Shown here: positions 1 to 64,000 of the stretch, piece by piece | How the letters are laid out: each line of letters starts with the position of its first letter | Position numbering within the stretch: position 1 is the stretch's first letter | DNA from: Phycisphaerales bacterium | Lineage (GTDB): Bacteria; Planctomycetota; Phycisphaerae; Phycisphaerales; UBA1924 | NCBI GenBank assembly: GCA_029260345.1 | Contig: JAJDDK010000006.1 | Coordinates: 62,001 to 126,000 of the forward strand | Length of the DNA stretch: 64,000 nucleotides | Reading direction: 5' to 3' | The notes under the pieces: model-generated | What the model was told of the DNA's origin: nothing | Databases searched by the model: none | Seen by the model: the letters and a program-made list of their open reading frames with translations, nothing else | Translations under genes and position numbers: made by a program

Positions 1-63
1 CACCCGGAGATTGTCATAAAACGTGTGCTGTGTGAAACCGCTTCCTGACGGGCGCGGTTCGGA

Positions 64-2571
64 TCACTCAACTCTTTCTAAGCGTGCGTAGCGGAGGACG
101 AGTGTCTTGACTCCGACTCCTTTGAAGTCGATGCGCGCTCGTGGTTCCGCGGCTGCCGTCAGTACGGCCGTCACGCGGCCGACGCCGAATTGCGGGTGAC
201 GCACCATGCAGCCGATGGGCAGCAGGTTGTCGTCATCGTGATTCGCGCGATTTGATCGTGAACGCGCCTGCGTAAAGCGATCATCCACGTTGATCTCAGG
301 CACGTCGTCGTAGCTTGGCGCCGGTGAGTAGTCGTCCCAGTCATCGGACTGATCGCTGAAGACCACGCCGGCCTCTTCGATCTCATGCAGGAACTGGCTG
401 GGGATGGTGCGCTCGGGGACGCCGCGATGGGTGCGGCGGCGCGCGGTCGTGAGCATCAGGTGCTGCTCGGCGCGCGTGATGCCGACAAAAGCGAGGCGTC
501 GTTCTTCTTCAAGCTCCGATTCCGATTCGCGGGCGCGTGAATGGGGGAGCAATCCGTCTTCAAGCCCAATCATTGCAACCGCAGGGAACTCCAGCCCTTT
601 CGCGGCGTGCAGCGTCATCAATGTCACGGCGCCGTTGGCCGGATCAATCGCATCGGAATCCGCGACCAGCGCGACTGATTCGAGATACGCGCGCAACATG
701 GCAAGCAGCGGCGGCGTCTTGGCGCGCTGCGCTTCATTCGCCGGGTCATCCTCCGGTTGATATTCAAGCTCGAAGTCGTGCGCGGAAGACACCAGCTCCG
801 CAAGGTTCTCCGTCCGCTCCTCGCCCGCGGCTTCCGCTTTGTTCTGCTTCTTCTGGTAATGCGTCTCAAGGCCGGATTCCTTGATGACGCGTTCAACCAG
901 CGCCGACAGCGAGCCGGTCATCTCAGCGCCGAGGAAGTGGCCCTGTTCGCTCCAGCCGTCCACGAGTTCGATGAATCGCGCCATCGCGGGCGCTGCCCGT
1001 TGCGAAACGCCTTCAACCGCGCCCGCCGTTGCATGACCGATCGCATCCAGCAGCGGGAATCCCTGCGAACTCGCGAAGATCTCGACCGCTTTGAACGACG
1101 CGGCGCCGATGCCGCGGGCGGGTTTGTTCACAATGCGCCGCAGCGAAACATCATCCGCCGGGTTGGCGACGATGCGCAAGTACGCCAGCGCATCTTTCAC
1201 TTCTTCGCGATCGTAGAACGCGGTGCCGCGCGCGATGATGTAGGGCACGGCGCTGGCGCGGAACGCATCTTCCATCACGCGGGAGAGCGCGTTGGTGCGA
1301 TAGAGCACCGCCATGTCTTTCCACGACAGATCATCGCGGTCCTGCAAATCTTTAAACCACGAGACGACGCGTTCCGCCTCATGCCGTTCATCGCGGCACA
1401 GGAGCGCGGCGACATCACCGCCGCCTTCGCGTGTGGTGAAGAGGTCTTTGTGCTTGCGGCGTTTGTTGTGCCGGATGAGTGTGTCGGCGACGGAGAGGAT
1501 CGGCGCGGTGGAGCGGAAGTTCTGGCCCAGCGCGATCACGCGGGCGCCGGGGTATTGCTCTTCGAATTCAAGAATGTTGCTGATGTCGGCGCCGCGCCAG
1601 CCGTAGATGGATTGGTCGGGATCGCCCACGACGCAGATGTTGGGGGCTTGCCTCCTCCCCCGCCCTGTGGGGGAGGACTGAGGAGGGGGTTCTGAGTTGA
1701 CCCGACCCTCTTTCACTTCTTCATCATCAGCGCGACGAGGCATGGAGGAGTCAGTAGCCCTCCCCTTATCCCCTCCCGCGGGGCGGGAGGGGGAGGAACC
1801 GATTAGTAATGAGGCCAACACAAACTGCGCCTTGTTCGTGTCCTGGTATTCATCAATCAGCAGATGCGTCCAGCGGGCCTGCACTTCTTCACGGGCATCG
1901 GTGTTTTCGGACAACACGCGCACGGTGAGCAGCAAGAGATCATCGAAGTCCACCGCGTTTGCTTGCCTGAGCGCGCTTTCGTATCGCTCAAACAACTTCG
2001 CGATCGTTTTGGAATAGAAATCTCCCGCATCCGCCGCGAACTCGCGCGCGGTCTGCAGATCATTCTTCGCATTGCTGATCGCGCTGAGCACACTCCGCGC
2101 CGGCCAGTTGCTCGTCGAAAGCCCGACATCCTGAATCACGCGCTTCATCAACGCCATCTGATCGGCGGAGTCGTAGATCGTGTACGTGCCGGTGAGGCCG
2201 CCCATGTTGGCGCTGTCGATGTAGCGGCGCAGGAGTCGCGCGCAGAGCGAGTGAAACGTTGTGACGGTTAACCCGCGCGTCGCCGCGCCGCCGCCGAGCA
2301 TGTCCTCAACGCGATCGCGCATCTCGCCCGCGGCTTTGTTCGTAAATGTCAGCGCCAAAATGCGCCACGGCGCGACGCCATCGCGCACCAGACGAGCAAT
2401 CCGCCGCGTGATGACGCGCGTCTTGCCGGACCCCGCCGCGGCGAGCACCAGGAGGGGGCCGTCGTCATGCAAAACGGCCTGTTTCTGAGGCTCCGTCAGA
2501 TCCGCGAGAAGCGGGTCGGCGGCGTCCCAATCCGGCTCGACTTTTGGGTTTTGTTCGGGTACAATCGACAT
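64..2571 (-). CDS. pcrA: ATP-dependent DNA helicase, PcrA/UvrD/Rep family (SF1A)
   Basis: 3'-5' DNA helicase acting in nucleotide-excision and mismatch repair and in restart of stalled forks. Visible SF1 motifs are Walker A LAAAGSGKTRV near the N-terminus, the DEYQDTN motif II, VVGDPDQSIYGWRGA (motif III region), QNFRS, TLHAAKGLEF and VGITRAEQ. The C-terminal tail has a Tudor-like stretch (VRHPQFGVGRV) seen in PcrA/UvrD. I start at 2571 (MSIVPEQN) because the open frame upstream to 2655 is basic low-complexity sequence; length is then 835 aa. Odd: 51 extra residues (about 259-309) lie between motifs II and III and are encoded by a palindromic repeat at 1645-1797. The catalytic motifs on both sides are intact, so the protein is probably functional. 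It diverges from dcd. Confidence 0.95.
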   Translation of the reverse strand: MSIVPEQNPKVEPDWDAADPLLADLTEPQKQAVLHDDGPLLVLAAAGSGKTRVITRRIARLVRDGVAPWRILALTFTNKAAGEMRDRVEDMLGGGAATRGLTVTTFHSLCARLLRRYIDSANMGGLTGTYTIYDSADQMALMKRVIQDVGLSTSNWPARSVLSAISNAKNDLQTAREFAADAGDFYSKTIAKLFERYESALRQANAVDFDDLLLLTVRVLSENTDAREEVQARWTHLLIDEYQDTNKAQFVLASLLIGSSPSRPAGGDKGRATDSSMPRRADDEEVKEGRVNSEPPPQSSPTGRGRRQAPNICVVGDPDQSIYGWRGADISNILEFEEQYPGARVIALGQNFRSTAPILSVADTLIRHNKRRKHKDLFTTREGGGDVAALLCRDERHEAERVVSWFKDLQDRDDLSWKDMAVLYRTNALSRVMEDAFRASAVPYIIARGTAFYDREEVKDALAYLRIVANPADDVSLRRIVNKPARGIGAASFKAVEIFASSQGFPLLDAIGHATAGAVEGVSQRAAPAMARFIELVDGWSEQGHFLGAEMTGSLSALVERVIKESGLETHYQKKQNKAEAAGEERTENLAELVSSAHDFELEYQPEDDPANEAQRAKTPPLLAMLRAYLESVALVADSDAIDPANGAVTLMTLHAAKGLEFPAVAMIGLEDGLLPHSRARESESELEEERRLAFVGITRAEQHLMLTTARRRTHRGVPERTIPSQFLHEIEEAGVVFSDQSDDWDDYSPAPSYDDVPEINVDDRFTQARSRSNRANHDDDNLLPIGCMVRHPQFGVGRVTAVLTAAAEPRARIDFKGVGVKTLVLRYARLERVE
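1645..1797 (-). repeat. Palindromic element inserted in frame in pcrA (copy A)
   Basis: A 153-nt G/C-rich segment made of two hairpins: CTCCCCC/GGGGGAG at 1655-1675, and 10-bp perfect arms CCCCTCCCGC/GCGGGAGGGG at 1770-1792 with a GGG loop. Read on the minus strand it matches the intergenic segment at 37285-37443 over both ends, including the identical 10-bp arm and a shared GGGGAGGGCTA block. It is translated as 51 low-complexity residues rich in S, P, R, G and E. Known PcrA/UvrD proteins pass almost directly from the motif II helix to the NICVVGD strand here, so it reads as an insertion that kept the frame. Confidence 0.8.
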
Positions 2572-2673
2572 GCTTTGCCCTGCTGGAGAGAGAGGGTAGC
2601 AGCGTCGGCGCGGGCTGTGCATGCCGGCGTCCGATTTCCGATCCCGCTTCGTCAACTGACACGAGATGTCGCG

Positions 2674-2682
2674 TTGTCCACA
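2674..2682 (+). promoter_or_regulatory. DnaA-box-like 9-mer (TTGTCCACA)
   Basis: Differs at one position from the DnaA-box consensus TTATCCACA. It lies in the AT-rich part of the pcrA-dcd intergenic region. A single 8/9 match is weak evidence, and it is listed because a second one lies about 115 bp away. Confidence 0.3.
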
Positions 2683-2732
2683 ACAAATAACAGGTCAATT
2701 GCACAACATCTGGCATGTCCGGCGAACCTGGG

Positions 2733-2769
2733 AAGGCGCAAAGGACTATTATTTCTAAGTTTGCGCCTT
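2733..2769. repeat. Perfect 10-bp inverted repeat, 17-bp AT-rich spacer
   Basis: AAGGCGCAAA at 2733-2742 is the exact reverse complement of TTTGCGCCTT at 2760-2769. It lies about 160 bp upstream of pcrA and 250 bp upstream of dcd, so it could be an operator for either gene, a small hairpin RNA, or a replication-related structure. There is no T-run after it on either strand, so it is not an ordinary intrinsic terminator. Confidence 0.5.
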
Positions 2770-2789
2770 GCCGACACTTACGCGACACC

Positions 2790-2798
2790 CTATCCACA
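2790..2798 (+). promoter_or_regulatory. DnaA-box-like 9-mer (CTATCCACA)
   Basis: An 8/9 match to the DnaA-box consensus in the same orientation as the site at 2674, placed just past the 10-bp inverted repeat and followed by an AT-rich stretch. In some bacteria DnaA boxes precede ribonucleotide reductase genes. Here the downstream genes are dcd and nrdJ. Confidence 0.3.
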
Positions 2799-3017
2799 GC
2801 ATTTTGCGTAAAATCTGCTTGCGGCTACGACATCTAGAGGTATCTTCCCCAAACCGACTCGATGACCCCCAATCGCTGGGCAATCAGTTGCGACGGGGCT
2901 TTGAGAAGGGGGAAGCACGCGGGGTACGGGTCGTCCGGGCTGGCGGGGCCAAACCGACGTCCCGGGCGTCCGGACGCCGCGGCATTCTTGGGCGGCACAG
3001 CAAATGGAGGGTGGCCC

Positions 3018-3590
3018 ATGGCTGTCCTGAGCGACACGGAAATCAGAGAACTCATTCCCATCGAACCCTTTGCGGACGGCGAACGACGCCCCGGAAAGGT
3101 CTCCTACGGCTTGTCGAGCTACGGCTATGACGTGCGCGTGGGGTCACGCTTCAAGGTCTTCACGCCCACGTCGCCCACCGGCGGCGTCGCGATCGTCGAC
3201 CCGAAGAAGTTCAGCAATGACCTCTTCATTGAAGTGGACACCAACCTCACCGGCGCCGATCACGTCATCATCCCGCCCAACTCCTTCGCCCTCGCCGAGA
3301 CCGTGGAGCGCTTCAGCATCCCGCGCGACATCCTCGTCATCTGCGTCGGCAAGAGCACCTACGCCCGCTGCGGCCTCATCGTGAACGTCACGCCCCTTGA
3401 GCCCGAGTGGCGCGGCGTGATCACGCTGGAAATCTCCAACACCACACCGCTGCCCGCCAAGGTCTACGCCAACGAAGGCCTTGCTCAGCTCATTTTCCTG
3501 AAGGGAAGCCGCCCGTGCGCGGTGAGCTATGCGGACAAGATGGGCAAGTACCAGGACCAGGACGGTCTGACGCTGCCGCGCGTTGACTAA
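3018..3590 (+). CDS. dcd: dCTP deaminase
   Basis: Deaminates dCTP to dUTP, the first step toward dTTP in many bacteria. The 190-aa protein has the family core: the substrate-binding [18 protein letters not shown] segment followed by GVITLEISN, which holds the conserved catalytic glutamate, and a C-terminal LPRVD. Start at 3018 is set by GGAGG at 3006-3010 with 7-nt spacing, and this gives the usual Dcd length. It precedes nrdJ by 56 bp on the same strand, a likely deoxynucleotide-supply operon. A bifunctional dCTP deaminase/dUTPase cannot be excluded by eye. Confidence 0.95.
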
Positions 3591-3646
3591 AGGACTAGAT
3601 CACTGCGGCAGCCAGAGGGCCTTTGCGCTTATTGCTGTCGCCATGA

Positions 3647-6600
3647 ATGAAGGAAACGCGGATCACCATGAAGATCACCCGCAAGTTCACGACGTCTGGA
3701 ACTGATCCGTTTGACTCAGTTAAGTGGGTGAAGCGTTCCAGTCGCATCGTTAACCCGGATGGCTCGGTCGTCTTCGAGATGACGGACGCTGAGGTTCCTG
3801 AAACATGGAGCCAGCTCGCCACAGACATCATGGTGAGCAAGTACTTCCGCAAGGCGGGTGTGCCGCAGAACGATGGCTCGAAGGGCCCGGAGCGCAGCGC
3901 AAAGCAAGTCATCCATCGCCTTGCCGGGTGCTGGCGCTATTGGGGTGAGCAGCACAACTATTTCGATTCATCCGAGGATGCGCAGGCGTTTGAGGATGAA
4001 CTGAAATACATGATGACGCACCAGATGTGCGCGCCGAACAGTCCACAGTGGTTCAACACCGGGCTGAACTTTGCGTACGGCATCACCGGTCCGGCGCAGG
4101 GGCACTTCGTCGCTGATCCGGCGACGGGCGCCGTGCGTCTGGCGGATGATGCGTATTCGCACCCGCAGCCGCACGCGTGCTTTATTCAGAGCGTGTCGGA
4201 TGATCTGGTGAACGACGGCGGCATCATGGACCTGTGGGTCCGCGAAGCGCGCCTGTTCAAGTATGGCTCCGGCACCGGGACGAATTTCTCGATGCTGCGC
4301 GGCGAGAACGAACCGCTTTCCGGCGGCGGGAAGTCCAGCGGTTTGATGTCGTGGCTGAAGATCGGCGATCGGGCGGCGGGCGCGATCAAGAGCGGCGGCA
4401 CCACACGCCGCGCCGCGAAGATGGTCTGCCTGGACCTCGATCACCCGGACGTTGAGAAATTCGTGAACTGGAAGGTGCGCGAAGAGATCAAGGTCGCCGC
4501 GATGGTCGAAGGCATGAAAGGCCTGTCCGAAGAACAGCGCGAAACCGCGAAGCGCCTCGGTCTGAAACTGGATTACGACTTCAACGGCGAGGCATATCAG
4601 ACGGTTTCCGGTCAGAACTCGAACAACTCCGTGCGCATTCCGGATGGTTTCTTTGAGAAGCTGGATGTCGCGGGCGACTGGCCGCTGATGGATCGCGTGA
4701 CGGGCGAAGTCGCCAAGACGATCAAGGCGAGTGATTTGTGGGATCAGATCGCGTACGCCGCGTGGCGCTGCGCCGATCCCGGCGTGCAGTACGACACGAC
4801 GATTAACGCATGGCACACGTGCCCGGAGAGCGGCCGCATCAACGCGAGCAATCCGTGCAGCGAGTACATGTTCCTCGACAACACGGCGTGCAATCTGGCG
4901 TCGATCAATCTGTTGAAGTTCTACGACGACGACACGCGCACGTTTGATGTCGAAAGCTACGAACACACGATTGATCTGTGGACGGCCGTCCTTGAGATCA
5001 GTGTGCTGATGGCCGCGTTCCCGAGTGAAGACATCGCGCGCCTGAGCTGGGAGTTCCGCACGCTCGGCCTCGGTTACGCCAACCTCGGCGCTGTGCTGAT
5101 GCGGGCCGGCATTCCTTATGACAGTCCGGAAGCCCGCGCGTTCTGCGGCGCCGTGTCGGCGATCCTCACCGGTCGTTCGTATCGGCAGTCCGCGGTGATG
5201 GCGGGCGAACTTGGCCCGTTCGCGGGGTTTGAACGCAATCGCGAGCCGATGCTGCGTGTGATTCGCAATCACCGACGAGCCGCTCGCGGCGTGTCGCGTC
5301 GGGCCACCGGGCCGGAGGCGTATGAAGGTCTCACGATCCCGCCGGTGCCGATCGATCACTCCGTGATTCGTTCCGGCAACATCACGATCAGCAACGCGGC
5401 TCGCGTCTTGGATCGCGCCGTGGCGGCGTGGGACGATGCGCTCTCGCTTGGTGAAAAGCATGGCTATCGCAACGCGCAGGTCACGGTGATCGCGCCAACC
5501 GGCACGATCGGCCTGCTGATGGATTGCGACACCACTGGCGTCGAGCCGGACTTCGCGCTGGTGAAGTTCAAGAAGCTCGCCGGCGGCGGGTACTTCAAGA
5601 TCGCGAACGCCTCGCTGAAGCCGGCGCTTCTTGCACTCGGTTACACCGAGCAGGAATCACGCGAGATGCTGACGTATGTGCTCGGCACGCTCAAGCTCGA
5701 TGTGACGCTGCCCGGCGCCGAGGAAACGCTCGAAGCGTTCCTCATGGACAAGGGCCTGATTCGCGACGACATCCGGCGCATCGAGGATGCGCTGCCGAGT
5801 GTGTTCGAATTGCAATTTGCGTTCAACGTGTGGGCGCTGGGTGATGAAGCGATCGAGCGTCTCGGGTTCGATCCGGAAGCGCTGAAGGCGGATTCCTCGT
5901 TCAACCTGCTGCGGGCGCTGGGTCTTTCGCGTTCGCAGATTGATGAACTCAACGAAGTGATCTGCGGCACGCAGACGATCGAAGGGGCGCCGCACCTGAA
6001 GGATGAGCACCTCGCCGTCTTTGACTGCGCGAACACGTGCGGCAAGAAGGGCGAGCGCTTCATCGCGGTTGAAGGTCATATCCGCATGATGTCGGCGGCG
6101 CAGCCGTTCATCAGCGGCGCCATCAGTAAAACGATCAACCTGCCGAAGTCGGCGAACGTGGAAGACATTAAGTCCGCGTACCGGTTGAGCTGGGAGCTTG
6201 GGCTGAAAGCGAACGCTCTGTATCGCGACGGCAGCAAGCTCAGCCAGCCCCTCTCTTCAAAAAGTGACGCTGAGGAGGACGACGGGGGGAGCGACGAAAC
6301 CGGGCGACGACTGGATGAGTCCGAAGTGCGAGTGCTGAGTGAACGCGCCGTCGAAGCAGAGCATCGTCTGGATGACCTGAGTCAGCAGATTGTCGAAGCG
6401 GAAGCACGTCTCGCGGAAATCACGTCGGAGCGCAACGCCGCAGCGACGGGCAAGGGCGAGGACGTGCGCATTGTGCACCGCCCGATGCGTCGCCGTCTGC
6501 CGGATACGCGCACGAGCATCACGCACAAGTTCAACGTCGCCGGGCACGAGGGGTATCTCACCGTTGGTCTGTACGACGACGGCCGCCCCGGCGAACTCTT

Positions 6601-7177
6601 CATCACGATGGCGAAGGAAGGTTCGACCATCGGCGGCATCATGGATTCACTCGGCACGGCGGTCAGCGTCGCGCTGCAGTACGGCGTGCCGGTTGAGAGT
6701 CTCGTCAACAAGTTCACGCACCAGCGGTTTGAGCCGTCGGGCATGACGACAAACAAGGACATCCCGTTCGCGAAGAGCCTCGTGGATTACATCTTCCGCT
6801 GGCTCGGCATTCAATTCGTGGATGGCTATCGCGAGGCGAACACGCCGAAGCGCGGCGCCTCCAGTGGTGAGACCAACGGCGGCTCCGTCGTGCGTTACAC
6901 GAACGGCGGCGGAAATGGCAACGGCAATGGCGCAGGAACGGCGCCGCAGGCGAATCCGGTCATCGTCGTTGAGCAAACGACGCGCGAAGAGCACGTGACC
7001 GAAACGAAGCGCCGTGCCACGACAACAGGCGGCGGTCGGCTCGAAGCCGTGCTGTCCGATGCGATGCGCGATTGTCAGGGCGATGCGCCCGCGTGCGAAG
7101 TGTGCGGCACGATCACCGTGCGCAACGGCACGTGCTACAAATGTTTGAACTGCGGCCACAGCATGGGCTGCAGCTGA
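3647..7177 (+). CDS. nrdJ: Adenosylcobalamin-dependent (class II) ribonucleotide reductase
   Basis: Reduces ribonucleotides to deoxyribonucleotides using coenzyme B12, without needing oxygen. Supporting motifs: MCAPNSPQWFNTG and the N-terminal redox cysteine region HACFIQSVSDD, the finger-loop motif NPCSEYMFLDNTACNLAS, APTGTIG, and a C-terminal CEVCGTI...CYKCLNCG cysteine cluster as in large NrdJ proteins. Length 1176 aa is at the long end of the family. An insertion at about residues 865-940 is acidic, then coiled-coil-like (LDDLSQQIVEAEARLAEI). A second possible start is 3668 (MKITRKF). No intein is seen in the active-site loops. No cobalamin riboswitch was found upstream, so regulation is unclear. 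Confidence 0.96.
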   Translation: MKETRITMKITRKFTTSGTDPFDSVKWVKRSSRIVNPDGSVVFEMTDAEVPETWSQLATDIMVSKYFRKAGVPQNDGSKGPERSAKQVIHRLAGCWRYWGEQHNYFDSSEDAQAFEDELKYMMTHQMCAPNSPQWFNTGLNFAYGITGPAQGHFVADPATGAVRLADDAYSHPQPHACFIQSVSDDLVNDGGIMDLWVREARLFKYGSGTGTNFSMLRGENEPLSGGGKSSGLMSWLKIGDRAAGAIKSGGTTRRAAKMVCLDLDHPDVEKFVNWKVREEIKVAAMVEGMKGLSEEQRETAKRLGLKLDYDFNGEAYQTVSGQNSNNSVRIPDGFFEKLDVAGDWPLMDRVTGEVAKTIKASDLWDQIAYAAWRCADPGVQYDTTINAWHTCPESGRINASNPCSEYMFLDNTACNLASINLLKFYDDDTRTFDVESYEHTIDLWTAVLEISVLMAAFPSEDIARLSWEFRTLGLGYANLGAVLMRAGIPYDSPEARAFCGAVSAILTGRSYRQSAVMAGELGPFAGFERNREPMLRVIRNHRRAARGVSRRATGPEAYEGLTIPPVPIDHSVIRSGNITISNAARVLDRAVAAWDDALSLGEKHGYRNAQVTVIAPTGTIGLLMDCDTTGVEPDFALVKFKKLAGGGYFKIANASLKPALLALGYTEQESREMLTYVLGTLKLDVTLPGAEETLEAFLMDKGLIRDDIRRIEDALPSVFELQFAFNVWALGDEAIERLGFDPEALKADSSFNLLRALGLSRSQIDELNEVICGTQTIEGAPHLKDEHLAVFDCANTCGKKGERFIAVEGHIRMMSAAQPFISGAISKTINLPKSANVEDIKSAYRLSWELGLKANALYRDGSKLSQPLSSKSDAEEDDGGSDETGRRLDESEVRVLSERAVEAEHRLDDLSQQIVEAEARLAEITSERNAAATGKGEDVRIVHRPMRRRLPDTRTSITHKFNVAGHEGYLTVGLYDDGRPGELFITMAKEGSTIGGIMDSLGTAVSVALQYGVPVESLVNKFTHQRFEPSGMTTNKDIPFAKSLVDYIFRWLGIQFVDGYREANTPKRGASSGETNGGSVVRYTNGGGNGNGNGAGTAPQANPVIVVEQTTREEHVTETKRRATTTGGGRLEAVLSDAMRDCQGDAPACEVCGTITVRNGTCYKCLNCGHSMGCS

Positions 7178-7431
7178 TTCGATCTCTCCCGCGCCGCCGG
7201 AATGAAGCGCCGGCGACGCAACCGCGTTCTTGCTCCTGATTCGGCGCCGGGTTGAAGCTTCGATCCATCCGGCGCAACCACCGTCGAGGCGAGGGCACAC
7301 ACGAGGCACATAAAGCGGAACTCGCGCACGGAGAATCGGCTGGCGCACACGACGCACTTCCAATTCACGCGCGGCACACACACGCACGGAGCCTCGTCCT
7401 CGTCTCGTCTTTCACAGGTCCTTGCCCACCC

Positions 7432-7477
7432 GGAGGGCGACCCGAAGGCCGCAACGGCCAGAAACGCGACGCCCTCC
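7432..7477 (+). ncRNA. Possible structured RNA: nested hairpins before the terminator
   Basis: Outer stem GGAGGGCG (7432-7439) pairs perfectly with CGCCCTCC (7470-7477). An inner stem GGCCG/CGGCC (7447-7459) with a CAA loop sits inside, leaving purine-rich internal loops (ACCCGAA and AGAAACGCGA). A terminator follows 10 nt later. No match to tmRNA, SRP RNA, RNase P or 6S RNA signatures was recognised. It may simply be nrdJ 3'-UTR. Confidence 0.3.
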
Positions 7478-7487
7478 ATCTCTTCCA

Positions 7488-7531
7488 CCCCCGAGCGGTC
7501 ACCAGCCCACTCCCGCTCGGGGGTTGTTTTT
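7488..7531 (+). terminator. Intrinsic terminator, plus strand
   Basis: Perfect 11-bp stem CCCCCGAGCGG/CCGCTCGGGGG with a 14-nt loop, followed by TTGTTTTTT. It ends the dcd-nrdJ transcript or a small RNA between nrdJ and this point. Confidence 0.85.
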
Positions 7532-7539
7532 CGCGCATG

Positions 7540-7572
7540 AAAAAAGCCCATGAGTGACTCCTCATGAGCTTT
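7540..7572 (-). terminator. Intrinsic terminator of frr
   Basis: On the minus strand, a 12-bp stem (AAAGCTCATGAG/CTCATGGGCTTT, one mismatch) with a 6-nt loop is followed by a T-run. It begins 35 bp after the frr stop codon. Confidence 0.85.
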
Positions 7573-7606
7573 GAATAGAAATCGGATTTCGGAGGAGGCG
7601 GCGAAT

Positions 7607-8173
7607 TCAGATCGACATGATCTCTTCACTCTTCGCTTTGAACAATTCCTCAACTTTGGTCTCGTGCTCTTTCAGGAGTTCCTGAATTTCCTTCTTGAGC
7701 GTTTCGATCTCGTCTTCGGGATAGCTCGCCTTCGCGTCGTTCTTCAGCGCATCGGCTTGCTTGTTGGCTTCGCGGCGCACGTTGCGCATGGACACTTTGG
7801 TGTCTTCAGCGACTTTCTTCACGTGACCGACGAGTTGCTTGCGGCGATCCGTTGAGAGCGCCGGCACATTGATGCGGATCTGCTTGCCATCCACGATTGG
7901 ATTGAGGCCGAGGTCGGACGTCTCAATCGCTTTTCTGATTTCGTTGATCGCGCCGGCGTCGAACGGCTTGATCAGGAGCTGCGTCGGCTCGGGCACACTG
8001 ATCGAGGCGATGGCCTTGAGCTCGGTGGGCGAGCCGTAGTAGTCCGCGCGGATGTATTCGACGAGGGCGGTCGAGGCGCGGCCGGTGCGCACGCCGCGCA
8101 TTTCGCCTTTGAGGTGGTCAAACGCCTTTTCCATGCGGTCCTGGGCGTCGAGAAGGATTGAGTCTGGCGTCAT
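7607..8173 (-). CDS. frr: Ribosome recycling factor
   Basis: Splits the post-termination ribosome together with EF-G. Length is 188 aa, as usual for RRF. Diagnostic features are the helix-forming KGEMRGVRTGRAS, the domain II region (GSPTELKAIASISVPEP), the DGKQIRINVPALSTDRRKQL hinge and a long C-terminal helical region ending KAKSEEIMSI. It is followed by its own intrinsic terminator. The usual partners (pyrH, tsf) are not adjacent in this window. Confidence 0.97.
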   Translation of the reverse strand: MTPDSILLDAQDRMEKAFDHLKGEMRGVRTGRASTALVEYIRADYYGSPTELKAIASISVPEPTQLLIKPFDAGAINEIRKAIETSDLGLNPIVDGKQIRINVPALSTDRRKQLVGHVKKVAEDTKVSMRNVRREANKQADALKNDAKASYPEDEIETLKKEIQELLKEHETKVEELFKAKSEEIMSI

Positions 8174-8290
8174 GAGAGGGGCTCCGTACAGATCGCGATC
8201 CGCCTGAGCCGGACGCTGGAGGCGGGGTGGACATGATACGGAGGAATGACGGGGGCCGCGCGAATGGAGCCATACCCCTCGCCCGTGGTT

Positions 8291-9214
8291 TCAGCGGCTC
8301 TCGATACGAACAGAAATCTCATCGATGAACTGCGAATCCGTCGCGGTAAACGCTTCGTCGACGGCGAAATCAATGCCATTGATGTTCGACAGAGGCACGA
8401 TGAACGGCGATTCAGCCGGAGTAAACTGGCTGCCGTGAATCGCCTCGCCGAATGGCCCGCCCGGGAAAATCTCGACGAGGCCAGGCCCGAACATGTCGCG
8501 CGTTTCGCTGTCCTCAATGAGAATGCGAAGCGACGTCTGGCCATCGGGCTCTGATGTGAGCACATACTCAATGTCAGTCCACTCGTGATGGTTCACGAGT
8601 TTGCCCGTGACGTATGAGCCGACGCGATACTTGACGACGGCTGTGACGGCTTGCACGTAAAGGTGCGTGCTGGTCGGCGCCAATGCAAATGCCTGCGGCA
8701 CAAACCGAAGTGTTCTTCCCGGCGGCCGGACGAAGACACTCATATCAAAGGTCATGCTTCCGCCGTCAGGCACATCAATCGGTTCATCAAAGATGAGCGT
8801 ACCGCTGGTGACCGGACTCTTTGTGCCTGGCGCAATCTCCATGCTGAGTCCGCCGGGTTGGCCCTCGCAGGCGCCCCAAACCGCGAGCATCTGCGCGAGG
8901 TCTGCGCCATTGACGACGCCGTCACCGTTCAGGTCGGCCGCCGCATCATTGCCTGACCAGTTCGCAAGAAGTTGCGCGAGATCTTCGCCGTTCACCACAA
9001 AGTTCGACGAAAGATCTGCGAAGCACCCGGATTCGGCTGGTTCCGAGATTGACCAGTTCGGGTACGCATTCCACACGGAGCGTTCGGTGACAAGCCCATT
9101 GAGCTGCTCACCGGAGTCAAACTCTTCAAATGATTCGGAGAGGACAACCTGCGCGGACGCAATATTCGCGATCGCGAACGCCGCAGCGCAGCACACCAGA
9201 GACTTCTGACCCAT
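8291..9214 (-). CDS. Secreted protein with internal dockerin-like module
   Basis: 307 aa. The start at 9214 has AAGGAA 8 nt upstream and yields a clear signal peptide (to about residue 21, ...NIASA-Q). Residues of about 65-115 hold two dockerin-like half-repeats, the second being DLNGDGVVNGADLAQMLAVWG. The rest is beta-rich with no recognised catalytic motif; it might be a lectin- or laminin-G-like sandwich, unproven. The module sits near the N-terminus rather than at the C-terminus as in its neighbour. It is adjacent on the same strand to another dockerin-type protein. Function unknown; cell-surface or secreted location inferred. Confidence 0.8.
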   Translation of the reverse strand: MGQKSLVCCAAAFAIANIASAQVVLSESFEEFDSGEQLNGLVTERSVWNAYPNWSISEPAESGCFADLSSNFVVNGEDLAQLLANWSGNDAAADLNGDGVVNGADLAQMLAVWGACEGQPGGLSMEIAPGTKSPVTSGTLIFDEPIDVPDGGSMTFDMSVFVRPPGRTLRFVPQAFALAPTSTHLYVQAVTAVVKYRVGSYVTGKLVNHHEWTDIEYVLTSEPDGQTSLRILIEDSETRDMFGPGLVEIFPGGPFGEAIHGSQFTPAESPFIVPLSNINGIDFAVDEAFTATDSQFIDEISVRIESR

Positions 9215-9326
9215 CGCAGTGTTCCTTTCTGTAGAAGGACCACTCCTCCTCAGATGGGAAGTGACAGGCTGTTTTCTAACATGATTTCCGGGATTGGGAA
9301 AGCAAAATCCTCAGAAAGGGCCGTTC

Positions 9327-11018
9327 TTAGCCCGTCCAGGCGGCCAGAAGCGCCGCCAGATCGACACCGTTGGTCGTGCCATCGCCGTTGATGTCGCTGA
9401 CGCCAGGCATGCCCCAATTTGCCAGAAGAGCGGCAAGATCGCTCCCATTGACGAATCCATCGCCGTTGATGTCACCAGGCTGGCCGACGATGAATGAATG
9501 AGGCGAACCGGTGGTTTCGTTGCCGGCTGCATCTTTGGCAAACACGGAATAGGTCACCGTCGTGCCGGCGGGCACTCCGGGAAGTTCGGCGCGGTACTGG
9601 TCGTAGCCCATCCAAAGCAGGGGAACTTCAATCGGCGCGGCGCCTTCCTTAGCGGACTCGAGCATCACGATGAGCTTGAGTTCCTGCGGATAGAAATTGC
9701 GATCTGAGGTCATGTCGTCGCGAATGACGGCCTTGACCACATAGGGTCCGACCACATCATTCGTGCTCGCGAGCGAATCGACATGCGCAATGGTCGGCGG
9801 GTTTGTGTCCGCTGGTCCACTGTTGATGTAGACGCGGTTGGTGAATGTGCCGGATTCGCCGACGGCAATGACGAGGTCGTAATCACCATCGCCATCGATA
9901 TCTCCTGCTTCGATATCAAGCGCGGAGCTATTGAGATTTTGAATAACGCCGCTGGTGAGCGTGAAGCTGGCGCCATCGTTGCGATAGATGCGTTCAGTGC
10001 CGATCAGACGAGCGACGACGAAGTCGAGGTCGCCATCGTTGTCGTAATCAAACCACTTGCTGTCGTTGTCGTCGAGATTGGGATTGTTGGCGCCGGGCAG
10101 CAGCGTGGCGGCCATTTCAGTGAATGTTCCCGCGCCGTTGTTGACGTAAATGCCTTCGCGCGCCGAGAGGGAATTGACGCCGAGAATGTCAAGATCACCA
10201 TCGGCGTCGAAATCGCCAAAGTCGAAGGAATACGTGATGCCGTCGCCGGGCCACACAGCGCCGGTGGCATCTGTGAAGTTGCCTGTTCCATCATTGAAGA
10301 GAATACGCGTCGAACCGGAGCGAGACGCGATGATGATGTCGAGGTGGCGGTCACCGTTGAGGTCGACCAGATTGCCGTCCATCGGCTGCGTGGTCGTGAC
10401 GTTGGGCGTTCGTGCGACGGTTTCATCCGCGAAGTGGCCCGTTCCATCATTGATGAAGAGCTTGCAGCGGCCGGTGCCGAAGCGGCTGGTGACGCCGTCA
10501 GCGAAGAGCAGGTCAAGATCGCCATCGTCATCCACATCACCGAACGAGCAGTGCGGACTGCCCATGGTCAGCGAGGGCATGTGCGTCGCTGAAACGTTTG
10601 AAAACACGCCGGCGCCGTTGTTGAGCAAAAGCAATGCAGGGCGGGCAAAGTCTTGCGCGATCGCAATGTCCACGTCGCCGTCGCCGTCCACATCACCGAA
10701 CTCAAGGTCGCGTGCGATTGCGGTCAGGCTCCCGAGGCGGGCGGCTGATTCTTCAGTGAAGACTCCCGCGCCGTTGTTGATGTACAGCCGCACCCGTTGT
10801 GGGGGTTGAGCGCTGCCGAATCCGCCACCGTTCGCGAAGGCGATATCGAGATCGCCATCACCATCGACATCGCTCATTGCGATCTGATTCGAGAATTCGT
10901 TGAGCGGGGGGCCGAAGCGGGCAGCGGCGTCATCGATGAATTGCTGCGCATACGTGGACGACGCCAGACCAGACGCCAACAGAAATGCGGGCGCCGCCAA
11001 ACGAATAGTGCGGATCAT
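9327..11018 (-). CDS. Secreted FG-GAP/VCBS repeat protein with C-terminal dockerin
   Basis: 563 aa with a signal peptide (cleavage near ...STYA-Q) and a GAGGAG Shine-Dalgarno just upstream of 11018. Residues of about 45-400 are at least six FG-GAP-type repeats with calcium-binding loops (DVDGDGDLDIAFANG, DVDGDGDVDIAIA, DIDGDGDYDLVIA), forming a probable beta-propeller. Then comes an Ig-like region with an AKDAAGNETTG motif. The C-terminus has paired dockerin-like repeats (DINGDGFVNGSDLAALL and DINGDGTTNGVDLAALL). The fold suggests adhesion or surface binding; no enzymatic site is visible. Confidence 0.88.
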   Translation of the reverse strand: MIRTIRLAAPAFLLASGLASSTYAQQFIDDAAARFGPPLNEFSNQIAMSDVDGDGDLDIAFANGGGFGSAQPPQRVRLYINNGAGVFTEESAARLGSLTAIARDLEFGDVDGDGDVDIAIAQDFARPALLLLNNGAGVFSNVSATHMPSLTMGSPHCSFGDVDDDGDLDLLFADGVTSRFGTGRCKLFINDGTGHFADETVARTPNVTTTQPMDGNLVDLNGDRHLDIIIASRSGSTRILFNDGTGNFTDATGAVWPGDGITYSFDFGDFDADGDLDILGVNSLSAREGIYVNNGAGTFTEMAATLLPGANNPNLDDNDSKWFDYDNDGDLDFVVARLIGTERIYRNDGASFTLTSGVIQNLNSSALDIEAGDIDGDGDYDLVIAVGESGTFTNRVYINSGPADTNPPTIAHVDSLASTNDVVGPYVVKAVIRDDMTSDRNFYPQELKLIVMLESAKEGAAPIEVPLLWMGYDQYRAELPGVPAGTTVTYSVFAKDAAGNETTGSPHSFIVGQPGDINGDGFVNGSDLAALLANWGMPGVSDINGDGTTNGVDLAALLAAWTG

Positions 11019-11184
11019 GCTCTCTCCTCAAATCTTGCCGTCGCGGAATTCCCGATGAACATCGCCGCGCGGCGAAACAAGCGTACGACCCGGCTGGGCG
11101 GCGCACAATGGGGTGTTTGCGCGGAAATCCCGCAAATTGCCCAAGGGATCGGTGAATTCGCACCGCCAACGCGGGTTATCGGCG

Positions 11185-12339
11185 TCAACCTCGCTGTGCG
11201 GCGCTGGCGACAATGATCATCTGGAGCAATTCGCCGGAAAGGTCCGACGGGTGCCCCTGGAATCGCACGATGCCATCGGGGCTGATCACGAGGACATGCG
11301 GAATGCCGCGCACTTCGACGGCGCTCATCATGCGACGCTGCGGATCAGTCGCGATGGAATACTGCATGTCGTTGTTTCGAAGAAACGAACGCAAGTCGCC
11401 GATGCCTTCATCAGAGAGACCCACGACTGCGACTTCGGGTCGATACTGATTCGCGAGTTCGTTCATGTGCGGGATCGTCGCGCGACAAGGCCCGCACCAC
11501 GTTGCCCAAAAATCGACCACGAGGACTTTGCCTTGCATCGATGGCTCGGCGGTCAGCCACGTCTCCACTTCAAGCATTGGCGCTTTGGTCCCACGAATGT
11601 CCTTGGCGTTCTTGACTTCGTTCCGGAATGGCGGGAATGGAATAGCGTTCGCAGGCACGGCAGGGCCTTGCGCCGCAGGACCGACGTCGCCAGGGTTCTT
11701 TTCCTCTTCAGGCAGTTCGTACACGGGCGGCGCCGGCACAGCCGGGTTGTATTCGTAACCAAGCAATTCATCGATGGCGACGTCGAGGCCGCGACCGTTC
11801 AGGCCGGCGTAGTGCACGGCCCCTTGCTTGTTGAAGAGCACATTGACCGGGCGCTCTTCGACCAGGAAAAAGTCCGTGATCTCACCCGTGGGGTCAATCG
11901 CCGTGATCACTGGGATCTCATTGCGTTCGATCACTTTCCGCGCCAGTTCCGCTTCTTCAGAATTGACGTGTACGGCGATGACGACGATGTCGTCGCCATA
12001 CTTGCGCTGGCACGCCGCGGCCCGCTGCCACCATGACTGCCACGACGGGTGACCGACTCTCCAGAATTGCAGAACGACGACCTTGCCAAGATGTTTGGAC
12101 GGGTCTGTCGGGTCGCCTTCGCGCCAGTCAAGCGTCGCGAAGAGTTCGGCGGGGACCGCCTTGCCACGCATCGCTGCAACGCGCGCTTTCGTCGCCTCGG
12201 GAACATTGCGATCGAAATGGAACTGCGGAATGGCGTCTTCCTTCTGCTCTTCAAGCGTGCGCACCTGGGCTGAAGCGTGCCACGGCGTCAAAACCAATGC
12301 CAGCACCGCAAGCGTTAACAGCAATTCACATTTGCGCAC
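11185..12339 (-). CDS. Exported protein with two thioredoxin-like (TlpA/AhpC) domains
   Basis: A GTG start at 12339 is chosen because AAGGAG lies 6 nt upstream and it gives a clean signal peptide (RKCELLLTLAVLALVLTPW...ASA-Q). The protein is 384 aa. The first thioredoxin-fold domain (VVVLQFWRVGHPSW, about 75-195) lacks both redox cysteines. The second (VVDFWATWCGPCRATIPHM, about 270-384) has the WCGPC active site and the cis-proline motif GIPHVLV. It probably acts as a periplasmic thiol reductase, as in cytochrome maturation, with an inactive docking domain. A longer frame upstream to 12702 overlaps otsA and is unlikely. Confidence 0.88.
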   Translation of the reverse strand: MRKCELLLTLAVLALVLTPWHASAQVRTLEEQKEDAIPQFHFDRNVPEATKARVAAMRGKAVPAELFATLDWREGDPTDPSKHLGKVVVLQFWRVGHPSWQSWWQRAAACQRKYGDDIVVIAVHVNSEEAELARKVIERNEIPVITAIDPTGEITDFFLVEERPVNVLFNKQGAVHYAGLNGRGLDVAIDELLGYEYNPAVPAPPVYELPEEEKNPGDVGPAAQGPAVPANAIPFPPFRNEVKNAKDIRGTKAPMLEVETWLTAEPSMQGKVLVVDFWATWCGPCRATIPHMNELANQYRPEVAVVGLSDEGIGDLRSFLRNNDMQYSIATDPQRRMMSAVEVRGIPHVLVISPDGIVRFQGHPSDLSGELLQMIIVASAAQRG

Positions 12340-12535
12340 GATCTTCTCCTTCACGCTGATCAACTCACTTCGCCGAACATGGGTTCGGACAAGTATTTCG
12401 AAATGGCGCCGCCGAGACAAGGAATCCGCGGGAATTTTGATTGGTTGATGGTAACAGAACCCGACCATCAGTTCGAGTGAGACCTCTATCATGCCGATAG
12501 TGATTTCGCGTCCGAGAATGCATTGAGAAACTCCC

Positions 12536-13918
12536 ATGAAGCGCTCATCCCGGCTCCTTATCGTCAGCAACCGGATTCCGGTTCGTCGCATGCGCCGGTC
12601 AGGCAGCACATCGTGGGAGCAGAGTTCGGGCGGCTTGGTGACGGCGCTCGCCCCCATTCTGCAACAGCGACAGGGCACGTGGATCGGGTGGGCGGGGAAC
12701 ACCGGCCGCGCGCCGGAGCCGTTCTCGCTTGACGGAATTCGTTACCAGCCGGTGTCGATGACCAAGGGCGAGCTCGACGATTACTACTTTGGTTTTTCGA
12801 ATCGCACACTGTGGCCGCTGTATCACGACTCCGTTCGAGCGCCGGAATTTCGGCGTCGATGGTGGTGGCCATACGTGGACGTGAACAAGCGATTTGCCGA
12901 AGCGGTCGCGGCTGCGGCGCGCCCCGGCGACACGGTCTGGATTCACGATTACCACTTGCAACTGACGCCTTCGATGTTGCGAGAGTTGCGCCCTGATCTG
13001 CGCATCGGTTTCTTCTTGCATATTCCATTTCCGCCGGAGGAACTGTTTGCGCACATGCCGTGGCGCACACAGATCCTGGAGGGGATGCTCGGCGCGGATT
13101 TGCTTGGATTTCAAACCGCGGCCGGTGCCCGGCATTTCGCGGCTGCGGCAAAGCGCTTCACGGAGGCGCACGGACCGGCAGGCGACATGCGATTCCGCGG
13201 GCGGCACGTGCGAGCCGCGGCGTTTCCGATTTCCATTGACGTTGATCGTTTTGAAATGCTCGCGCAGGATCCGGATGTCATGGCCCGACGCGACCGGCTG
13301 CGAGCGCGATTGGGCGGCAACCGAACAATTTTGCTCGGAGTGGATCGGCTGGACTACAGCAAAGGAATTGACATTCGGTTGCGCGCGTTTGAAGAACTCC
13401 TCAAGAGCGGCGCCGCCAAGCCTTCAGAATGCGTGTTTGTCCAGATTGCGGTGCCGAGCCGCGAAGAAGTGGAGGACTACGCACAGATCCGCACGGATGT
13501 GGAGCAGATCGTGGGGCGCATCAATGGGGAATTCGGCGAAGCCGGACAAGCGACTGTGCATTATCTTCACCGCAACATCCCCCAGCCTGAACTCGTGTCG
13601 CATTACCTTGCGGCCAACGTGATGGTGGTCACGCCGTTTCGTGACGGGATGAATTTGGTGGCGAAGGAGTTTGTCGCCTCGCGTGTGGATGACGATGGGG
13701 TGCTGGTGCTGAGTGAGTTCGCCGGCGCCGCCAATGAATTGAGAGCGGCGCTTCAGGTGAATCCGCACGATCTTGACGGTGTGACGGCAAGCTACGAGGC
13801 AGCGCTGAGTCTTTCGCGCGCCGATCGTCGCAAGCGAATGCGTTCCTTGCGCCGCGCGGTGAAGCGACATGATGTTTTTGACTGGGCGGATCACTTTCTG
13901 GAGGCGCTGACGTCGTGA
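12536..13918 (+). CDS. otsA: Alpha,alpha-trehalose-phosphate synthase
   Basis: Glycosyltransferase family 20 enzyme making trehalose-6-phosphate from a nucleotide-glucose and glucose-6-phosphate. Visible family motifs are [10 protein letters not shown] at the N-terminus, the SSGGLVTAL loop, [38 protein letters not shown] and [16 protein letters not shown]. Length 460 aa is normal. Its stop overlaps the GTG start of the next gene (GTGA), so T6P synthase and phosphatase are translationally coupled. It diverges from the thioredoxin-domain gene across about 200 bp. Confidence 0.96.
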
Positions 13919-16458
13919 CGATTTCGGAATCGCTGGTTTCATCGCTCGAAACACTTGCGACGGCGCCGGTGCTGCTGATCGGCTGTGATTACGACGGCAC
14001 TTTGGCGCCGATCGTGTCCGATCCGGCCGCGGCGGTTCCAGATCGTGAAGCGATGGTGGCGCTGCGCGCGCTGGCGAGTTTGCCGCAAACAAATATCGCG
14101 ATTATTTCCGGTCGAGCCTTGAAGGAACTCTCATCGCTTTCAGAAGCGCCGGACGAAATTCATCTGATCGGCAGTCACGGGAGTGAGTTTGACGCCGGGT
14201 TTGTGCAATCGCTCGATCCGGCCCAGTCGGCGCTGCGCGATCGCGTGTTGTCGGAATTGGAGATCATCGCGGGTGAAGGCGATGGATTTCACATTGAGCA
14301 CAAGCCTGCGAGCGTCGCGTTTCACTTTCGCAATGCGGATGAACGAGCAGCGCATACGGCGCTGGATGCGATCCGACGCGGCCCCGCTTCGCTGGACGGT
14401 GTGCATGTCAAAGACGGCAAGATGGTCGTCGAACTGTGCGTCTTCGAAACGAACAAAGGAATTGCGCTGGAAACCATGCGCCGCCGTGCCGGCGCTTCGG
14501 CCGTCCTGTTTCTCGGTGATGATGTCACTGACGAAGATGCGTTTCGCACATTGACCGGACCCGATGTTGGTGTGAAAGTTGGAGAAGGCGAATCGGTGGC
14601 GCCGCACCGGATTCAAGATCCGCATGAAGTGTCACGGGTGCTGGCGCGGCTCGCGGAATTGCGTGAAGCATGGCTTGCCGGCTCTAAAGCGACGCGGATC
14701 GAAGAGCATTCGATGTTGTCCGACTTTCGGACGATTGCGCTCGTAACGCCGTCGGCGCGCATCGCGTGGTTGTGCCTGCCGCGGATCGATTCGCCGGCGC
14801 TCTTTGCGGAGCTGCTTGGCGGCCCCAGCGCCGGCCATTTTTCCATTCTTGACGCAAATGGCGCCGAGCCGATCGGGCAACAGTACGACAATGACTCGCT
14901 CATCCTTGAAACGAAGTGGCCGACGTTTCGCGCGACGGAATATCTGGATTGTTCAGGCGGGCGAGCGCGCCAGCGGGCCGGCCGGTCTGATCTGGTGCGC
15001 GTGATTGAAGGCACAGGGCGCGTTCGCATTGAGTTTGCGCCGCGGCTGGATTTTGGCCGTGCGCATACGCGGCTTGCCATTCGCGAAGATGGGCTCGAGA
15101 TTGAAGACACGCACGATCCGATCGTGCTCCGCGCGCCTGGCGTGCAATGGGAGCTTGTCGAAGAGGGTGTGCATCAGACCGCCGTCGCTGAAGTTGAGCT
15201 TGAGCCTGATATGCCGCTGATTCTGGAGTTGCGATTCGGCGCCGGAAGTCTGCGGCCGAGCGTGCTGCCGGAATCGGTGCGCCGTCGTCAGACCCACGAT
15301 CTGCTCGCCGATTGGGCGAACCGGTTGATGCTTCCGTCCGTGTGCCCGGACCTGGTGCGGCGCAGCGCGCTCACGATCAAGGGATTGACGTACGGACCGA
15401 CCGGAGCAATTTCGGCGGCCGCGACGACGAGTCTTCCTGAACATGTCGGCGGCGTGCGCAACTGGGACTATCGCTACTGCTGGTTGCGCGACGCGGCGAT
15501 GGGGGCGACGTCGCTCGTGTCACTCGGCAGCGCCAGTGAAGCGCTTCATCTGCTTGACTGGATTCTTGCGGTGCTTGAGGAAACGCCTTCGCCGGAGCGA
15601 TTGCATCCGCTCTATACGGTGACGGGGCATCACCTCGCGCCAGAGGGTGAGATTAGTCAGCTCTCGGGTTATCGCGGCAGCCGTCCGGTGCGTGTCGGCA
15701 ATGCGGCGGCAGGCCAGGTGCAACTGGACGTCTTCGGACCGATCGTCGAACTCGTTCACAAGCTGGTCGAAGTGGGGGCGCCGCTCTCGAGTGAACACTG
15801 GCGACTCGTCGAAGCGATGGTGACGGCGGTGCACAATCGCTGGAGCGAACCGGATCACGGCATTTGGGAGATTCGCAAGCCGCGCCGGCATCATGTGCAT
15901 TCAAAGGTGATGTGCTGGGCGACCATCGATCGCGCGATTGACATCGCCAGCGCTTTTCTTGATCGCGATCGCGAAGACTGGCGCGCATTGCGAGACGAGA
16001 TCGCCGCCGATGTTCTCGAACATGGATTCAAGGAATCGGTTGGCGCGTTTACCGCCGCGTACGAAGGCGAGGATCTCGACGCGGCGGTCCTTGAGATTGG
16101 CCTGCGCGGGCTCTTGCCGCCCGGCGATGAGCGCTTTGTCAGGACCGTTGAGGCGATTGAACGCGAGTTGAGACATGGCCCGGCGGTGTACCGCTATCGC
16201 GCCGACGACGGCCTGCCGGGATTCGAAGGCGGCTTCAATCTCTGCACGGCGTGGTTGATTCAGTCGTACATCCTCGTGGGCCGCGTGGGGGATGCGAACA
16301 CGCTCTTCAATGCGTATTGCGAACTGGCGGGCAAGACCGGTCTTCTTTCGGAGGAGTTTGGACCGGTCAGCAAGCGGGCGCTTGGCAATCATCCGCAGGT
16401 GTATTCGCATCTTGGGTTGATTGATTGTGCGATTGCATTGCAGCGCGCACAAGGCTAA
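13915..16458 (+). CDS. otsB: Fused trehalose-6-phosphate phosphatase and GH15 glucosidase/trehalase
   Basis: 847 aa with two enzymes. Residues 1-255 are a HAD-type OtsB: nucleophile motif DYDGTLAPI, IISGR, SHGSEF, and GDDVTDEDAF. Residues of about 266-847 are a GH15 domain: WLCLPRIDSPALFAELLGG, RNWDYRYCWLRDA, GYRGSRPVRVGNAA, EGGFNLCTAWL and LLSEEFGP...LGNHPQVYSHLGLI, the last carrying the expected catalytic glutamate. GH15 members of this subtype are often trehalases in actinobacteria. Start GTG at 13915 overlaps otsA by 4 nt, with GGAGG 10 nt upstream. The fusion would make and possibly degrade trehalose in one polypeptide. Actual substrate of the GH15 half is unproven. Confidence 0.92.
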   Translation: MTISESLVSSLETLATAPVLLIGCDYDGTLAPIVSDPAAAVPDREAMVALRALASLPQTNIAIISGRALKELSSLSEAPDEIHLIGSHGSEFDAGFVQSLDPAQSALRDRVLSELEIIAGEGDGFHIEHKPASVAFHFRNADERAAHTALDAIRRGPASLDGVHVKDGKMVVELCVFETNKGIALETMRRRAGASAVLFLGDDVTDEDAFRTLTGPDVGVKVGEGESVAPHRIQDPHEVSRVLARLAELREAWLAGSKATRIEEHSMLSDFRTIALVTPSARIAWLCLPRIDSPALFAELLGGPSAGHFSILDANGAEPIGQQYDNDSLILETKWPTFRATEYLDCSGGRARQRAGRSDLVRVIEGTGRVRIEFAPRLDFGRAHTRLAIREDGLEIEDTHDPIVLRAPGVQWELVEEGVHQTAVAEVELEPDMPLILELRFGAGSLRPSVLPESVRRRQTHDLLADWANRLMLPSVCPDLVRRSALTIKGLTYGPTGAISAAATTSLPEHVGGVRNWDYRYCWLRDAAMGATSLVSLGSASEALHLLDWILAVLEETPSPERLHPLYTVTGHHLAPEGEISQLSGYRGSRPVRVGNAAAGQVQLDVFGPIVELVHKLVEVGAPLSSEHWRLVEAMVTAVHNRWSEPDHGIWEIRKPRRHHVHSKVMCWATIDRAIDIASAFLDRDREDWRALRDEIAADVLEHGFKESVGAFTAAYEGEDLDAAVLEIGLRGLLPPGDERFVRTVEAIERELRHGPAVYRYRADDGLPGFEGGFNLCTAWLIQSYILVGRVGDANTLFNAYCELAGKTGLLSEEFGPVSKRALGNHPQVYSHLGLIDCAIALQRAQG

Positions 16459-17111
16459 TCAGTCGATCGGCCAACCGGGACGAGCGCGATCGTGCAGAGC
16501 GTGTTGCCGATGCGATCGGTGACCGGGCGGCGTTCGATGAATGGCGCCGCGACGGGCAGGTGCTTGTCTAGGCAGCGGCTCAACCAGACATTGAGATCGT
16601 GGTTCGCGGTCGGTTCATCGCTTGTGAAGAAAAGCAGCAGCAGCGCGGCGAACTCTATCACGCGATCCTGCGCCAATTTGCGCACGTCGGAGGTCGATGC
16701 CGAGAGAAGTTGCGCGCCGTATTGACGGGCGGCGCCTGCGACGCCATCTGTTAATGCGAACTGGCGCGCCATTTTGACTTCCAGCCAGTACGCGTCAGCG
16801 GGATCGACGCCGCGTTTCCCAAAGAGCGAGTCGGCGGCGAGCGGGTCCGTCAGATGCTCGCCGGATTCCGGCAAGAGGACAAGGTCGCAGCGATCGCCTT
16901 CCGAGCGTCGTCGTCGGGCGCGATGATCCGGATACCGCTGCTCCGATAGCGGATTGAAGCCGGCGCCCTTCAACCCCTGAACGAGCGCGGCGTGTATCTG
17001 GAGCTCGTCGAGCGCATCGACACCGTACGGCGACTGCTCCAATGCACATCGGCGCTCGACGGATTCAATGGCGCCCGCGCACGCCTCGCAGATTGAGCGA
17101 TGGCTCCACAT
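16455..17111 (-). CDS. Hypothetical protein, possible PD-(D/E)XK-fold
   Basis: About 218 aa, no confident family. The segment RCDLVLLP, followed about 35 residues later by YWLEVKMARQF, fits the D...ExK arrangement of PD-(D/E)XK nuclease-like proteins. The N-terminus has a CEAC motif, not obviously paired. Its stop codon overlaps that of the otsB fusion (convergent, 4 nt). The start is uncertain (ATG at 17111 or GTG at 17117) and no Shine-Dalgarno is evident. A weak CATAAT hexamer just upstream would fit a very short leader. Confidence 0.6.
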   Translation of the reverse strand: MWSHRSICEACAGAIESVERRCALEQSPYGVDALDELQIHAALVQGLKGAGFNPLSEQRYPDHRARRRRSEGDRCDLVLLPESGEHLTDPLAADSLFGKRGVDPADAYWLEVKMARQFALTDGVAGAARQYGAQLLSASTSDVRKLAQDRVIEFAALLLLFFTSDEPTANHDLNVWLSRCLDKHLPVAAPFIERRPVTDRIGNTLCTIALVPVGRSTD

Positions 17112-17129
17112 CAGCACAAATTATGCAAG

Positions 17130-17161
17130 AAAAACAGCCCGGAGCGCGTTGCTCCGGGCTG
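17130..17161 (-). terminator. Intrinsic terminator of the AGCS symporter gene
   Basis: Perfect 11-bp stem CAGCCCGGAGC/GCTCCGGGCTG with a 5-nt loop. On the minus strand it is followed by TTTTTC. It begins 38 nt after the symporter stop. Confidence 0.9.
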
Positions 17162-17199
17162 AATTGGTGCGAATTCAGTCAAGTTGGCGATCGGTCGAA

Positions 17200-19002
17200 T
17201 TACTCGACGTCATGGCCTTCGACGACATCGGAGAACTTCGGCGCCTTGTGCGGCGCTTCCAGTTCGCCGCTCTTGAGGCGACTGAAGTAGTTGTTGTAGG
17301 TCTTCATCGCGATGGCGCCAAAGACGAGCATGATGGGAATGTTGGCCCACAGCATGACGCCCGTGCCAAGCGCCGTGAGCGAATCCAATTGCGCATCGGT
17401 TTCGATGAAGCCCGCCGCGGCGACGATGATCAGGATGCAGTACAGCAGTTTGTAGGGCAGAACGAGTTTGTTGCCGAAGAGGTACACCACACCCTGCTCA
17501 CCGTAGTACGACCACGAGATCGCGGTGGACAAGGCGAAGAGCCACGCCGCGAATGTGACGAGCCACTTACCAAGGCCTGGTATGGCGCGATCGAAGGCAT
17601 GACCGGTCAGCGACGGGCCGGGATAGTCAACGTAGAGGTCGGCGCCCTGGTTGACCAGTGTGGGTCGCTCTTTGCTCGTGAAGTTGGTGTTCCATGTGAT
17701 ATGTCGATTCCCGTCCTCGTCGAATTCGACCGTGCCGAACATTCGATGGAGATTGAGCCCGGTGTTCGGGTTGTGGTGCGCTTCGACGATGACGAAGACG
17801 TCCTCGTCTCCGCCCCAGTCGCCGGCCACTTTGCGCGCATCCGCCGAACGATTTGGTGAAGTCGCGCTGGAGATTGTCCAGTACAACTCGCCATTGCTGT
17901 TTTCGTCCTGCGCGCCATCGCCATCAGCGTCGACCGCCACCACGCGCGGCAGGGCGTCAGCGCCAAAGGTCGCTTCCGGGCCGCGATTGTGCGCGCCGGT
18001 GGAAAGAATCACGAGCGACGTGATCGTGCAAACCACGATGGTGTCGATGAACGGCTCCAGCCCGGCGACGATGCCCTCGCGAGCAGGCTCGTCCGTCTTC
18101 GCGGCGGAGTGAGCGATGGGAGACGAACCTTGTCCTGCTTCCGAGGAAAACAAGGCACGCTTCATGCCCCAAAGCAGTGCGTATCCGGCCGTGCCGCCGA
18201 GGAACGCGCCCGACGCCTGCGACGGTGTGAACGCTTCAACGACAATCAGTTTGAGCATGGCGGGAATCTGTGTGAAATTCATCACCAGAACCACCATGGC
18301 CGCGATCAGGTACAGCAAGCACATGAACGGAACGATGCGCCCGGCGACGGCGCCGATGCGCTTGATGCCGCCGACGATGACAAGACCGACAACCAGCGCC
18401 AGCACAATGCCGCTGACGATGGACGGCACCTTGAAGTAGTTCTCTGTGATTTCGCCGACACTCCACGCCTGGAACATGTTGCCGCCGGTGATCGTCGAAA
18501 TAAGCAGCGTGACGACGAAGAGGCCGCCGACGACTTTGCCAATCGTGGGGAATCCCAAGTCGCGGAATGCTTTGTGCGCGACAAACATCGGGCCGCCGTG
18601 CGGGTTTTCGGGATCGTCCGTGTTGCGGTAGATCATGGCGAGCGTGACTTCCGTCATCTTGATCGCCATGCCGAACAGTCCGACCATCCACATCCAGAAC
18701 ACGGCGCCGGGGCCGCCGAGCGCCACCGCAACTGCGACGCCTGCGATGTTGCCGAGTCCAACCGTGGCGGACAGCGCCGCGGACAGCGCCTGGAAGTGAT
18801 TGATGGCGCCGGGATCGTTCTTGTCGTCGTAGACGCCGCGAATCACCTGCACGCCGTGCGTGAGCGCGCGATACTGGCCGAATCGCGTCCAAATTGTGAA
18901 CAGGATGCCGACGCCGAGCACAATGTAAAGCACAATGTTGTGCCAGATCACGCCATTGACGCTATCCAGCACACCCATGAACTGTTCCATCATTCCGTTC
19001 AT
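17200..19002 (-). CDS. Sodium:alanine/glycine symporter (AGCS family) with large insertion
   Basis: Sodium-coupled amino-acid uptake protein of the inner membrane. Family motifs include ALSATVGLGNIAGVAVA, GGPGAVFWMW, GGPMF and SSEAGQGSSPIAHSAA, and AFSTxISWSYYGEQ-like LSTAISWSYYGEQ near the end. Start at 19002 (MNGMMEQ) has AAGGA 7 nt upstream; 600 aa, against about 450-500 for typical members. The excess is mainly residues of about 340-465, a soluble acidic stretch between two membrane segments containing DADGDGAQDENSNGE, similar to a calcium-binding loop. That loop is predicted to face outside the membrane. An intrinsic terminator follows. Confidence 0.92.
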   Translation of the reverse strand: MNGMMEQFMGVLDSVNGVIWHNIVLYIVLGVGILFTIWTRFGQYRALTHGVQVIRGVYDDKNDPGAINHFQALSAALSATVGLGNIAGVAVAVALGGPGAVFWMWMVGLFGMAIKMTEVTLAMIYRNTDDPENPHGGPMFVAHKAFRDLGFPTIGKVVGGLFVVTLLISTITGGNMFQAWSVGEITENYFKVPSIVSGIVLALVVGLVIVGGIKRIGAVAGRIVPFMCLLYLIAAMVVLVMNFTQIPAMLKLIVVEAFTPSQASGAFLGGTAGYALLWGMKRALFSSEAGQGSSPIAHSAAKTDEPAREGIVAGLEPFIDTIVVCTITSLVILSTGAHNRGPEATFGADALPRVVAVDADGDGAQDENSNGELYWTISSATSPNRSADARKVAGDWGGDEDVFVIVEAHHNPNTGLNLHRMFGTVEFDEDGNRHITWNTNFTSKERPTLVNQGADLYVDYPGPSLTGHAFDRAIPGLGKWLVTFAAWLFALSTAISWSYYGEQGVVYLFGNKLVLPYKLLYCILIIVAAAGFIETDAQLDSLTALGTGVMLWANIPIMLVFGAIAMKTYNNYFSRLKSGELEAPHKAPKFSDVVEGHDVE

Positions 19003-19259
19003 GCAGGAGTCCTTTGAGACAATGCAATGTTTGGGGCGGCGGCGCGAAGGCCAGTTTGCGGAAGGGAGAGGCGCCCCAGAGTGATACCGGACACCGTACC
19101 GGAGGCTCCAGTCTCTGTCATCCAACGATCATTGATGGGGCGGCAGCGTCCGCCGCATTATCGGTGAATGTTGGAATCCGTCTATGATTGTGCCGATCGA
19201 CTCTTGCACGACGCACTTCAGCCGCGCCATTGCCGGCGCCGGAGACGATCGCACCGACC

Positions 19260-20276
19260 ATGGCCCGAACCCAGATAGACACCACGGTGGAGCGAAAAGA
19301 GGTCAACGGGTTCCAGTTCCCGCTTGGCGTCTATCCGATCGAGGAAATGGACCCCAAACCGGGGTACACGGTCGAATTCGAAGCGGCTGACGGCGGCGAC
19401 ACCGCGGGCGACTGGGAAGAGTGGCCTGATCGGTACATGTTCGACATCGTGGCGCCGGCGAATCGATTGCGGAGTTTGTGCCGCGCGTTCTTTGCGCTTC
19501 TGCCGGCGCGGGTGTACCCCATTTTGGACATCCTTGGCGAGGATATGTATCGCGAGGTCGATCCGTACATCGCGTACGACCCGGTGCCATTTGATCGATT
19601 TATTGATCTGGTGCACCGGCACAAGGACTGGTTTTTTGAGGATGGGCTCGTCGGCTTTGGCGCGATGAGCGAAGACCCCTTCCTTTATGTTTACGTTGAC
19701 GAGCACAAGATCGTGACGGTGCGTGTCGAGGCTGGGTTGCGCGATCGAGTTGAGAAAGTGCTGGATGCATTCGACGTGCCGCCGATTGATGCGCTGTGCG
19801 GCGCCGACGCCGCGGCGCATGAACATCGCAGTGTGCTCAGCAGCAGCCCGGACAATCTTCTTGAAGAAGAGATTCTCGAAGAACTGCTTGATCAGTGGCG
19901 TTTGCAACTCAACATTGATCGTGAGACGAATGTCGATGACGCCGGGCGCGAGCTTGGCGTGACGAGTTGGCGATGTTTGATTCGCGCGCAGTCGTCGCCG
20001 GTGAGCGCGCCGGTGTACGCACAAATCTGGCTGCGCGCATCCTCGCTGGATGAAGCCGAAGGGCTTGGCTTTGACGCGGTGTCGTCATCAACCGGCATTG
20101 ATTTTGACGTGGACGGTTCGAGCGGCGCGCTGGTGCTTGCCGATCGGGTGTCGTCCGAAGTCTTTGCCGCGTCCATCGCAGAACTCAACGGCGCGACGTT
20201 TGATGAAACATCAACAACGGTCGGCGTGTTTGCGATTCGCGTGGTGGAAGGCGATCAATCGTCGCCGGGCTCGTAG
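19260..20276 (+). CDS. Conserved-type hypothetical protein, cytoplasmic
   Basis: 338 aa from ATG 19260 (MARTQIDTTV). A weak GGAGA lies 14 nt upstream, and a longer frame begins at 19188, so the start is uncertain. No signal peptide or membrane segment. The central part (FDIVAPANRLRSLCRAFFALLP to VLDAFDVPPIDAL) is well-structured, and a leucine/glutamate-rich helix follows (LLEEEILEELLDQW). I do not recognise a domain. Its 3' end overlaps the 3' end of the convergent RsbW-like gene by 22 nt. Confidence 0.7.
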   Translation: MARTQIDTTVERKEVNGFQFPLGVYPIEEMDPKPGYTVEFEAADGGDTAGDWEEWPDRYMFDIVAPANRLRSLCRAFFALLPARVYPILDILGEDMYREVDPYIAYDPVPFDRFIDLVHRHKDWFFEDGLVGFGAMSEDPFLYVYVDEHKIVTVRVEAGLRDRVEKVLDAFDVPPIDALCGADAAAHEHRSVLSSSPDNLLEEEILEELLDQWRLQLNIDRETNVDDAGRELGVTSWRCLIRAQSSPVSAPVYAQIWLRASSLDEAEGLGFDAVSSSTGIDFDVDGSSGALVLADRVSSEVFAASIAELNGATFDETSTTVGVFAIRVVEGDQSSPGS

Positions 20277-20683
20277 CGCATCGTCACCGTATTGCCGGCG
20301 TCGTTGTATTCAACACTCGACATGTACGCGCGCATGAGCAGCAGGCCGCGCCCGCAGGGGCGTTCGAGGTTTTCCGGCGCGGTGGGGTCGGGGATGTCGC
20401 CGGGGTCGAAGCCGGGGCCGTGGTCGTTGACGACGATCGTCACGCGGTCGGGGCTGATCGTCCAGGACACATCGACGGGTTTGTCCTTGGCGTTTTTGAG
20501 GCCGTGGAGGAAGGCGTTGCGGATTGCTTCCTCGAGGGCGAGCCGCAGGGCGAAGGCGGCGGATTTCCCGAAACCGATCTCCTCGGCCTGTGCGAGGAGC
20601 TGGTCCTGCACTGCACGGATCCGGTCAGGATCGTTGAGCAGCCGATGCGAGACGGATTGGGCGCTGGGCTGATTCTCAGTCAT
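20255..20683 (-). CDS. RsbW-like anti-sigma factor / serine kinase (HATPase_c)
   Basis: 142 aa. The GHKL ATPase N-box is LRLALEEAIRNAFLHG, with G1-like NDHGPGFDPGDI and a GRGLLLM motif, as in RsbW/SpoIIAB-type kinases. Such kinases bind a sigma factor or phosphorylate a STAS antagonist, and the STAS gene lies just upstream on the same strand. Start is ATG 20683, with GTG 20752 as an alternative that would nearly abut the STAS stop codon. No sigma factor gene is adjacent, so the target is not shown by context. Confidence 0.85.
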   Translation of the reverse strand: MTENQPSAQSVSHRLLNDPDRIRAVQDQLLAQAEEIGFGKSAAFALRLALEEAIRNAFLHGLKNAKDKPVDVSWTISPDRVTIVVNDHGPGFDPGDIPDPTAPENLERPCGRGLLLMRAYMSSVEYNDAGNTVTMRYEPGDD

Positions 20684-20765
20684 GATCCGCGAGGCGGCCG
20701 GCAGGCGCCGTCTGGAACGCGCAGGGCAAAACCTGCCCGGCACACCGGCCACCGGCCCTTGGAGG

Positions 20766-21125
20766 TCACTTGAAACTGGCCATGGCTTCGTCAGTCGTCT
20801 CGTGAATCTGGAACAGCTTGTTGAGCTTGGTGATCACGAAGACTTCGTAGATTTGCGGATCGATGTCCGTGAGGCGCAGTTGGCCGTCCTTGGCGCGAAT
20901 CTTGGTGTTGATCGTGATGAGCGTGCCGAGGGCGGCGCTCGAGAGGTGCTCCACATTGGCGAAGCTGATGAGCAGCTTGGGATGGTCCTGCTCGTCGATG
21001 AGACGAAGGATTTCATCGCCGATCTGCTGAATGTTGCCCTCGTCGAGGATGTTGCGATCCACGAACTCAACGCGGGTGACATTGCCTTCGGTCTTCACTC
21101 GGAGGCGGGATTCGCCAGACGCCAT
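20766..21125 (-). CDS. STAS-domain anti-sigma factor antagonist (RsbV/SpoIIAA-like)
   Basis: 119 aa, a single STAS domain. The phosphorylatable serine lies in the expected ANVEHLSSAALGTLI motif. AGGAGA about 8 nt upstream supports the ATG at 21125. It pairs with the RsbW-like gene that follows, giving a two-gene partner-switching module. In this model the unphosphorylated form frees a sigma factor or other target from the kinase. Confidence 0.9.
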   Translation of the reverse strand: MASGESRLRVKTEGNVTRVEFVDRNILDEGNIQQIGDEILRLIDEQDHPKLLISFANVEHLSSAALGTLITINTKIRAKDGQLRLTDIDPQIYEVFVITKLNKLFQIHETTDEAMASFK

Positions 21126-21273
21126 GAGGCGGGTCTCCTGAAAAGAGGGCGGAAGCGGGAGAACGCTACCGCTTGGTGAGCGCGGCTGTCAAGCACGCGC
21201 ACATCTGACGCGGCGGCGCTGGCGCCACTCGTCCACGCGAGGGATCGAGCGCGTCTGCATCTGGCGAATCGTA

Positions 21274-24200
21274 TCAGAAACCCGCGCCGAATCGATTTTG
21301 CAGGCTGTCCAGCAAACCGGGGAAGTTCTTTTCTTCCTCTTCGCTCTGAATGAGGATCGTGGGCTTGATGAGGATCAGGAGCGTGGACTCCGTGCGATCC
21401 TCAATGCGGTTCGTGAAGAAGCGGTTGAGGATGGGGATCTTGCTGAGGACCGGCACGCCGGACTCAACTTCAGCTTCGTTGGAGAGCCGCTGGCCGCCCA
21501 GAAGAATCGTGCCCTGATCCGGCACCGTGACGCCCGTCTTGATCACGGTCGTCTGAAGCGTCGGCTGCTGAATGTCGCCGGAGACGATGCCGCCACCTTC
21601 AGAGCCGCCCGTACCGGACGCCACCGCCTGTGAGGCGCCAACGAACGTCACGAGGGCGATGACTTCGGCGAGCTGTGCCTGGACTTCCATCGTGACGTAG
21701 CGGCGGTCCGCGGAGACCACGCCGTCCACGACCAGCACGAAGCCTTCAGCCACGCGGCCGATCTGCGGCTCGAAACCGATACCGCCCGTGCCCGTGATGA
21801 TGTTGAGGTCGGAGATGAACGCCTGCTCCGTGAGGACGGAAATCGTCGCTGAGGCGCCGTTGGTAAACGTGAGGCGCGGCGAGGTGAGCGTCACCGAGCG
21901 GCGGTCCGCCTGCGTCGCTTCGAGCAAGAGGTCAACTTGAATGTCGTCGAGGAATGTCGCGGCGACGCCGAGGGCCGGGTTCGTCGCGAGGATGTCCGCG
22001 GCGAACTGCGAGCCGCCGAGCAACATTTCAGACATGTTGAGGCTGTTCTGCTGCACCGGGATCTGGCTCCAGCCGTCCGGACGTGCGACGGTGAAGGGGG
22101 CAGCCGCCACTTCAAAGATCGGCACCTGGGTGTTGCCCGGCTGCGAGATCTGATCGAAGTTCATGATCTGCAGTTCGGGACTGGAGCCGGTGCGGCCGCC
22201 GCCAAAGAACGGGCCGATGAGGTCCGAGGGCAGCAGCGTCGAGGGCTGACCGTTGGGCGTCGCGAGCGGAAAGTTCGCCTGATTCAGGAGCGCGTCGGCG
22301 AACTGGTTGTTCTCGGCGTTGAAGATGACGTCGAGATCGAAGCCGATCTGCTCGAAGAAGTTTTCCTGCACGAGCAGGAAGCGGGCATCCACGGAAACCT
22401 GAATCGAACGCACTTCACGAAGCTGGCCGAGCAGGCTTGCGATGCGCTGATGGTTCCGAGCGGTGTTGGTGATGATGAGGTTTCCGTTGAGTTCGGTGAC
22501 ATCGCCGGTGTCGCCGCCGTTGTCGCGCCAGCCATCGGGATCGATGTTGGTCTGGATGATCTCAACGATGCTCTCGAGGATTTCGTCCTCGGTGAGGCCT
22601 TCGCCTTCGGTGTATTGGAAGTCGCCGCCGCCACCGCCACCGCCCTGACCCTGAATAATCTGGCCGAGGCCGAGGTCCGGAACGTCGGTGAAGCTGCTGA
22701 CCTGGAAGAGCAGGTCGCGCACGTCGTAGATCACGACGAACGTGTTGCGGCGGAGGGCGTCATCAGACGCCACGACCAGCACGCCGTCTTCCACGGCCCA
22801 GTTGGCGCGACTGAACGCATCAGGGCTGACCTTGCGAAGCACTCGATCAAGCACCGTTTGCGCTTCGAGCGGCTGCAGGTTCAGAGTGATCAGATCATCA
22901 CGGGTGATGCCGATGTCCGCGAGGGATTCCCAATCCACGTCAATATTCAGATTGGTGACCTGCGCGAAGAACTCCATCACGTCTTCGAGGCGCGCATCGG
23001 TGAATGTTGCGGGCACGCGCTTGCTGCGCATTTCGGAAAGCACGCGGCGATCTTCCGGGGATTCCTGGAAGGCGACCGGCTCACCGCGACGGAAGCTGAT
23101 TTCGGGCCAGTCCGTCGGGTATGCGATGAGTGACTCAGGGAGAATCATCGACTTCTGAATCTCGTTCATCTCCGTCGCGTAGCTCAGCGACTTGTCGCGC
23201 TGCGTGAGCGTCCAGTCGCGATAAATCATGAGATCCTGAAGGGTGTCCTTCAGGAGCAGCGCGGCGGGATTCAGCGGGTCGAGGAACAGCACCTGATCGA
23301 TAACCTGCAGCGCTTCTTCGTACTTCTGCTCAAGCTGAAGAGCGCGAATGCGGCCGAGGCTTTCGTTGATCTTGCGGCGGCGCTCGTCTTCCTGTTGCGT
23401 TTGCTGATTCCGGGCCTGCTCTTCAAGCGTGCGGCTGCGCTCTGCGGCGGCCTGCTGACGAATCTGCTCTTCGCGGGAGATGATCTCTTGCAGAAGAGAG
23501 CGCTGTTGGCTGAGACGCTGCTCATATTCCTGTTCGGAGAAGACCTGGCGCGCTTCGCTGATGCGCAGGCGAGCTTCACTCGCGAGTTCGCGGGCGCGTT
23601 CGGTGTCGCCCGAGCTCAAGGCCCGGCGCGACTCTGAGAGCAAATTCTCAAACTCCGCGATCGCACGATCTCGAACGAGTTGCATGTTGTCGATTTCCGC
23701 GCCGATCTGGTCAGCGCCTTGCTGCTGCATCAGGGCCCGGATTTCCGCAATGCGGGCTTGGGCGCGGCGCACCTGATCAGCGGGGAGCTGCTCGCGGTAT
23801 TCACCGACGACGAGGAGGTAGTTCTCCAGCGCGGTGGGGTAGCGGCCTTCCTGGAACGCCGCGTCGCCCTGGGCCAGACGGCGCTGCGCTTCGAACTGAA
23901 GGGCTTCCAGAAAAAGGTCTTCGTCGATCTCGGCAGCTTCCTCTTCGATCGGCTCTTCCGGCTGCGCATCCTGTGAGCGGAACGCGGCCATCGGGATGTA
24001 ATCCCGCGCGAAGGGTTTGCCGTTGGTTTGCTCGATTTCGCCGATGCGGTCGCGGTAACGATCGATGGTGCGGAGCTGCGAAGGCGTCAGCGACACGCCG
24101 GAGCGGTACGCACTGTCAAACCCAGCCTTGGCTTCGGCAAACTGCTCGTTGTCAAAGTCGATGATGGCTTGCTGGAGGACGGTCTCGACGATCGGCGCGA

Positions 24201-24621
24201 GTTCCAGTTTCAGCGTCGCGGAGCGATCGAGAATGTCGGTCGCTTCGATGCGCTGTTCCGGCGAAGCGTTGTCAGCGCGACGGGCGGCGGTCGCCTGGCG
24301 ATCCGCTTCACGCAAGTCGCCTTCGCGCAGTGCGAGTTCGGCTTTCTCAAGACTGACGGCGATCGGGTCGGCGCGGCGCAGACGGCGATCCACCGTGGTC
24401 ATCAGCGTGAAGAGTTCTTCGCGCTGTTCGACCGTGAGCGATTCGCGATCAATGCGAACGAGTGTGCGCTGCGCTTCGACGAGTCGCCCGTCTTCAGACA
24501 TCACGGCGGCGCGGTCGAGCAGCACGTTGGGGGCGTCGTCAGCGAGCGCCAGTGCGGGAGTAAGCAACGTGACGGAGGTTGCAAGCGCGAAGAGTGCGGT
24601 GCGAGTTCTGAACTGGCGCAT
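21274..24621 (-). CDS. Secretin (GspD/PilQ-like outer-membrane channel), long N-terminal helical domain
   Basis: Outer-membrane secretin for type II secretion or type IV pili. Start ATG 24621 gives a signal peptide (...LTPALALA-D), 1115 aa. Residues of about 30-520 are helical, with tetratricopeptide-like and glutamine-rich coiled-coil segments (around SQQRSLLQEIISREEQIRQQ). Next comes an N1/STN-like domain (FTDARLEDVMEFFAQVTNLN), a ring-forming domain with NGNLIITNTARNHQRI, and the C-terminal secretin core (TVPDQGTILLGGQRL, GVPVLSKIPILNRFF). Gly-rich and disordered loops interrupt the middle. No gspE/F or pil genes are nearby. It follows carA on the same strand after 248 bp. Confidence 0.9.
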   Translation of the reverse strand: MRQFRTRTALFALATSVTLLTPALALADDAPNVLLDRAAVMSEDGRLVEAQRTLVRIDRESLTVEQREELFTLMTTVDRRLRRADPIAVSLEKAELALREGDLREADRQATAARRADNASPEQRIEATDILDRSATLKLELAPIVETVLQQAIIDFDNEQFAEAKAGFDSAYRSGVSLTPSQLRTIDRYRDRIGEIEQTNGKPFARDYIPMAAFRSQDAQPEEPIEEEAAEIDEDLFLEALQFEAQRRLAQGDAAFQEGRYPTALENYLLVVGEYREQLPADQVRRAQARIAEIRALMQQQGADQIGAEIDNMQLVRDRAIAEFENLLSESRRALSSGDTERARELASEARLRISEARQVFSEQEYEQRLSQQRSLLQEIISREEQIRQQAAAERSRTLEEQARNQQTQQEDERRRKINESLGRIRALQLEQKYEEALQVIDQVLFLDPLNPAALLLKDTLQDLMIYRDWTLTQRDKSLSYATEMNEIQKSMILPESLIAYPTDWPEISFRRGEPVAFQESPEDRRVLSEMRSKRVPATFTDARLEDVMEFFAQVTNLNIDVDWESLADIGITRDDLITLNLQPLEAQTVLDRVLRKVSPDAFSRANWAVEDGVLVVASDDALRRNTFVVIYDVRDLLFQVSSFTDVPDLGLGQIIQGQGGGGGGGDFQYTEGEGLTEDEILESIVEIIQTNIDPDGWRDNGGDTGDVTELNGNLIITNTARNHQRIASLLGQLREVRSIQVSVDARFLLVQENFFEQIGFDLDVIFNAENNQFADALLNQANFPLATPNGQPSTLLPSDLIGPFFGGGRTGSSPELQIMNFDQISQPGNTQVPIFEVAAAPFTVARPDGWSQIPVQQNSLNMSEMLLGGSQFAADILATNPALGVAATFLDDIQVDLLLEATQADRRSVTLTSPRLTFTNGASATISVLTEQAFISDLNIITGTGGIGFEPQIGRVAEGFVLVVDGVVSADRRYVTMEVQAQLAEVIALVTFVGASQAVASGTGGSEGGGIVSGDIQQPTLQTTVIKTGVTVPDQGTILLGGQRLSNEAEVESGVPVLSKIPILNRFFTNRIEDRTESTLLILIKPTILIQSEEEEKNFPGLLDSLQNRFGAGF

Positions 24622-24869
24622 GGTCGCGAGTCTCCCGGAAGCCGGCGCCACACTTGTGTTGACAAGCGGGCGCGCAGGCGCAGTTTCAAGTCGAACGAAT
24701 CCGAAATCAGTGATTCACAAAGGTCGGGTCAGCATGGCTGACACCAACAACTCGTGAACGGGCGGACGATACCTCCCCTATATAGGCCTCGCAACCGTTG
24801 TGCGGTTCCCACGGGAATGGAGCAAGGTTGTGTCAATTGAGGGGATGCGGGACGAGCAAACCCCGAAAG

Positions 24870-26126
24870 TCAGCCGCTTGTTCGGGGATTGGTCGCCGCG
24901 ACTTCGAAAGCCACCGGGCGGCGCGTGCGCATCATTTCGATGAACGCATCAAACGCATACCCCGCGTCGCGCGGGCCGGGGCTGGCTTCAGGGTGGTGTT
25001 GCACCGCAAAGACGGGGCGATCAACCAGTCGGAAACCTGCAAGTGTTCCGTCATTCAAATTTACATGCGTCGATTCAGCGCCGATCGCGGCGAGCGATGA
25101 CTCATCAACGGCAAATCCGTGATTCTGGCTCGTAATCTCAACGCGGCCGGTGCGATTGTTGCGTACGGGCTGATTGGCGCCGTGATGCCCGAACTTCAAT
25201 TTGTACGTAGTTGCCCCAAGGGCCAACCCCAACAATTGGTGGCCGAGGCAGATGCCGAATGTCGGAATGCACTCCGACGGATCACTGCTCAAGAGCTCGC
25301 GCAACGCGGCGATCGTCGTTTCCACAGCGGCGGGGTCGCCGGGGCCATTGGAGATAAACAGCCCATCGATCTCGCCGGAATTCGCCAGCGCGCGAATCTC
25401 ACTGGCGCTCATGGAGTGGGGGGCGACCATGACGGCGCAACCGCGCGTCAGAAGATTTCGAAAGATGTTGCGCTTGGCGCCGCAATCCAGCGCGAGGACG
25501 CGCCACGGCGAGCCATCAGGGCGCATCTGATCAGTTCCGAGGAGCGATCCCTCATCGGGAAGGTAAGTCAGGCGTTCGGACCATTTCGTCGATGATTGGC
25601 AGCCGACGCGCGATGCGAGATTCAGGCCGCTCATTGATGCGGCGGACCGGGCCGCTTCAACCAGCGCATCGTCCGTCACATCAGAATGACTCGTGATGGC
25701 GCCGCGCATGGCGCCCTCGACCCGGAGCAGTCGCGTCAGGGCCCGCGTATCCACTCCCGCGATTCCGAGGACGCCTTCATCGGCGAGATACGTCGAAAGA
25801 TCCGTCGAGGCGCGATAGTTGGAATGCCGCTGCGCCAATTCCCGCACGATGAAGCCCGCGACGTGGACTCGCTCGGATTCCACATCGGCCTCGTTGGCGC
25901 CGTAATTCCCGACAAGGGGCGCCGTCATGACCAGGATCTGCCCTTCATAGGAAGGATCGGTCAAAGCCTCCTGGTACCCGGTCATAGCGGTATTGAAAAC
26001 GACCTCGGCGGTGCGGACAGCGGGGTCGGCGTCGACGGCGCCGAAGGCCTGTCCGCGGAAGACAGAGCCGTCCTCGAGCGCCAGTCGCGCGGTGCGCGGC
26101 GTGCTGTGATTCGATTGAAGCGTCAT
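24870..26126 (-). CDS. carA: Carbamoyl-phosphate synthase small (glutaminase) subunit
   Basis: Hydrolyses glutamine to supply ammonia to CarB for carbamoyl phosphate, the precursor of pyrimidines and arginine. The N-terminal CarA domain ([39 protein letters not shown]) is followed by a class I glutamine amidotransferase with nucleophile [15 protein letters not shown] and HHPEASPGP. Start ATG 26126 gives 418 aa; the open frame further upstream would overlap priA. Gene carB is not in the window. It diverges from priA with 55 bp between starts. Confidence 0.97.
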
Positions 26127-26181
26127 CGAGGAGGAGTGTACGCGCCGCCGCGTCCGATCGCCCGGCGTACGCTGTGGCCCG

Positions 26182-28488
26182 ATGACGCCGACGTCACTTT
26201 TTGAATCCGAAGCCGACGGCGCCCTCGTGCGCGTAGTGCTGGAGCGCGGCATCGACTCCCCCGAGGGGTTGACCTACCGGGCGCCGAAGTCGATCGGCGC
26301 CGTGCAAGTGGGAGACCGCGTGGAAGCCCCGCTCGGCCGCCATGACCGGCGCGCGACAGGATACGTCGTTGAAGTGAACGTCGAGGCTGATATTGATGTG
26401 AGCCGCATCAAACCGCTGCGCCGGCTGACAGGTTTGCGGCTTCCCATCAGTTTGATTCGATTGTCGCGATGGATGTCGGGGTATTACTGCTGCCCGCTGG
26501 GGATGGCGCTGTCAGCGATGGCGCCAGGCGCGGTGAAGCACGGTGTCGGGCGCCGGCGCATTGCAGTGTTGACACGAACCGGAAAGCGGCCGGTTGAGAA
26601 GTTGCCGAAGCAAACCGGGGCGGCGTGGGACGCGATTGTGGCGCTGCCGGACGAAGAGTTTCCGATTGAGCCGCGCGAGTTGGCGCTGCGCATCAGTGCG
26701 CCAACGCTAGGGCCGATTAACAGATTGGTGAAACTCGGTCTGCTGGAGCGCGGCGAACGAGAAATTGTGCGCACCGCATCCGACGAGCCCGTTGGCGAAA
26801 CGCCTTCGCTTGTGACGCTGACTGAGGCGCAACGTGCGGTCATTGATTCAATCACGGCAGATTTGGGCCAGTTTGCGAGTCATTTGTTGTACGGAGTGAC
26901 CGGGTCGGGCAAGACTGAGGTGTACATCCGCGTGCTGGAGCAAGTCATCGCGCGCGGCGAGTGCGCAATTGTGCTCGTGCCGGAAATAAGTCTCACGCCG
27001 CAGACGGTGGCGCGATTTGTTGGGCGCTTTCGCGAAGTGGGTGTCGCGGTGCTGCATTCGGGATTGACCGCGTCGCAGCGGCATCAGCACTGGATGCGGA
27101 TTGCGTCAGGGGAGGCGCGCATTGCGATCGGGGCCCGTTCGGCGCTGTTTGCGCCGTTTGATGAGGCGATGGGCAGCAAACTCGGCTTGATCATCGTCGA
27201 TGAAGAGCACGACAGCGCGTACAAGCAGGAGGATGTGCCGCGCCATCACGCACGCGATGTGGCGCTGAAACGCGCTCAGCTTGAAGGCGCGACTGTGCTG
27301 CTCGGAAGCGCCACGCCGTCGTTGGAATCGTGGCGGAATGCAATGGAAGGGCGTTACCGCCTGCATGAACTGACCGAACGCGTCGGCGGCGCCAAACTGC
27401 CTGCAGTGCGCATCGTTGACCTGGCCGATGAGTTGCGCGAAGACGCGACGAACGCGACGCGCCTCGCCATGCTCGGGCCGACGTTGCGACGATCGTTGCG
27501 ATCGACGCTGGATGCAGGGGGGCAATCAATACTGCTCTTGAATCGCCGCGGCTGGGCAAGCTACATCTGCTGTCCTGACCACCGCTGCGGCTGGACGCTG
27601 ACCTGCGATGAATGCGATGTGACGATGGTGTACCACCGCAGCCGCGAACTGCCGATCGGCGGCGTCGTGCGATGTCATCACTGCCTCGCGGAGCGCAAGT
27701 TGCCGGGACAGTGCCCGGTGTGCGCGCGCCGCGTGACAACTTTCGGCGCGGGCACCCAGCGCGTGGAGGAAGAACTCACTCATTTGTTTCCCGAAGTCGC
27801 GGCAGCCGGCGAAATGTTGCGCATCGACGGCGACACGATGCGTTCGGCGAAGGATTACTTTGAGGCGCTCGGGGCTTTCGCAGATGGCAAAGTGCGCGTG
27901 CTGCTCGGCACGCAGATGATCGCGAAAGGATTGGATTTTCCTGGTGTGGAGTTGGTTGGCGTGATCAACGCGGACACCGCGATCAATCTGCCGGACTTTC
28001 GCGCGGCGGAACGGACGTTTCAACTGGTGTCGCAGGTCGCGGGACGGGCCGGGCGAAGCACGCGGGCCGGGCGTGTCATCGTCCAGACATTCAACCCGGA
28101 TCATCCGTCGATCACACTCGCGGCGAAGCACGACTACAAGACCTTTGCGCGCGAAGAACTCGCCGTTCGAGAACGTTCACAGCTTCCGCCAGTCACCCGC
28201 ATGGCCCGCATCGTGGTGCGGCATGAGCACTACGAAAACGCGATGAAGATCGCTCGCGGGATCGCGACAGCGCTGGAGGCAGTTCGCGCGCATCGGTCGT
28301 CGCTTCGCGTGCGCGGCCCGATGCCGTGCCCGATCTCGCGCATCGGCGGGCGGCACCGCATTGCGATTGAACTCATCGCGCCCGACGTCGGAACCATTCA
28401 GGCGGCGCTGACCGCGCTTCGCAATCAGGGATTAGCCAAGAGTGATGCGACGACCGCGGTGGATGTGGATCCGATCGCACTGCTTTGA
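26182..28488 (+). CDS. priA: Primosomal protein N', replication restart helicase
   Basis: Superfamily 2 helicase that rebuilds the replisome at repaired forks. The 768-aa protein shows an N-terminal DNA-binding domain, Walker [16 protein letters not shown], the DEEH box ([16 protein letters not shown]), [12 protein letters not shown], zinc-binding cysteine pairs ([31 protein letters not shown]), [14 protein letters not shown] and QVAGRAGRS. All expected helicase motifs appear intact. Start at ATG 26182, close to carA. Confidence 0.97.
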
Positions 28489-28501
28489 AGGCGCCGACGA
28501 A

Positions 28502-29836
28502 TCACGCGAACGCCTTTTCCTTCTCTTCCTGAAGATCGGGCGCCAGCCGCGAGATGATTCGCGCGCCGACGGAATCGCCCCACACGTTGACGATCGTGCG
28601 GGACATATCGAGGAGCCGATCCACGGCGAGAATCAGGCCGATCGCTTCGAGGGGGAGCGGCTCCTTGCCGGCGCCGCGGAGCGTGGTGTTGACAGCGGTG
28701 ATGATGATCAGAATTGTCGCCAGACTCCCGCCCGGCACGCCGGCGGCGCCGATCGCTGACAACGTTGCCGTCAGCACGATCACCAGATATTGCGCAAAAT
28801 CCAGTTGATAACCGAACGCCTGGAACATGAATATGACGGCGATGCCTTGGTACAGCGCCGTCCCGTCCATGTTGACGGTGGCGCCGAGTGGAAGCACCAG
28901 ACCGCTCGCGCGCTTGGAGCACCCCGCCTCAATTGACGTTTCAATGGTGACCGGAAGCGTCGCCATGCTGGAGGCCGTTCCAAACGCCATGACCAGCGCC
29001 GGCTTCATGCCCCACATAAATTTGAATGGATTGGTGCGCGCGAAGATCCAGAGGATCGTCGGCAGTGAAATGAACATGTGGATCAAAAGGCCGAGCAGCA
29101 CTACGAGCACATATTTGCCCAGTGATTGCGCCAGTGTTCCCAGCCCAAACTTTCCGACCGCCCACGCCATCAGCAGCAGCACGCCAATCGGCATGAGCCA
29201 GATAATCCACATGACGATCTGCATCAGCGCTTCGTGAAGCGATTCAACAGCGCTGATGAAAAGTTTGCCGCGTTCACCAATCGCGATCAGGCCGATGCCG
29301 AGCAAAATCGTGGCGCTGATCACACTGAGCGCCTGCCGGTCCGCCGCGGCTTTCACAAAGTTATCGGGGATCAATTGCTGCGCAATGGAGAGCCACGCCG
29401 CGCCGAGCCCGGAACTTGCAGAATCAGGCGCACGATCGCGCACGGTCGCCGCGCCCTGTTCAGCCGCTTGCGCGACCATCTCCGGTGGAAGATTGGCGCC
29501 CGGCGCAAACGTGGTGGCCAGAATGATTCCAAGCGTGACCGCCAGCGCCATTGTGAGCACGTAGAACACGAGCGTCGCACCGCCGAGCAGTCCGAGCCGT
29601 TTCGGATCGCCGACTGAGGTAATGCCTGTGAGCACACTCGTGAAAATCAGCGGGATCACAATCAGCATCAGCGGTCTGATGAAGATCAGATCGCCGGCGG
29701 TCTTCCATCCTTCAACCGCTTGCTCCTGCGCTTCGGGCGTTGCGGACGGATTCCACAGCACAAAGTGTCCGATGAGGGCACCGATGATGAGCGCGCCGAC
29801 GACCAGCGCGGTGAGCAGGTTGGCGTTCTTTCGCAT
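28502..29836 (-). CDS. Dicarboxylate/amino acid:cation symporter (DAACS family)
   Basis: 444-aa inner-membrane symporter for C4-dicarboxylates or acidic amino acids with protons or sodium. Family motifs are clear: AFGTASSMATLPVTIE (serine-rich hairpin), LPLGATVNMDGTALYQG, GVPGGSLATI and LAVDRLLDMSRTIVNVWGD. There are about eight membrane segments plus the re-entrant loops. Substrate (glutamate, aspartate, succinate) cannot be told from sequence. Two proline/alanine-rich periplasmic stretches near residues 30-45 and 115-140 are typical for family variants. Confidence 0.93.
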   Translation of the reverse strand: MRKNANLLTALVVGALIIGALIGHFVLWNPSATPEAQEQAVEGWKTAGDLIFIRPLMLIVIPLIFTSVLTGITSVGDPKRLGLLGGATLVFYVLTMALAVTLGIILATTFAPGANLPPEMVAQAAEQGAATVRDRAPDSASSGLGAAWLSIAQQLIPDNFVKAAADRQALSVISATILLGIGLIAIGERGKLFISAVESLHEALMQIVMWIIWLMPIGVLLLMAWAVGKFGLGTLAQSLGKYVLVVLLGLLIHMFISLPTILWIFARTNPFKFMWGMKPALVMAFGTASSMATLPVTIETSIEAGCSKRASGLVLPLGATVNMDGTALYQGIAVIFMFQAFGYQLDFAQYLVIVLTATLSAIGAAGVPGGSLATILIIITAVNTTLRGAGKEPLPLEAIGLILAVDRLLDMSRTIVNVWGDSVGARIISRLAPDLQEEKEKAFA

Positions 29837-29883
29837 TCACTCGTCCTTGCAGAAGCTTCGCGACCTGCCGCCGCGCATGGGAT

Positions 29884-30882
29884 TCAGGCCGCAACGCACC
29901 ATCGGAGCGTGGATTCGAATTTCTCCGGCTCAAGGCCGAGATCGATCCGTGCTTTGGCGTCCGAGCCAGTGTTGTCTTCGGTCGCCATGACCGGTTCACT
30001 CGAACCAAAGGGCAGGAGGGCGCCGAGGCCGATTTTTTGCAGGCCAAATGCCATGTGTGCAGCGATGTCGCCAGGAATGCCAAACGGCTTGAGTTTGTGA
30101 TTCGCGCCGGGCGTGACGTCGCGGATCTGCGCCAGCAGTTGCGGCCAGGTCATAGGCTCGGGGCCGACGATGGGATAAATCTCTCCGATCGCATCATCGC
30201 GCTCCGCCGCCACGCCGAACGCCGTCGCGACGTTGCGCACCGAAACTGGCTGCACCATCGCGGAACGATCCGCGGAATCTGGCGTGCGGGCGCCGACGGT
30301 CGGGACCGGTTTCATGAAATACGGCAGGAATCGTTTCGGCGGTTCTGTGCCGCGCACCCAGCCTTTGGCCATCTCCATGAATTCGCCATCAGGTCCGAGG
30401 ATCAAAGACGGGCGAATGATCGTCCAGTCCAAGTTGGAATGGCGGACGAGCTGCTCGGCTTTCCATTTGGTTTGGTGATACGCGCTCGCGGCTTCAGGCC
30501 GAGCGCCCAGCGCCGACATGTGCACATACCGGCGAACGCCGGCGCGCTGCGCCGCATCAACCGCCGCTGACGTCGCATTCACATGCATGCGTTCGAAGGT
30601 GACGCCGCCCGGCATCTCGCGTCGAATGCCGATGAGGTGAATCATCGCGTCGGCGCCGCGGGCGAGATCATCCATCGAGGCCGCGTCAAAGATGTCGCCT
30701 TCGATTTGCGAAACGCCAACGCCTGACAATGTGCGCGCCGCTTTCTTGCGATCGCGAACCAAAGCGCGCACGGAGTGCCCTCGCTTGACAAGTTCCCGAA
30801 CGAGATGGCGACCAACAAAACCGGTGGCGCCAGTGACGGCGACGCAGCGCGGGCGGGTCGTGGACGACGCGTGATCGGACAT
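29884..30882 (-). CDS. NAD(P)-binding epimerase/NmrA-like protein (complex I NDUFA9-type)
   Basis: Rossmann-fold protein of the extended short-chain dehydrogenase group. The N-terminal dinucleotide motif is VTGATGFVGRHLVRELV, followed by HLIGIRRE and a YHQTKWKAEQLVR active-site-like segment with WTIIRPSLILGP. This pattern is usual in the NDUFA9/YcfA-like atypical SDR proteins, several of which bind NADP(H) without catalysis. Start at 30882 has AGGAGA 6 nt upstream; 332 aa. It lies between two transporters on opposite strands, giving no clue to pathway. Confidence 0.85.
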   Translation of the reverse strand: MSDHASSTTRPRCVAVTGATGFVGRHLVRELVKRGHSVRALVRDRKKAARTLSGVGVSQIEGDIFDAASMDDLARGADAMIHLIGIRREMPGGVTFERMHVNATSAAVDAAQRAGVRRYVHMSALGARPEAASAYHQTKWKAEQLVRHSNLDWTIIRPSLILGPDGEFMEMAKGWVRGTEPPKRFLPYFMKPVPTVGARTPDSADRSAMVQPVSVRNVATAFGVAAERDDAIGEIYPIVGPEPMTWPQLLAQIRDVTPGANHKLKPFGIPGDIAAHMAFGLQKIGLGALLPFGSSEPVMATEDNTGSDAKARIDLGLEPEKFESTLRWCVAA

Positions 30883-30999
30883 GCAACTCTCCTGTGGTAG
30901 CCGCAGCGAGTCTAAGTCAGCGTGCGAGGAGCGGCAACGATCGAGCGATTTCGCAAGAAACGACCGGCGTCGGGTCGTGATACGATCACCCAACGCACC

Positions 31000-32760
31000 G
31001 TGGGGCACTCAATTCACATCCTGGCTGCGGGGGGCGCGGCGCCGGACCTACTGGTCGACCTGCTCGTCGTCCTGACCATGGCGGGATTGGTCGCACTCGT
31101 GATGCGCCGCCTGCGCGTCGCAGTCGTTCCCGCCTACCTCATCGCAGGGATGATCGCCGGCCCAGGGGCGCTCAAACTCGTTTCATCAACGGAATCCATG
31201 GAGGGGCTGGCGCGGCTCGCCATTGTGCTGCTCCTCTTTGGCATTGGCCTTCAACTGCATTTATCCGCGCTCAAATCGGCGCTGGGCCGGTTTGTCATCG
31301 CCGGTGTGGGATCGACGCTTGGATCCACGGCGCTGTTGTGGCCGGTGGGGATCGCGTTTGGTCTGTCCGCGCCTTCGGCGCTGGCGGTGGCAATGGCGCT
31401 GAGCCTGTCCTCTACGGCGGTTGTGTTGCAACTGCTTTCGGGGCGGCGTGAAATGAATCGTCGCCACGGTCGCCTGAGCTTCGCCATTCTGGTGATTCAG
31501 GATTTGATCGTCCTTGGCATGCTCGCTGCAATCCCGGCGATCTCCGCGTGGGCGAATGCGTCTTTGCCGACGCCAATGGATTCACCGCCGGACATTGGGG
31601 CCTTTGCGCTGGATTCACTGAAGCGCGCCGGCGGCTTGGCGCTGATTGTGGTGATCGCCAAGTGGGCCGTGCCGCGCGTGCTTGCGGAGGCGACCAAGGG
31701 GCAGGGCGCCGACGTGCTGTTGGTCCTGACCACAGCGATTGCAATCGGCGCCGCCGCGGCGACGCAGGGGCTTGGATTCAGCCCGGAACTGGGCGCGTTC
31801 CTTGCAGGGTTCACGCTTGCTTCGACGCCGATGAAGCATCAGATCTCAGGTCAGATCGGCCCTCTTCGTGACCTTTTCGTTGCTGTGTTTTTCACCGCCG
31901 TTGGCATGAGGCTGGCGCCGGCGACATTAATCGAGCTCTGGATCCCGATTTCGATCGGTCTGACTGTGATGATTCTGGTCAAGACGGTGAGCATCGGCGC
32001 TTGGAACTGGGCCGTAGGGGCGGGCGGGGCGGCGTCCACACTCGTCGCGCTGACGCTGGCGCAAGCGGGTGAATTTGGACTGCTCATGCTCGCGTCGATT
32101 GATCGCGAAGGCATGTTGTCGCGCGATGAATTCGACACGCTGGTCGCGATTGTGGTGTTGTCGTTGATTCTTACGCCGACACTAGCGTCGCTTGGGCGCC
32201 TGCTGGCGCCGCTGATGCGCAACGCGCCGCTGCCGCCATGGATTCAGGGAGTGATTGCCGATGCGCCGGGCTACGGCGATTTCGCGAAAGATGAGCGATA
32301 CGTCGTGCTCGCGGGGTACGGGCCGGTCGGACGCACTATTGCCGAAGCGTTGGAAGCCGCGAGCGTGCGATACACGATTATCGAGATGAACCCGCGCACC
32401 GTGCGCGACTTGCAGGAGAAGGGGATCAGCGCCGTGTACGGCGATGCCTCCAATCCGGAAGTGCTCGATTCAGCGGGCATCATGGGCGCTGATGCGCTCG
32501 TGCTGACGATTCCTGATGAAGAGGCATCGCTTCGCGCCTGCGAAACGGCACGACGCGTCGCGCCCGATGCATTCATCGCCGCTCGCACCACACTCGCCAG
32601 TCGAGGCGACCTCGCCACAACACTTGGCGCCGATCATGTCACCGTTGATGAACTGGCCACCGCCGAAAAGATGCGCGACATGGTGATGCAGCGCTTGCGC
32701 GAGCGGCGCGCCACGGAACGCCGCGCCGAGAAATCGAAATCCGAATCGCACACGTCTTAG
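31000..32760 (+). CDS. Kef-type monovalent cation:proton antiporter (CPA2) with TrkA-N domain
   Basis: Membrane exchanger for potassium or sodium against protons. A hydrophobic Na_H_exchanger domain of about 12 segments (LVALVMRRLRVAVVPAYLIA, LGFSPELGAFLAGF) is followed by a cytoplasmic nucleotide-binding RCK/TrkA-N domain, VVLAGYGPVGRTIAEALE, ending in a basic tail. I take GTG 31000 as the start since LAAGGAAPDLLVDLLVVL leads straight into the first helix; a GTG at 30922 would add 26 basic residues. Regulation by NAD(H) or similar ligands is suggested by the RCK domain. The 3' end overlaps trxB by 4 nt. Confidence 0.9.
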   Translation: MGHSIHILAAGGAAPDLLVDLLVVLTMAGLVALVMRRLRVAVVPAYLIAGMIAGPGALKLVSSTESMEGLARLAIVLLLFGIGLQLHLSALKSALGRFVIAGVGSTLGSTALLWPVGIAFGLSAPSALAVAMALSLSSTAVVLQLLSGRREMNRRHGRLSFAILVIQDLIVLGMLAAIPAISAWANASLPTPMDSPPDIGAFALDSLKRAGGLALIVVIAKWAVPRVLAEATKGQGADVLLVLTTAIAIGAAAATQGLGFSPELGAFLAGFTLASTPMKHQISGQIGPLRDLFVAVFFTAVGMRLAPATLIELWIPISIGLTVMILVKTVSIGAWNWAVGAGGAASTLVALTLAQAGEFGLLMLASIDREGMLSRDEFDTLVAIVVLSLILTPTLASLGRLLAPLMRNAPLPPWIQGVIADAPGYGDFAKDERYVVLAGYGPVGRTIAEALEAASVRYTIIEMNPRTVRDLQEKGISAVYGDASNPEVLDSAGIMGADALVLTIPDEEASLRACETARRVAPDAFIAARTTLASRGDLATTLGADHVTVDELATAEKMRDMVMQRLRERRATERRAEKSKSESHTS

Positions 32761-33734
32761 TGAACGCCCTGAGCGCCGAGCCAGCGTTCCGCATCCAGCG
32801 CTGCCTGGCAGCCCATGCCCGCCGCGGTGACGGCCTGACGGTAGACCGAGTCGGACACATCGCCGGCGCCAAACACACCCTCGATATTCGTGCGGCTCGT
32901 ACGATCCGGCAGCAGGAGATACCCCGAGTCATCAAACTCGAGCCCTGAACCCTTCAGGAACTGCGTCGCCGGCGTGTGACCAATCGCGACGAAAAGCCCC
33001 TTCACTTCGAGCTGCGAGCGCTCGCCGGTCTTGGTGTCCTCAAGCTCAAGAGCTTTGATGGATGAATCGCCAAGAACATCGATCACCACCTTGTTCCACA
33101 GCACTTCCGCGTTGGGTTGTTTCATGAAGCGCTCCTGCATGATCTTGCTGGCGCGCAGTTCATCGCGGCGGTGAACAACGGTGACTTTGGACGCAAACTT
33201 GGTGAGATACGTGGCTTCTTCCATTGCGGTGTCGCCGCCGCCAATCACCGCGAGCGGCTGATCGCGAAACATGGGCAGCGCGCCATCGCACACCGCGCAG
33301 GCGGAGACGCCGCCGCCACTCATGGCGAGGCGCTGTTCATTGGCGAGGCCGAGCCAGTTCGCCGTCGCGCCAGTCGCGATGATCACCGCGTGCGCACGAA
33401 TCTCGGCGCCGCCTGAGGTTTTGAGCACGAACGGGCGCTGCGAAAAATCGCACGACTCAATGTCTTCCTGCATGACGGCCGTGCCGAAGCGCTCCGCCTG
33501 CTTCTGAAACTGCTGCATCATCTCCGGACCAGTGACGCCATCAGGAAAGCCGGGATAATTCTCGACGTCCGTCGTGAGCATGAGCTGCCCGCCGGGAAGC
33601 ACGATCGACGGATTCTGCTTCGGCACGCCGACGTAGACCACCGGATCGAGATTCGCGCGGGCGGCGTAAATAGCGGCGGTCCACCCGGCGGGGCCGGAAC
33701 CGATGATCACGAGTTTGTGGGCGTTGTCGGCCAT
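32757..33734 (-). CDS. trxB: Thioredoxin reductase
   Basis: NADPH-dependent flavoprotein that reduces thioredoxin. The 325-aa protein has an N-terminal FAD motif (VIIGSGPAGWTAAIYAARA), the redox pair in SACAVCDGALP, the NADPH motif VIGGGDTAMEEA followed by HRRDELRASK, and the C-terminal FAD motif GVFGAGDVSD. Start ATG 33734. It is convergent with the Kef-type antiporter. Confidence 0.96.
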   Translation of the reverse strand: MADNAHKLVIIGSGPAGWTAAIYAARANLDPVVYVGVPKQNPSIVLPGGQLMLTTDVENYPGFPDGVTGPEMMQQFQKQAERFGTAVMQEDIESCDFSQRPFVLKTSGGAEIRAHAVIIATGATANWLGLANEQRLAMSGGGVSACAVCDGALPMFRDQPLAVIGGGDTAMEEATYLTKFASKVTVVHRRDELRASKIMQERFMKQPNAEVLWNKVVIDVLGDSSIKALELEDTKTGERSQLEVKGLFVAIGHTPATQFLKGSGLEFDDSGYLLLPDRTSRTNIEGVFGAGDVSDSVYRQAVTAAGMGCQAALDAERWLGAQGVH

Positions 33735-33845
33735 GCGAATTCTTGAGTCCTTGGATCGAGAGAGGGATTGGCGAGGCAGTGCGAGTTATTCGCCCGCCGA
33801 AGTAGAGGGGCCTTGCATTGAGAGACCGCGAGAACGCGAATTGTT

Positions 33846-35864
33846 TCAATTGTTCGCGAGTTCTTCGCGTACGAGGCTGATCAGCGGCGGCCAGAGAAGT
33901 ACATCGTCGCCACCGGGTCCGACACGAACAGCGCGCTGCGCGTTCCCGTCAGGTCCGACTGAGTACAGGACGAATTGGGTGTCATCGAGCGATACGGAAA
34001 AAGATGGGATTGAATAGTCGTCGATATTGGAATCGCTAACCAAACTCATAGAGTTCAGCTCTTCATACACAGCAGGGATGCTGTCGGCAATTACACCCGC
34101 ATAATCCCCAAGTGTCGGATTGGGCTTGTTCGCGATTCGATTATTCCATGCGTCTCGATACGAATTAGAAAAAGTCACCATGGTCATCGCGACAGCGATT
34201 TGCTCGGTCGTGTTTTTGTAAGTAATTCGCGATGCTTCTGAGACCTTGATTGCCCAATCAGGGACATCGCCTTTGAATTCAGTTAATGCATTCCGTCCTT
34301 GGGTGCTGGTGGCAAGCCGAACTGCCTCTTGGAATGCCGCATTGTCAATATCACGAAGTAATACGCGTTGACTCCCACTTGGGCGGGTTGCTTCAATCAT
34401 TTCCGGACCAAGTGGCGTCGCACCAATTGCGGGTCGATTCGCGTTTGCAATAAGCCAATCAAGTACACTTTGCTGGGTCACGTTTAGGCCATCCGATTCG
34501 GGCGATGGTGGTGAAAAATCGTTCGTGTTCCCAACTATCTCCATCTCATGCGGCCCCGGCTGCACACGCTCCGTCGACGGCAAATCTCGAATTGGCACGA
34601 AGAAGCGCAGCGGCTCATCCTCCGCCGGGTCCCACGGGTCGATCGGAATGTCAGAGATGAAGCGCGGGCGCACCGCAAAGATCGGATCGGGCCACGAGTT
34701 CGTCCAGGTCTTATAGGCCACCGCCGCCAGCGCCAGTTGCGAACCGGCAATCTGTGTGCGCAATTCCAGGCGCTGATCGAACAGCGGCTCGATATCCGGC
34801 ACGACGTTGGCGACAAGCGCGTACCTGCCGGCGTCGATGCTTTGGAAATGCGCGGGCTGATCGAGAATCAAATCGAACGGTGACACGCTCCATCGCAGGT
34901 TCCAGTCGCGATAGACATCTTCAATCGCATCGCGCGTGTCGAGATGGTTGGCATGTTGCCCGGCCGCCGACTGCCACCGCGCGGCTTCGGAAAAAAGCCG
35001 AAGCGGGCGGTCGCGGGATTCGAGCTGCGCAAACGTGCGGCCGAACGTGTCGGGGTTGGGGCCGCCGCGCTCGACGAATGTTTGTGCGAGCAATTCCTCC
35101 GCCGCGAGCCGATCGGCGCGAGGTAGCAGAATGCGTCCGACGTTGAGTTCGCGTTCATCCAGTTCGCGGATGATGGATCGCATTTCCACGTCATCGATGG
35201 AATCGGAGTACAGGTACGCCAGATCGCGCACGCGCTCCACGCCGAACATCATCCAGTTCATCGCTTTGGACTTTTCTTCGAAGTAAAGGCGATCCGCGAA
35301 ATTGCGAGCGAAGCGAATCCAGCGCGTCATCAGTTCCATCGCTTCAACGCCTTCGCCGTCGGCGGCGAGTTTGGTCGCTTCGATCTGCACGAGCGCTCCA
35401 AGTTGATCCAGCGCTTCGAACCACCCGAACTGCGCATTGGCGAGCAGCTCCGGATCACCGAGGTCCGTCCAGAGGCCCGCATCCATCGCGGCGTTCCCGG
35501 CGGCGCGCCCGTACGGCTGAGCAAACACGAAGCGCGAACGGCGTTCGCTGATCTCTTTGAGGGCATCAAGCACGGCCACCTGCGCCGGCGCGCTGGCCCA
35601 AACCCACGCGTCCGCCCAGCCAGGACTGTCCGGCGTCAGGAGGGCGGCGTCCACGATCGTGCTTGCGACACTCGGTGGGGCGTCCATTTCGGACAGGACC
35701 GGCAACAACACCAGGTCGGCGCGTTCGCTTTCAGCGATTGCGGCCCACTCGCCGTTCAGGTCGTTGAGCTGCGCAGACGACTGTGCCGCGGCGGGTTGGG
35801 GAATCGCGACCGTCAAGGCGACGGCAGCGGCGAGCAGGACGGACGGAAACGGGCGAATGGTCAT
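33846..35864 (-). CDS. Large secreted protein of unknown function
   Basis: 672 aa with a signal peptide ending ...PQPAAA-Q and GGAG about 8 nt upstream. Mostly helical in the first 400 residues. The segment DIPIDPWDPAEDEPLRFF and the C-terminal FVLYSVGPDGNAQRAV with GGDDVLLWPP resemble the calcium-loop ends of type II secretion pseudopilin-like proteins, which is a similarity only. The stretch coding for residues of about 440-615 (33990-34540) is AT-richer than the rest: lines I counted give about 44% G+C against roughly 60% around it. Related secreted proteins of planctomycetes may exist; I could not name a family. Confidence 0.7.
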   Translation of the reverse strand: MTIRPFPSVLLAAAVALTVAIPQPAAAQSSAQLNDLNGEWAAIAESERADLVLLPVLSEMDAPPSVASTIVDAALLTPDSPGWADAWVWASAPAQVAVLDALKEISERRSRFVFAQPYGRAAGNAAMDAGLWTDLGDPELLANAQFGWFEALDQLGALVQIEATKLAADGEGVEAMELMTRWIRFARNFADRLYFEEKSKAMNWMMFGVERVRDLAYLYSDSIDDVEMRSIIRELDERELNVGRILLPRADRLAAEELLAQTFVERGGPNPDTFGRTFAQLESRDRPLRLFSEAARWQSAAGQHANHLDTRDAIEDVYRDWNLRWSVSPFDLILDQPAHFQSIDAGRYALVANVVPDIEPLFDQRLELRTQIAGSQLALAAVAYKTWTNSWPDPIFAVRPRFISDIPIDPWDPAEDEPLRFFVPIRDLPSTERVQPGPHEMEIVGNTNDFSPPSPESDGLNVTQQSVLDWLIANANRPAIGATPLGPEMIEATRPSGSQRVLLRDIDNAAFQEAVRLATSTQGRNALTEFKGDVPDWAIKVSEASRITYKNTTEQIAVAMTMVTFSNSYRDAWNNRIANKPNPTLGDYAGVIADSIPAVYEELNSMSLVSDSNIDDYSIPSFSVSLDDTQFVLYSVGPDGNAQRAVRVGPGGDDVLLWPPLISLVREELANN

Positions 35865-36079
35865 GTATGGCTCCGCGTCTGGCGGGGGCGTCGTGGCGAA
35901 GTACGGGCGCCGCGTGTCCTCGGCGCATGTGGAACGATCAAACTACACTCTCGGCCCGATCGGTGGTCGGGAGACGGGCGGTGTGACGGCCCGTCGAATT
36001 CTACGTGTCAGGTTTTCGCTCCGGCAGGCGCCTTGATTGGGAGTCCTGCGGCGCATTCGTCTCCGAGGAGAGTCCAGCG

Positions 36080-37189
36080 ATGATTGTCGGCGTCCCGCGA
36101 GAAGTGAAGTCAGATGAATACCGCGTTGGCCTGCTTCCGGTGGGCGTCGAAATGCTCAAGCGCGACGGGCACAAGGTGCTCATTGAGACGCACGCGGGTG
36201 AAGGCTCGGGCTACTCCGATGCGCAGTACATCGAGGCCGGCGCCCACATGGTCAACACCGCGGCGGAGGTCTGGGGTGATGCGGATCTCGTGGTGAAGGT
36301 CAAGGAGCCGCAGCCCACGGAAATCCCGATGATGAAGCGCCGGCAGGAAGTCTTCACCTATTTCCACTTCGCGGCGGACAAAGAACTCACCGAGGGTTGC
36401 CTCAATCAGGGCATCTGCGCCGTCGTCTACGAAACGCTTGAAGCCCCGGCGCCTGGTGGCAAGACAACGCTGCCGCTGCTCACGCCGATGAGCGAAGTCG
36501 CCGGCAAGCTGAGCATTCAGGAAGGCGCCAAGTTCTTGGAGAGGCCGCAAGAGGGGCGCGGCATCCTCCTCGGCGGCGTTCCCGGCGTGGAGCCCGGCGA
36601 TGTGCTGATCCTCGGCGGCGGCGTCGTCGGTTCAAACGCGGCGAAGATGGCAGCGGGCCTCGGCGCCAACGTCACCATCATGGACATCAACCTCGATCGT
36701 TTGCGCTACCTCTCCGAAGTCATGCCCGCGAACGTGACGACGATCTACTCCGACCCGCACGCGATTCGTGAGTACTTGATGCGCGCTGATCTCGTCATCG
36801 GCGCCGTGCTGATCCCCGCAGCCAAAGCGCCCAACCTCGTTCACAAGGCCGACCTCAAGACCATGAAGCCGGGCGCGGTGATCGTGGACGTCGCCGTCGA
36901 TCAGGGCGGCTGCGTCGAAACGACACGCCCGACCACGCACGCCAAGCCGACGTACATCATCGACGATGTGGTGCACTACTGCGTCGCGAACATGCCCGGC
37001 GCTGTGGGCCGCACGAGTACGCAGGCGCTGACGAACGCGACGCTGCCGTGGGTGCTCAAGGTGGCGAAGCACGGCAGCCGCGCGATTGCGGAGACTGATC
37101 GATATTTCCGCCCGGCGATCAATATGGATGATGGGAAGCTCCTGAATAAGCCAGTCGCAGAGGCGCACGGGTTGGCGTACGACGGGTGA
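36080..37189 (+). CDS. ald: Alanine dehydrogenase
   Basis: Interconverts L-alanine and pyruvate plus ammonia with NAD. The 369-aa protein begins MIVGVPREVKSDEYRVGL, has the substrate residues in KVKEPQP and FTYFHFAAD, the NAD motif ILGGGVVGSNAAKMAAGLGA, and DVAVDQGG followed by HYCVANMPGAV. Start 36080 is supported by GAGGAGAG upstream. Assimilation or catabolism of alanine cannot be told from context. An AT-rich palindrome follows 10 bp after the stop. Confidence 0.97.
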   Translation: MIVGVPREVKSDEYRVGLLPVGVEMLKRDGHKVLIETHAGEGSGYSDAQYIEAGAHMVNTAAEVWGDADLVVKVKEPQPTEIPMMKRRQEVFTYFHFAADKELTEGCLNQGICAVVYETLEAPAPGGKTTLPLLTPMSEVAGKLSIQEGAKFLERPQEGRGILLGGVPGVEPGDVLILGGGVVGSNAAKMAAGLGANVTIMDINLDRLRYLSEVMPANVTTIYSDPHAIREYLMRADLVIGAVLIPAAKAPNLVHKADLKTMKPGAVIVDVAVDQGGCVETTRPTTHAKPTYIIDDVVHYCVANMPGAVGRTSTQALTNATLPWVLKVAKHGSRAIAETDRYFRPAINMDDGKLLNKPVAEAHGLAYDG

Positions 37190-37199
37190 GGACTGGATC

Positions 37200-37240
37200 A
37201 GATCTCAGATTTGAGATTTGAAATCTGAGATTTTAGATCT
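37200..37240. repeat. AT-rich palindrome downstream of ald
   Basis: AGATCT boxes at both ends, with CTCAGATTT (37204-37212) exactly complementary to AAATCTGAG (37221-37229) and an 8-nt spacer. There is no T-run immediately after, although CTTACTTTTCTTT follows about 14 bp later. It may act as the ald terminator or be a small repeat unit. Confidence 0.5.
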
Positions 37241-37284
37241 GAAATCAGATGCGCTTACTTTTCTTTGTGATCAGGCAACCATCT

Positions 37285-37443
37285 GCCTCCCCTCCCGCCT
37301 CGCGGGAGGGGGTAGGGGGAGGGCTATTGAACTACTCTCTCCTACGAGCCTCCTCGCGCTGTTCACGTTCGAGACTTCGTAGAAAGAGTTCGTCGGAGTA
37401 GCCCCCTCCTGCATCCTCCGCCGCGGGGCGGGGAAGGATGGGA
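37285..37443 (+). repeat. Palindromic element, intergenic copy B
   Basis: Same family as the 1645-1797 insertion in pcrA. The left end has the identical 10-bp arms CCCCTCCCGC/GCGGGAGGGG (37289-37311, CTC loop) followed by GGGGAGGGCTA-like sequence. The right end CCCCCTCCT...GGGCGGGGAAGGATGG aligns with the other end of copy A. The middle 60-70 bp differs. It lies between ald and ada and ends 2 bp from the ada stop codon. Confidence 0.75.
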
Positions 37444-37445
37444 GT

Positions 37446-38600
37446 TCACTCTCGCAATTTCACTTCGTGATCCAGCAACCATTCCTTGCGCCACCGTCCG
37501 CCGCCGTAGCCGCAGAGTGAGCCGTCGCTGCGGACCACGCGGTGGCAGGGGATAACGATGGCGAGTCGGTTGGCGCCGTTGGCGGTTCCGACGGCGCGGA
37601 CGGCGTTTGGTTTGCCGACGGCGCGGGCGATGTCGGAGTAAGAGCGGGTTTCGCCGTGGGGAATTTGCAGGAGTTCGCGCCAGACGTTGGTTTGGAAGTC
37701 GGTGCCTTCGAGGGGGAATGGGACGGTGAAGGTGGGGTTTGAGATCAACGCACTGCTTGTTGAGCAGTGGCACACGTCTTCATCAAATCCGTTTCGTCGA
37801 TGAACGCCGTTCGACTCGACGGGCGAGACGCCCGTCCCACCGCTGTTCTGATTTCCAAAGTACTGAGCCATTTCGTGTTCGATTTGTTCAAGCACCGCGT
37901 TCTTGCCGGGGACGATCGTGGCGCGGAAGTGCTTGCGCAGCCAGTTGATTTCCGTTTCCAGTGCGCGTCGATCGACAAACTCAAGCAACACGAGTTGCGC
38001 CTCATCAGCAATTGCGAGCATCGCTCCGATGGGTGTGTCGATCCAGCGCGCGGTCAGGCAGTTCACCTCATCTGCCTGACTGGGCGGGCAGCCGAACAAG
38101 CGCGTGAACGCGTCACGGAAACCGCTGCTCGACTCGAAGCCGGTGTTCAGCGCCGCGGCGGTCGCACTCTCACCGGCGCGAATTAGCGCAAGAGCACGGC
38201 CAAGCCGGTGCGCTCGCTGAAACCCTTGAAACGTCATGCCGAACTGTGATTGAAAGAATCGGCGGGCCGTCGCCGGGTCAATCTCCATATCGCGCAGATC
38301 CGCATCGGCGAGTCGGTTGTCGGGCTTCGCTTCGACGCGCTCCATCAGTCGTGTCGCCCAGTCCGGCGCCGCGCCGGCCGCGTCCAGAGGGCGGCATCGC
38401 TTGCACGCACGGTATCCGGCGTACATCGCATCGCGCACAGTCGGGAAGAACTCGACATTCCTCTCGTGCGGCTTCTTCGCGGGGCATGATGGGCGACAGA
38501 AGATCCCCGTCGTCTTCACACCCACAACGAACAGCCCGTCGAACGAGGCGTCCCGTTTGACGAGGGCGTCATACATCGTGCTTTCGCTGGGCAGCTTCAT
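37446..38600 (-). CDS. ada: Bifunctional Ada: transcriptional activator and O6-methylguanine-DNA methyltransferase
   Basis: Alkylation-damage response protein. Domain order is the N-terminal zinc/methyl-acceptor domain (GIFCRPSCPAKKP...RACKRCRP), AraC-type helix-turn-helix (QSQFGMTFQGFQRAHRLGRA), and the C-terminal methyltransferase with IPCHRVV, the alkyl-acceptor cysteine. Start ATG 38600 gives 384 aa; the long GC-rich frame upstream is not credible. Odd: about 41 residues (about 250-290) between the methyltransferase N-terminal subdomain and GTDFQTNVWRELL come from a palindromic repeat, and the gene ends 2 bp from another repeat. Active-site motifs are intact. Self-methylation is expected to activate its own gene, but the promoter was not identified. 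Confidence 0.95.
   Translation of the reverse strand: MKLPSESTMYDALVKRDASFDGLFVVGVKTTGIFCRPSCPAKKPHERNVEFFPTVRDAMYAGYRACKRCRPLDAAGAAPDWATRLMERVEAKPDNRLADADLRDMEIDPATARRFFQSQFGMTFQGFQRAHRLGRALALIRAGESATAAALNTGFESSSGFRDAFTRLFGCPPSQADEVNCLTARWIDTPIGAMLAIADEAQLVLLEFVDRRALETEINWLRKHFRATIVPGKNAVLEQIEHEMAQYFGNQNSGGTGVSPVESNGVHRRNGFDEDVCHCSTSSALISNPTFTVPFPLEGTDFQTNVWRELLQIPHGETRSYSDIARAVGKPNAVRAVGTANGANRLAIVIPCHRVVRSDGSLCGYGGGRWRKEWLLDHEVKLRE
37731..37853 (-). repeat. Second type of palindromic repeat, in frame inside ada
   Basis: Two hairpins: GACGGGCG/CGCCCGTC (37818-37836, AGA... loop of 3 nt) and CACTGCT/AGCAGTG (37751-37769, 5-nt loop), about 50 bp apart. The element is translated as roughly 41 residues (including GGTGVSPVE and CHCSTSSAL) at a place where Ada proteins normally have a short linker. 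I recall G-rich GGGACGGGCGTC-type palindromes as common in planctomycete genomes, but could not check this. Confidence 0.7.
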
Positions 38601-38719
38601 GTGGGGGATCGTATTAGCGCCCGTGGCGGGCCGACGCCGCGAAATGGGCGCGGAAATCAAAACGCGAGCGAGCAGGGCGGCGCCAGGGAGGGCCGCGGGC
38701 CTCCAGATACGATGGCGCC

Positions 38720-39034
38720 ATGAGCGATAAGCCGCAATGGATTTATGTGCTGCGACTGATGCGTCCCGACATGGGGCCTGATCCGACGGAGCGCGAAATG
38801 GAGATTGTCGATCGCCATTTTCAGTACTTGAAGTCGGCGCACGAGCGAGGCGAGACGGTGCTGGTCGGGCGGTGCGAGGATTTCGCCTTCGGCGTGGTGG
38901 TCTTTGAGGCGCCAAGCCGCGCCGCGGCGGTCGCATTCATGGACAACGATCCGGCGGTGGCCGAGGGTGTGATGAGCGGGGAGTTGCATCCCTATCGCGT
39001 AGCGCTCATGCGCGGTGAAAGCGTTGACGAGTGA
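38720..39034 (+). CDS. YciI-like (YCII-related) protein
   Basis: 104 aa. The YCII fold is suggested by YVLRLMRPD at the start, a histidine in DRHFQYLKSAHERGETVLVGRCED, and the C-terminal ...DNDPAVAEGVMSGELHPYRVAL. Such proteins are ferredoxin-like dimers of unclear enzymatic role. It lies divergent from ada by about 120 bp. Function not assigned. Confidence 0.8.
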   Translation: MSDKPQWIYVLRLMRPDMGPDPTEREMEIVDRHFQYLKSAHERGETVLVGRCEDFAFGVVVFEAPSRAAAVAFMDNDPAVAEGVMSGELHPYRVALMRGESVDE

Positions 39035-39188
39035 GCGGTGACATTGCACCGAGGGGCGCAAGGCATCGGTACAAGCAGGTTCATAATCAACCAGCGCGCG
39101 TTGAATGAAAATGCGCTCACGTCATCGCTTGTGTTCTCCATTCGCGATACATTGAGGCTGCGGGTCATATCAAAGAAAGGAACGTCTC

Positions 39189-39971
39189 ATGACGAATACA
39201 CATACAACGAATGAATCAGCGCCTGGGCCACTTCTGAATCGTCGCAGCGCGCTCGGGGCATTGGGCGCTGCAGCGCTCGCCGGACCGGCGTTGGCGCAAT
39301 ACGGGAAGCGCGGCGGCGAAACAGCGCCGGACCTGCGCGCCCTGATGTGGGATGACGCGAAGGGCGAATACATCCTTCCGCCATTGCCGTACGACTATGA
39401 CGCGCTGGAGCCGCACATCGATACGGAAACGATGCGCATTCACCACGACCGTCATCACGCTGGCTACGTGCGCGGCGCCAACAGCGCGCTCGCTGAACTC
39501 GCCAAGATTCGCAATGGCGAAGTGGACGCCGGCTACATCAAGAACTGGGAACGGGCGCTGGCATTCAATGTGTCAGGCCATATCAATCACTCCATTTTCT
39601 GGTACACGATGGCGCCGACGAGCGCCGGTGGCGGCGGCCGACCGACGGGCGCGCTGGCGAAGGCGATTGATCGCGATTTCGATTCATGGGACAAGTTTGT
39701 CATGCAGTTCCAGGGCGCCGCGGGAAGTGTGGAAGGCTCCGGCTGGGGCTGGCTGCTGTTCGACCCGTTCTCGAAGCGACTGCGCATTGTGCAGACAATG
39801 AATCAGCAGAACGAAAACATTCGCGGCGGTGTGTCACTGCTCGGTGTGGACGTCTGGGAGCATGCCTACTACCTGCGGTATCAGAATCGACGCGCTGATT
39901 ACGTGAAGGCATTCATGAACGTGATCAATTGGGGCGCCGTCGGCGCGATGTATGACGAGACAATGGCGTAA
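39189..39971 (+). CDS. sodB: Superoxide dismutase, Fe/Mn family, exported (twin-arginine-like signal)
   Basis: Converts superoxide to oxygen and hydrogen peroxide. After a 37-residue leader with LLNRRSALGALGAAALAGPALAQ-type character (an RR pair before a hydrophobic stretch, given here in part), the mature protein starts with LPPLPYDYDALEPHID. Metal ligands fit HHDRHH, NVSGHINHSIFW, and DVWEHAYYLRYQN. The GHINHS motif favours Mn or cambialistic use. AAAGGA lies about 8 nt upstream of ATG 39189. The symbol is a family guess and could equally be sodA. The LURP-one gene follows 3 bp later. Confidence 0.9.
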   Translation: MTNTHTTNESAPGPLLNRRSALGALGAAALAGPALAQYGKRGGETAPDLRALMWDDAKGEYILPPLPYDYDALEPHIDTETMRIHHDRHHAGYVRGANSALAELAKIRNGEVDAGYIKNWERALAFNVSGHINHSIFWYTMAPTSAGGGGRPTGALAKAIDRDFDSWDKFVMQFQGAAGSVEGSGWGWLLFDPFSKRLRIVQTMNQQNENIRGGVSLLGVDVWEHAYYLRYQNRRADYVKAFMNVINWGAVGAMYDETMA

Positions 39972-39974
39972 TCA

Positions 39975-40571
39975 ATGAGCGAACACAACGCATTGACCAC
40001 GGTCGCCGAGCGATACACCATTCGCCGCAAGGTATTCAAACTTGCCGGCGCTTCATTTCACATCTATGACGCGGACGGTCAGCTTGCCGGATTTTGTTCA
40101 CAGAAGGCGTTCAAGCTCAAGGAAGACCTGCGCGTCTATACGGATGAATCGCGGGCAGAGGAGTTGTTTCGCATTCAGACGCCGCACGTGATCGATTTTT
40201 CGGCGGAGTACCACGTGTCATTGCCGACGGGCGAGCGCATCGGGACGTTTAAGCGGCACGGCGGGAAAAGCATGGTGCGAGATACATGGAGCGTGCTGGA
40301 CCACCAAGGCAAGAAAATCGCTGATGTGAAGGAGGATTCCACGTTTACCGCGGTCCTTCGCCGCATGCATGAAGTGGTTCAATTGCTGTTGCCGCAAAAA
40401 TACATGTTGACCGCGCCGGACGGTCGGTTGGTGGCGCAGTACCGCACGCATTTCAATCCGATCGTTCATCGGATCAGCGTGGAGGTGTTCGAAGAGGATG
40501 AGGTGTACGACGACCTGCTGTTCTTGGCTGGCGGCTGCCTGCTGAGCGCCATTGAGGGGCGGCAGGGGTGA
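39975..40571 (+). CDS. LURP-one-related / tubby-C-like protein
   Basis: 198 aa, soluble, beta-rich. Pattern RYTIRRKVFKLAGASFHIYDADGQL followed by CSQKAFKLKEDLRVYTDE (quoted in parts) and a C-terminal VEVFEED matches the LURP-one-related family (12-stranded barrel around a helix). These proteins are of unknown or membrane-associated function. It begins 3 nt after the superoxide dismutase stop, suggesting one transcript and perhaps an oxidative-stress link; this is context only. Confidence 0.75.
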   Translation: MSEHNALTTVAERYTIRRKVFKLAGASFHIYDADGQLAGFCSQKAFKLKEDLRVYTDESRAEELFRIQTPHVIDFSAEYHVSLPTGERIGTFKRHGGKSMVRDTWSVLDHQGKKIADVKEDSTFTAVLRRMHEVVQLLLPQKYMLTAPDGRLVAQYRTHFNPIVHRISVEVFEEDEVYDDLLFLAGGCLLSAIEGRQG

Positions 40572-40592
40572 ACGTGGTGGATTGCCGAATCG

Positions 40593-41600
40593 TCAGGGCG
40601 TATCGCATTGATTTGCCAGTGCAATTGCTGCGTTGCGCTTAAACATATCGAGGGTGGCGCGCTTCAGCGCCGATGTCTGAAACGCGCGGCGTCGGTCGTC
40701 TTCATCCCAGTTTAAGACTTCGAGCAGATCGAATGACGAATGACGAGACTCGTATGCGGCGTTCGCCTCACCAACATCGATCGACTCAGCCCGCGGCGAA
40801 TTGTGAGGGCAGACCTCCTGACAAATGTCGCAGCCGAAAAGCCAGTCGCCGATTGGTTCGTTGAATTGCGGATCAATGGGTTCGCGCCGTTCGATCGTCA
40901 GATACGAGATGCAGCGCGATGCGTTGACCGAGTACGGCGTGATGGCGTCGGTGGGGCAGGCGTCGATGCAGCGCGTGCAGGCGCCGCAATGGTCGGTGAC
41001 GGGCTCAATAGTTGAATGATCGATATCGAGCGTGGTCAGGATGCCGCCGAGCAGCAGCCATGATCCTCGCTTTGGATTGATGAGGAGCGTGTGTTTTCCA
41101 ATCCAGCCCAGTCCGGCGCGGGCGGCGTGTTCGCGTTCGAGGACAGGCGCGGTGTCGACGAAAGCGCGGAAAGTTTCGTCGGGAAATTCAGCCTGAAGTT
41201 CATCGCACAAGCGGTGCAGGCGCTTCTTCATGACCACGTGGTAGTCGCGGCCTTGGGCGTAGCGAGCGATGCGGCCAATGGGCGGGTTTTGATTCAATTC
41301 ACGCCCAGCGCACAGCTCGGAGAACTGTGCCACCCCGGATTGGCGCTGCGAATCGGTTTCGCCGCGCGTGGCATATTGGTCGGCGACCATGATGATCGAC
41401 TTGGCGCCGGGCATCATGACCGTTGGGTCAAGGCGCAACTCAACGTTGCGCGCGAGGTACTCCATCGAGCCGTGTTCGCCGCGTTCGATCCAGTCTTTGA
41501 ATGCTTGTTGATGTGCGCTCGGATGTGCGTCGCACACACCGGCGAGGGCGAAGTCGAACTCCAGGCAGCGCGCGATGATGTCATTCGCGGCGATCGCCAT
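40593..41600 (-). CDS. queG: Epoxyqueuosine reductase
   Basis: Last step of queuosine tRNA modification, using cobalamin and two [4Fe-4S] clusters. The 335-aa protein has FVDTAPVLEREHAARAGLGWIGKHT, the cluster motifs CGACTRCIDACPTDAIT and CDICQEVCPHN, and YLTIERREPI. The start at 41600 is unsupported by a strong Shine-Dalgarno. It is 30 bp downstream of the TIM-barrel gene. As with nrdJ, cobalamin is needed, though no B12 genes are in the window. Confidence 0.95.
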   Translation of the reverse strand: MAIAANDIIARCLEFDFALAGVCDAHPSAHQQAFKDWIERGEHGSMEYLARNVELRLDPTVMMPGAKSIIMVADQYATRGETDSQRQSGVAQFSELCAGRELNQNPPIGRIARYAQGRDYHVVMKKRLHRLCDELQAEFPDETFRAFVDTAPVLEREHAARAGLGWIGKHTLLINPKRGSWLLLGGILTTLDIDHSTIEPVTDHCGACTRCIDACPTDAITPYSVNASRCISYLTIERREPIDPQFNEPIGDWLFGCDICQEVCPHNSPRAESIDVGEANAAYESRHSSFDLLEVLNWDEDDRRRAFQTSALKRATLDMFKRNAAIALANQCDTP

Positions 41601-41630
41601 TCAGCAATGCTCCAAAGGAGTCCGCAGACT

Positions 41631-42506
41631 TTACGCGCCGGCGCCGACGGCCATCCGTCCCGCAGCGCGATCGCGATGCAGCCAGCCGCTGAGGCGATCT
41701 GCAGTCTCGTGCAGCGCGACGTCTGGTTCCGCAAGGTGCGGCATCCAAAGTTTGTCCCATTCAAAGACGAGCCAGCCCTTGCCGCGCCTCGCGCCGAGTT
41801 CGCGCACGAAATCAGCGCATGGAACATCACCATCGCCTGGGATGCACGGCACGCCGCGCTTCACGTCTTTGAGCCGCGCGACAAGGAGACAGTCTCCGAG
41901 CGTGCGGAGGGCTTCGCCGGGTTCGTCTCCCGCTTCGGCGCCGACCGCGATGGAATAGCTCGCACCGAGGAGCGGGCTACTGACGGCGTCGATCATCTCA
42001 GCGAGCTGGGCGGCTCGCGGATACCCGCCGCCGTTTTCAAGAGCGATCCGCACGCCGCGATTCCGGGCGTGGTCGCAGAGCAGTTTGAGCCGCTTCACAA
42101 TTCGATCAGAGGCCTTGCTCGCTCGCTCGCCGGGGCATGGCTCGAAGGCGAAGACGCGGACGTACCCGGCGCCGAGCGATTCGGCGAGGTCAATGTGTCG
42201 TTTGGCCTCGCGGACTTCCTTTTCGAAATCGCCGATGATCCAGCCCACCACAGGCGGCGTGATGGGGGCGTCAAAGCGGCTTGATGCGGCCAGACCGGCG
42301 ATTTCGACGCCATCGTCCTGGAAGTAATCAAGGGTTCTGGCGGGTGCAGTCAGTGCCGGATCGCATGGCAAGTGGCTTGATCCGCCCCCAAAGGTGCGAA
42401 GCTCCACCCCTTCGAAGTTGGATTCGAGGGTGGCCTGGGCGACGCGCCGGAGGGTCCACTCCGGGCAGCACACGGTCGAAAACGCGAGCTTGAACATGGG
42501 CGACAT
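41631..42506 (-). CDS. Sugar-phosphate isomerase/epimerase-like TIM barrel
   Basis: About 291 aa of the xylose-isomerase-like TIM-barrel group (AP_endonuc_2). It starts MSPMFKLAFSTVCCPEWTL, with FEGVELRTFGGG, a GAGYVRVFA strand, and RIALENGGGYPR; late strands include LVARLKDVKRG and WLVFEWD. Metal ligands of the group (E, D, H, E) seem partly present, but not firmly assigned. Alternative start ATG 42497. Same strand as queG with 30 bp between. The substrate is unknown. Confidence 0.8.
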   Translation of the reverse strand: MSPMFKLAFSTVCCPEWTLRRVAQATLESNFEGVELRTFGGGSSHLPCDPALTAPARTLDYFQDDGVEIAGLAASSRFDAPITPPVVGWIIGDFEKEVREAKRHIDLAESLGAGYVRVFAFEPCPGERASKASDRIVKRLKLLCDHARNRGVRIALENGGGYPRAAQLAEMIDAVSSPLLGASYSIAVGAEAGDEPGEALRTLGDCLLVARLKDVKRGVPCIPGDGDVPCADFVRELGARRGKGWLVFEWDKLWMPHLAEPDVALHETADRLSGWLHRDRAAGRMAVGAGA

Positions 42507-42633
42507 GCTACCGCCGGGTGAGGGCGGTTGTCGCGGGCGCACCGGGGCCGCTATCTTTGCCGATTCGACTTCACGCGGACGTCTCGAGCGTCCGCCCCTT
42601 TTTCACTGACAACGACGGATCGAGCGCGACACC

Positions 42634-44028
42634 ATGGCAGACACAGCGACGAAATCGGGCGCAAAGACCACTATTGAAGACGCCGGCCCCTGCCGCAAGA
42701 AACTCTCGATTGAGATTTCAGCGGAGCGCGTGTCTGAAAAGATCAAGGAATCCTTCGAGGCGGTGGCCCAGCAGGCGACGCTTCCCGGATTTCGGCCCGG
42801 CAAGGCGCCGCGCAAGCTGATCGAGCGCCGCTTCGGCAAGGCCGCCCGCGAAGAGGCCCGTTCTGAACTCGCCTCCGCCGCCGTGCAGGAAGCGATCAAG
42901 GAGCACAACCTTCAGGTGCTCGGTGATCCCGAAGGCGGCGATGAGCTTGCCGACGCCGATCTCAGCGGCGACAAGCCGATCAAGTTCACGTTCGAAGTCG
43001 AAGTGGCGCCGGAGTTCGACCTACCCGCGCTCACGGAAGTCGAGATCAAGAAACCGATCATCGACGTGACCGAGGAGATGGCGAACAAAGAAGTCGAGCG
43101 CATGTGCGTGAACGAGGGCGACCTGACCGACGTAGAGGGCGCCGCAGAAGCGGGCGACTATCTCGTCGGTCGCGGCGTGCTGACGCGCGATCGCGATGGC
43201 GAAGTCATTCACGACATCGAAGGCGCTGTGATTCGCCGTTCATCCGACCCGAAGGAAAAGGTTGGCATGGCGCTAGGCGTCAAGGTGGACGATTTCGAGA
43301 AGAAAGTCGGCTCATCCAAAGCTGGCGATGAGATCGTTTTCAAAGCGACCGTGGCGGATCAGCACGAAGTCGAAGCCATCCGCAACGAACCGGTGACGAT
43401 CACCTTCACCGTGACCGGCGTGCATCGCATCAAGCCATTGGACGTTGCACAGCTTCTTGAGCGTTACGGCATGGAGAGCGAGCAGCAGCTTCGCGAGGCG
43501 ATCATGCTGAAACTGAATCAGCGTGTGCTCGTTGAGCAGCAATCCGCGATGCGCGAGCAGCTTGCCCGTCACCTGCTGGACGCGATCCAGTTCGAATTGC
43601 CCAAGAAGGTCACCGCCAATCAGGCGGAGCGCAACATTCAGCGTCGCCGATTCGAGCTGATGTACCAAGGCGTCGATGCGGAAGAGATCGACAAGCAGAT
43701 GGACGAACTGCGCAGCTCGAGCAACGACACCGCGCAGCGCGAACTGAAGCTCTTCTTCATTCTTGGCAAGGCGGCGAATGATCGTCAGATCCCGGTGACG
43801 GAGCCGGAGGTCAATGGCCGCATCGCCCAGATGGCGGCGGAGACCGGCCAGCGTCCCGATCAGTTGCGTGCTGAATTGCTGCGAAGCGGCCGAGTTCACG
43901 CGATCGCGCAGCAGATTCGCGAACACAAGACGCTGGATTCACTGCTGAGCGAAGTGAAGACCGTCGACACGCTGCTTGAAGAGTTCAATGCGTGGATGAA
44001 GAAGCAGTCCGCCGGCAAGTCGAAGTGA
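42634..44028 (+). CDS. tig: Trigger factor
   Basis: Ribosome-associated chaperone binding nascent chains at the exit tunnel. The 464-aa protein has the ribosome-binding signature in LPGFRPGKAPRKLIERRFG, a divergent PPIase-like middle (about 155-245) and a long helical C-terminal arm region ending KKQSAGKSK. Length is normal. In many bacteria tig-clpP-clpX are adjacent; here clpX lies 1.9 kb downstream with two other genes between and no clpP. Confidence 0.95.
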   Translation: MADTATKSGAKTTIEDAGPCRKKLSIEISAERVSEKIKESFEAVAQQATLPGFRPGKAPRKLIERRFGKAAREEARSELASAAVQEAIKEHNLQVLGDPEGGDELADADLSGDKPIKFTFEVEVAPEFDLPALTEVEIKKPIIDVTEEMANKEVERMCVNEGDLTDVEGAAEAGDYLVGRGVLTRDRDGEVIHDIEGAVIRRSSDPKEKVGMALGVKVDDFEKKVGSSKAGDEIVFKATVADQHEVEAIRNEPVTITFTVTGVHRIKPLDVAQLLERYGMESEQQLREAIMLKLNQRVLVEQQSAMREQLARHLLDAIQFELPKKVTANQAERNIQRRRFELMYQGVDAEEIDKQMDELRSSSNDTAQRELKLFFILGKAANDRQIPVTEPEVNGRIAQMAAETGQRPDQLRAELLRSGRVHAIAQQIREHKTLDSLLSEVKTVDTLLEEFNAWMKKQSAGKSK

Positions 44029-44078
44029 GTCTGCCGGGTCGGTAGCATGGTGTGATCTTCATTCAAGGAGGTCCGCGC

Positions 44079-45416
44079 ATGCGATTGTGTTTGAATTTTG
44101 TCTTCCGATTCACTGTCGTCGCGATGCTCGTGTCGTCGACTGCGATTGTCGCGTCGTCGCCGGTCGCGGCTTCGGTCACGATCGTTCGCTGCGGCGAATT
44201 GCTCGCTGTCCCTGGGCAGGATTCGATTCGCAACGCAACCGTCGTTATTGAAGATGGTGTGGTGCGGGAAGTGATCCCGCGCTTCGTCGACGAGTTGTCG
44301 ATCGAGGGCGGCCGCGATGCGGAGATCGTCGATCTCTCGGATCGATTCGTGCTTCCGGGCTTGATTGATTGCCACACGCACATCACGTTTGAGATGTCGC
44401 CGCTGGCGGCGCTCAATTTCGTTCAGAACAGCGAAGCGGACGTCGCCATCGATGGGGTGGTGTACGCCAAACGCACTCTGGACGCGGGCTTTACGACGAT
44501 TCGCAACGTTGGCTCATGGGGCGATACGGCCTTTGCGCTGCGCGACGCGATCAATGCGGGCGATGTGCCGGGGCCGCGAATCCTGTGCGCCGGTCGTGCG
44601 ATCACGCCGACGGGCGGGCATGGTGATGTGCATGGATATGTTGAAGGCTTGTTTGGCATTCCGACGGAGATTCAGGGCGTGGCTGATGGCGCGGATTCGT
44701 GCCGCAAAGCGGTGCGAGCTCAGATGAAGCGCGGCGCCGATCTCATCAAGATCACAGCGACCGGCGGTGTGCTGTCCCGCGTCGGCGCTGGCGTGGAGCA
44801 GCAGTTCTTCGATGATGAGCTTGAGGCGATCGTTGAGACGGCGCACCTGCTGGGGATGAAGGTCGCTGCGCATGCGCACGGCGTGAACGGAATCAACGCA
44901 GCGCTGCGCGCGGGTGTGAACTCCATCGAACATGGTTCATATCTCGATGACGAATCCATCAGCCTGTTCCGAGAGCATGGAGCGTACTACGTGCCCACGC
45001 TGATGGCGGGCGAAGCGGTGGTGAACGCGGCGAACGAGAATCCGGACTATTTCATCCCCGAAGTGAAGGCCAAAGCGACAGCCGTCGGGCCGGTAATGAT
45101 GGAAAACTTTGCCAAGGCGTATCGGGGCGGGGTGAACATCGCATTTGGAACAGATTCCGCGGTCAGCCCGCACGGCGACAATGCTCGTGAATTCGAGTTA
45201 ATGGTTGACGCGGGAATGAGTGCTTCCGACGCGATTGTCACGGCCACGATCAATGCGGCAGCGCTGTGTGGGCTTGGCGACGAAGTCGGCACGATCGAGG
45301 CTGGCAAGAAAGCTGACCTGATCGCCGTCGCTAGTGATCCGCGTCAGAATGTTTCGCACCTTCGCGATGTTTCGTTTGTCATGCGAAATGGTGTCGTCTA
45401 CGTAGATACACCGTGA
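44079..45416 (+). CDS. Exported metal-dependent amidohydrolase (imidazolonepropionase/prolidase-like)
   Basis: 445 aa from ATG 44079, chosen by AAGGAGG at 44065-44071. It has a signal peptide (...SSPVAAS). The amidohydrolase metal site is complete: DCHTHITFE, a probable carboxylated lysine in LIKITATGGVLS, KVAAHAHG, SIEHGS and FGTDSAVSPHG. Such enzymes (Xaa-Pro dipeptidase or imidazolonepropionase types, carboxypeptidases) cleave small peptides or cyclic amides. Substrate is unknown. The C-terminal region follows the usual GTIEAGKKADLIAV pattern. Confidence 0.9.
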   Translation: MRLCLNFVFRFTVVAMLVSSTAIVASSPVAASVTIVRCGELLAVPGQDSIRNATVVIEDGVVREVIPRFVDELSIEGGRDAEIVDLSDRFVLPGLIDCHTHITFEMSPLAALNFVQNSEADVAIDGVVYAKRTLDAGFTTIRNVGSWGDTAFALRDAINAGDVPGPRILCAGRAITPTGGHGDVHGYVEGLFGIPTEIQGVADGADSCRKAVRAQMKRGADLIKITATGGVLSRVGAGVEQQFFDDELEAIVETAHLLGMKVAAHAHGVNGINAALRAGVNSIEHGSYLDDESISLFREHGAYYVPTLMAGEAVVNAANENPDYFIPEVKAKATAVGPVMMENFAKAYRGGVNIAFGTDSAVSPHGDNAREFELMVDAGMSASDAIVTATINAAALCGLGDEVGTIEAGKKADLIAVASDPRQNVSHLRDVSFVMRNGVVYVDTP

Positions 45417-45419
45417 GTC

Positions 45420-45707
45420 ATGAGTCAGATGATGCGCATTCTGATTTGGTCAGGCGCACTGCTGGCCATCGTGCTGCTTGCGGCCGGCGCTTTGGCGTTA
45501 TTGCGACGTCACATTTTCGCCGGCCAGCGCGATCAAACCGGCGGGTTCATTCCGCTGCATGAACTGCGCGACATGCATAAACGCGGTGAACTTGACGATG
45601 TTGAATATGAACAGTTGCGTCGAGCTTCGCTCGAGGGATGGGGGGTTTCGACAGGCGCCAATGGAAATGCCGCATCTCGAGCGTCCGGAAGGACCGAAAA
45701 CGAATAA
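45420..45707 (+). CDS. Small membrane protein with SHOCT-like tail
   Basis: 95 aa. One N-terminal transmembrane helix (LIWSGALLAIVLLAAGALALL), split here for reading, is followed by a cytoplasmic segment LHELRDMHKRGELDDVEYEQ, which resembles the short SHOCT-type oligomerisation motif. It starts 3 bp after the amidohydrolase stop. Small proteins of this type often assemble at membranes; no role is assigned. Confidence 0.7.
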   Translation: MSQMMRILIWSGALLAIVLLAAGALALLRRHIFAGQRDQTGGFIPLHELRDMHKRGELDDVEYEQLRRASLEGWGVSTGANGNAASRASGRTENE

Positions 45708-45926
45708 AATGCGGATGATTCTGGCTCATTTGCCACGTGTCTTGAAAGAACTTGGGACGGACGTAGACATGGCGGTTGCGGTCGGCAATCCTTGACGTCT
45801 GGGCTGGGATTTGGACTCGCCGGTTGGGCCATTGGGGTGCAGCGGGCGGGGTCTTAAGCCGATAGCAGGATCGAACGTGCGCGTCCCTCGCCGGGCGCCT
45901 CACCACATACGTACAATGGGGCACGC

Positions 45927-47279
45927 ATGTCCAAGAATCGAAACGAAGACGACCATGACATCACTGCCGCCGGAACCACCGGCGGAAGCGGCAGCGACGG
46001 AAGTGACGGCGGTGACGGCGGTTTCCGCGGCCGTCGCGTGACCACGTGCTCCTTCTGCGGCAAGAACTCGCGCGAAGTCGGCCCCATGGTTGAAGGGCCG
46101 AGCGATGTCTATATCTGCTCGAATTGCACGGAGTTGTGCCAGAACATCTTCAAGCAGGAGCGCCGCCGCGTGAGCAGCGGACGCCCGATGTTCAACACGA
46201 TTCCCTCGCCGCGCCAAATGAAGGAATTTCTCGATCAGTATGTGATCGGGCAGAGCCAGGCGAAGAAGACGCTCTCGGTCGCGGTGCACAACCACTACAA
46301 GCGGTTGACGCAGATCGAGAACGAGAACTCACCAGTCGAACTGGACAAGTCAAACGTCCTGATGATCGGCCCGACGGGTTGCGGCAAGACGTTGCTGGCC
46401 CGCACGCTCGCTCGCATTCTGAACGTGCCGTTCGCCATTGGCGATGCGACGACGCTCACCGAGGCGGGCTATGTCGGCGAGGATGTCGAGAACTTGCTCC
46501 TGAAGCTGCTGCAAGCGGCGGACTACGACCTCGAATCCGCGCAGCGCGGCATCATTTACATCGATGAAATCGACAAGATCGGCCGCACGACGCAGAACGT
46601 GTCAATCACGCGCGACGTGTCGGGTGAAGGCGTGCAGCAGTCGCTGTTGAAGATGCTCGAGGGGACCACGGCGAACGTGCCTCCGCAAGGCGGGCGCAAG
46701 CACCCCGAGCAGCAGTACATCCAGATGGACACGACGCACATCCTGTTCATCTGCGGCGGCACCTTTGTCGGCCTTCCGGAAATCATCAAGCGGCGCTTGG
46801 GCAAGCGACAGATTGGATTCGCGTCCATGGCGTCGCACCAGGATTCGGCGCAGGAAACGGGCGAGGTCTTGGCGCAGGTCACGCCGGACGACCTATTGCA
46901 GTACGGGATGATCCCCGAATTGCTCGGGCGTTTGCCGGTGTTGACGCCGCTGGCGCCGCTGGGCGTGAGTGCGCTCGTTCGCGTCCTGACGGAGCCGAAG
47001 AACGCTCTGATCAAGCAATATCAGCATATGTTCAGCCTTGAGGGTGCCACGCTGACCTTTACGGACGATGCGCTGCAGGCCATTGCCAAGAAGGCCATGA
47101 TTCGCGAGACGGGCGCCCGAGCGCTGCGAGCGGTGCTTGACGAGATCATGATCGAGCTGATGTACGAATTGCCGGATCTGGACAACAACGGCGCTGAATA
47201 CGTCATTGATCAGGCCGTCGTCGAGAACCGGACGTCGCAGCTTGAGGACCTTCGGGTGCAGCGGAAAGAGTCGGCCTGA
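45927..47279 (+). CDS. clpX: ATP-dependent Clp protease ATP-binding subunit ClpX
   Basis: AAA+ unfoldase feeding ClpP. The 450-aa protein has the N-terminal zinc-binding domain ([14 protein letters not shown]...CSNCTELC), Walker [16 protein letters not shown], Walker [10 protein letters not shown], the pore-loop region [13 protein letters not shown], the ClpP-docking loop RQIGFAS, and sensor 2 [10 protein letters not shown] glycine/serine-rich, DG-repeat N-terminal extension (about residues 14-34) precedes the zinc domain. ClpP is not encoded nearby, so it must be elsewhere. Confidence 0.97.
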
Positions 47280-47318
47280 AATCCCTCGCTGAGTTGACCA
47301 TTCCACAATCAAGCCTAT

Positions 47319-47347
47319 CGTCCCGGCGCGCAGGAGCGGCCGGGACG
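47319..47347. other. Strong hairpin between clpX and the RND adaptor gene
   Basis: Perfect 9-bp arms CGTCCCGGC (47319-47327) and GCCGGGACG (47339-47347), loop of 11 nt. No T-run follows, so it is not a clear intrinsic terminator; it may slow or end transcription by other means, or protect the 3' end of clpX mRNA. Confidence 0.5.
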
Positions 47348-47441
47348 CCGCATGGATTCCTGCCGCAACCGGGTCGATCGGCGCCGGTTTCAGAGGTCAT
47401 GCAGCGACGCGCCCCGGCGTCGCACCGGGGATGGTCAATTG

Positions 47442-48572
47442 ATGCATCGCTTGCTTGCCGTTTGTCTCTTCGTCAGCGTTCTGGGTGATGTGGCGGTTGC
47501 GCAACCTTCGGGTGGTCCGCCTCCCGCGAATGTTGTCGTCGACGCCGCTCGTTTGGATGTGATTGAGCCGCGTCGTGAAGTGACGGGTGAATTGCGCGCG
47601 CTGCGGCGCGCCACGCTTGCGACGCAGCAGCCGGGTCTCGTGATGGCCGTCGAATTTGAAGAAGGTGATCGCGTTGAGCATGGCGCTCCGCTGCTTCGAC
47701 TCGACGACACGTACGCAAAGATCGAACTCGAACAAGCGAAGAGCCGGGTCGATTCAACGAAGGCCGTGGTTGCCGCGCGGGAAGCCCAGGTCGTTCGAGC
47801 CAATCGAGATCTCGCGAGCCTTCGGTCTCTTGGTGATTCAGCGACGGAAAAAGAAACACTTGATGCGCGATCTGATGTGATTGTGGCGGAAGCGCAGCTT
47901 GGTCAGGCGAAATCGGATCTGCTCGCCGCCGAAGCCGCGGTGCAGCTTGCCGAACAGCGCTTGGGGGATATGACGCTCCGTGCGCCTTTCACCGGAAGTG
48001 TCACACACAAAATGACCGAGGTCGGCCAGTGGGTCGGCATTGGTGATGACGTGCTTGAAATTGTGGACATCAGCGTGGTGGACGCCTGGCTGGATGTGCC
48101 AGAGGCATTCCTGTCGCGACTGGAACTCGACGGTGTGGATGCGCAGATTCGCTTGCGCGCCACAGGTGAAGTGTTCTCGGCGCCGGTGTCGGCCATTGTG
48201 CCGGATGCGGATCGACTGTCGCGGCTGTTTCCGGTCCGCGTGCGGCTTGACAATGCAGAAGGGCGTTTGCGCCCGGGCATGAGCATCGTTGGTCTGGCGC
48301 CGACGGGGGCGCGAAAGGAAATGCTCACGATCCATAAAGACGCGCTGCTTCGCGATGACGCAGGGGCGTTTGTCTATTTTGACGCCGGTGGCGCCGCCGG
48401 CGCTGCGCGGGTTCGTGTTCTGTTTGCGGCCGGCGATCGCCTCGTTGTCGAATCACCGGCGCTGCAGGCGGGGACGAATCTCGTCATCGAAGGCAACGAG
48501 CGTTTGTTTCCGGGTCAGCCACTCAGCATCGTCGGATCCAGCGGGAATTCGACGGCGAGCCTGGGAGGCTGA
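47442..48572 (+). CDS. RND efflux adaptor (membrane fusion protein)
   Basis: Periplasmic adaptor linking the pump to an outer-membrane channel. From ATG 47442 it is 376 aa with a signal peptide (...VLGDVAVA-Q). Sequence shows the lipoyl-like half (ATQQPGLVMAVEFEEGDRVEHG), a coiled-coil hairpin (LEQAKSRVDSTKAVVAAREAQ, in part), the second lipoyl half (MTLRAPFTGSVTHKMTEVGQW) and a beta-barrel domain. The upstream frame to 47352 is rejected for lack of a signal peptide. The pump gene starts 3 bp after the stop. Confidence 0.9.
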   Translation: MHRLLAVCLFVSVLGDVAVAQPSGGPPPANVVVDAARLDVIEPRREVTGELRALRRATLATQQPGLVMAVEFEEGDRVEHGAPLLRLDDTYAKIELEQAKSRVDSTKAVVAAREAQVVRANRDLASLRSLGDSATEKETLDARSDVIVAEAQLGQAKSDLLAAEAAVQLAEQRLGDMTLRAPFTGSVTHKMTEVGQWVGIGDDVLEIVDISVVDAWLDVPEAFLSRLELDGVDAQIRLRATGEVFSAPVSAIVPDADRLSRLFPVRVRLDNAEGRLRPGMSIVGLAPTGARKEMLTIHKDALLRDDAGAFVYFDAGGAAGAARVRVLFAAGDRLVVESPALQAGTNLVIEGNERLFPGQPLSIVGSSGNSTASLGG

Positions 48573-48575
48573 TGC

Positions 48576-51500
48576 ATGGACATTGTCCGATTCTCCATCA
48601 GCAAGCCCGTCACCGTCGCGGTCGGCGTAATTTTGATTTTGATGTTCGGTTTGATCGGGCTGGGCGCGATCCCCGTGCAGCTTTCGCCAAACGTGGACGA
48701 GCCGGTGATCAGCATCACCACCGGCTGGCCGGGACGCAGCCCCGAAGAAATCGTCGATCAGATCACGAAAGAGCAGGAAGAGGTTCTCAAGAATGTTGAA
48801 AACCTCAAGTCCATGCGCTCGACGACAAACGAAAACGGCGCCACTCTGGCGCTGGAGTTTTATCTTGGCACCAATATCGACCGGGCGCGGCAGGACGTCT
48901 CTGACGCGCTGCGACGCGTGCCGGACTATCCGCAGGACGTGACCGAGCCGGTGATTCAGGCCACTGAAGGGCGTGATGAGAACGCCATCGCCTGGATCAT
49001 GATTGAAGTGCCGCTTGAAATTCAGAAGCAATACCCGGATTTCGAAATCGAGACGCTTCAGGATGACCTAGACCGGGAAGTGAAGCCGTATCTTGAGCGC
49101 ATCGCCGGTGTCGCCAAAGTCAACATTTTCGGCGGTCGGCCTCGCGAGTTGCGCGTGCTGGTGGATCCGGTCGCGCTCGCGCAACGTGGCATCACGTACG
49201 GTGAACTGATCACGGCGCTGCGAAGCGAGAATCGCAACGTCGCCGCGGGGTCTGTGCCAGAAGGCAAACGCGATTTTCGTGTGCGCGTGATGGGGCAGTA
49301 CACCTCGCCGGAAGAGGTGCTGCGCACGGTGATTACGTATCGCGACGGCAAGCCGGTGCATGTCTCCGACGTTGCGAATGTGGAGCTTGGCTATACGCGG
49401 CAACGTGGGTTTGTGCGATCGGTCAATGGCAACTCGCTCGCCATGAACGTCATTCGCCAGACGGACGCCAACGTCATGGACCTGATGTCGGACCTGCGGG
49501 TTCGGCTGGCCGAGATTCAAACGGACATCATTCCGAAGCTGCATCCTGAGGTCGGGCCGCACATCCAGTTGCGCCAGGTGTACGACGAAACGATTTACAT
49601 TCAGTCCGCCATCAGCCTCGTGACGCAGAATCTTTGGATCGGCGGCGCGATTGCCGCATTGGTGCTCTTGATATTCCTGCGGTCGTTTGTCGCCACCGGC
49701 GTCATTGCGATGGCGATTCCGATTTCGATCATCGGGACGTTTCTCGTGCTGTTGGCGCTTGGGCGCACACTCAACGTCGTATCGCTCGCAGGGCTGGCGT
49801 TTGCCGTCGGCATGGTGGTGGACAACGCGATCGTGGTGCTCGAAAACATCGATCGCCGGCGCGCCATGGGTGAAGGGCCGATGACGGCGGCCTATCGCGG
49901 CGGGCGCGAAGTGTTTGGCGCCATCCTTGCCGCGACGCTGACCACGGTTGCTGTGTTCATCCCGGTCTTGACGATTGAAGAGGAGGCGGGGCAGCTCTTC
50001 CGTGATATTTCACTGGCAATCGTCGCTTCCGTGACGCTTTCGCTGATTATTTCAGTGACGGTGATTCCAGCGGCGTGCGCGCTGTGGCTGCCGGCGCACA
50101 CGCGCGGGAAGACGGCTTTTCGTCGCGCGTTCCAGAGTTTGTTCGGATTGGCGCCGCTCTTTGCGCGTCTGGTCAATCTGGGTGGCAACGTCATGTTGTG
50201 GCTGATGACCGGGTGGCGCGCCTGGACGCTGCGACCGGCGATCATTGTGCTGATGACTGCGGCGAGTTTGGTCGGCGCTTTCAAGCTGATGCCGCCGCTG
50301 GATTATTTGCCTGCAGGAAACCGAAATCTCGTGTTCGGCGGGTTGCTCATTCCTCCCGGGTATTCGTTTGACCAGATGACGCTTATTGCGGACCGAATCG
50401 AAGCGGGATTGCGGCCGTACTACGAAGCGGGTCTTGAAGGTCAGGAGGCGGTGCAGGCGCTCCCTCCAATCGTGCAGCGGAGCTACACCGGTGAGCCCGT
50501 CAAGCCGTTTGATCCGGTGCCGGTGGAGAACTACTTCATTGGATCGTTTGGCGGCGGCATGTTCATTGGCGCCACGAGTGGCGTTCCGGACGTCGTGATT
50601 CCGATCGGGCAGCTCGCGACGAACTCGATGGGCAGCATTCCCGATGCGTTCGGCGGCGCCAGTCAGGCGTCGTTGTTTGGGCGAGGCATCGGCGGCGGCA
50701 ACTCGATCAATGTTGAAATTTCCGGGCCGAATCTTGATCGGGTGAACGCCGCGGCAGAAATGATGCTTGGTCTCGCCGGGCAGCGTTATGGATTCGGTGA
50801 TGTGCGCCCGGACCCGGCGAACTTCAATCTCGCGCAGCCGGAATGGCAGGTGCGCCTCACCGACGTTGGCCTCGAACTCGGATTGCGCCCGGACAATGTG
50901 GGGCAGGTCGTGCGCGGGCTCGTCGATGGCGTGTTCGTCGCGGACTACAGCCACAATGGCGAGAACGTGGACATGGTCGTGTTGCCGGTGGGCGGGCGGC
51001 TGGAGAACAAGGAAGACATTCGCAATATCCCGATTGTGACGCCGCAGGGAAGTGTGCTTCCCGTTGATGCGCTGGTCGAAGTGTCGCCCGCGCAGGCGCC
51101 GCAAGCGATTCAGCGCATCGAAGAGTTGCCGAGCGTGACCGTGCGCGTGACGCCCCCGACGGGCGAAGCGCTGGAAACGGTCATGCGCGACATTCGCACG
51201 CATGTGATCAAGCCCGCAGAAGAAGCCGGGATGCTCGACTCCACGATGCGGGTGCGCCTCGAGGGCACGGCGGCGAAGCTTGACATCGTTCGCGCTTCGC
51301 TGATCGGTCGTCCGCACCTGGATGGCAATTTGGCGCCGTGGCAACGCGCGGTGGCGATGTTCGCGGCGGTGGTTGCAGTGATTGGCGCTTTGGTGGGAGT
51401 GTTCGCGCTGATTCGATCATTTCGGCAGCATGAGCCGCGATTCGCCTATGGCGCGGTCGGTGCGCTGCTGCTCGGGCTGGTGCTGGGCGGCGTCATGTTC

Positions 51501-52178
51501 CTGTTTGGTTCGGCGCCGGAACTCATGACAGCGCGCATGGTGTGGGCGCTGATGGTGACGTACCTGCTGATGTGCGCGCTGTTTGAGAGCTTTCTGTATC
51601 CGCTCGTCATCATGTTTGTCGTGCCGCTGGCGATTGTCGGCGGGTTCATTGGTTTGAAGATCGTGCATGAGCGTTCGGTCTCGAATCCGGTGCTGGCGCC
51701 GCAAAATCTTGATGTGCTGACGATGCTCGGGTTTGTGATTCTGATCGGCGTGGTCGTCAACAACGCGATTTTGATCGTGCATCAGGCGCTGAACTTCATG
51801 CGCGGCTTCACCGGTGATGAGGATCAAGCGGAACCGATGCCGCCGCTGGAAGCGATTGCGGAATCCGTGCGCACGCGCATGCGGCCCATCTTCATGAGCG
51901 CGCTGACCAGCGTGGGCGGCATGCTTCCACTCGTGCTGTTCCCCGGCGCCGGGTCGGAGCTCTATCGCGGTCTGGGTTCGGTCGTCGTCGGCGGACTGCT
52001 GATGTCGACCATCTTTACGCTGGTGCTGGTGCCGCTGCTGTTCAGCCTGGTGTTGCAGATGGCGGATGGTTTGCGTTCGGCGCTTCGAAAATCGCCCGCG
52101 ACGGCTTCGATTGCATTGCCGGGAATCGCCAAGACCCCGGATGCACCGACGCCCGAGCGTGAACTTGAACCGGTCTAA
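48576..52178 (+). CDS. RND-family multidrug efflux pump (HAE-1/AcrB-like) with extra membrane segments
   Basis: Proton-driven inner-membrane exporter. GGGAGG at 48563-48568 sits 7 nt before ATG 48576. Family features: KPVTVAVGVILILMFGLIGL first helix, SPEEIVDQITKEQEEVL, AGLAFAVGMVVDNAIVVLEN (proton-relay helix 4), TSVGGMLPLVLFPGAG near the end. At 1200 aa it is longer than the usual 1020-1050. Part of the excess is residues of about 916-985, which contain two extra hydrophobic stretches (VAMFAAVVAVIGALVGVFAL and AVGALLLGLVLGGVMFLF) just before the normal helix 8. Substrate unknown. It forms an operon with the adaptor; no outer-membrane channel gene is nearby. Confidence 0.93.
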   Translation: MDIVRFSISKPVTVAVGVILILMFGLIGLGAIPVQLSPNVDEPVISITTGWPGRSPEEIVDQITKEQEEVLKNVENLKSMRSTTNENGATLALEFYLGTNIDRARQDVSDALRRVPDYPQDVTEPVIQATEGRDENAIAWIMIEVPLEIQKQYPDFEIETLQDDLDREVKPYLERIAGVAKVNIFGGRPRELRVLVDPVALAQRGITYGELITALRSENRNVAAGSVPEGKRDFRVRVMGQYTSPEEVLRTVITYRDGKPVHVSDVANVELGYTRQRGFVRSVNGNSLAMNVIRQTDANVMDLMSDLRVRLAEIQTDIIPKLHPEVGPHIQLRQVYDETIYIQSAISLVTQNLWIGGAIAALVLLIFLRSFVATGVIAMAIPISIIGTFLVLLALGRTLNVVSLAGLAFAVGMVVDNAIVVLENIDRRRAMGEGPMTAAYRGGREVFGAILAATLTTVAVFIPVLTIEEEAGQLFRDISLAIVASVTLSLIISVTVIPAACALWLPAHTRGKTAFRRAFQSLFGLAPLFARLVNLGGNVMLWLMTGWRAWTLRPAIIVLMTAASLVGAFKLMPPLDYLPAGNRNLVFGGLLIPPGYSFDQMTLIADRIEAGLRPYYEAGLEGQEAVQALPPIVQRSYTGEPVKPFDPVPVENYFIGSFGGGMFIGATSGVPDVVIPIGQLATNSMGSIPDAFGGASQASLFGRGIGGGNSINVEISGPNLDRVNAAAEMMLGLAGQRYGFGDVRPDPANFNLAQPEWQVRLTDVGLELGLRPDNVGQVVRGLVDGVFVADYSHNGENVDMVVLPVGGRLENKEDIRNIPIVTPQGSVLPVDALVEVSPAQAPQAIQRIEELPSVTVRVTPPTGEALETVMRDIRTHVIKPAEEAGMLDSTMRVRLEGTAAKLDIVRASLIGRPHLDGNLAPWQRAVAMFAAVVAVIGALVGVFALIRSFRQHEPRFAYGAVGALLLGLVLGGVMFLFGSAPELMTARMVWALMVTYLLMCALFESFLYPLVIMFVVPLAIVGGFIGLKIVHERSVSNPVLAPQNLDVLTMLGFVILIGVVVNNAILIVHQALNFMRGFTGDEDQAEPMPPLEAIAESVRTRMRPIFMSALTSVGGMLPLVLFPGAGSELYRGLGSVVVGGLLMSTIFTLVLVPLLFSLVLQMADGLRSALRKSPATASIALPGIAKTPDAPTPERELEPV

Positions 52179-52180
52179 AT

Positions 52181-53392
52181 TCAGTCCGCGTAATTGAGCG
52201 GTAGACAGACGAACCCATCCGGGCCGGGCTTGGCGAGCACATGCACACGCAGTTTGGTGTTGAGCAAGTGGCGCGCTTCGGCAGGAGAATCGGTGAACAG
52301 GTGAAGCGCTGCGTCTGCATCTGGCGCGCGCAAGGCCGGCTCCGCCTTCGCAAGAAGCTTTGCGTGATCCTTCGCCCATGACTCGACGGCGAGCAACGCG
52401 CCGATTTGATCGACGCCCCCGTCAGTCAGAGCATGAAGTTCACCGGTGAGGCCGGCGGCGAGTTCCACGCTCTCGTGATACGGACAGCGTGATTCGATCG
52501 CGATGACGCTTGGCAGGCGGCCGGCCAGATTCGACGGCTGGGCGAGAATGGCCGGCGCCTCAGAAATGACAGTCTCAGGATTCGAAACTGGCTGCGGCGT
52601 TGGCGCCGGAGCCGCGACGACCGTCTCGGGGCTCTGTTTGCTCGGCGTCTGAAGCCGATCGACCAGCGCGCTTGCTGATTCATTGAAAGGCGCGCGATAG
52701 ATCGTCGTTCGCGCCACCGGGCCGATGCGATGCACACTCGGCGCTTGCGTCAGCGCGCCATCCATAAATGTGCTGACGGCGCGGCGCAATTGTTCAATCG
52801 CCCGATCCGCCACAGAAGCGTCCGCCCCCATGATGGCGGCGCGAATCTGTGTGCTCCGTTCGAGCCTGGCGTCGGCGCCGAGGGATTTCAGGGTTTGGTA
52901 CGCCGCGACGATGGCGGCGTCATCGGCGCCGGTGAGCACGGTGATCGCGTCGGTTCGAATAAAAGGCGTCTCGCCGAAGGCGTCGGTCCGGTCAAGACGC
53001 AACAAGACGCGGCGGGTGATTGACTGGATGGTTCGAACGGCGTCATCAATGGTCGTCGCTCGGGGGGCGGCGTCTGTTTCGCCGATGATTTCGATGCTAA
53101 GTTCACCTTCAGCGGTACGAATCAGCGCGATCGGCTCGTCTTCGACTGCAGCGACGGCGCCTGCATACTGCGCGACCCACGCCGACGCCGCGCCGGGCAG
53201 GTGCCCGAGCGTGACCAATTCAAAGAATTGTCGTGACGTTTGCGGCTTCGGCGGCGCGGGCTGCGACGGCAACGCCGCGGGCGTTTCGCCGAGGAACAAC
53301 TCGGCAATCGCGTCGTATTCGGATTGATCGGAGTTTGCGCGGAACGGATCGCGCAGGGAATTGTGAGGCTCGATGTCGGCGCCGCGAGACAT
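52181..53392 (-). CDS. Hypothetical protein, putative partner of the ParA-CBM48 ATPase
   Basis: 404 aa; start ATG 53392 chosen because GGAGG (on the minus strand, 53401-53405) lies 8 nt upstream. The segment ITVLTGADDAAIVAAYQTLK, followed by DARLERSTQIRAAIMGA, resembles the C-terminal half of MinD/FlhG ATPases, but no Walker A is present. The following linker (about 250-330) is P/A/T-rich, then a conserved-looking C-terminal domain (CPYHESVELAAGLTGELHAL...LLAVESWAKDHAKLLAKAEP). It begins 49 bp after the ParA gene. Function is unknown and the MinD-like reading is tentative. Confidence 0.7.
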   Translation of the reverse strand: MSRGADIEPHNSLRDPFRANSDQSEYDAIAELFLGETPAALPSQPAPPKPQTSRQFFELVTLGHLPGAASAWVAQYAGAVAAVEDEPIALIRTAEGELSIEIIGETDAAPRATTIDDAVRTIQSITRRVLLRLDRTDAFGETPFIRTDAITVLTGADDAAIVAAYQTLKSLGADARLERSTQIRAAIMGADASVADRAIEQLRRAVSTFMDGALTQAPSVHRIGPVARTTIYRAPFNESASALVDRLQTPSKQSPETVVAAPAPTPQPVSNPETVISEAPAILAQPSNLAGRLPSVIAIESRCPYHESVELAAGLTGELHALTDGGVDQIGALLAVESWAKDHAKLLAKAEPALRAPDADAALHLFTDSPAEARHLLNTKLRVHVLAKPGPDGFVCLPLNYAD

Positions 53393-53441
53393 GGACGGAT
53401 CCTCCGTCATTGTGTGCTGAATCACAGTATCGAACTCATGT

Positions 53442-54905
53442 TTAGTCAGCGCCTTCGGTCGAGGCGTGCTCCATTTCGGAGCGGGCGACGACCAGCACGC
53501 TGTTGGTTTCACCAAAGGGATTGACCGTGATGGACGGATTTGCGGGATCAGCGATCCAGACGCCGTCGATCACGATGCGGTATTCGCAACGGCCGGGGGG
53601 CAACTCGACCAGGCCTTCGTGAAGGCCGCTGGAGGGGTTGTATCGCAGCGGTGTCGCGCTTGGGGACCAGCGATTGAATTCGCCGGCGACGGCGACGCTG
53701 GAGGTCGGGCCGGCGCGATGGCGGAAGACGACGCCTTCCGGGGAATCGAGCGGACCGAAGGAATGATCGAATGATTCGCTCCGACGATCCGGCGCGCTTG
53801 CTGGCGTTTCCACTCTCTTTGTGGTCGCCGTTGCGGCGGTGCTGGTCGACGAACGGGAAACGTCAGGGTCTGCCGTGAGTTTGGCCTGAAGAAAGGCGCC
53901 GCGTTCAAGCAACTGACGGGCGCGCATGGCGAGTTCCGCGGCGCGGCTGACGATTGGATCGCTTTCAGGCTGGGTCGTTGTGCGTGTTTCAGTTCGCTGT
54001 TCGGGCGCGCTGACTTCGGTGGGGCCATCAAGAATGTCGGAGTAGGGCTTCGGTTCGATGGTTGAAGCGCTGGGACGCAGCGGACGCACCGGTTGGGTGG
54101 GCGGGACAAAGCGGTCTTCATCGAGGATTGGCGCCGCGCGGCCGAGGAGCCACGACGCGAGGTCGGAGTAATCCTGAGCGCCGATCGAATGCGGGGCGTA
54201 TTCCACGACAGGCTGACCCATGGACGCGGCATCCTTGAGTTTGGAGTCGAGCCGAATTGTGGTCGGGATGACGCGATCGCCGAACCGGCGCTTGAGTTCG
54301 GCGAGAAGTTCATTGCCGAGCGAACTGTTCTCGTCGTGCATAGTGACGAGCAGGCGATACGGCGTGACGCCGCCAAGACGCTTGGCGAGGGCGCGGATGG
54401 TGTTGATCTGACGGCCGGCGCCCTGCAGCGAAAAGAAGCCGGTTTCGACGGGGATGATGACTTCGTCGGCGGCGCGGAGGGCGTTGAAAGTGAGCAGGCC
54501 GATTGACGGCGGGCAGTCGATCAGGCACACGTCGTAGCGATCACGCCAGGCGTCGAAGGCGCGGGAGAGTCGTTCGTCGCGATCTTCGGCGTCGGCGATG
54601 CCGCCGCGCATGGCTTCGAGCCCGGCCAGCCGCACTGAGCTTGGCGCGAGATCAAGATTCTTTCTGATTCGCCAGAGCAGGCGTGTTTCGTCCACGGGTT
54701 GCGTCGGCGTGGCGAGCATCGCGTCGCCGATGTGGAGGTCGATGCGATCCTCTGGGATGGCAAGACCGGCGGCGCAGTGGGACTGCGGGTCCATATCGAC
54801 GAGGAGTGTTCGTTCGCCGAAGCGAGCCAGAACGCCCGCGAGGTTGATGGCGGACGTTGTTTTGCCGCATCCGCCCTTTTGGTTCACGATCGCAATGGTC
54901 CGCAC
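53442..54905 (-). CDS. ParA/Soj-type ATPase fused to C-terminal CBM48/AMPK glycogen-binding-like domain
   Basis: 487 aa. The GTG start at 54905 is fixed by AAGGAGG at 54912-54918 (6-nt spacing). Residues 1-260: deviant Walker A NQKGGCGKTTSAINLAG, TLLVDMDPQSHCAAGL, and VCLIDCPPSIGLLTFNAL, all expected of chromosome- or cargo-partitioning ATPases. Residues of about 265-380 are a polar linker with an AELAMRARQLLERGAFLQA helix. Residues of about 390-475 form an E-set/CBM48-like domain (VAVAGEFNRWSP, GLVELPPGRCEYRIVIDGVW, NPSITVNPFG). ATPase partners usually position DNA, plasmids or protein clusters; a polysaccharide-binding-like tail suggests polar, storage-granule or carbohydrate-linked cargo, which is inference. 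Confidence 0.9.
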   Translation of the reverse strand: MRTIAIVNQKGGCGKTTSAINLAGVLARFGERTLLVDMDPQSHCAAGLAIPEDRIDLHIGDAMLATPTQPVDETRLLWRIRKNLDLAPSSVRLAGLEAMRGGIADAEDRDERLSRAFDAWRDRYDVCLIDCPPSIGLLTFNALRAADEVIIPVETGFFSLQGAGRQINTIRALAKRLGGVTPYRLLVTMHDENSSLGNELLAELKRRFGDRVIPTTIRLDSKLKDAASMGQPVVEYAPHSIGAQDYSDLASWLLGRAAPILDEDRFVPPTQPVRPLRPSASTIEPKPYSDILDGPTEVSAPEQRTETRTTTQPESDPIVSRAAELAMRARQLLERGAFLQAKLTADPDVSRSSTSTAATATTKRVETPASAPDRRSESFDHSFGPLDSPEGVVFRHRAGPTSSVAVAGEFNRWSPSATPLRYNPSSGLHEGLVELPPGRCEYRIVIDGVWIADPANPSITVNPFGETNSVLVVARSEMEHASTEGAD

Positions 54906-54946
54906 GTGACGCCTCCTTAGCGCGAGAAATCGGGATCGGACCGACA

Positions 54947-54976
54947 TTCGCGGCGCGAAGCCATCGCGCCGGCGAA
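54947..54976 (-). other. Hairpin in the leader of the ParA-CBM48 gene
   Basis: TTCGCGGCGCGA (54947-54958) pairs with TCGCGCCGGCGAA (54964-54976) apart from one bulged G, with a 5-nt loop. It lies about 40-70 nt upstream of the GTG start, between aroB and this gene. No T-run follows. It could be a weak attenuator or the 3' end of the aroB transcript. Confidence 0.4.
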
Positions 54977-55055
54977 CGAACCCCGGTCTTCCTGTGCTAT
55001 CGGGTCGCAAGCGCCAGATGCTTTGAATGTGGCAAATTTGGGGGGTGAAAGGGGG

Positions 55056-56231
55056 TCAGTCGCGTGCGCGGATCGCGGCGAGCCCGGCGCGGATTGAGTC
55101 CTCCGGCACATCATTGATGACGATGGCGCCATCGGATTCGACGGGGAGGACCAGACGCAACCGGCCGCCAGTAACTTTCTTGTCGTGATGCATGGAGCTG
55201 AGAATCTCATCGTCAGAGGGCAGCCCAGCCAGTGCAATGGGGAGCCCTGCTTGTGCGACGGCGTCTCGAATCACGCTCTCAGTGCTTCGGTCGAGGTTGC
55301 CGAAATGGGCGCTAGTCGCGGCCGCCGCGACCAGGCCGATGGCGACGGCCTCACCATGAAGGAGGGGCGCCTTGGCAGGATCGCCGTCCGGTGAGAGGTG
55401 GGGGATGGTCTCAATCGCATGCGCAAAGGTGTGGCCGAGATTCAGGAGCGCGCGTCCGCCTTTGGAAATCGCCTCTTCGCGCTCGTCCGTTTCAACGACT
55501 CGCGCCTTGACCGCGACGTTGCGCGTCACGAGTTCGCTCAGGCACTGTTCGTCGCGGCAATGCAGTCGTGGAAGATTTGCAATCGTCCAATCGAAAAGTT
55601 CGGCGTCTGTGGTGGCCGCGATCAGCCCGTGCTTCAGACACTCGGCGAAGCCGGCGCGAAGCTGGCGATCCGGCAATGAGCGAAGCGCCGCGATGTCGGC
55701 GATGACGAGTCGGGGTTGCCAAAAGGCGCCGGCCATGTTTTTCAGAAGATGCCCATCAAGGGTGAGATTCACGCCGGTCTTGCCGCCCACACTGGCGTCC
55801 ACCATGGAGAGCAGCGTGGTCGGACACTGAATGACCGGCACGCCTCGGCGGTAAGTCGCGGCGACGAATCCGGCGACGTCGCCCACGATGCCGCCCCCGA
55901 TGGCGATGACAGGGTCGGTGCGTTCGTGCCTGGTGCACGCGATGGCTTCGAGCAGGCGCTCAACGGTGGCGAGGGATTTGTCTTTTTCACTGGCGATGGC
56001 CGAATCGCGCGTGACGGTGAATCCGGCGGTCTTCAGCGATGCGAGGGCAGGCGCGACGAACTCCTCGGGCAGTCCGTCATCGATCACGACAAAAGCGCGG
56101 GAGGCGCGATCGTCTATCAAAATGTTGCGCATTCGGCGGCCGAGCGCTGTGAGCAACTCCATCCCGATTTCAACGCGATAGGAGCGCTCGCTGAGCGCCA
56201 CGTCAACGTGATGTGCCGATGGCGTGCTCAT
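55056..56231 (-). CDS. aroB: 3-dehydroquinate synthase
   Basis: Second step of the shikimate pathway, converting DAHP to 3-dehydroquinate with NAD and zinc. The 391-aa protein has [67 protein letters not shown] and HGEAVAIGL. Start ATG 56231 overlaps the guaA stop (ATGA), so the two are translationally coupled; a GTG two codons earlier is possible. A 150-bp leader separates it from the ParA gene downstream. Confidence 0.96.
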
Positions 56232-57793
56232 TCCCACTCAATAGTGGCAGGTGGCTTCGAGGAGATGTCGTACACGACACGATTGACGCCGCGCACTTCG
56301 TTGATGATCCGGTTCGAGACGCGGGCCAGCAATTCGTGCGGCAGGCGGGCCCAGTCGGCCGTCATGAAATCCTGGGTCTCCACGGCTCGGAGCGCGACGA
56401 CGTTCTCATACGTGCGGCCGTCACCCATCACTCCGACGCTTTGCACCGGAAGCAGGACAGCGAAAACTTGGGAAAGCTGTCGGTACAGATTCGCGGCCAC
56501 GATTTCTTCAAGGAGAATCTCATCGCATTCGCGCACGACGTCGAGTTTCTCCCGCGTTATTTCACTCAGCACGCGAACGGCGAGTCCCGGACCGGGGAAC
56601 GGGTGACGCCAGATGAGTTGGTCGGGCAGGCCGAGCACGGCGCCTAGCTTGCGGACTTCATCCTTGAAGAGGTCGCGCAACGGTTCGACCAGATCAAAGC
56701 CGAGGTCTTTCGGCAGGCCGCCGACGTTGTGGTGCAGCTTAATGTTGGCGCTTTGGCCGGCGTGACCGTGCCCCGACTCGATGACATCGGGGTACAGCGT
56801 CCCTTGGGCGAGAAATTTGGCGCCTTTGAGTGACTCAGCTTCCGCTTTGAACACTTCGACAAAACGATTGCCGATGCGCCTGCGTTTTTCCTGCGGGTCG
56901 GTCACGCCGCTGAGATCGGACAGGAACTGTTCGCTGGCGTCGACCACGCGCAGGTCGAGGTCAAAGTGATCGCGGAACGCAGATTCGACCAAGGCCCGTT
57001 CGTTCTTGCGAAGAAGCCCGTTGTCAACGAAGACGCAGGTGAGCTGGCGACCGATGGCTTTGGAAAGCAAAGCCGCGCACACGGAGGAATCCACGCCGCC
57101 GGAGAGGCCGCAAATCACGCGGTCGTCGCCGATGCGCTCGCGCATGCGCTCGCATTCGACTTCGAGGAAGTCGCTCATGCGCCAGCCGCCGGAGCAGTGG
57201 CAGATTTCGTAGAGGAAATTTCGAAGGATGTCGACGCCGTGCGGGGTGTGCGTGACTTCCGGGTGGAACTGCACGCCGTACACCGGCAAGGACTTGTGCC
57301 GCACTGCTGCATGGGGGCATGTTTCAGTCGCGGCGATGGTGATCAGGTCGTCATTGACATCGCGCACCTGATCGCCGTGGCTCATCCACACTGTCGTGCG
57401 TTCCGGGATCGCCGAGAGCAGGTCGGACGAGTCAGCGATCGTGAGCGAAGCGCGCCCGAATTCACGCGAGGACGCCTGATCAATCGCACACCCAAGCTGC
57501 AAGCACGCGATCTGCATTCCGTAACAAATGCCGAGGACTGGAATGCCAAGTTTGAAAATGTCGGGATCACACGCCGGGGCGCCTTCGGCATACACGCTGG
57601 CCGGGCCGCCGGAAAGGATCAGTCCCTTTGGTTTGAGCGCGGCAAGTTCCGCTGCGGAGCTATCCGGCGCCACGAGCAGCGAAAACACGCCCTCTTCGCG
57701 CACGCGCCGGGCGATGAGCTGGGCGGTCTGTCCGCCGAAGTCCAGTACGGGGACGATTTCGTCGTGCGGGAGCGATTCGCGCTTCACGGTCAT
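56228..57793 (-). CDS. guaA: GMP synthase (glutamine-hydrolysing)
   Basis: Converts XMP to GMP using glutamine and ATP. The glutaminase domain is first: [24 protein letters not shown] nucleophile, and [11 protein letters not shown]. Then the ATP pyrophosphatase P-loop [27 protein letters not shown] and the C-terminal dimerisation domain ending KPPATIEWE, the conserved C-terminus. Length 521 aa is normal. Divergent lipoprotein gene about 100 bp away. Confidence 0.97.
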
Positions 57794-57893
57794 TGCGGGT
57801 CACGGTCCTCAGTTTGGGGGAAACGGAGAGTGTAGGCGCCGCCGCGCATTGTCGTCGGGCCACAACGACGAGTCGCGGCTACCATCCGGGCTG

Positions 57894-58274
57894 ATGCAAC
57901 GCGGATGCCCCTTCATCGCGATCGCTGTCTTCGTCACCGGATGCTCCGGACCACCCCTTCAACCGGGGTTTGAGTCCGTCGATCCGCAAGAGCGGACGGC
58001 GGCGCTCCTGAAGGCGGCTCGAGCCGGCGATTCGTCGGCGACGCCCGAACTCATCATCATGCTGGACTCCAGCGACCCGGCCGAGCGAATGCTCGCCGAT
58101 GAAGCGCTCAAGCGATTGACAGGGCAGGACTTCGGGTATCGGCATTATGATCCGGCCTGGAAACGACAGCCGTCGGTCGACGCATGGAAGGATTGGTGGC
58201 AGGGGCAGGATGAGCCGACCTCATTTGCGCAGCAAAGCATGATTGAGGGCGGCGGAGCCATGGAGGCGCCATGA
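57894..58274 (+). CDS. Small lipoprotein, HEAT-like repeat
   Basis: 126 aa from ATG 57894. Lipobox FVTGCS gives a lipidation site at about residue 17. The mature part has one helical repeat (ATPELIIMLDSSDPAERMLA) followed by FGYRHYDPAWKRQPSVDAW, similar to short HEAT-containing planctomycete proteins. It ends in ATGA overlap with the RsbW-like gene, so it is translationally coupled. Role unknown, likely periplasmic and membrane-anchored. A longer frame starting at 57528 is antisense to guaA and rejected. Confidence 0.7.
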   Translation: MQRGCPFIAIAVFVTGCSGPPLQPGFESVDPQERTAALLKAARAGDSSATPELIIMLDSSDPAERMLADEALKRLTGQDFGYRHYDPAWKRQPSVDAWKDWWQGQDEPTSFAQQSMIEGGGAMEAP

Positions 58275-58759
58275 CAAAATCCGAGTTCAATTCGCCCCAT
58301 GTGCATCTGCAACTAGTCAGTCAGCCGCGGTACCTCTGCGGCGCGCGCGAAATGATTCTGGCGACGATGGCCCGGTTCGGATTCAACGACTTGGCCTGCT
58401 CCCAGATCGCGCTGGCGGTGGATGAAGCGCTCGCCAACGTGATTTGCCACGGCTACAAGCGCCAGCCAACAGGCATGATCTGGGTGTCCATCTGGCCACT
58501 CAACGAGGGCGACGATGCCTCAGTCGGCGGCGCCCGCATCATGATCGAAGATGAAGCGTGCCAGGTGGAGCCGGAGCAAATCAAGGGGCGGGATCTTGAA
58601 GAGATTCGGCCCGGTGGCCTTGGCGTTCACATCATTCGTGAAGTGATGGACGTGGTGGAGTACACCAAACGCGACGGCTGCGGCATGCGCCTCGTTCTTG
58701 AGAAACGGCTCGAAGGGAATCAAGCCGGCGACAACAATTCGAAGTGCAGCGACGATTGA
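58271..58759 (+). CDS. RsbW-like ATP-binding protein (HATPase_c)
   Basis: 162 aa. GHKL motifs are IALAVDEALANVICHGYKR (N-box), IEDEACQVEPEQIKGRD (G1 box, with aspartate in the usual DxGxG place replaced) and GGLGVHIIREVMDVVEY. The D-x-G core of G1 is less clear than in the 20255-20683 protein, reading DEA rather than DxG. Such proteins act as anti-sigma kinases or regulators. It is coupled to the lipoprotein gene (ATGA) and precedes mlaE by 16 bp. Confidence 0.8.
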   Translation: MTKSEFNSPHVHLQLVSQPRYLCGAREMILATMARFGFNDLACSQIALAVDEALANVICHGYKRQPTGMIWVSIWPLNEGDDASVGGARIMIEDEACQVEPEQIKGRDLEEIRPGGLGVHIIREVMDVVEYTKRDGCGMRLVLEKRLEGNQAGDNNSKCSDD

Positions 58760-58775
58760 CGCACGAGGCCTACGT

Positions 58776-59615
58776 ATGACGACCGCCACGCACAAATCGC
58801 GCCGTTCACTTCCAGTCGCCTTGGTCGAAGGCACGGGCGCCAAGACGCTCGGAGCGCTGGCCAACATCGGCGTGGCGTGGGACCTGCTTGGTCGGACCAG
58901 TTACTGGGTCGGACGTTCCTTCGTGACGACCAAGAGCCGCGTCGATCCCGATGAAATTTGCGCGCAGATCATTCGACTCGGCGTGCGCAGCATTTTTATT
59001 GTGATGCTGGTGTGCGCCGCGGTGGGATTCATTCTTGGCTTGCAGATGGCGCCGCCGCTGCAAGAGCTTGGTCAAGTGGAGCTGGTGCCGAACATCATCG
59101 GCGTTGCAGTGTTGCGCGAGCTTGGACCGCTGATCGCCGCGATCGTGCTAATCGGTTTTGCCGGCGCCTCGATCGCGGCGGAGATTGGCACGATGGTGGT
59201 GGGTGAAGAGATCGAAGCGCTTGAAGTCCACGCGCTCAACCCGATTCGGCTGCTGGTGGCGCCGCGTATTCTCGCGACGACGGTGAGCATGACGTGCCTT
59301 GCGGTCATGGCGGACACCATTGCGATCGCCGCCGGTTTGGCGCTCGGTGTGCTGGTGCTGGATATTCCGGCGCAGACCTACATCAACAACACGCTGCATC
59401 AGGTCGGGCCGATTGACTTTGTGACCGGACTGGTGAAAGCGAGCGTGTTCGGGCTGCTCATCGGTTTGATCGCGTGCAGCAATGGCCTGCGTGTTTCGGG
59501 AGGCGCCTCCGGAGTGGGTGACGCGACTACGCTGACCGTCGTGCAGTCAATCGTTGCGATCATCATCGCGGACCTGATCTTCACGACGATTTTCTACGCG
59601 CTCGGCTGGGTCTGA
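58776..59615 (+). CDS. mlaE: MlaE/YrbE-type ABC transporter permease
   Basis: Membrane component of a lipid-asymmetry (phospholipid) ABC transporter. From ATG 58776 the protein is 279 aa with five or six hydrophobic segments. The MlaE core is LVPNIIGVAVLRELGPLIAA and FAGASIAAEIGTMVVGEEIE, followed by ALNPIRLLVAPRILA. A GAGG at 58765-58768 supports the start. No MlaF ATPase or MlaD substrate-binding gene follows; the next gene is on the opposite strand. So the partners must lie elsewhere, or the gene is an orphan. Confidence 0.88.
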   Translation: MTTATHKSRRSLPVALVEGTGAKTLGALANIGVAWDLLGRTSYWVGRSFVTTKSRVDPDEICAQIIRLGVRSIFIVMLVCAAVGFILGLQMAPPLQELGQVELVPNIIGVAVLRELGPLIAAIVLIGFAGASIAAEIGTMVVGEEIEALEVHALNPIRLLVAPRILATTVSMTCLAVMADTIAIAAGLALGVLVLDIPAQTYINNTLHQVGPIDFVTGLVKASVFGLLIGLIACSNGLRVSGGASGVGDATTLTVVQSIVAIIIADLIFTTIFYALGWV

Positions 59616-59624
59616 ATCGCCTGA

Positions 59625-60596
59625 TCACATGCGGTAATCGATCGGACGCTCAAGCCGCGCTGCTAGTTCGTGCAATCCAACGGCGCCGGCGAATCCAACC
59701 ACCGCGACGAGTGTGATCGCAATGCCTTCATTGGTGTGCCCTTGTCCGAGAAGCCAGGCGCCGCCGTAGAGCGCCAGCCAAAAGGCGCCAAAGCGCATCA
59801 CGCGATCCGCCGCATGCCGGCTCGGGCCTTTTCGTGCAATTCGATACACCAGCGCTGCGAAAACCAGCGCAAGCGCGCCGACCAAGATGGCGCCGGTGTT
59901 CCCCGCCCAGTCCGGCCAAATACTTCCGGTGCGCCACAGGCCGACACCGAGCAAGGCGCCCGACCAAAACAACCAGCCAACCGTCGCGGCGATCATCGAT
60001 CGGCGTGTGAGTGGGGGCCTCCCGCCCGCGAGCGTGTGTGTCACGGCGGAAACGGCAAGGCCGTGCGTCATCACAATCCAGACCGGCCAAACAAATGCGA
60101 GCTGCGGGTTTGGGATGAACATATGCATCGCATAGATCAATCCGAGCAGTACGACGCGCACCGACGGGAAGTGCCGTCCGGCAAAGTTGTAAAAAAGGAT
60201 GGCCAACGCCACGACGAGCAGAGCGCGGACACTCCAGAGGCTCAGCATCGTCGCACCAAGCCCTGCCGCGACGAGTGAGCACGTCGTCACAGCGACGGCC
60301 GCTTCGGCGCTCAGCGCGCCGGAGGCGATGGGCCGGTCCGGACGCAAGGCACGATCGCGCCGCACGTCGAGGACGTCATTGCCCGCGGCGGCGAAGCCGT
60401 ACAGCCCCGTGGCGATAAGAAAGCCACCAAACAGATCATACCAGACGGATCCCGTCACCAGCGCGGATCGTGCAGCTTCTTCGGGCGTGGCGCGTGTCCA
60501 GAGAATGACGAACCACACATTGGCGACGGCGCCAAAGGCGCTCGTGACGCGCGTCAGCCGCAAGGCCGGGGCCAGTCTGGCGAGGGATCGAAGCAT
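59625..60596 (-). CDS. UbiA-family prenyltransferase-like membrane protein
   Basis: 323 aa, about eight to nine hydrophobic segments. The first aspartate motif is present in NDVLDVRRDRALRPDRPIAS, a UbiA hallmark. The second aspartate-rich motif expected in cytoplasmic loop 6-7 is not obvious (the loop reads HTLAGGRPPLTRRS). Members transfer isoprenoid chains to aromatic acceptors, e.g. in quinone synthesis. The SCO3242/EboC-type subfamily is an alternative. Convergent with mlaE and divergent from ribH. Confidence 0.75.
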   Translation of the reverse strand: MLRSLARLAPALRLTRVTSAFGAVANVWFVILWTRATPEEAARSALVTGSVWYDLFGGFLIATGLYGFAAAGNDVLDVRRDRALRPDRPIASGALSAEAAVAVTTCSLVAAGLGATMLSLWSVRALLVVALAILFYNFAGRHFPSVRVVLLGLIYAMHMFIPNPQLAFVWPVWIVMTHGLAVSAVTHTLAGGRPPLTRRSMIAATVGWLFWSGALLGVGLWRTGSIWPDWAGNTGAILVGALALVFAALVYRIARKGPSRHAADRVMRFGAFWLALYGGAWLLGQGHTNEGIAITLVAVVGFAGAVGLHELAARLERPIDYRM

Positions 60597-60668
60597 GCGG
60601 GGCGGATCCTACTGGCGCCGCGTGTGCCCGGCTCGCTTGAGGGACATGGCGACCCTACGATCGCCCGC

Positions 60669-61154
60669 ATGAGCAAAGGCCCGGGTCAATCCATCGACGA
60701 TCTCGACGCGCGGCGATTGCGCATCGCTATCGTCGCCTCGCGGTTCAATGCGTCAATTGTTGATCTGATGCTCGCCGGCGCCGAGTCCGAATTCCTTCGA
60801 TGTGGCGGCGAAAAGGATCGACTGCACGTCGTGCGCGTGCCCGGCGCCTTCGAATTGCCCGTCGTCGCGGCGGCTCTGGCGCGGACGGAAGATTTTGACG
60901 CGATCCTTGCGCTGGGCTGCCTCATCAAAGGCGAAACGGTGCACGATCGAGTGATTGCGGACGCAGTGGCACAAGGTCTGGTGCAGATCGGAATCGATAC
61001 AGGAATTCCGGTGCTCTTTGGTGTCTTGACGGTGGACACCTTCGAGCAGGCCAAAGCGCGTGCCGAGGGTGGTCGCAGTGGAAAAGGCGCCGAGTGTATG
61101 GCTGCCGCGATTGAAACGGTGGCGGCGCTCGACGCCCTACGACAGTCGGTGTGA
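60669..61154 (+). CDS. ribH: 6,7-dimethyl-8-ribityllumazine synthase
   Basis: Penultimate step of riboflavin synthesis, forming lumazine from ArP and 3,4-dihydroxybutanone phosphate. The 161-aa protein shows IVASRFNASIVDLMLAGA, the VRVPGAFELPVVAAAL motif, GCLIKGETVHDRVI and FGVLTVDTFEQAKARA. Start 60669 (MSKGPG); a longer frame from a GTG at 60624 is less likely. Its stop lies just before nusB, a common ribH-nusB pairing. Confidence 0.95.
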   Translation: MSKGPGQSIDDLDARRLRIAIVASRFNASIVDLMLAGAESEFLRCGGEKDRLHVVRVPGAFELPVVAAALARTEDFDAILALGCLIKGETVHDRVIADAVAQGLVQIGIDTGIPVLFGVLTVDTFEQAKARAEGGRSGKGAECMAAAIETVAALDALRQSV

Positions 61155-61168
61155 GAGGAGCAGTCAGC

Positions 61169-61630
61169 GTGGCGACGTCCCGGGATATTCGACGGCTTGC
61201 GCTTCAGGCGCTGTATCAACTCGATGCGCGCAATGGCGACGTCGATGCCGTGCGCACTACGGTCATCGAAGGGGCGGATGAGGGTCGCGTGAAGTTCAGC
61301 GATGAAGAGGCAAATCGGGCGCTTGAACTCGCGTCCGGCGCGTACGAATCTCGCGCCACGACGGATGCACTGGTTCAGGAACTGGCGCCGACGTGGCCGG
61401 CATCGCGTCAGCCCGCGATCGATCGGGCCATCCTGCGGCTCGCGCATTTCGAAATGACGTCAGGCGCGGCGCCTCCCAAAGTGGCGGTGAACGAAGCCGT
61501 GGAGCTTGCGAAACTCTTCAGCACGGAGCGTTCGCCGGCGTTCATCAATGGGGTGCTCGACAAACTGCTCAAGCAAGTGCTTCGATCACCGGATGCCGCG
61601 GCTGAGCCAACCGCAACGCCCGACGGCTGA
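61169..61630 (+). CDS. nusB: Transcription antitermination factor NusB
   Basis: All-helical rRNA antitermination protein. Start is GTG 61169 (VATSRD), because GAGGAG at 61155-61160 sits 8 nt upstream; a GTG at 61151 overlapping the ribH stop codon is less well placed. Motifs: RRLALQALYQLDAR, PAIDRAILRLAHFEM, and KVAVNEAVELAKLFSTERSPAFINGVLDKL (last two in part). 153 aa is usual. Followed by ftsY 33 bp later. Confidence 0.95.
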   Translation: MATSRDIRRLALQALYQLDARNGDVDAVRTTVIEGADEGRVKFSDEEANRALELASGAYESRATTDALVQELAPTWPASRQPAIDRAILRLAHFEMTSGAAPPKVAVNEAVELAKLFSTERSPAFINGVLDKLLKQVLRSPDAAAEPTATPDG

Positions 61631-61663
61631 TCCTTCGGCCTCGATCGCTAGGATCACGTTGAT

Positions 61664-62608
61664 ATGGCAGTTTTCAAAAATGTTGTTTCCCGAATTTCGA
61701 AGGGGCTGCGCCGCACACGCGAGGCCCTGACTGGATCGTTGCGATCCGTGCTCGCCGGGCGAGCGCTCGATGAGGATCTCATCAAGGAAATTGAAGCGCG
61801 GCTGATTCAGGCGGATGTGGGCGTGAAGACCACCCGCAAGCTCGTTGATTCGATTCGCACAGATTGGAAAGCGGGCACACTGACGCGCGGCGACGACGTG
61901 ATCGATCACCTCAAATTGCAGCTCAAAGCGATGTGGCCTGATGCGGATCGATCACTTCAATTCGCAACGCCGGAAAACGGCGAGAAGACGCCAACCGTCA
62001 TTCTGGTTGCCGGCATAAACGGTTCCGGGAAAACCACCAGCGTGGCAAAGCTCGCCAACCTCATGCGCAAATCGGGGCGCACGGTGCTGCTTGGCGCCTG
62101 CGACACATTCCGCGCCGGGGCAGTGAAGCAATTGGAAATCTGGTCCGATCGTCTGGACGTTGACATCGTGCGCGGGCAGGAAGGTGGAGATCCAGCGGCG
62201 GTTGCCTTCGATGCCTGCGATGCAGCCGTGGCGCGCGGCGTTGATGTTTTGATCATCGACACCGCCGGACGACTGCACACGCAAGATCCGCTGATGCGAC
62301 AGCTCACGAAGATTCGTGATGTGGTGGCGCGCCGTATTCCTGGGGCGCCGCACGAAGTGATCCTAGTGCTGGATGCAACGAGCGGTCAGAACGCGCTGCG
62401 CCAAGCCGAAGAATTCACTCGAGCGATTGACGTCACCGGACTGATGCTGGCGAAGCTCGACGGTACGGCCAGGGGCGGGGCCGCCATTGCCGTCCGCGAA
62501 TCAACGGAGATCCCGGTCAAATTTATTGGCCTTGGGGAAACCCCGGACGACATTGAGCTTTTCGACCCGGAGGCTTTCATTGAAGCCATGTTCGCCGACG
62601 AAGGCTGA
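61664..62608 (+). CDS. ftsY: Signal recognition particle receptor FtsY
   Basis: SRP GTPase docking nascent-chain complexes at the membrane. The 314-aa protein lacks the long acidic N-terminal (A) domain of some orthologues. NG-domain motifs: GINGSGKTTSVAKLA, DTFRAGAVKQLEIW, DTAGRLHTQDPLMRQL, and KLDGTARGG, with GLGETPDDIELFDPEAF at the end. The membrane-interacting helix MAVFKNVVSRISKGL starts the protein. Confidence 0.97.
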   Translation: MAVFKNVVSRISKGLRRTREALTGSLRSVLAGRALDEDLIKEIEARLIQADVGVKTTRKLVDSIRTDWKAGTLTRGDDVIDHLKLQLKAMWPDADRSLQFATPENGEKTPTVILVAGINGSGKTTSVAKLANLMRKSGRTVLLGACDTFRAGAVKQLEIWSDRLDVDIVRGQEGGDPAAVAFDACDAAVARGVDVLIIDTAGRLHTQDPLMRQLTKIRDVVARRIPGAPHEVILVLDATSGQNALRQAEEFTRAIDVTGLMLAKLDGTARGGAAIAVRESTEIPVKFIGLGETPDDIELFDPEAFIEAMFADEG

Positions 62609-62799
62609 GATGGTTTGGGGCGTTTTCGGACGAATCTTTCGGACGTCTGAATCCGGAACGAGCATTGGTTCGTATCGAGTTGCGAGCTAGAATTCTGGTG
62701 AGGCTCCCGCTGGGTGAGTCCATAGGACGGATCGAGAGAAGTCCGCGCACAGGGGTGGCCCTGTTGGCGCTCGACATTCGCAGAACGGGAGGAAGAGGC

Positions 62800-64000
62800 G
62801 TGGCTCGCATTTCGCGTCACCTGACTTGTGTGGTTTCAACCGTCGCAGCTCTTGGCATGGCTGGAACCGCCATGGCGCAGCCGCTGAACTTTCGTATTGA
62901 AGTCGCGGAGCATTCGATGCCGCCGCTGCACTCGTACGCATTCGGCGAACTCGGCGATTGGTACTTCTTCTTTGGCGGCATTTCCGGCCAAGGTTTGCAT
63001 GACCTGACGCAGGGCGCAAAGCCGGGGACCGTCCCGCCATCCTTCCCGGTCAACGTCTTCAGCGAAGAAATCATCGCGTTCAATCATGAAACCGGTGAAA
63101 CGCTGACCAGCGGCATTGATCACCTGCCGACCGACACGCGCCTCGCGCTTTTTCAAACGAATAGCGCCAGCGTGCAGATCGACGACACGCTGCATATCCA
63201 TGGCGGTTACGGTCCGACGGCGGATGGGACAGATTGGATGACGCGCGCGACGGTGACGTCGGTTGATTTGCCTGCCCTGCTGGCGGCCATGCAACTGAGC
63301 AATCCGGCGCCGAGCAGCGCATTCACCACCGCTTCGTCCCCAGAGTCGCAAGTCGCGGGTGGCATCATCGTCAAGATGGGCGATATGGGCCGCAAGTACG
63401 CCTTGATCGGCGGCTCAAATTTCATCGGTGATTACGCCGGGAACACGCTGTTCCTGAACATTTACTCAGAGTCGGCGCAGATCTTTGATGCGGATGTTTC
63501 CGTCGTGGCGCCGTACAAGACATTGTCCGGGTCCACGCTGCACCGGCGCGACATGAACGCGCTGCCGATGACGTACCCGGACGGCAAGAGCGGGACCAAG
63601 ACCGGTTTCGCCATCGCAGGCGGCGTCTTTCAGAATGGATTCTTCATCTGGCGCACGCCGCTCTATTACGCGGACGGCGATGTTGATGTGACCGATGCGT
63701 TCCTCTTCGAACAGCGAATGAATCAGTACGAAGCCGGCGCGCTGAGCTTTTACTCCGAGAGTGACGACGAAAATCGTCAGGTGCTTCTCGGCGGCATTTC
63801 GGACTCCCGCTGGGAGAACGACATGTTCGTGTCGGACGTGCTCGTTCCGTGGGTCTCGGACATCACGCAAATCCGCGTCCAGGGCGGCATGTATCTCGAT
63901 GAAACCGTCATCGGTGGCACGATGCCGCTGCCGACGACCAATGCGCACACGCCCATCGTCGAGAACATCCCGACGTATCCGAATGGACAGATCAATCTCG
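62800..64000 (+). CDS. Secreted protein, 5' part only (runs off window)
   Basis: GTG start at 62800 has GGGAGG at 62787-62792. Reading 400 codons without a stop gives a signal peptide (VARISRHLTCVVSTV...GTAMA-Q) and a beta-rich sequence: YFFFGGISGQGLHDL, LHIHGGYGP, YALIGGSNF and VLLGGISDSRWEND. The repeated GG-with-aromatic pattern suggests a kelch-like beta-propeller. The C-terminus is missing. No catalytic motif is seen. Confidence 0.75.
   Translation, partial: MARISRHLTCVVSTVAALGMAGTAMAQPLNFRIEVAEHSMPPLHSYAFGELGDWYFFFGGISGQGLHDLTQGAKPGTVPPSFPVNVFSEEIIAFNHETGETLTSGIDHLPTDTRLALFQTNSASVQIDDTLHIHGGYGPTADGTDWMTRATVTSVDLPALLAAMQLSNPAPSSAFTTASSPESQVAGGIIVKMGDMGRKYALIGGSNFIGDYAGNTLFLNIYSESAQIFDADVSVVAPYKTLSGSTLHRRDMNALPMTYPDGKSGTKTGFAIAGGVFQNGFFIWRTPLYYADGDVDVTDAFLFEQRMNQYEAGALSFYSESDDENRQVLLGGISDSRWENDMFVSDVLVPWVSDITQIRVQGGMYLDETVIGGTMPLPTTNAHTPIVENIPTYPNGQINL

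Follow-up and report, generated by a model that had tools for sequence, protein, structure and literature searches.

A ParA-type ATPase joined to an AMPK-type carbohydrate-binding domain in Phycisphaerae, often encoded beside a degenerate FlhG relative

Introduction

In ParA/MinD systems an ATPase cycles on the nucleoid or the membrane, and the cycle is driven by a cargo-marking partner. The sections of a review drawn on here (PMC10241942) list chromosomes, carboxysomes, chemotaxis arrays and flagella among the structures that these ATPases organise, describe many of them as having no known partner, and portray partners as extremely diverse and tending to act via a positively charged, disordered N-terminus. 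For the beta1 subunit of AMPK, residues W100, K126, W133, L146 and T148 are the suggested sugar contacts, whose mutation lowered glycogen binding; glycogen inhibits AMPK via this CBM, and AMPK shows that domains of this kind can sense as well as tether (PMC2642990, in the part used here).

This study concerns a gene that joins a ParA-type ATPase to a domain of the AMPK type. It lies in a window (the whole stretch of DNA analysed) of 64,000 nucleotides from a Phycisphaerales bacterium. Soj/ParA of the ParABS systems shares with its ATPase half the fold (the nearest solved structures are 9a6n_A, Z 35.8, rmsd 1.8 Å over 249 residues, and 6iub_A, Z 35.1), the deviant Walker A and other motifs, and 36–40% identity in the best structural alignments, but the fusion adds a C-terminal linker and CBM, and Pfam found no ParB domain in the gene directly after it. 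McdA-McdB and other ParA/MinD cargo systems likewise have an ATPase with a fast-diverging partner next door (McdA 6non_B matches at Z 29.6), and the general cargo-positioning scheme outlined in the same review sections (PMC10241942) is shared. Unlike in McdA-McdB, the partner is a putative FlhG-type pseudo-ATPase that is missing in part of the family, and the ATPase bears a carbohydrate-binding domain. Equivalents of W100, K126 (as R) and W133 of the AMPK beta glycogen-binding domain (CBM48/PF16561; E 6.3e-9) are kept, whereas T148 is not, L146 is F, and the CBM is joined to ParA and does not reside in a kinase beta subunit. FlhG/FleN, finally, is the top fold and profile match of the partner, which differs from it by having no Walker A (52 of 52 aligned sequences), an extra C-terminal domain, an N-terminal DALADLFL-type motif, and a location outside the flagellar cluster.

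Searches of the literature on ParA with glycogen, Planctomycetes, CBM48 or glycogen granules returned no title or abstract opening describing such a protein. As far as these searches reach, the architecture, its conservation across the class and the pseudo-FlhG partner are undescribed, while the component parts are known.

The fusion gene and its ATPase half

The gene, its presumed ribosome-binding signal and the parts upstream of the CBM are as follows.

53442..54905, minus strand: ParA-CBM48 fusion gene, 487 aa, GTG start at 54905 (translation, Pfam, homologous loci)
54912..54918, minus strand: Shine-Dalgarno-like AAGGAGG ahead of the ParA GTG
54138..54905, minus strand: ParA/Soj-type ATPase domain, residues 1-256 (Pfam, conserved motifs, structural comparison)
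53847..53957, minus strand: linker helix, residues 317-353 (AlphaFold2 model, alignment)

An earlier, sequence-only reading of this DNA had proposed a ParA domain joined by a linker to an E-set domain, and this is borne out: the reading frame lies where it was placed, and Pfam, AlphaFold2 and a shuffle control agree. AAA_31 matches residues 2-176 of the protein (Pfam, E 2.4e-42), and the AlphaFold2 model, built with 58 sequences, is confident for the ATPase part at residues 1-256. Within that half all the motifs are present, namely the deviant Walker A KGGxGKT with its signature lysine and the aspartates of Walker A' and Walker B, and the catalytic residues K10, K15, D37, D39 and D130 are invariant in 81 of 81 aligned sequences. 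The linker helix was modelled at pLDDT 76–83 for residues 321-350, its flanks (276-316 and 353-378) falling under pLDDT 50. Because the same genome has a separate ParA of 304 aa (contig C6, position 252492) and a ParB with both HTH and dimerisation domains (contig C5), the fusion ParA is an additional ParA and not the obvious chromosome partitioner.

The carbohydrate-binding domain

The domain and four codons for sugar-contact equivalents, with their conservation in the aligned sequences, are located at:

53481..53756, minus strand: AMPK-type CBM48/E-set domain, residues 384-475 (Pfam, PDB match, AlphaFold2, shuffle control)
53667..53669, minus strand: codon of W413 (equivalent to AMPK beta1 W100, a sugar contact), W in 81 of 81
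53577..53579, minus strand: codon of R443 (AMPK beta1 K126), R or K in 75 of 81
53556..53558, minus strand: codon of W450 (AMPK beta1 W133), W in 69 of 81
53502..53504, minus strand: codon of N468 (AMPK beta1 N150), N in 63 of 81

Pfam matched residues 400-477 to AMPK1_CBM (PF16561) with 39.9 bits against a cut-off of 26.8, the score for CBM_48 (PF02922) being 19.2, under its cut-off of 22.4, and AMPK beta CBMs are the top PDB sequence matches of the C-terminal part. Against a profile made without the window sequence the domain scored 116.7 bits, the highest of 2000 shuffles reaching 7.0. Residues 384-475 were modelled by AlphaFold2 as mostly beta, with ten-residue blocks at pLDDT 91–98 for 381-470 and 83 for 471-480. 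On the confident beta model and the match to solved AMPK CBMs, the C-terminal domain is predicted to be an E-set beta-sandwich. The domain had originally been placed at residues 390-475; its nature stands, and its boundaries move to about 384-475 in the model. The sequence-only reading had named two findings that would count against it, a predicted structure other than an E-set fold and the loss of all carbohydrate-contact aromatics in a mere dimerisation module. Neither was seen, because a real ParA is joined to an AMPK-type CBM, confidently modelled as mostly beta and matching AMPK CBMs in sequence, in which the sugar-contact tryptophans W413 and W450 are kept.

The equivalents of the AMPK residues in the window are W413, R443, W450, F464 (L146), E466 (T148) and N468, the last corresponding to N150, which we take to be a sugar contact as well. 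At position 466, where AMPK has T148, E is the commonest residue (43 of 81), while the fold-core residues N411, W413, Y442, G448, D453 and N456 are kept in all 81. Among the 87 domains of the class survey described below, W413, R/K443, W450 and N468 are all retained in 79, and both tryptophans in 85. Two clades, each with six members and full support, have lost W450; S takes its place (with Q443) in one and E in the other, and the CBM fold can therefore outlive the full contact set. Genome G293 still has the partner and the ParA (53% identity across 249 residues) and no detectable CBM; the ParA-partner pair can therefore do without this domain.

Distribution of the fusion

Among bacterial and archaeal genomes 201 relatives were detected, of which the best 80 were kept; all 80 are fused in one frame, although weaker, CBM-less relatives may be missing from this set because only the best 80 of 201 were retained. 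By record name, 58 of these 80 belong to Phycisphaerae or its groups, and a further 17 are Planctomycetota, Planctomycetaceae or planctomycete. The others are three uncultured bacteria, one Leptolyngbya and one Kuenenia, and the last two are probably mislabelled bins. Pfam, applied to 58 members (the window and 57 of the 80 loci), detected AAA_31 in 58 and AMPK1_CBM in 57.

An even draw of 214 genomes from the phylum gave, on inspection of the loci, the fusion in 16 of 19 genomes of the same class and, outside it, in one (G052) of the 13 best-matching loci inspected. The G052 frame (locus L132, 5110-6336, minus strand) encodes a ParA-CBM fusion of 409 aa whose linker is short, and the 10 kb of sequence covered there gave no match to the partner; it is possibly a transfer or an ancestral form. 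Across 140 genomes of the class, a strong match to the CBM domain occurred in 95, and the fusion was accepted in 87 by score and frame length, the ParA half having been viewed directly in 16 class genomes. Seven of the 95 were dropped for having short or other frames only (G258, G263, G286, G279, G309, G269 and G303), as was G097, whose match is not a ParA fusion in frame, and all counts below are based on the 87. Most of the listed class genomes without a CBM-domain match belong to two families, f75 and f80, the list leaving out 25 such genomes.

A chance chimera or assembly join was ruled out by the in-frame fusion in 80 of 80 kept loci and in 16 of the 19 genomes of this class that the phylum draw contained. 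A mobile or plasmid gene was also rejected: none of the best 5000 plasmid records matches the query over 80% of its length, and the six listed ones match its ParA half.

The neighbouring partner gene

Directly downstream of the fusion lies a second gene, which the sequence-only reading had missed together with the class-wide conservation. Its features are:

52181..53392, minus strand: partner gene, 403 aa, starting 49 bp after the ParA stop
53294..53323, minus strand: N-terminal helix, residues 24-33, family consensus DALADLFLG (model, alignment)
52643..53233, minus strand: degenerate FlhG/FleN (MinD-like) domain, residues 54-250 (fold, profile; no Walker A)
53195..53206, minus strand: GHLP motif, residues 63-66, near the domain start (G[HNS]LP in 51 of 52 aligned partners)
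52193..52528, minus strand: C-terminal alpha/beta domain, residues 289-400 (pLDDT mostly 88 or more)

The window partner has no Pfam, NCBIfam or PHROG match, and a Pfam search of 52 aligned partners gave two families with a single weak match each, both unrelated. Its model comprises an N-terminal helix within a low-confidence tail, followed by two alpha/beta domains, one in the middle and one at the C-terminus. The middle domain resembles FlhG best (4rz2_B, Z 11.7 over 164 residues, and a further FlhG match at 11.5), followed by FleN (Z 10.2 to 9.8) and then another family (8.9). The family profile, compared with the PDB, likewise placed FlhG and FleN first (E 0.0026 to 0.013, the best being FlhG at 0.0026), and it also found the FlhG-like ATPase of the same genome (E 3.7e-10). 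Judged by fold and profile, the partner is a degenerate relative of FlhG/FleN; it cannot be filed as FlhG, because the Walker A motif GxxxxGK[T/S] is absent from all 52 aligned partners, and the GHLP-like motif appears to stand where the P-loop would be. For the C-terminal domain no relative was identified, the structural comparison barely covering that part. ParB and McdB were rejected as identities, the window partner having no Pfam domain.

A homolog of the partner, on the same strand and starting less than 200 bp from the ParA end or overlapping it, accompanies the fusion in 64 of the 80 loci (best 80 of 201). Among the 16 loci without one, L061 stops at a contig edge, and the other 15 fall in a part of the tree with 25 tips that includes partner-bearing loci. 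At E 1e-16 or better, 40 of the 140 class genomes have a partner match, 39 of them with the fusion; the remaining 48 of the 87 fusion genomes have no such match, through absence or divergence. The partner is thus not essential to the fusion, given the 16 of 80 loci without an adjacent copy and the strong match in only 39 of 87 genomes. Ten downstream frames from loci without a clear partner share no Pfam family. Four such loci (L055, L056, L069 and L080) have a conserved frame of about 400–510 aa, some 420–620 bp 3' of the fusion, and no Pfam match was found for those of L055, L069 and L080.

Annotated genes that recur around the fusion (Pfam, one representative each) are aroB (31 loci), ClpX (13), RsfS (12), a metallo-beta-lactamase-fold protein (11) and an LpxA-like acyltransferase (9). 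The ParA-partner pair of the genome studied lies outside its flagellar cluster, which is on contig C2 and where an FlhG-like ATPase with an intact P-loop follows FliR (just under its cut-off), FlhB, FlhA and FlhF. The C2 ATPase is called FlhG from this place and from its N-terminal DQAxxLR-type motif, which we take to be a mark of FlhG, as NCBIfam gave only MinD models below cut-off.

Glucan metabolism genes

The same 140 genomes of the class were searched for markers of glucan metabolism, at E 1e-20 for GT5 and 1e-10 for the others. GT5 was found in 9, GT3 in 68, glucan phosphorylase in 125 and GH57 in 125, while GH13 branching enzymes were over the cut-off in 15, and 65 genomes had a branching-type match of 200 bits or more. 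In this class GT5 GlgA is thus rare while the GT3 (PF05693) glycogen synthase is frequent; among 14 control genomes GT3 occurred only in Bacteroides ihuae.

The sequence-only reading had named glycogen granules among the possible cargoes, to be checked by a phylogenetic profile with glycogen genes. A link to glycogen storage as such was not upheld: the fusion does not follow glycogen synthase, whether GT3 is taken by itself (39/87 with the fusion against 29/53 without, p 0.30) or together with GT5 (46/87 against 31/53, p 0.60), and the strict GH13 branching enzyme is the sole marker significantly commoner with it (14/87 against 1/53, p 0.009). Branching-type matches of at least 200 bits are rarer with the fusion (34/87 against 31/53, p 0.04), as is the combination of a synthase and a branching-type enzyme (20/87 against 26/53, p 0.003). 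Neither phosphorylase (76/87 against 49/53, p 0.41) nor GH57 (81/87 against 44/53, p 0.09) differs significantly. These tests take no account of kinship, and common ancestry within families may lie behind an association in either direction. GT3, GT5 and branching matches of at least 200 bits are together absent from 27 of the 87 fusion genomes, the one studied here included.

At the thresholds used, neither GT3 nor GT5 nor a GH13 branching enzyme was detected in that genome, the search for synthesis genes having covered these three; synthesis of the GT4 or GlgE type and branching by a GH57 enzyme may exist. Matches to GlgX (993 bits), alpha-glucan phosphorylase (838 bits) and a GH57 enzyme (236 bits) are present. 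From this gene content, alpha-glucan turnover is likely and classical glycogen storage is not evident. Glycogen breakdown is commonly predicted for Phycisphaerae in the part of PMC11266412 used here.

Family f4 offers a comparison within closer kin. G316, with its contacts intact, has a glucan phosphorylase match and GT5 GlgA, whereas G206 and G326, which have lost the contacts, and G293, with no detectable CBM, have no phosphorylase match. Counted over the class survey, phosphorylase is found in 76 of 85 against 0 of 3 (p 0.002), the three coming from one family and not being independent. All three have branching-type GH13 matches of 215–248 bits, and G206 also GH57, while no branching-enzyme match was found in G316. 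A similar but weak trend appeared in 36 source genomes, those of every locus lacking W450 (12) and of 24 among the 68 loci that keep it: phosphorylase was found in 18 of the 24 genomes retaining W450 and in 5 of the 12 lacking it (p 0.07); a post hoc 60-bit cut for phosphorylase in these 36 genomes would look stronger and was set aside.

Discussion

The reading that we tentatively favour, with somewhat more doubt than confidence, is a ParA positioning system or regulatory switch, either gated by alpha-glucan or tethered to it, in which the pseudo-FlhG, where present, would serve as an adaptor. The ATPase would cycle on the nucleoid or another surface, like other ParA proteins, and the CBM would bind alpha-1,4-glucan or malto-oligosaccharides. 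When bound to glucan, the CBM could either tether the ATPase or gate its cycle, comparable to the inhibition of AMPK by glycogen, and the pseudo-FlhG, in genomes that have it, might be an adaptor or activator joining the ATPase to cargo. Where glycogen synthesis is not recognised, as in the genome studied here, sensing of dextrins from breakdown would be likelier than transport of storage granules. The retention of contact residues, the intact ATPase motifs and the adjacent partner were counted in favour of such a glucan-responsive switch, and the E at T148, the F at L146, the clades without W450 and the equal frequency of phosphorylase in genomes without the fusion were counted against it. 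Our confidence was lowered slightly because of the branching-type GH13 matches in the f4 genomes with lost contacts and the limited spread of the partner, while the phosphorylase pattern of that family is the one positive hint of a glucan role. The ParA-partner pair fits the ParA/MinD scheme, except that many members have no recognisable partner and that the conserved N-terminal motif of the partner is not positively charged, unlike the partner tails described in the review sections used here (PMC10241942).

A CBM fold that no longer binds sugar, and serves instead as a dimerisation or protein-docking module for ParA or its partner, would suit a fold core that is kept in every aligned sequence while W450 is lost in two clades, and a fusion whose presence does not track glycogen synthase genes. 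We consider it unlikely all the same: four contact residues, widely spaced along the chain, are jointly retained in 79 of 87 domains, and the ParA-partner pair persists in G293 with no CBM detectable. The partitioning of glycogen granules, with the CBM holding storage granules and ParA spreading them over the nucleoid, agrees with the intact contacts, with the GT3 synthase of 68 of the 140 class genomes and with the greater frequency of the strict branching enzyme alongside the fusion. It was demoted, because that enzyme is the only marker with a significant positive association, and we now regard granule partitioning as improbable; synthase is not associated with the fusion, branching-type matches and the pairing of synthase with branching enzyme are rarer with it, and nearly a third of fusion genomes (the 27 of 87 noted above) have none of the three synthesis markers. 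Least probable, and by some distance an outside chance, is a role derived from FlhG in positioning a flagellum or surface structure, with the CBM binding another polysaccharide or a glycan-decorated protein. The FlhG-like partner would agree with it, as would the P-loop-intact FlhG-like ATPase in the genome's own FliR-FlhB-FlhA-FlhF cluster, but the pair is not in that cluster, and its recurring neighbours are aroB, RsfS, ClpX, the metallo-beta-lactamase-fold protein and the LpxA-like protein.

A ParA with an AMPK-like glucan-binding domain across much of a class, in many cases beside a degenerate FlhG relative, presents a defined connection, open to experiment, from carbon polymers to positioning or regulation inside the cell. 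The bolder form of the glucan-responsive switch is that the ATPase itself is a carbohydrate receptor, whose AMPK-like CBM would allow a ParA gradient to be gated by the cell's alpha-glucan state, or would tether glucan particles to the nucleoid, often together with a nucleotide-blind FlhG relative. We hold this form to be doubtful; if it were true, carbon polymers would be coupled to cell organisation throughout a bacterial class.

Two further observations concern the same genome. AMPK1_CBM matches without an in-frame ParA occur on contig C5 at 761815 (frame of 206 aa) and 326080 (200 aa), and the first of these frames carries FNDWS and GQW. Trehalose genes, which the sequence-only reading had correctly placed about 40 kb from the fusion, are represented in the window by OtsA (12536-13915) and an OtsB-GH15 fusion (14053-16455, plus strand). 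The latter follows directly after OtsA and consists of a trehalose-6-phosphate phosphatase domain and a trehalase-like part (TREH_N and GH15), so that one frame unites the phosphatase of synthesis and a hydrolase-like module.
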